A stretch of 12,352 bases of DNA from Vulcanimicrobiota bacterium (GTDB taxonomy: Bacteria > Vulcanimicrobiota > Vulcanimicrobiia > Vulcanimicrobiales > Vulcanimicrobiaceae). A program made the translations under genes and the position numbers. The stretch is taken from NCBI GenBank assembly GCA_019233165.1, contig JAFAMS010000343.1:1-12352 (forward strand), read 5' to 3'. Shown here piece by piece: positions 1-12,352 of this stretch. The first letter of the stretch is position 1. Each line of letters starts with the position of its first letter. Under the pieces are notes generated by a model that saw only the letters and a list, made by a program, of their open reading frames with translations, was not told the origin of the DNA and did not search any database.

Positions 1-1699
1 GCGCCTCCTTGTAGAAGCTGAGTTGGTCCTTGTCCTCGGGCTCGTAGAGCTGTCCGAGCGGCGAATAGATCGCGACCTGCCGGAAGAGCGGCTCCATCCC
101 GAAGGTTCTTGCTTCGTCGGCGACGATCGGAACGACCGCGTCTTTGATCGGGCTGCGCAAGAGTTGCTGCAGCATCTGCACGAACGCCATCGTCGTCGAC
201 TGCTCGCGGCCGTCGGTCCCCGCGAGCGCGCGCTGGAAGGTGAGCAGGTTGGGGACGCTCGTCTTCGGCGCGCTCGAACTGCGCGCCGGGACGTATCCGC
301 CGAGCAACCGCCTGCGCGCGTGCAGATACGCGATCTCCGGAGAATCGTCCGGCGGACGGACGAAGCGCAGCGCGCGCACGTCCTCGTCGGAGAGCGTGAG
401 CCGGAACGTTTCCCGGAACGCAAAGAGCGCTTCGTCGCGCAGCTTCTTCTGCTGGTGCGCCGTCATCTTGCCCTGACCCCACGCGCCCATCCCGAAGCCT
501 TTCTTCGTCTGTGCGAGGATCACGGTCGGCTTCCCGGCCGTGCGGATCGCGGCGTCGTACGCAGCGTTGATCTTCACCGGGTCGTGTCCGCCGCGCCGCA
601 GCTCGTCGATCTGACTGTCGGTGAGGTTCTGCACGAGCGCGCGGAGGGCGGGATCCTTGTCGAAGAAATGCTCGCGATTGTACCGTCCGTCGGTCGCCGC
701 GTAGGTCTGCAACATCCCGTCGACCGTCTCCGCGAGCCGCCGCGCGATCGCGCCGTCGTGGTCGCGGGCGAAGAGCGGATCCCAATTCGAACCCCACAGC
801 ACTTTGATCACGTTCCAGCCGGCGCCCGAGAAAAGCCCTTCGAGCTCTTGCACGATCGAGCTATTGCTGCGCACGGGGCCGTCGAGCCGCTGCAGGTTAC
901 AATTGATGACGAAGATCAGGTTGTCGAGCTTGTCGCGAACGGCGAGCGAAAGGCCGGCGAGCGATTCCGGTTCGTCCATCTCGCCGTCGCCGATGAACGC
1001 CCAGACCTTCCGCCCGGCGGTTTGCGCCAGGCCGCGATGTTCGAGGTAACGCATGAACCGCGCTTGATAGACGGCAGCGAGCGGGCCCAACCCCATCGAC
1101 CCGGTCGGAAATTGCCAGAACTCCGGCATCAGCGTCGGATGGCAGTACGAGGAGAGCCCGTTCCCGCCGGTCTCGCGCCGGTAGTTCGAGAGCTGCGCTT
1201 CGGTTAGCCGCCCCTCCAGAAACGCGCGCGCGTACACGCCGGGTGCGGCGTGCGGCTGAAAATAGATCGCATCGCCGTTTTGCCCCGCGCGAAAATAGTG
1301 GTTGAACCCGACTTCGAAAAGCTCGGCGACGGAGGCGTAGGTCGCAATGTGGCCGCCGAGCTCGGCGTGCTCGCGATTCGCCCGAACGACGAGCGCCAGC
1401 GCGTTCCACCGCACGAGCGCCGTGATTCGCGCTTCGAGCTCGAGATCGCCCGGGTAGCGCGGCTCGGCCTCGACCGGGATCGTGTTGACGTACGCCGTCC
1501 GCACCGAGGAGGTGCTGTGTACGCCCCGCTTGCGCGCGTGTTCGAGTGCCGTCTCGAGCAGAAATGCGGCGCGCTGCGGCCCCGCCGTCGCGATGACCGA
1601 ATCGATAGCCTCGAGCCACTCGCGGGTCTCGGCAACGTCGATGTCGGCCGGAGGAAGTGCGTGTGCGGCGGGGTCTAGGAGACGCGACGCCGGGTCCAT
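1..1699 (-). CDS. aceE: Pyruvate dehydrogenase E1 component, homodimeric type (5' part; runs off the left edge)
   Basis: E1 of the pyruvate dehydrogenase complex decarboxylates pyruvate with thiamine diphosphate (TPP) and passes the acetyl group to the lipoyl domain of E2, feeding acetyl-CoA synthesis in the cytosol. The visible 566 residues cover the N-terminal TPP-binding part and the start of the second domain of a family usually near 890 residues. Recognisable blocks are TAYVNTIPVE (69-78), RYPGDLE (81-87), GGHIATYAS (115-123), the TPP/Mg motif GDGEMDEPES (237-246) and INCNLQRLDGPVR (265-277). H150, D238 and N268 lie where the E. coli enzyme has its cofactor residues. The ATG at 1699 lies inside the end of leuD (25-base overlap) and has only a weak ribosome site, which suggests coupled translation as the last visible gene of the leu operon. 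MdeB-like 2-oxobutyrate dehydrogenases share this fold, so substrate is inferred. Confidence 0.93.
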   Translation of the reverse strand, partial: MDPASRLLDPAAHALPPADIDVAETREWLEAIDSVIATAGPQRAAFLLETALEHARKRGVHSTSSVRTAYVNTIPVEAEPRYPGDLELEARITALVRWNALALVVRANREHAELGGHIATYASVAELFEVGFNHYFRAGQNGDAIYFQPHAAPGVYARAFLEGRLTEAQLSNYRRETGGNGLSSYCHPTLMPEFWQFPTGSMGLGPLAAVYQARFMRYLEHRGLAQTAGRKVWAFIGDGEMDEPESLAGLSLAVRDKLDNLIFVINCNLQRLDGPVRSNSSIVQELEGLFSGAGWNVIKVLWGSNWDPLFARDHDGAIARRLAETVDGMLQTYAATDGRYNREHFFDKDPALRALVQNLTDSQIDELRRGGHDPVKINAAYDAAIRTAGKPTVILAQTKKGFGMGAWGQGKMTAHQQKKLRDEALFAFRETFRLTLSDEDVRALRFVRPPDDSPEIAYLHARRRLLGGYVPARSSSAPKTSVPNLLTFQRALAGTDGREQSTTMAFVQMLQQLLRSPIKDAVVPIVADEARTFGMEPLFRQVAIYSPLGQLYEPEDKDQLSFYKEA

Positions 1700-2208
1700 G
1701 CGCGTACCGTATCCACTTTCGACGCAAGATACTCCATGAAGCCGCCGCGCAGCAAGAACTCTTTCTTCAGCGGATCGAGCTCGAAGCGCGCGATCTCGCA
1801 CCCCTCCGCTCGGATCGTCTCGTTCGCAACGTCGATCGAAAGACGCTCCGCAGCCAGACACGCTGCGTGCGCCTGCGGGTCGCGGACGATGACCGGGACG
1901 AGCCCGTTGTTGTACGCGTTCTCGTGGAAGATCCGTGCTAAGCTCGGCGCAACGATCGCCTTGAAGCCGTAATCGACAAGCGCCCACACCGCGTGCTCGC
2001 GCGAGCTCCCGCAGCCGAAGTTGTCGCCGACGACGATGATCCTCGCGCCCGGCTTGCTCGCCAGCAGCTCGCGGCCGCCGGGCATCCCTTCGAAGAGCTT
2101 CTCGCCGAAGCCCTCGCGCGAGATCAGCGAGAGATACTTGCCGGGGAAGACCTGGTCGGTGTCGACGTTCGCGCGCGGGAGCGCGAGGACGCGGCTCTCG
2201 ACGATCAT
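1675..2208 (-). CDS. leuD: 3-isopropylmalate dehydratase small subunit
   Basis: LeuD is the swivel-domain subunit that joins LeuC to isomerise 2-isopropylmalate to 3-isopropylmalate in leucine synthesis. The 177 residues match the compact LeuD class. Visible signatures are RANVDTDQVFPGKYL (12-26), the substrate-binding loop GDNFGCGSSREHAVWAL (61-77), and IFHENAYNNGLVPV (93-106). The reading frame stays open upstream of 2208, but the ATG there is the right start: it forms an ATGA overlap with the leuC stop and gives the expected N-terminus (MIVESRVLALPRANVDTD). The last 25 bases overlap aceE in another frame. The reaction needs LeuC, encoded immediately upstream. Confidence 0.95.
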   Translation of the reverse strand: MIVESRVLALPRANVDTDQVFPGKYLSLISREGFGEKLFEGMPGGRELLASKPGARIIVVGDNFGCGSSREHAVWALVDYGFKAIVAPSLARIFHENAYNNGLVPVIVRDPQAHAACLAAERLSIDVANETIRAEGCEIARFELDPLKKEFLLRGGFMEYLASKVDTVRAWTRRRVS

Positions 2209-3578
2209 CGGTTCGCCGCCGCCGTTTCGGCCTGCACCGCAGGCAGCTCGTCGGGGGTCGCTATCCTGCCGAGGACGGCGCTGGCCGCGACGACGACCGG
2301 GGTCGCGAGGTGGACGCGGCCGCCCGCCCCCATCCGCCCGGGGAAATTCCGATTCGTGCTCGAGATGATCCGCATTCCGGGCGCGACGACGCCCATCGAA
2401 AGCCCGAGGCACGGCCCGCACGACGAGTGCGTCCACAGCGCGCCTGCATCTTGGAAGACGTCGTGCAATCCCTCGCGCTCCGCTTGCCTTTTGACCGCTT
2501 GCGAACCGGGCGTGATCACGGTCGGGATCATTACCCGCCGCCCTCGCAGCACGTCGGCCGCGGCGCGCAGATCGGAGATCCTCGCGTTCGTGCACGATCC
2601 GATGAACGCTTGATCGAGCGCGAGCGAACGGATCGGCGTCCCCGCGACGAGCCCCATGTACTCGAGGCTCTGCGCGTCGGCATCGGCGGGAACGGCGCCG
2701 TCGATCGAAACCGATTCGCCCGGATTCGTCCCCCACGTGACGACGGTGCGAATCTTTGCGGCGTCGATCTCGACGACGCCCTCGTAGTTTGCATCGGGAT
2801 CGGCTTTGAGGCCGCGCCAGGCCGCCGCCTTGCGTTCGAATTCCTCACCTTTCGGCTGCGCTTCGCGGCCGCGCAGATACTCGATCGTCGTCTCGTCGGG
2901 CTCGCACATCCCGGTCGTCGCGCCGGCCTCGATCGCCATGTTGCAGAGCGTCATCCGCTCTTCCATCGAGAGCGCTTCGATCGCCGAGCCGTGATACTCG
3001 ATGATGCAGCCCGTCGCGCCCTTGAAGCCGAGCGTTGCGATGACGGTGAGCGCGAGATCCTTCGCGGTCGCTCCGTTCCCGAGCCGGCCGCTCACGTTCA
3101 CCCGCAAAACCTTCGGCTTCTGCATGATGATCGCGCCGGCGAGCATCACGCCTCCTTGCGCGGTCGACCCGATTCCGAGGGCGAACGCGCCAAAGGCGCC
3201 GTGCGTGCAAGTGTGCGAGTCGCCGCAGACGAGCGTAATTCCCGGCTCGACGTAGCCGCGTTCCGGCGTGACGACGTGACAGATTCCGTTCGCCCCGACG
3301 TCGTACATCACGACGCCGTGACGCTTCGCCCAGCTGCGCAGCGCCTGGGCTTGAACCGCCGTTTCGGTGTCCTTTGCCGGCGAGACGTGATCGTTGATCG
3401 CGACGATTCGCGACGCATCGAAGAGCCGGTCGGCGAATTTCTCCGCGATCTCCGCAGCCGGCTGCGGGGTCGTGATCTCGATCGCGATCAGGCGATCGAC
3501 GAAGACGAGCGCGTTCCCGCCGGGAAGCTCCTCGACGACGTGCGCGTCCCAGACTTTGTCGAACAGCGACTGCGGCAT
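2205..3578 (-). CDS. leuC: 3-isopropylmalate dehydratase large subunit
   Basis: LeuC is the aconitase-family subunit carrying the 4Fe-4S cluster for the isopropylmalate isomerase step of leucine synthesis. The 457 residues are full length. The three cluster cysteines are visible as C329 (FIGSCTNARISDLRAA) and C387/C390 (HSSCGPCLG). Other family blocks are DKVWDAHVV (7-15), VCGDSHTCTHGAFGAFALGIG (117-137) and SSTNRNFPGRMG (406-417). The beginning reads DRLIAIEITTPQ, where many proteobacterial LeuC proteins have DRHLIHEVTSPQ, so this is a divergent but intact member. The stop codon overlaps the leuD start (ATGA), and the gene follows ilvC after only 2 bases, so it lies inside one operon. Homoaconitase is a related alternative, made unlikely by leuA and leuD next door. 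Confidence 0.96.
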   Translation of the reverse strand: MPQSLFDKVWDAHVVEELPGGNALVFVDRLIAIEITTPQPAAEIAEKFADRLFDASRIVAINDHVSPAKDTETAVQAQALRSWAKRHGVVMYDVGANGICHVVTPERGYVEPGITLVCGDSHTCTHGAFGAFALGIGSTAQGGVMLAGAIIMQKPKVLRVNVSGRLGNGATAKDLALTVIATLGFKGATGCIIEYHGSAIEALSMEERMTLCNMAIEAGATTGMCEPDETTIEYLRGREAQPKGEEFERKAAAWRGLKADPDANYEGVVEIDAAKIRTVVTWGTNPGESVSIDGAVPADADAQSLEYMGLVAGTPIRSLALDQAFIGSCTNARISDLRAAADVLRGRRVMIPTVITPGSQAVKRQAEREGLHDVFQDAGALWTHSSCGPCLGLSMGVVAPGMRIISSTNRNFPGRMGAGGRVHLATPVVVAASAVLGRIATPDELPAVQAETAAANR

Positions 3579-3580
3579 GG

Positions 3581-4591
3581 CTAGGCGGTGGCTGTTTCTT
3601 TCTCTTTCGGCATCCAGGGCATCATCGCGCGCAGCTTCTTGCCGACTCCTTCGATCGGGTGAGCTTGGCCCTTCTTACGGAATTCGGCGAAGCGGCGCTT
3701 CCCGCCGGCGTGCTCGGCGACCCATTCCTCCGCGAACTTCCCGCTGCGGATGTCTGCGAGCATCGCGCGCATTACGTTGCGGGTCTCGTCGGTGATGACC
3801 CGCGGTCCGCGCGTGTAGTCGCCGTACTTGGCGGTGTTGCTGACGCCTTCGCGCATCCCCTCGATCCCGCGCTCGTAGATGAGATCGACGATCAGCTTGA
3901 GCTCGTGCAGGCACTCGAAGTACGCCATCTCGGGCGCGTACCCAGCTTCGGTGAGCGTCTCGTACGCCGCGGTGATCAGCGCCGTGACGCCGCCGCAGAG
4001 CACCGACTGCTCGCCGAAGAGATCGGTCTCCGTTTCTTCGGCGAACGACGTCTCGAGGATCCCCGCCCTCCCGGCGCCGATCGCGACCGCGTAGGCGAGC
4101 GCGACCGCTCGCGTGTTGCCCGAAGGATCTTGCTGGATCGCGATCAGCGACGGAACGCCGCGGCCGGCTTCGTATTCCGAGCGAACCAAACGTCCCGGAG
4201 CCTTGGGCGCGACCATGAAGATGTTGACGCTCTCTTTGGGGACGATCGTACCGAAGCGGATCGCGAAGCCGTGCGAGAAGCCGAGGTACGCGCCGTCCTT
4301 GAGATTCGGCGCGATATCGCGCAGGTACGTCGCGGGCTGTTCCTCATCGGGGATGAGGATCATCACGACGTCGGCACTCTTGACCGCCTCGGCAATCGGC
4401 CTCACCGCGATCCCGTCCGCCTTGACCTTCTCCCACGAGGACGAGCCCTCGCGCAATCCGACGGCGACTTCGAGTCCCGAGTCCGCCAGACACCGCGCTT
4501 GAGCGCTCCCCTGGCTGCCGTAACCGATGACCGCGATCCGCTTCTTCGCAAGCGCGCTGCGGTCGGCGTCTTTATCGTAAAAAGCTTGCAT
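3581..4591 (-). CDS. ilvC: Ketol-acid reductoisomerase, class I
   Basis: IlvC converts acetolactate (or acetohydroxybutyrate) by alkyl migration and NAD(P)H reduction to the dihydroxy acid, the second common step of Val, Leu and Ile synthesis. At 336 residues it is the short class I form. The N-terminal Rossmann domain shows [11 protein letters not shown] (22-32) and a cofactor loop GLREGSSSW (45-53); the Arg and two Ser in that loop are the pattern usually linked to NADPH preference. The C-terminal knotted domain carries the likely Mg ligands and catalytic residues H107, K130, D190, E194, E226, E230 and S251, with [15 protein letters not shown] at 251-265. An AAGGGG ribosome site lies 4 bases before the ATG. 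It sits 19 bases after leuA and 2 bases before leuC. No ilvB, ilvN or ilvD is visible here. Confidence 0.97.
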
Positions 4592-4610
4592 GGTACCCCT
4601 TAAGCGGACG

Positions 4611-5867
4611 TCAGGTGTAGCTCGTCATGATCGCGTTGCTCGCGAACTCGCGGCCGGCGTGGTGATCGCCGGAGGACGGTACTTCCTCCAAGCGCCCCGG
4701 CGGCCGGACCAGCGACGCGCCCGTCGCCTCTTGCGCGAGGCGGACCAATTCGGCGTCGCTGACCGTTCTCCGCGTCTGCGCGAACGCCGCGAACGCGTCG
4801 AGGAACTTCTTCTCGGCCTTGCGGTCGAAGACGAAACCGATGTCGCGCGCGTGCGCGAGGACCGCGTGGCGGCCGGAGTTGCGCGAGAGCGAGAATTTCG
4901 TCTGGCGAACCCCGACCGATTTGGGGTCGATGATCTCGTACGTCCCTTTGTGCTTGAGCATCCCGTCTTGATGGATTCCCGATTCGTGCATGAACGCGTG
5001 CGCGCCGACGATCGCCTTGTTCTTCTGGACCGGCATGCGGGTCGCGCGTGCGACCTGTTGGGAGATCGCTTGCAGTTTGGTCGCGTCGAACCGTGTCTCG
5101 ACGTGATGGACGTCCTTGCGGACGTGCAGGCCGACGACGACTTCTTCGAGCGAGCAGTTTCCGGCGCGTTCGCCGATCCCGTTGATCGTGCACTCGACCT
5201 GGCGCGCGCCCGCGCCGATCGCCGCTAGCGCGTTTGCGACCGCAAGACCGAGATCGTCGTGCGTGTGGACGCTGAAGACGACGTTCTCGGCGCCGTCGAC
5301 CCGCTCGCGCAGGTAGGCGATCAGCTCGGCGTATTCGCCGGGCGTCGTGTAGCCGACGGTGTCGGGGACGTTCAGCGTCGTCGCGCCGGCATTCGTCGCC
5401 GCGCTGAAGACTTTCACCAGAAAATCCCAGTCCGAGCGCGTCGCGTCCTCGGCCGAGAACTCGACGTCCGAGCAGTACTTCTTCGCGCGGCGCACGGCAT
5501 CCGCGGTCGCGACGACCGCAGCCTCCGGCGTCATGCGGAGCTTGTGCTCGAGATGCAGCATCGAGGTCGCCAGGAACACGTGGATCCTCGGCGCCTCGGC
5601 CTCCTTGAGAGCCTCCCAGGCCGCGTCGATGTCGGACGCGGTCGTCCGCGCGAGCGCGGCGACCGAGCTTCCTCTGACGTGCCGGGCGATCTCGGCGACG
5701 CTGTGGACGACGATCGGCGAGGCGGCGGGGAAGCCGGCCTCGATTACGTCGACCCGCGCCTCGGCGAGCATCTGCGCGATCTTCAGCCGAGCTGCGGGAG
5801 ACATCGTCGCTCCCGGCGATTGCTCTCCGTCGCGCAAGGTCGTGTCGAATACGATGACGCGGTCCAT
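4611..5867 (-). CDS. leuA: 2-isopropylmalate synthase, short form without the usual regulatory domain
   Basis: LeuA condenses acetyl-CoA with 2-oxoisovalerate, the committed step of leucine synthesis. The 418 residues show the TIM-barrel start [16 protein letters not shown] (7-22, R12 and D13), [19 protein letters not shown] (225-243), metal ligands H201 and H203 in [11 protein letters not shown], and the LeuA-type [12 protein letters not shown] (294-305). The subdomain after the barrel ends near residue 382, followed by about 35 weakly structured residues. The C-terminal leucine-binding domain of about 110 residues found in E. coli-type LeuA (523 residues) is absent. An upstream in-frame ATG at 5930 would place the attenuator hairpin inside the coding region, so the ATG at 5867 is preferred; it has AGGAG 11 bases upstream. 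Homocitrate or citramalate synthase are related alternatives, but leuCD in the same operon favours LeuA. Confidence 0.93.
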
Positions 5868-5890
5868 CTCGAAAAAAGCTCCTATAAACG

Positions 5891-5922
5891 AAAAGCCCCT
5901 CGCCGTTTCGCGAGGGGCCTTT
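5891..5922 (-). terminator. Intrinsic terminator in the leu leader (attenuator)
   Basis: On the minus strand a perfect 9-bp GC-rich stem (GCCCCTCGC / GCGAGGGGC, 5918-5910 with 5903-5895) has a six-base GAAACG loop. It extends by one G-U and three A-U pairs into the U-run TTTTCGTTT. The hairpin begins 21 bases after the stop of the leader ORF and ends 23 bases before the leuA ATG, so it can cut transcription before the operon. This placement between a branched-chain-rich leader peptide and leuA is that of a transcription attenuator. I could not find a convincing antiterminator pairing by eye; the best candidates are short (GCCT/AGGC and GGCCT/AGGCC). Confidence 0.85.
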
Positions 5923-5943
5923 GAAGGCAAACCTGCTTAGCGG

Positions 5944-6000
5944 CTACGTCAGGGACGAACCGATAAGGAGGAGGCTGAGGCCGATAACTCGGTTGCTCAT
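5944..6000 (-). CDS. Leader peptide of the leu operon, rich in branched-chain residues
   Basis: An 18-codon ORF reads MSNRVIGLSLLLIGSSLT and then TAG. Eight of 18 residues are branched-chain (five Leu, two Ile, one Val), with a Leu-Leu-Leu-Ile run at residues 10-13 (codons CTC CTC CTT ATC). It lies just downstream of a promoter-like TTGACA/TAAGGT pair and just upstream of a strong terminator and leuA. In known leu and ilv attenuators a ribosome stalling at such codons, when the charged tRNAs are scarce, prevents terminator formation. The peptide itself probably has no other role. The AAGGT that could act as ribosome site overlaps the likely -10 box, so this ORF may be translated from a leaderless mRNA. 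It is too short to be called by size-filtered gene finders. Confidence 0.82.
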   Translation of the reverse strand: MSNRVIGLSLLLIGSSLT

Positions 6001-6009
6001 GTACAGCCG

Positions 6010-6039
6010 ACCTTAACCCAAGGGCGAGCGCGGTGTCAA
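6010..6039 (-). promoter_or_regulatory. Probable promoter of the leu operon
   Basis: On the minus strand a perfect -35 hexamer TTGACA (6039-6034) is followed after 18 bases by TAAGGT (6015-6010), which matches TATAAT at four positions and fits the TANNNT form common in high-GC bacteria. It lies between the rel stop (6053) and the leader ATG (6000). Only 9 bases separate the -10 box from that ATG, so transcription should begin at or within about 3 bases of it. There is no convincing rel terminator before it, so read-through from rel is possible and would also meet the attenuator. Confidence 0.65.
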
Positions 6040-6052
6040 CCGGGGCCCGGGC

Positions 6053-8206
6053 CTACCCGCTGGCCCGCTCGCGCTTCGTGACCCGGTAGACGGTCCGAAC
6101 CCCTTTGACCCCTTCGAGCTTGCGCAGCAGCTTGTGGAGGTGGTCCAAGTTCTCGATCTGGAGGGTCAGGGAGGTCACCGCGATCTCTTTCTTCACGCGG
6201 GCGGTGACCGAAGATGCCGAGGTCTTGAGCTCGGCGCAGACGGCCATGATGTCCTGAAGGAGCCCCGCCCGGTCGACCGCCTCCACCTCGACGTCGACCG
6301 CGTGCATGGCAGTCGGGTTTTCGCTCCACGCGGCCTGCAAGATCCGCTCGGGCTGAGCGTTCATATAGGCGACGTTCGGACAATCGGCTCGATGGACCGA
6401 GACGCCCTTGCCGATCGTGACGAACCCGATGATCGGGTCGCCGGGAACCGGGCTGCAGCATTTCGAGACGCGGACCAGGACGTCGTCGACCCCGGCGATT
6501 TGAATCCCCGAGGAGTTGCGGGGAACGCGGCGCTGAACCGGCCGCGGGACCGTTGTGATGTCGACGATGTTGGTCGCCTTGAGCTCCTCTTTGAGCCGCT
6601 GGGCGACCGAGACCGCCGAGGCGTCGCCGAATCCGATCGCGGCGTAAAGATCCGCCGGCGTCGCATAGTTCATCTTGTGCGCGATCCGCTCGAGCGCGGC
6701 TCCCCGCGCCGCATCGGGACGCACGTGCTGGCGAACGAGCTCCGCTTCGAGCGACTCCTGCCCCGCCAGAACGTTCTCTTCCTTGCGCTCTTTGCGGAAC
6801 CACTGCTTGATCTTGTGCTTCGCGCTCGAGGTGCGGACGATCGTGAGCCAGTCGAGCGACGGCCGCGCCGCCTTTTGCGTGAGCACCTCGCAGATGTCGC
6901 CGTTGCGCAGCTGGTAGTCGAGCGGGACGATCTTCCCGTTCACCTTGGCGCCGATGCACCGGTTCCCGACGTCGGTGTGGACATGATACGCGAAATCGAG
7001 CGGCGTCGCGGACGCCGGCATCGAGAACACGTCGCCTTTGGGCGAGAAGACGAAAACCTGATTCTCGAAGAGATCGAGCTTCAGGTTTTCCATGAACACG
7101 CGCGAGTCGCGAGCGTCGTTTTGCCATTCGAGGAGCGAGCGAAGCCAAGCGAGCTTGTTCTCGAACGGGTCGTGCTTGCCGCCTTCCTTATACCGCCAAT
7201 GCGCCGCGATCCCGTATTCCGCGGTGCGATGCATCTCCCACGTGCGAATCTGCACTTCGAGCGGATCGCCGCCCGGCCCGACGACGGTCGTGTGCAGCGA
7301 CTGATACATGTTCGGCTTGGGCATCGCGATGTAGTCTTTGAAGCGTCCGGGTATCGGCTTCCAAAGCGCGTGCACCTCGCCGAGCGCGCCGTAGCAGTCC
7401 TTGACCGAGTCGACGATGACGCGTACCGCCGTCAAATCGAAGATCGTCGAGAAGTCGCGGCCGCGCTTCAACTTGGTGTAGATCGAATAGAAGTGCTTCG
7501 GCCGGCCGGTCGTCTCGTTCTTGATCCCGACGCGCTCGAAACTCTCGCGGAGAACGTCCACGACGTCGGCGACCGCGACTTGGCGATCGTCGCGCTTGCG
7601 CGCGACTCGCTCGGCGATGTCGCGGTACGACTCCGCATCGAGGTACCGCAAACACAGATCTTCGAGCTCCGAGCGAATCTTCCAGATTCCCAGGCGATGG
7701 GCGATCGGCGCGTAGATCTCGAGCGTTTCCCGCGCGATCGCCGTTTGCTTGGCCTCCGGCAAGCTTGAAAGCGTCCGCATGTTGTGCAGGCGGTCGGCCA
7801 GCTTGATGATGATGACCCGGATGTCCTTAGCCATCGCCAGGAACATCTTGCGCAGGTTCTCGACCTGGGCGTCTTCCTTCGATTGATACGGAATGCGCGT
7901 CAGCTTGGTGACGCCGTCAACCAGGGTCGCGATCTCGGTTCCGAACGCGGTGCCGACCTCTTCGCTCGTGACGACCGTGTCCTCGACGACGTCGTGCAAG
8001 AGCGCGGCAGCGATCGTCGCCCGGTCCATCTCGAGCTCCGCTAGGATCTCGGCAACCGCAAGCGGGTGCTCGATGTACGCCTCGCCCGAAGCCCGCTTCT
8101 GATCGCCGTGTGCCTGGTCGGCGAGATCGTAGGCGCGTCGAAGCCACCCGCCATCGAGCGCGGGGTCGTACGCCTGAATCTTGGTGACGAGCGCGTCAAT
8201 CGACAT
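6053..8206 (-). CDS. rel: Bifunctional (p)ppGpp synthetase/hydrolase (RelA/SpoT family)
   Basis: This cytosolic enzyme makes and degrades the alarmone (p)ppGpp in response to amino-acid starvation sensed on the ribosome. The 717 residues have the complete long RSH layout. The HD hydrolase has H47, H71-D72, E75-D76 and D138 in KLADRLHNMRTL. The synthetase has YSIYTKLKR (240-248), D257, RFKDYIAMPKPNMYQSLHTT (288-307) and E317 in EVQIRT. The TGS domain lies at about 383-443. A zinc-finger-like stretch has C583-C584, H605 and C609, and the ACT domain is at about 636-712. Hydrolase and synthetase residues are both intact, so it should be bifunctional. The ATG at 8206 gives the family-standard N-terminus but has no clear ribosome site. 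It follows apt by 73 bases, the common apt-rel order. Confidence 0.97.
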   Translation of the reverse strand: MSIDALVTKIQAYDPALDGGWLRRAYDLADQAHGDQKRASGEAYIEHPLAVAEILAELEMDRATIAAALLHDVVEDTVVTSEEVGTAFGTEIATLVDGVTKLTRIPYQSKEDAQVENLRKMFLAMAKDIRVIIIKLADRLHNMRTLSSLPEAKQTAIARETLEIYAPIAHRLGIWKIRSELEDLCLRYLDAESYRDIAERVARKRDDRQVAVADVVDVLRESFERVGIKNETTGRPKHFYSIYTKLKRGRDFSTIFDLTAVRVIVDSVKDCYGALGEVHALWKPIPGRFKDYIAMPKPNMYQSLHTTVVGPGGDPLEVQIRTWEMHRTAEYGIAAHWRYKEGGKHDPFENKLAWLRSLLEWQNDARDSRVFMENLKLDLFENQVFVFSPKGDVFSMPASATPLDFAYHVHTDVGNRCIGAKVNGKIVPLDYQLRNGDICEVLTQKAARPSLDWLTIVRTSSAKHKIKQWFRKERKEENVLAGQESLEAELVRQHVRPDAARGAALERIAHKMNYATPADLYAAIGFGDASAVSVAQRLKEELKATNIVDITTVPRPVQRRVPRNSSGIQIAGVDDVLVRVSKCCSPVPGDPIIGFVTIGKGVSVHRADCPNVAYMNAQPERILQAAWSENPTAMHAVDVEVEAVDRAGLLQDIMAVCAELKTSASSVTARVKKEIAVTSLTLQIENLDHLHKLLRKLEGVKGVRTVYRVTKRERASG

Positions 8207-8239
8207 ATGCAGATAGCTGGATTCGGTGTTAAGGCCTAT

Positions 8240-8274
8240 CTAAGCACAACCCGGTGCCGGCCGGAAAGGCTTAG
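8240..8274. repeat. Inverted repeat in the apt-rel gap
   Basis: Six-base arms CTAAGC (8240-8245) and GCTTAG (8269-8274) enclose a GC-rich stretch that contains further CCGG-type complementarity. It lies between the apt stop and the rel start. No U-run follows on either strand, so it is not a standard terminator; it could fold in the 5' untranslated part of the rel message. Confidence 0.35.
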
Positions 8275-8279
8275 AACAG

Positions 8280-8801
8280 CTAATACCGGATAAAGGCCGT
8301 CACCGGGTGGCCTCCGAGCGCCTTTCGACCGCCCAGCGCCTCCAGCTCGATCAGGAAGGCGAACTCCACCACCTCGGCCCCCAGCCGCTCGATCAGCCGG
8401 CCGGTTGCCGCGGCCGTCCCCCCGGTCGCGAGGACGTCGTCGACGACTAGGACCCGCTTGCCCCGGCCGACCGCATCGTCGTGGACTTCGAGCGAATTGG
8501 TCCCGTACTCGAGGGCGTATTCTTCGGTGACTTTTGAGCCCGGCAGCTTGCCGGGCTTGCGAACCGGGACGAAGCCGACCCCGAGCTCGTAAGCGAGCGG
8601 CGCGGCCAAGATATAGCCCCGCGCCTCGACGCCGACCACCACATCGATTCGATGTTGTTTGAAACGCTCGACGAAGAGATCGATCGTCGCTTGGAAACCC
8701 GCGGGATCTTTGATGAGCGGCGTGATGTCGCGAAAGAGGATTCCCGGGATCGGGAAGTCGGGAATCGCGCGAATGAGCTGCTGCAAGTCCGCCAGTTGCA
8801 C
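8280..8801 (-). CDS. apt: Adenine phosphoribosyltransferase
   Basis: Apt salvages adenine with PRPP to form AMP in the cytosol. The core matches the family from end to end: IPDFPIPGILFRDITPLIKD, VVVGVEARGYILAAPLAYELGVG, VPVRKPGKLPG, EYALEYGTNSLEVHDDA, and the PRPP-binding loop VLVVDDVLATGGTAAATG. The start is uncertain. The GTG at 8801 gives 173 residues beginning VQLADLQQLIRAIPDFP, the usual family length and N-terminus. In-frame ATGs at 8858 (192 residues) and 8903 (207 residues) would add an unconserved stretch; none has a clear ribosome site. It is the first gene of the apt-rel pair and is divergent from the secreted-protein gene at 8943. Confidence 0.93.
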   Translation of the reverse strand: MQLADLQQLIRAIPDFPIPGILFRDITPLIKDPAGFQATIDLFVERFKQHRIDVVVGVEARGYILAAPLAYELGVGFVPVRKPGKLPGSKVTEEYALEYGTNSLEVHDDAVGRGKRVLVVDDVLATGGTAAATGRLIERLGAEVVEFAFLIELEALGGRKALGGHPVTAFIRY

Positions 8802-8942
8802 GCGCCGCCGATTCGCCCCGAGCGCCGGCTCCCCTGCGCAGACGAGCAGCCGAACCATTCGCGCGTAGCAGGCGTTTAAAGAGGGTAGAGTGACGCCCGG
8901 CACTGCACGCTGACCCGCACGCTGGGCAGAAAGGTATCCGCA

Positions 8943-9242
8943 ATGAGGCTAAAGATCATGACGACGGGAGCACTCACCGCAGCGATCGCTCTGGGCTCGA
9001 GCCTGCCGGCTCTGGCCGACGGCGCAGCGAGCACCCGCAACATCATCATCGGCGGCGCCGCAGCGGCGATCGGGATCACGAACTACAATCACAAGAAGCG
9101 CATCAAGCAGCAAGAGATGCAAGAGCAGACGCGCCGCCAGCAAGCGTACCGTGAGTGGTACTACAAGAAGTACGGAGAGTATCCGACCGACCAGCAATTC
9201 CGCGACTGGTACGTGAAGACATACGGGGTGCAACCGTCGTAA
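8943..9242 (+). CDS. Small secreted protein with a duplicated Trp/Tyr-rich C-terminal motif
   Basis: I do not recognise a named family. The 99 residues begin with a standard signal peptide: MRLK, a hydrophobic stretch, and PALA before D26 as probable signal-peptidase site. A short Ala/Gly/Ile-rich segment follows (34-45, IIIGGAAAAIGI), which could insert in or lie against a membrane. A charged, Gln-rich linker comes next (50-68), then two copies of a 14-residue motif: YREWYYKKYGEYPT (69-82) and FRDWYVKTYGVQPS (86-99), separated by DQQ. The consensus is [YF]R[ED]WYxKxYGxxP[TS]. An AAAGG ribosome site lies 8 bases before the ATG, and TAGAGT at 8886-8891 could be a -10 box. It probably acts outside the cytosol; its function is unknown. 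Confidence 0.8.
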   Translation: MRLKIMTTGALTAAIALGSSLPALADGAASTRNIIIGGAAAAIGITNYNHKKRIKQQEMQEQTRRQQAYREWYYKKYGEYPTDQQFRDWYVKTYGVQPS

Positions 9243-9266
9243 ACGGCCTTGAGCGAGTAGTTCGAA

Positions 9267-9297
9267 GAGAGCCACTCCGCAGGAGCGGGTGGCTCTC
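9267..9297 (+). promoter_or_regulatory. RNA hairpin over the ribosome site of the next gene
   Basis: GAGAGCCAC (9267-9275) pairs perfectly with GTGGCTCTC (9289-9297). An inner CCGC/GCGG stem, after one bulged T, closes an AGGA tetraloop at 9281-9284. The loop holds the Shine-Dalgarno-like AGGAG, and the stem ends immediately before the GTG at 9298 and includes the alternative GTG at 9289. With no U-run after it, it is a poor terminator. It could end the preceding message or mask translation initiation of the TonB-like gene. Confidence 0.5.
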
Positions 9298-10158
9298 GTG
9301 ATTTCCAGAGACTCGGAAGCGGCGGATCGCGATTACAAGCGCCGCATCACCCTCGCAATCGCGATCGCTATAGCGATCCACGAGATCGCTTTTGGGTTGG
9401 GTGGCTTCATGAAAATCCCCGAAACGCCCGAGCCGCCGCCGCCGGTCAGTTCCGTGGTCCTCGAGATACGCCAGCGAACCCCCGAACCGAGCGCGACCCC
9501 GAAGCCGACGCCCGCGCCGACGCCACCACCGCGCGCGACGCCCGCCGTCCATCGCGAAGTCGCGGCGCCTCGCGCGACCGTCGTCGCGGTCGTCAAGAAG
9601 ACCGGCCAGAACAAAGGCGGACAGAAACTCGAAGTCCACCTTCCCAAGACGGTCAATCATAAGGAAAGCGTCCCCGTCTGGTGGTCGGCGCCGCACGCGG
9701 CGAAGACCGTCGCGAACGCGGGGACCGGCCACACCGCCGGCGCGGGAAGCGGCGCCGGAACCGGTACCGGTACCGGAAACGCGCCGGGCACCGGTGCAGG
9801 GACCGGCGGCGCCGGGACCGGCGCCGTGAGTGCCGACACGCCCTGCGGCGGTCCGATCTTCCACGGCTTGCGCGCGAAGTACAACCGCAGCGACAAGAGC
9901 TTCGACGAAGACGTGCGCGTCGAGCTGCGGCTCGCCAACGGCGAGACGCTCTTCGGCGATTTTCATTATCCGTGGCACTATGCGAGCGAACAGGACAACC
10001 CGTTCTCGCCGAACTGGAAAGGCGGCCCGAACGACCCGATTCCGGCGCAGCTTCCGCCTCCCGGCTTCGATATTTCTCGCGAACCGTTGGCCGTGCAGCT
10101 GACGCTGAAATACACCCTCCCTAACGGGACGACGCGCTTCATCCCGTGCCCGAGCTAA
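9289..10158 (+). CDS. TonB-like single-pass envelope protein with an unrecognised C-terminal domain
   Basis: The 289 residues have the topology of a TonB-type protein: a short basic cytosolic start, one membrane segment (about 20-40) with an embedded His (H31), and then LEIRQRTPEP with a Pro-rich arm (43-82, KPTPAPTPPP). E. coli TonB also has a functionally important His in its membrane segment. A linker (83-140) and a Gly/Thr/Ala repeat (145-180) follow, encoded in part by tandem ACCGGT units. The last 105 residues form a probable periplasmic domain bounded by two cysteines, C186 and C287, that could form a disulfide. This domain is not one I recognise as the classic TonB C-terminal fold. 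The start is GTG at 9289 or 9298; no ATG lies before residue 41. It follows the small secreted protein by 46 bases. The TonB role is inferred from topology only. Confidence 0.7.
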   Translation: MALVISRDSEAADRDYKRRITLAIAIAIAIHEIAFGLGGFMKIPETPEPPPPVSSVVLEIRQRTPEPSATPKPTPAPTPPPRATPAVHREVAAPRATVVAVVKKTGQNKGGQKLEVHLPKTVNHKESVPVWWSAPHAAKTVANAGTGHTAGAGSGAGTGTGTGNAPGTGAGTGGAGTGAVSADTPCGGPIFHGLRAKYNRSDKSFDEDVRVELRLANGETLFGDFHYPWHYASEQDNPFSPNWKGGPNDPIPAQLPPPGFDISREPLAVQLTLKYTLPNGTTRFIPCPS

Positions 10159-10216
10159 GCGTGAGCATTGTCACGAAGTCTTTACGAAACTAGGACGTAG
10201 CCGGGTCGGGGGCCGA

Positions 10217-10222
10217 TAGACT
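10217..10222 (+). promoter_or_regulatory. Possible -10 box giving a leaderless PilZ mRNA
   Basis: TAGACT, a TANNNT-type -10 element, ends 6 bases before the ATG at 10229, and no Shine-Dalgarno sequence is present there. No good -35 lies at the usual distance. A second candidate pair, TTGTCA (10168-10173) with TAGGAC (10191-10196) and a 17-base spacer, lies further upstream. Confidence 0.3.
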
Positions 10223-10228
10223 GTATAT

Positions 10229-10906
10229 ATGCTTGGCGGTCTAGCGGATTGGTTTGCGAACCGGGGAGCAAACCGGCGTGAGAACCCGAGGACGACGTCC
10301 GCGTACAGGGTCTCGTATTCGACGAACGGCCTGACGTGGTCGCCGGCGATCGGCGTCGACATCAGCACCGGCGGGATCTCGGTCCTGCTGCAAAAGGGTC
10401 TGCACAAAGACGAGGCCGACTTCAAGCTGCACCTCGGGGGACGCGACATCCCTTGCCGGATGTCCGTGATCCGGCATGAAGGCGCGCACCACAACGGCGT
10501 CGTCGTCCACAAATACGCGCTGAAATTCGCCGGCATCAAGTCCGACGATTACGATGCGATCTCGCGCTGGATCAAGGGCGCTACCTCACTCGTCGAACAG
10601 CCGCACCTCGCCAAGGAGCAGCTCGCGGCGATCCGGATGAATCCGGACGACGTTGCGCGCCTCTTTCCGAAGGCGATTCAGGACCGGCTTCACCACGAGC
10701 TGATCAAGCGCAAGCGGCTGGGCCCGATCAAGCCGGGTCACACGCCGCTCGTCGCCTATTACTACAGCGGGCCGACCGAGACGCGCGGAAAGCGCATCCA
10801 CAAACTGACGATCGAATCGAAAGTGGTCCAACACCACCACGAAGATCGTTTCAAGACGCGTTTCCAGTTCGACGACAACGCCGACGAGATTATCGTCCTA
10901 GACTAG
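10229..10906 (+). CDS. PilZ-domain (cyclic-di-GMP receptor type) protein with a C-terminal domain of unknown function
   Basis: The 225 residues have an N-terminal PilZ domain (about 15-115) with the two c-di-GMP-binding signatures intact: RENPR (R17-x3-R21) and DISTGG (D44-x-S46-x2-G49). The C-terminal half (about 128-225) includes PDD-ARL-PKA (139-149), DRLHHELIKRKRL (152-164), HTPLV (171-175) and a terminal FDD-IIVLD. The convergent gene at 10912-11601 repeats this layout, so the two are paralogs. It lacks signal peptide or membrane segments and is probably cytosolic. The binding residues imply response to c-di-GMP; the output, for example motility, matrix or gene control, is unknown. Translation starts at ATG 10229 without a ribosome site. 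Confidence 0.85.
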   Translation: MLGGLADWFANRGANRRENPRTTSAYRVSYSTNGLTWSPAIGVDISTGGISVLLQKGLHKDEADFKLHLGGRDIPCRMSVIRHEGAHHNGVVVHKYALKFAGIKSDDYDAISRWIKGATSLVEQPHLAKEQLAAIRMNPDDVARLFPKAIQDRLHHELIKRKRLGPIKPGHTPLVAYYYSGPTETRGKRIHKLTIESKVVQHHHEDRFKTRFQFDDNADEIIVLD

Positions 10907-10911
10907 AGGGG

Positions 10912-11601
10912 CTAGCCTTCGGGCGTGTCGATCGGAAGGACGACGACCTTCGTGAGCGTGTCGTCGAAATAGAGCTGCGTCGTGAAGTTGTTGACGCGGT
11001 GCGGCAGAATTACGCGCGATTCGACGCGCAGCGCGTGCATGTCCGTCCCCTGACGGCGCGTTCTCCCGAGATAATGCAGCTTGACGAGCGGCGTCACGGA
11101 AGGCTGCAGCGGCGCCAACCGCTTCATCTTCACCAGCTCGTTGAGAAGGCGGTCGAGCGCGGCCTTCGGCAATAAACGCGCCGCGTCGTCGGGGCGCTGT
11201 TGGAGCAAGCGCAGATCCAGCTTGAGCTTCTCCGGCGCTTCGAGCGGCTGATCGGAGACGTAGCGCTGGACGAGATCCCATTGGTCCGCGGGAATCCCGA
11301 TGAACTTCCCGCCCGTGCGCCACGCGACTTCGCCGCGCAACTTCCCGGGGACGCTCCCGGCCTTGGCAACGAGCGCCGTAACCTGCTTTGCCTCGAACGT
11401 CAGCGTGACGAGAAACTGATCGCCCTTGATTTCGTCGTAGCTGAGGATGCCGACGCCGCCGGCACTGATGTCGACCGGATACGCGGGATACACCGTGCTC
11501 CCGCCGTCGAGCGAATACTGCACCTGGAAGGGCTTTTTGACGCGCTGATGTTTGCGCGGTTGGTAGCGCTTCTTCTCGGTCTTGAATCCGAAAAGTGGCA
11601 T
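10912..11601 (-). CDS. Paralogous PilZ-domain protein with the same unknown C-terminal domain
   Basis: The 229 residues have a PilZ domain with RKHQR (R16-x3-R20) and DISAGG (D44-x-S46-x2-G49), so the c-di-GMP-binding residues are kept. The C-terminal region mirrors the neighbour: PDDAARLLPKAALDRLLNEL (137-156), KRLAPLQP (160-167), VTPLVKLHYLG (169-179), HALRVESRV (189-197) and YFDD-KVVVLP. The frame is open upstream to 11844, but the ATG at 11601 (MPLFGFKTEKKRY) has GAAGGG 5 bases before it and removes a low-complexity extension, so it is preferred. Its stop lies 5 bases from the stop of the plus-strand paralog. The 118 bases upstream, to psiE, show no clear promoter. It probably acts as a cytosolic c-di-GMP effector of unknown output. 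Confidence 0.87.
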   Translation of the reverse strand: MPLFGFKTEKKRYQPRKHQRVKKPFQVQYSLDGGSTVYPAYPVDISAGGVGILSYDEIKGDQFLVTLTFEAKQVTALVAKAGSVPGKLRGEVAWRTGGKFIGIPADQWDLVQRYVSDQPLEAPEKLKLDLRLLQQRPDDAARLLPKAALDRLLNELVKMKRLAPLQPSVTPLVKLHYLGRTRRQGTDMHALRVESRVILPHRVNNFTTQLYFDDTLTKVVVLPIDTPEG

Positions 11602-11719
11602 TGCGACCCTTCTATGACTGCACGAGGTAGATGACCCTTGGGCGATTTTCGTTCGTCCGCTCGACCGCGGCTCCTTGCGGCCCGCGCACAGTGTGAGCCG
11701 GCTTCGTTCGTGCTGCTTG

Positions 11720-12241
11720 TCACACGGTCCCAGAATGGGACGAAACGCTCTCGCGGTACCCCGGGAGCTGTGGTTTTTGCCGGCGCCAGAGGTGGATCGC
11801 AAAGACCAGGACGATTGCGACCACCGCGAGGACGAGCAGCTCAAGCGACCCCGCCGGAATCCCGAACAAACTCGGCGTCTCCGAACGCGTTTTCTCCTCG
11901 ATCGTCAGCGCCAAGATCCGGCGAACGACCGCGATGATGCCCACGATGAGAAACGGCTCGACGAGGAGCACCTGACCGCGCACCGAGAGAATCATCGTGT
12001 AGCCGAGCTCGAGGAACATCAGCGTGACGAGCACGGTCTCGAGAAAGTGCGCTGCGTCGAGGATGAACTCGTCGCCGAACGGATGCTGGAAGAGCTCGAG
12101 GCCGATTCCGGTCGCCCGAATCAGGAGCGCGATCGCGGCGACGAACAGCAGCAGCCCGAGCGCGAACGTAATGATCCGCTCGAACCAGAACAGAACGTTC
12201 GCGAGCGTCGAGGCCGTCCTCGTCTCGTCGGGCGACTTCAC
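11720..12241 (-). CDS. PsiE-family (phosphate-starvation-inducible type) membrane protein
   Basis: The 173 residues contain four hydrophobic segments (about 20-43, 67-85, 92-112 and 131-151) and the arrangement of the PsiE family: FERIITFALGLLLFVAAIALL, HFLETVLVTLMFLELGYTMI, then VEPFLIVGIIAVVRRIL-LTIEEK. It should be an inner-membrane protein; the biochemical role of the family is not established, and phosphate control is known only for some members. The start is the GTG at 12241, which has a perfect AGGAGG 6 bases upstream; an in-frame TTG at 12265 would include that site in the coding region. The GTG overlaps the stop of the upstream pentapeptide gene (GTGA), indicating coupling. A short GTCCCA/TGGGAC hairpin (11727-11741) lies over the last codons but has no U-run. 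Confidence 0.82.
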   Translation of the reverse strand: MKSPDETRTASTLANVLFWFERIITFALGLLLFVAAIALLIRATGIGLELFQHPFGDEFILDAAHFLETVLVTLMFLELGYTMILSVRGQVLLVEPFLIVGIIAVVRRILALTIEEKTRSETPSLFGIPAGSLELLVLAVVAIVLVFAIHLWRRQKPQLPGYRESVSSHSGTV

Positions 12242-12352
12242 ATCGGCCCTCCTTTCCAGTGCCAATCGGCGACGTTCCAGAACGTCGAACCGATGACCGG
12301 CGGCCGGACGCCCTCCAAATCGGCGCCGCGCAAGTCGGTAATCGCCGTCCAG
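12238..12352 (-). CDS. C-terminal end of a pentapeptide-repeat protein (enters from the right edge)
   Basis: The last 37 codons of a reading frame are visible: WTAITDLRGADLEGVRPPVI, then GSTFWNVADWHWKGGPM and TGA. TDLRG-ADLEG fits the A(D/N)LxG pentapeptide-repeat pattern, which folds as a right-handed quadrilateral beta-helix. Only about two repeats are in the window, so the assignment rests on little sequence. The frame overlaps the psiE-family start by four bases (GTGA), and that gene's ribosome site lies within it, so the two are likely translated together. Confidence 0.6.
   Translation of the reverse strand, partial: WTAITDLRGADLEGVRPPVIGSTFWNVADWHWKGGPM
12248..12253 (-). promoter_or_regulatory. 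Ribosome binding site that fixes the psiE-family start
   Basis: AGGAGG on the minus strand, followed by six bases and GTG, selects the start at 12241 rather than the upstream TTG at 12265. It lies within the last codons of the pentapeptide-repeat gene. Confidence 0.8.

Follow-up and report, generated by a model that had tools for sequence, protein, structure and literature searches.

It is proposed, with good confidence, that the leader upstream of leuA controls the leuA-ilvC-leuC-leuD operon by ribosome-mediated transcription attenuation, with a bias towards leucine; the regulation itself is predicted from sequence. The DNA analysed here, a stretch of 12,352 nt referred to as the window, belongs to a member of Candidatus Eremiobacteraeota/Vulcanimicrobiota whose assembly comprises 541 contigs at 80% completeness; the closest named LeuA matches come from a Candidatus Eremiobacteraeota bacterium (83%) and a Candidatus Baltobacteraceae bacterium (82%), and matches named Vulcanimicrobiaceae stand at about 64% and below. 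The site holds a leader ORF, promoter-like boxes, a hairpin designated 1:2 and a terminator-like hairpin (Table 1), and the arrangement recurs in relatives. The branched-chain attenuator of the original prediction is the best explanation of the site, and the relatives support it.

Table 1. Features of the leuA leader region and its neighbours; positions are those of the window.
Feature	Position	Strand	Basis or remark
RelA/SpoT-family gene, upstream	6053..8206	minus	TIGR00691, 802.8 bits, over cut-off
-35-like box TTGACA	6034..6039	minus	pattern match; absent from sigma-70 scan output
-10-like box TAAGGT	6010..6015	minus	pattern match; 9 nt before leader ATG; same in G001
Leader ORF MSNRVIGLSLLLIGSSLT	5944..6000	minus	ATG at 6000, TAG ending 5944; 18 codons
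Presumed control codons 8-13 (CUC AGC CUC CUC CUU AUC)	5962..5979	minus	read from sequence
1:2 hairpin, Leu codons across stop codon	5932..5971	minus	folding compared with shuffles
Candidate 2:3 antiterminator, weak	5910..5936	minus	about -8 kcal/mol
Terminator-like hairpin, 13 bp, then CGUUU	5891..5922	minus	folding
AGGAG, probable leuA ribosome-binding site	5879..5883	minus	read from sequence; 11 nt before leuA ATG
leuA, 2-isopropylmalate synthase, 418 aa	4611..5867	minus	NF002086 over cut-off; ATG at 5867; Pfam domains
ilvC, ketol-acid reductoisomerase	3581..4591	minus	TIGR00465 over cut-off
leuC, 3-isopropylmalate dehydratase large subunit	2205..3578	minus	NF001614 over cut-off; best NF009116, NF004016 just below
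leuD, small subunit	1675..2205 (start approximate)	minus	translation, by eye

The RelA/SpoT-family gene ends 13 nt before the -35-like box, leaving 185 nt between its end and leuA. LeuA homologues of 418 aa are consistent with the assigned leuA start, and the C-terminal regulatory domain is not among the Pfam domains listed for the product. Rereading of the leader ORF bore out the description first given of it, eight branched-chain residues in 18 with a Leu-Leu-Leu-Ile run, and placed all eight (V5, I6, L8, L10, L11, L12, I13 and L17); a cluster of codons for the product of the operon is present, with I/L/V at codons 8 and 10-13. The hairpin described 21 bases past the leader and before leuA was likewise recovered, its 13 pairs (one of them G-U) joining 5922-5910 to 5903-5891 around the loop 5909-5904 at -24.7 kcal/mol. 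The hairpin lies between leader ORF and leuA and its tail is T-rich, as in an intrinsic terminator; the U-run is broken and lies partly within the stem (GGGGCUUUU, then CGUUUAUA). A simple terminator scan of the window did not return this hairpin, because its rule needs five T in the eight bases directly after the fully extended stem. The sequence 5865-6052 was shuffled 5000 times with its dinucleotides preserved. An ORF of 10-35 codons that contained a run of three and at least 40% I/L/V turned up in 59 shuffles and a comparable terminator in nine, and the I/L/V ORF and the terminator in order occurred in none; among 518 stretches of 188 nt from both strands of the window, the only two that passed both cover the leuA site. 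The ORF and terminator-like hairpin at this site are confirmed as real.

The promoter-like layout, which the original prediction overlooked, consists of TTGACA, 18 nt, TAAGGT, 9 nt and the leader ATG, and TAAGGTCGGCTGTACATGAG is identical between the window and the congener G001. This pair is missing from the output of a sigma-70 scan of the window, whose rule needs four of six matching positions per box, of which TAAGGT has three. With 9 nt between the -10 box and the ATG, transcription starting 6-8 nt downstream of the box would leave at most a few nucleotides of 5' UTR; the start is predicted to lie within about 3 nt of the leader ATG, which probably makes the transcript a leaderless or almost leaderless one. 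TTGAC occurs within 60 nt upstream of all 37 branched-chain leaders collected in this study, and in 17 of the 37 it goes with a strict TANNNT, the gap being 7-11 nt. The pattern TTGACN18-20TANNNTN5-10ATG has eight matches (seven distinct) in the host genome against one in the reversed control, and in six relatives the matches and controls number 22/7, 21/0, 28/7, 27/9, 31/2 and 24/2. Four of the eight matches in the host genome are attenuator-like, standing before leuA, ilvB, an O-acetylhomoserine sulfhydrylase gene and an aliphatic-sulfonate binding-protein gene.

Among 149 genomes of the phylum, 14 encode this type of LeuA at E <= 1e-60, and seven of these carry the leuA leader (the host genome G000, G001, G030 and G037-G040, the hairpin of G040 lying on another contig). 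The congener G001 retains promoter, ORF, 1:2 hairpin and terminator with 88% column identity and a different gene upstream; Leu8, Leu10 and Leu12 are kept and codon 11 has changed from Leu to Val. G001 is the sole congener examined, and it has both the ORF and the hairpin; their joint absence from relatives with the same operon, which had been named as evidence that would count against attenuation, did not occur among the genomes compared. Six genomes have leuA without such a leader and in one more (G098) the region is cut off. In three of the six leuA lies inside another operon, downstream of ilvC (G029, G139) or directly after ilvE (G069), and in the other three a terminator is kept but no leucine leader precedes the gene: G006 has a terminator between ilvE and leuA and no separate leader, and G020 and G099 (L012, L115) keep promoter and terminator with no closed Leu-rich ORF. 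The end of ilvE in G006 (L119, G006:C23, before 4368) is Leu-rich (LSLSGTLLST), and the gene end might act as a leader; the ORF in G020 and G099 has few Leu and no stop ahead of the hairpin, and resembles a shortened ilvB-type leader. Genome contigs were also searched with leuA, and 80 of the loci listed were taken; none of the leuA matches listed bore the name of the host phylum. As a control, an I/L/V leader with a terminator was found in four of the 79 loci whose upstream sequence spans 150 nt or more, all with planctomycete titles. In these planctomycete loci (L040, L045, L048, L056) an ORF with a Leu run (LLLLLLLLL at the longest) is followed by a terminator.

Leaders of the same kind are widespread before ilvB and ilvC. 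With ilvB present at E <= 1e-130 in 34 of the 149 genomes and two of these left out (G019 and G125, contig ends), such a leader precedes ilvB or ilvC in 31 of the 32 assessable genomes, standing before ilvB in 22 and before an ilvC that precedes ilvB in nine; G029 has two leaders. The one assessable genome with no accepted ilvB leader is G139, of another family, where the two short ORFs that an ORF scan gave before ilvB, each 33% or more I/L/V, were rejected as leaders by eye. The leaders of genus g20 contain little I/L/V (5/27 in G020). G037-G040 belong to a genus in which leuA and ilvB run divergently, each behind its own leader; at these loci (L007, L128-L131) two attenuators stand back to back between the operons. 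Across the 37 leaders CUU makes up 45% of Leu codons and AUU 69% of Ile codons, as compared with 8% each in leuA, ilvC, leuC and spoT of the window, comparison genes that come from one genome; the codons of the window leader are mainly the common CUC and AUC. In all seven genomes having both leaders, the share of Leu in L+I+V is higher in the leuA leader than in the ilvB leader (5/8 and 4/10, respectively, in G000), with a Fisher p of 0.11 when one genome is taken for each of the three genera. The two leaders of G030 resemble each other from end to end, and positions of Ile or Val have become Leu or Ala. We read the leuA leaders as retuned toward leucine. The earlier idea that the leader may sense more than leucine is modified by this comparison: the leader looks leucine-biased rather than balanced, and Ile and Val would have a lesser part.

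Alternative pairing was assessed against shuffled sequences. A 1:2 hairpin as stable as the real one, which includes the control codons, arose in 0/500 shuffles for the window and 8/500 for G001. For the 2:3 hairpin, energies as low were obtained in 155/500 shuffles and region-3 pairing as high in 106/500 for the window, the corresponding figures for G001 being 216/500 and 13/500; duplex folding, and folding with a covering ribosome, revealed no strong region-2/region-3 antiterminator beyond chance in the window. Region 2 was taken to run from 36 nt upstream to 14 nt downstream of the last base of the stop codon and region 3 as the 5' arm and loop of the terminator, and their pairing was tested with 300 dinucleotide shuffles in 36 of the 37 leaders (the leuA leader of G040, on a contig piece without terminator, was left out). 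Pairing beats the shuffles (p < 0.05) in 23 of the 36, with a mean z of -2.6; a leader's own partner is better than the mean swapped partner in 31, and 30 have an uninterrupted 2:3 helix of at least 7 bp. There is no gain over chance in the window (z of +0.74), G001 (+0.31) or the leuA leader of G030 (+0.64). Both sides of the helix have changed together between GUUCGG/CCGAAC, found in four genera (G103, G014, G004 and G007), and GAUCGG/CCGAUC, found in G024, G006, G087 and the ilvB leader of G000, the latter version representing three further genera. A three-way switch therefore has good support in the ilvB and ilvC leaders and is no more than plausible in the window leader, whose 1:2 hairpin is strong but whose 2:3 hairpin, unlike that of many relatives, is no better than shuffles. 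The alternative antiterminator pairing for which folding had been suggested is thus clear in many relatives and does not exceed chance in the window itself.

From these features we infer a transcription start site, translation, stalling, a 2:3 step in this species and a response to leucine, which may be combined as follows. RNA polymerase would begin very close to the leader ATG. A ribosome would load on the bare AUG and translate the 18 codons. When leucyl-tRNA is ample, the ribosome would reach the UAG within the 3' arm of 1:2 and cover region 2, and the terminator 3:4 would form. When leucyl-tRNA (or, to a lesser degree, isoleucyl- or valyl-tRNA) is scarce, the ribosome would stall at codons 8-13 and hairpin 1:2 would stay open; region 2 could pair with region 3, and the polymerase would read through into leuA.

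Four other explanations were weighed. The hairpin might be a mere 3' terminator of the RelA/SpoT gene, with a leucine-rich ORF arising by chance, as would suit a gene that ends at 6053 on the same strand with a terminator before leuA; this is improbable, since G001 retains boxes, ORF and hairpin despite the different upstream gene, the joint chance in the shuffles was 0/5000, and similar units stand before ilvB and ilvC. Improbable to the same degree is a two-state device in which the ribosome or the 1:2 hairpin paces the polymerase and affects the terminator without a true 2:3 antiterminator. It would account for a window in which 1:2 is highly significant and 2:3 is not, but region 3 of G001 pairs upstream above chance (13/500) and a strong 2:3 helix exists in most ilvB/ilvC leaders.

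Translational control like that of the actinobacterial LEU element, with Leu codons pairing with the leuA ribosome-binding site, could draw on a CUCCU within the leader ORF that is able to pair with AGGAG, and on the leaderless Leu-rich leader peptides that Actinobacteria have before leuA (PMC1262725, PMC8079986). However, pairing of this type between ORF and leuA upstream region showed no gain over shuffles in any of six leuA leaders (as low in 293, 483, 214, 475, 486 and 266 of 500), and the LEU element is without an obvious terminator whereas the window has one, so that such control appears very unlikely. Membership of the LEU element was rejected on the lack of a Leu-codon/ribosome-binding-site pairing signal in the six leaders. 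Searches with Rfam, including its leader, T-box and riboswitch models, gave no match at gathering cut-offs in the window and 15 related loci, and none up to E = 1 in 5800-6100. Least credible is a small peptide with a function of its own rather than a sensor: the core of the ORF is hydrophobic and a leader peptide acting in trans is known elsewhere (PMC7298713), but between genera it is mainly the branched-chain richness that is kept, and rare Leu and Ile codons are enriched in the leaders. The attenuator of the leuA operon is accordingly the reading retained here.

Leaders before other amino-acid genes were sought in 40 pattern-match regions, chosen by eye so that no count is implied, and by gene searches. 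In the host genome, a leaderless-type leader MSADVRRIMTMASCSHEDRRR with a hairpin precedes an O-acetylhomoserine sulfhydrylase gene (L174, G000:C116:3569-3606), and a second, MTCRPMAMCMAMCCTPRCR, with five Met and five Cys, is followed by a hairpin before the gene for an aliphatic-sulfonate binding protein (L175, G000:C139:1084-1126); the counterparts of both leaders in G001 are alike. Met/Cys-rich leaders thus stand before the O-acetylhomoserine sulfhydrylase gene in G000 (gene identified by family), G001 and G008 (by likeness), and before that for the sulfonate-binding protein in G000 (by family) and G001 (by likeness). MMMCC or CCC runs occur in leaders of sulfite reductase genes (L215 and L216 in G001, L224 in G008), and Met/Cys-rich leaders with terminators are seen before homoserine dehydrogenase in G012 (L247, gene by Pfam) and G030 (L244, by likeness). 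Poly-Thr leaders with hairpins precede thrC in G030 (L243, ten Thr in a row) and G037-G039 (L318, L319, L320). A thrC leader scan of 18 of 30 loci, two of them with less than 50 nt upstream, located a Thr run within 420 nt in one locus (G037) and, in longer stretches, in G037, G038 and G039; there is none before thrC of G001, the longer stretch included. A Pro-rich leader, MLNVYVLPCPPQPHQEMPVR, with a terminator lies before a PF03807-matching gene read as proC (L242, G030:C31:139945-140700); a proline attenuator, if this is one, would be unusual. Leader ORFs with Trp runs (WW to WWWW) precede trpE in 10 of 10 genomes of the sister family f3 having the gene (L266, L276 and L310-L317); the Trp leader of G047, whose sequence overlaps the end of the ORF before it, is not leaderless. 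In a scan of 21 of 30 trpE loci, none of the 18 from the family and order of the host has a Trp run, G037 having an ORF with two separate Trp. We lean, with some reserve, towards a broad network of leader-peptide attenuators in Eremiobacteraeota/Vulcanimicrobiota, many of them leaderless, that would cover branched-chain genes (leuA, ilvB, ilvC), thrC, Met/Cys-related genes (O-acetylhomoserine sulfhydrylase, homoserine dehydrogenase, sulfite reductase, sulfonate uptake), trpE in the sister family and perhaps proline, and in which paralogous leaders would have been retuned from I/L/V (ilvB) to mainly Leu (leuA).

A 2010 survey noted that the demonstrated leader-peptide systems were confined to Proteobacteria and Actinobacteria, to which the survey itself added Firmicutes (PMC2965389). 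A literature search that falls short of most subscription journals found neither a report of leader-peptide attenuation in Eremiobacterota/Vulcanimicrobiota nor one of a wider Thr, Trp, Met/Cys or perhaps Pro leader repertoire in the phylum. What is proposed here is a known mechanism in a new phylum, with a leaderless design that is probable and a wide repertoire that is hinted at. The predicted extension of attenuation to an uncultivated phylum is supported as an extension, but the phylum, Eremiobacteraeota, has had a cultivated member, Vulcanimicrobium alpinus, since 2022 (PMC9758169). Leaderless branched-chain leaders and attenuators are already known from Actinobacteria (PMC8079986, PMC11857589, PMC13236596, PMC1262725), and the near-absence of a 5' UTR, predicted here and shared with Actinobacteria, prompts one to ask if leaderless attenuation is ancient or arose by convergence. 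Where one genome carries both a leuA and an ilvB leader, codon specificity is open to a direct test, and leader peptides allow likely amino-acid responses to be read from the genomes of uncultivated bacteria.

Enterobacterial leu and ilv operon leaders have a normal 5' UTR, control codons for Leu or I/L/V, and hairpins designated 1:2, 2:3 and 3:4. The window is like them in its presumed control codons and in a hairpin scheme of which 2:3 is a weak candidate; it differs in its probably near-absent 5' UTR and has no Rfam match. Closer in layout is the ilvBNC attenuator of Corynebacterium glutamicum, which also has a short branched-chain leader ORF, with transcription there starting one nucleotide from the start codon, and which forms terminator, antiterminator and anti-antiterminator hairpins (PMC11857589); the window differs from it in phylum and gene, and its antiterminator is a weak candidate. 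The ilvB1NC operon of Mycobacterium tuberculosis likewise has a branched-chain uORF and a proposed ribosome-controlled choice between antiterminator and terminator, but it belongs to another phylum, has a 166-nt leader before ilvB1 and is experimentally supported (PMC13236596). The leuA leader of Streptomyces and the actinobacterial LEU element share with the window a Leu-rich leader peptide before leuA, leaderless in them and probably so in the window, and are described as having no typical terminator and as having a conserved pseudoknot or ribosome-binding-site pairing (PMC8079986, PMC1262725); in the window, ribosome-binding-site pairing is no better than shuffles and a terminator-like hairpin is present.
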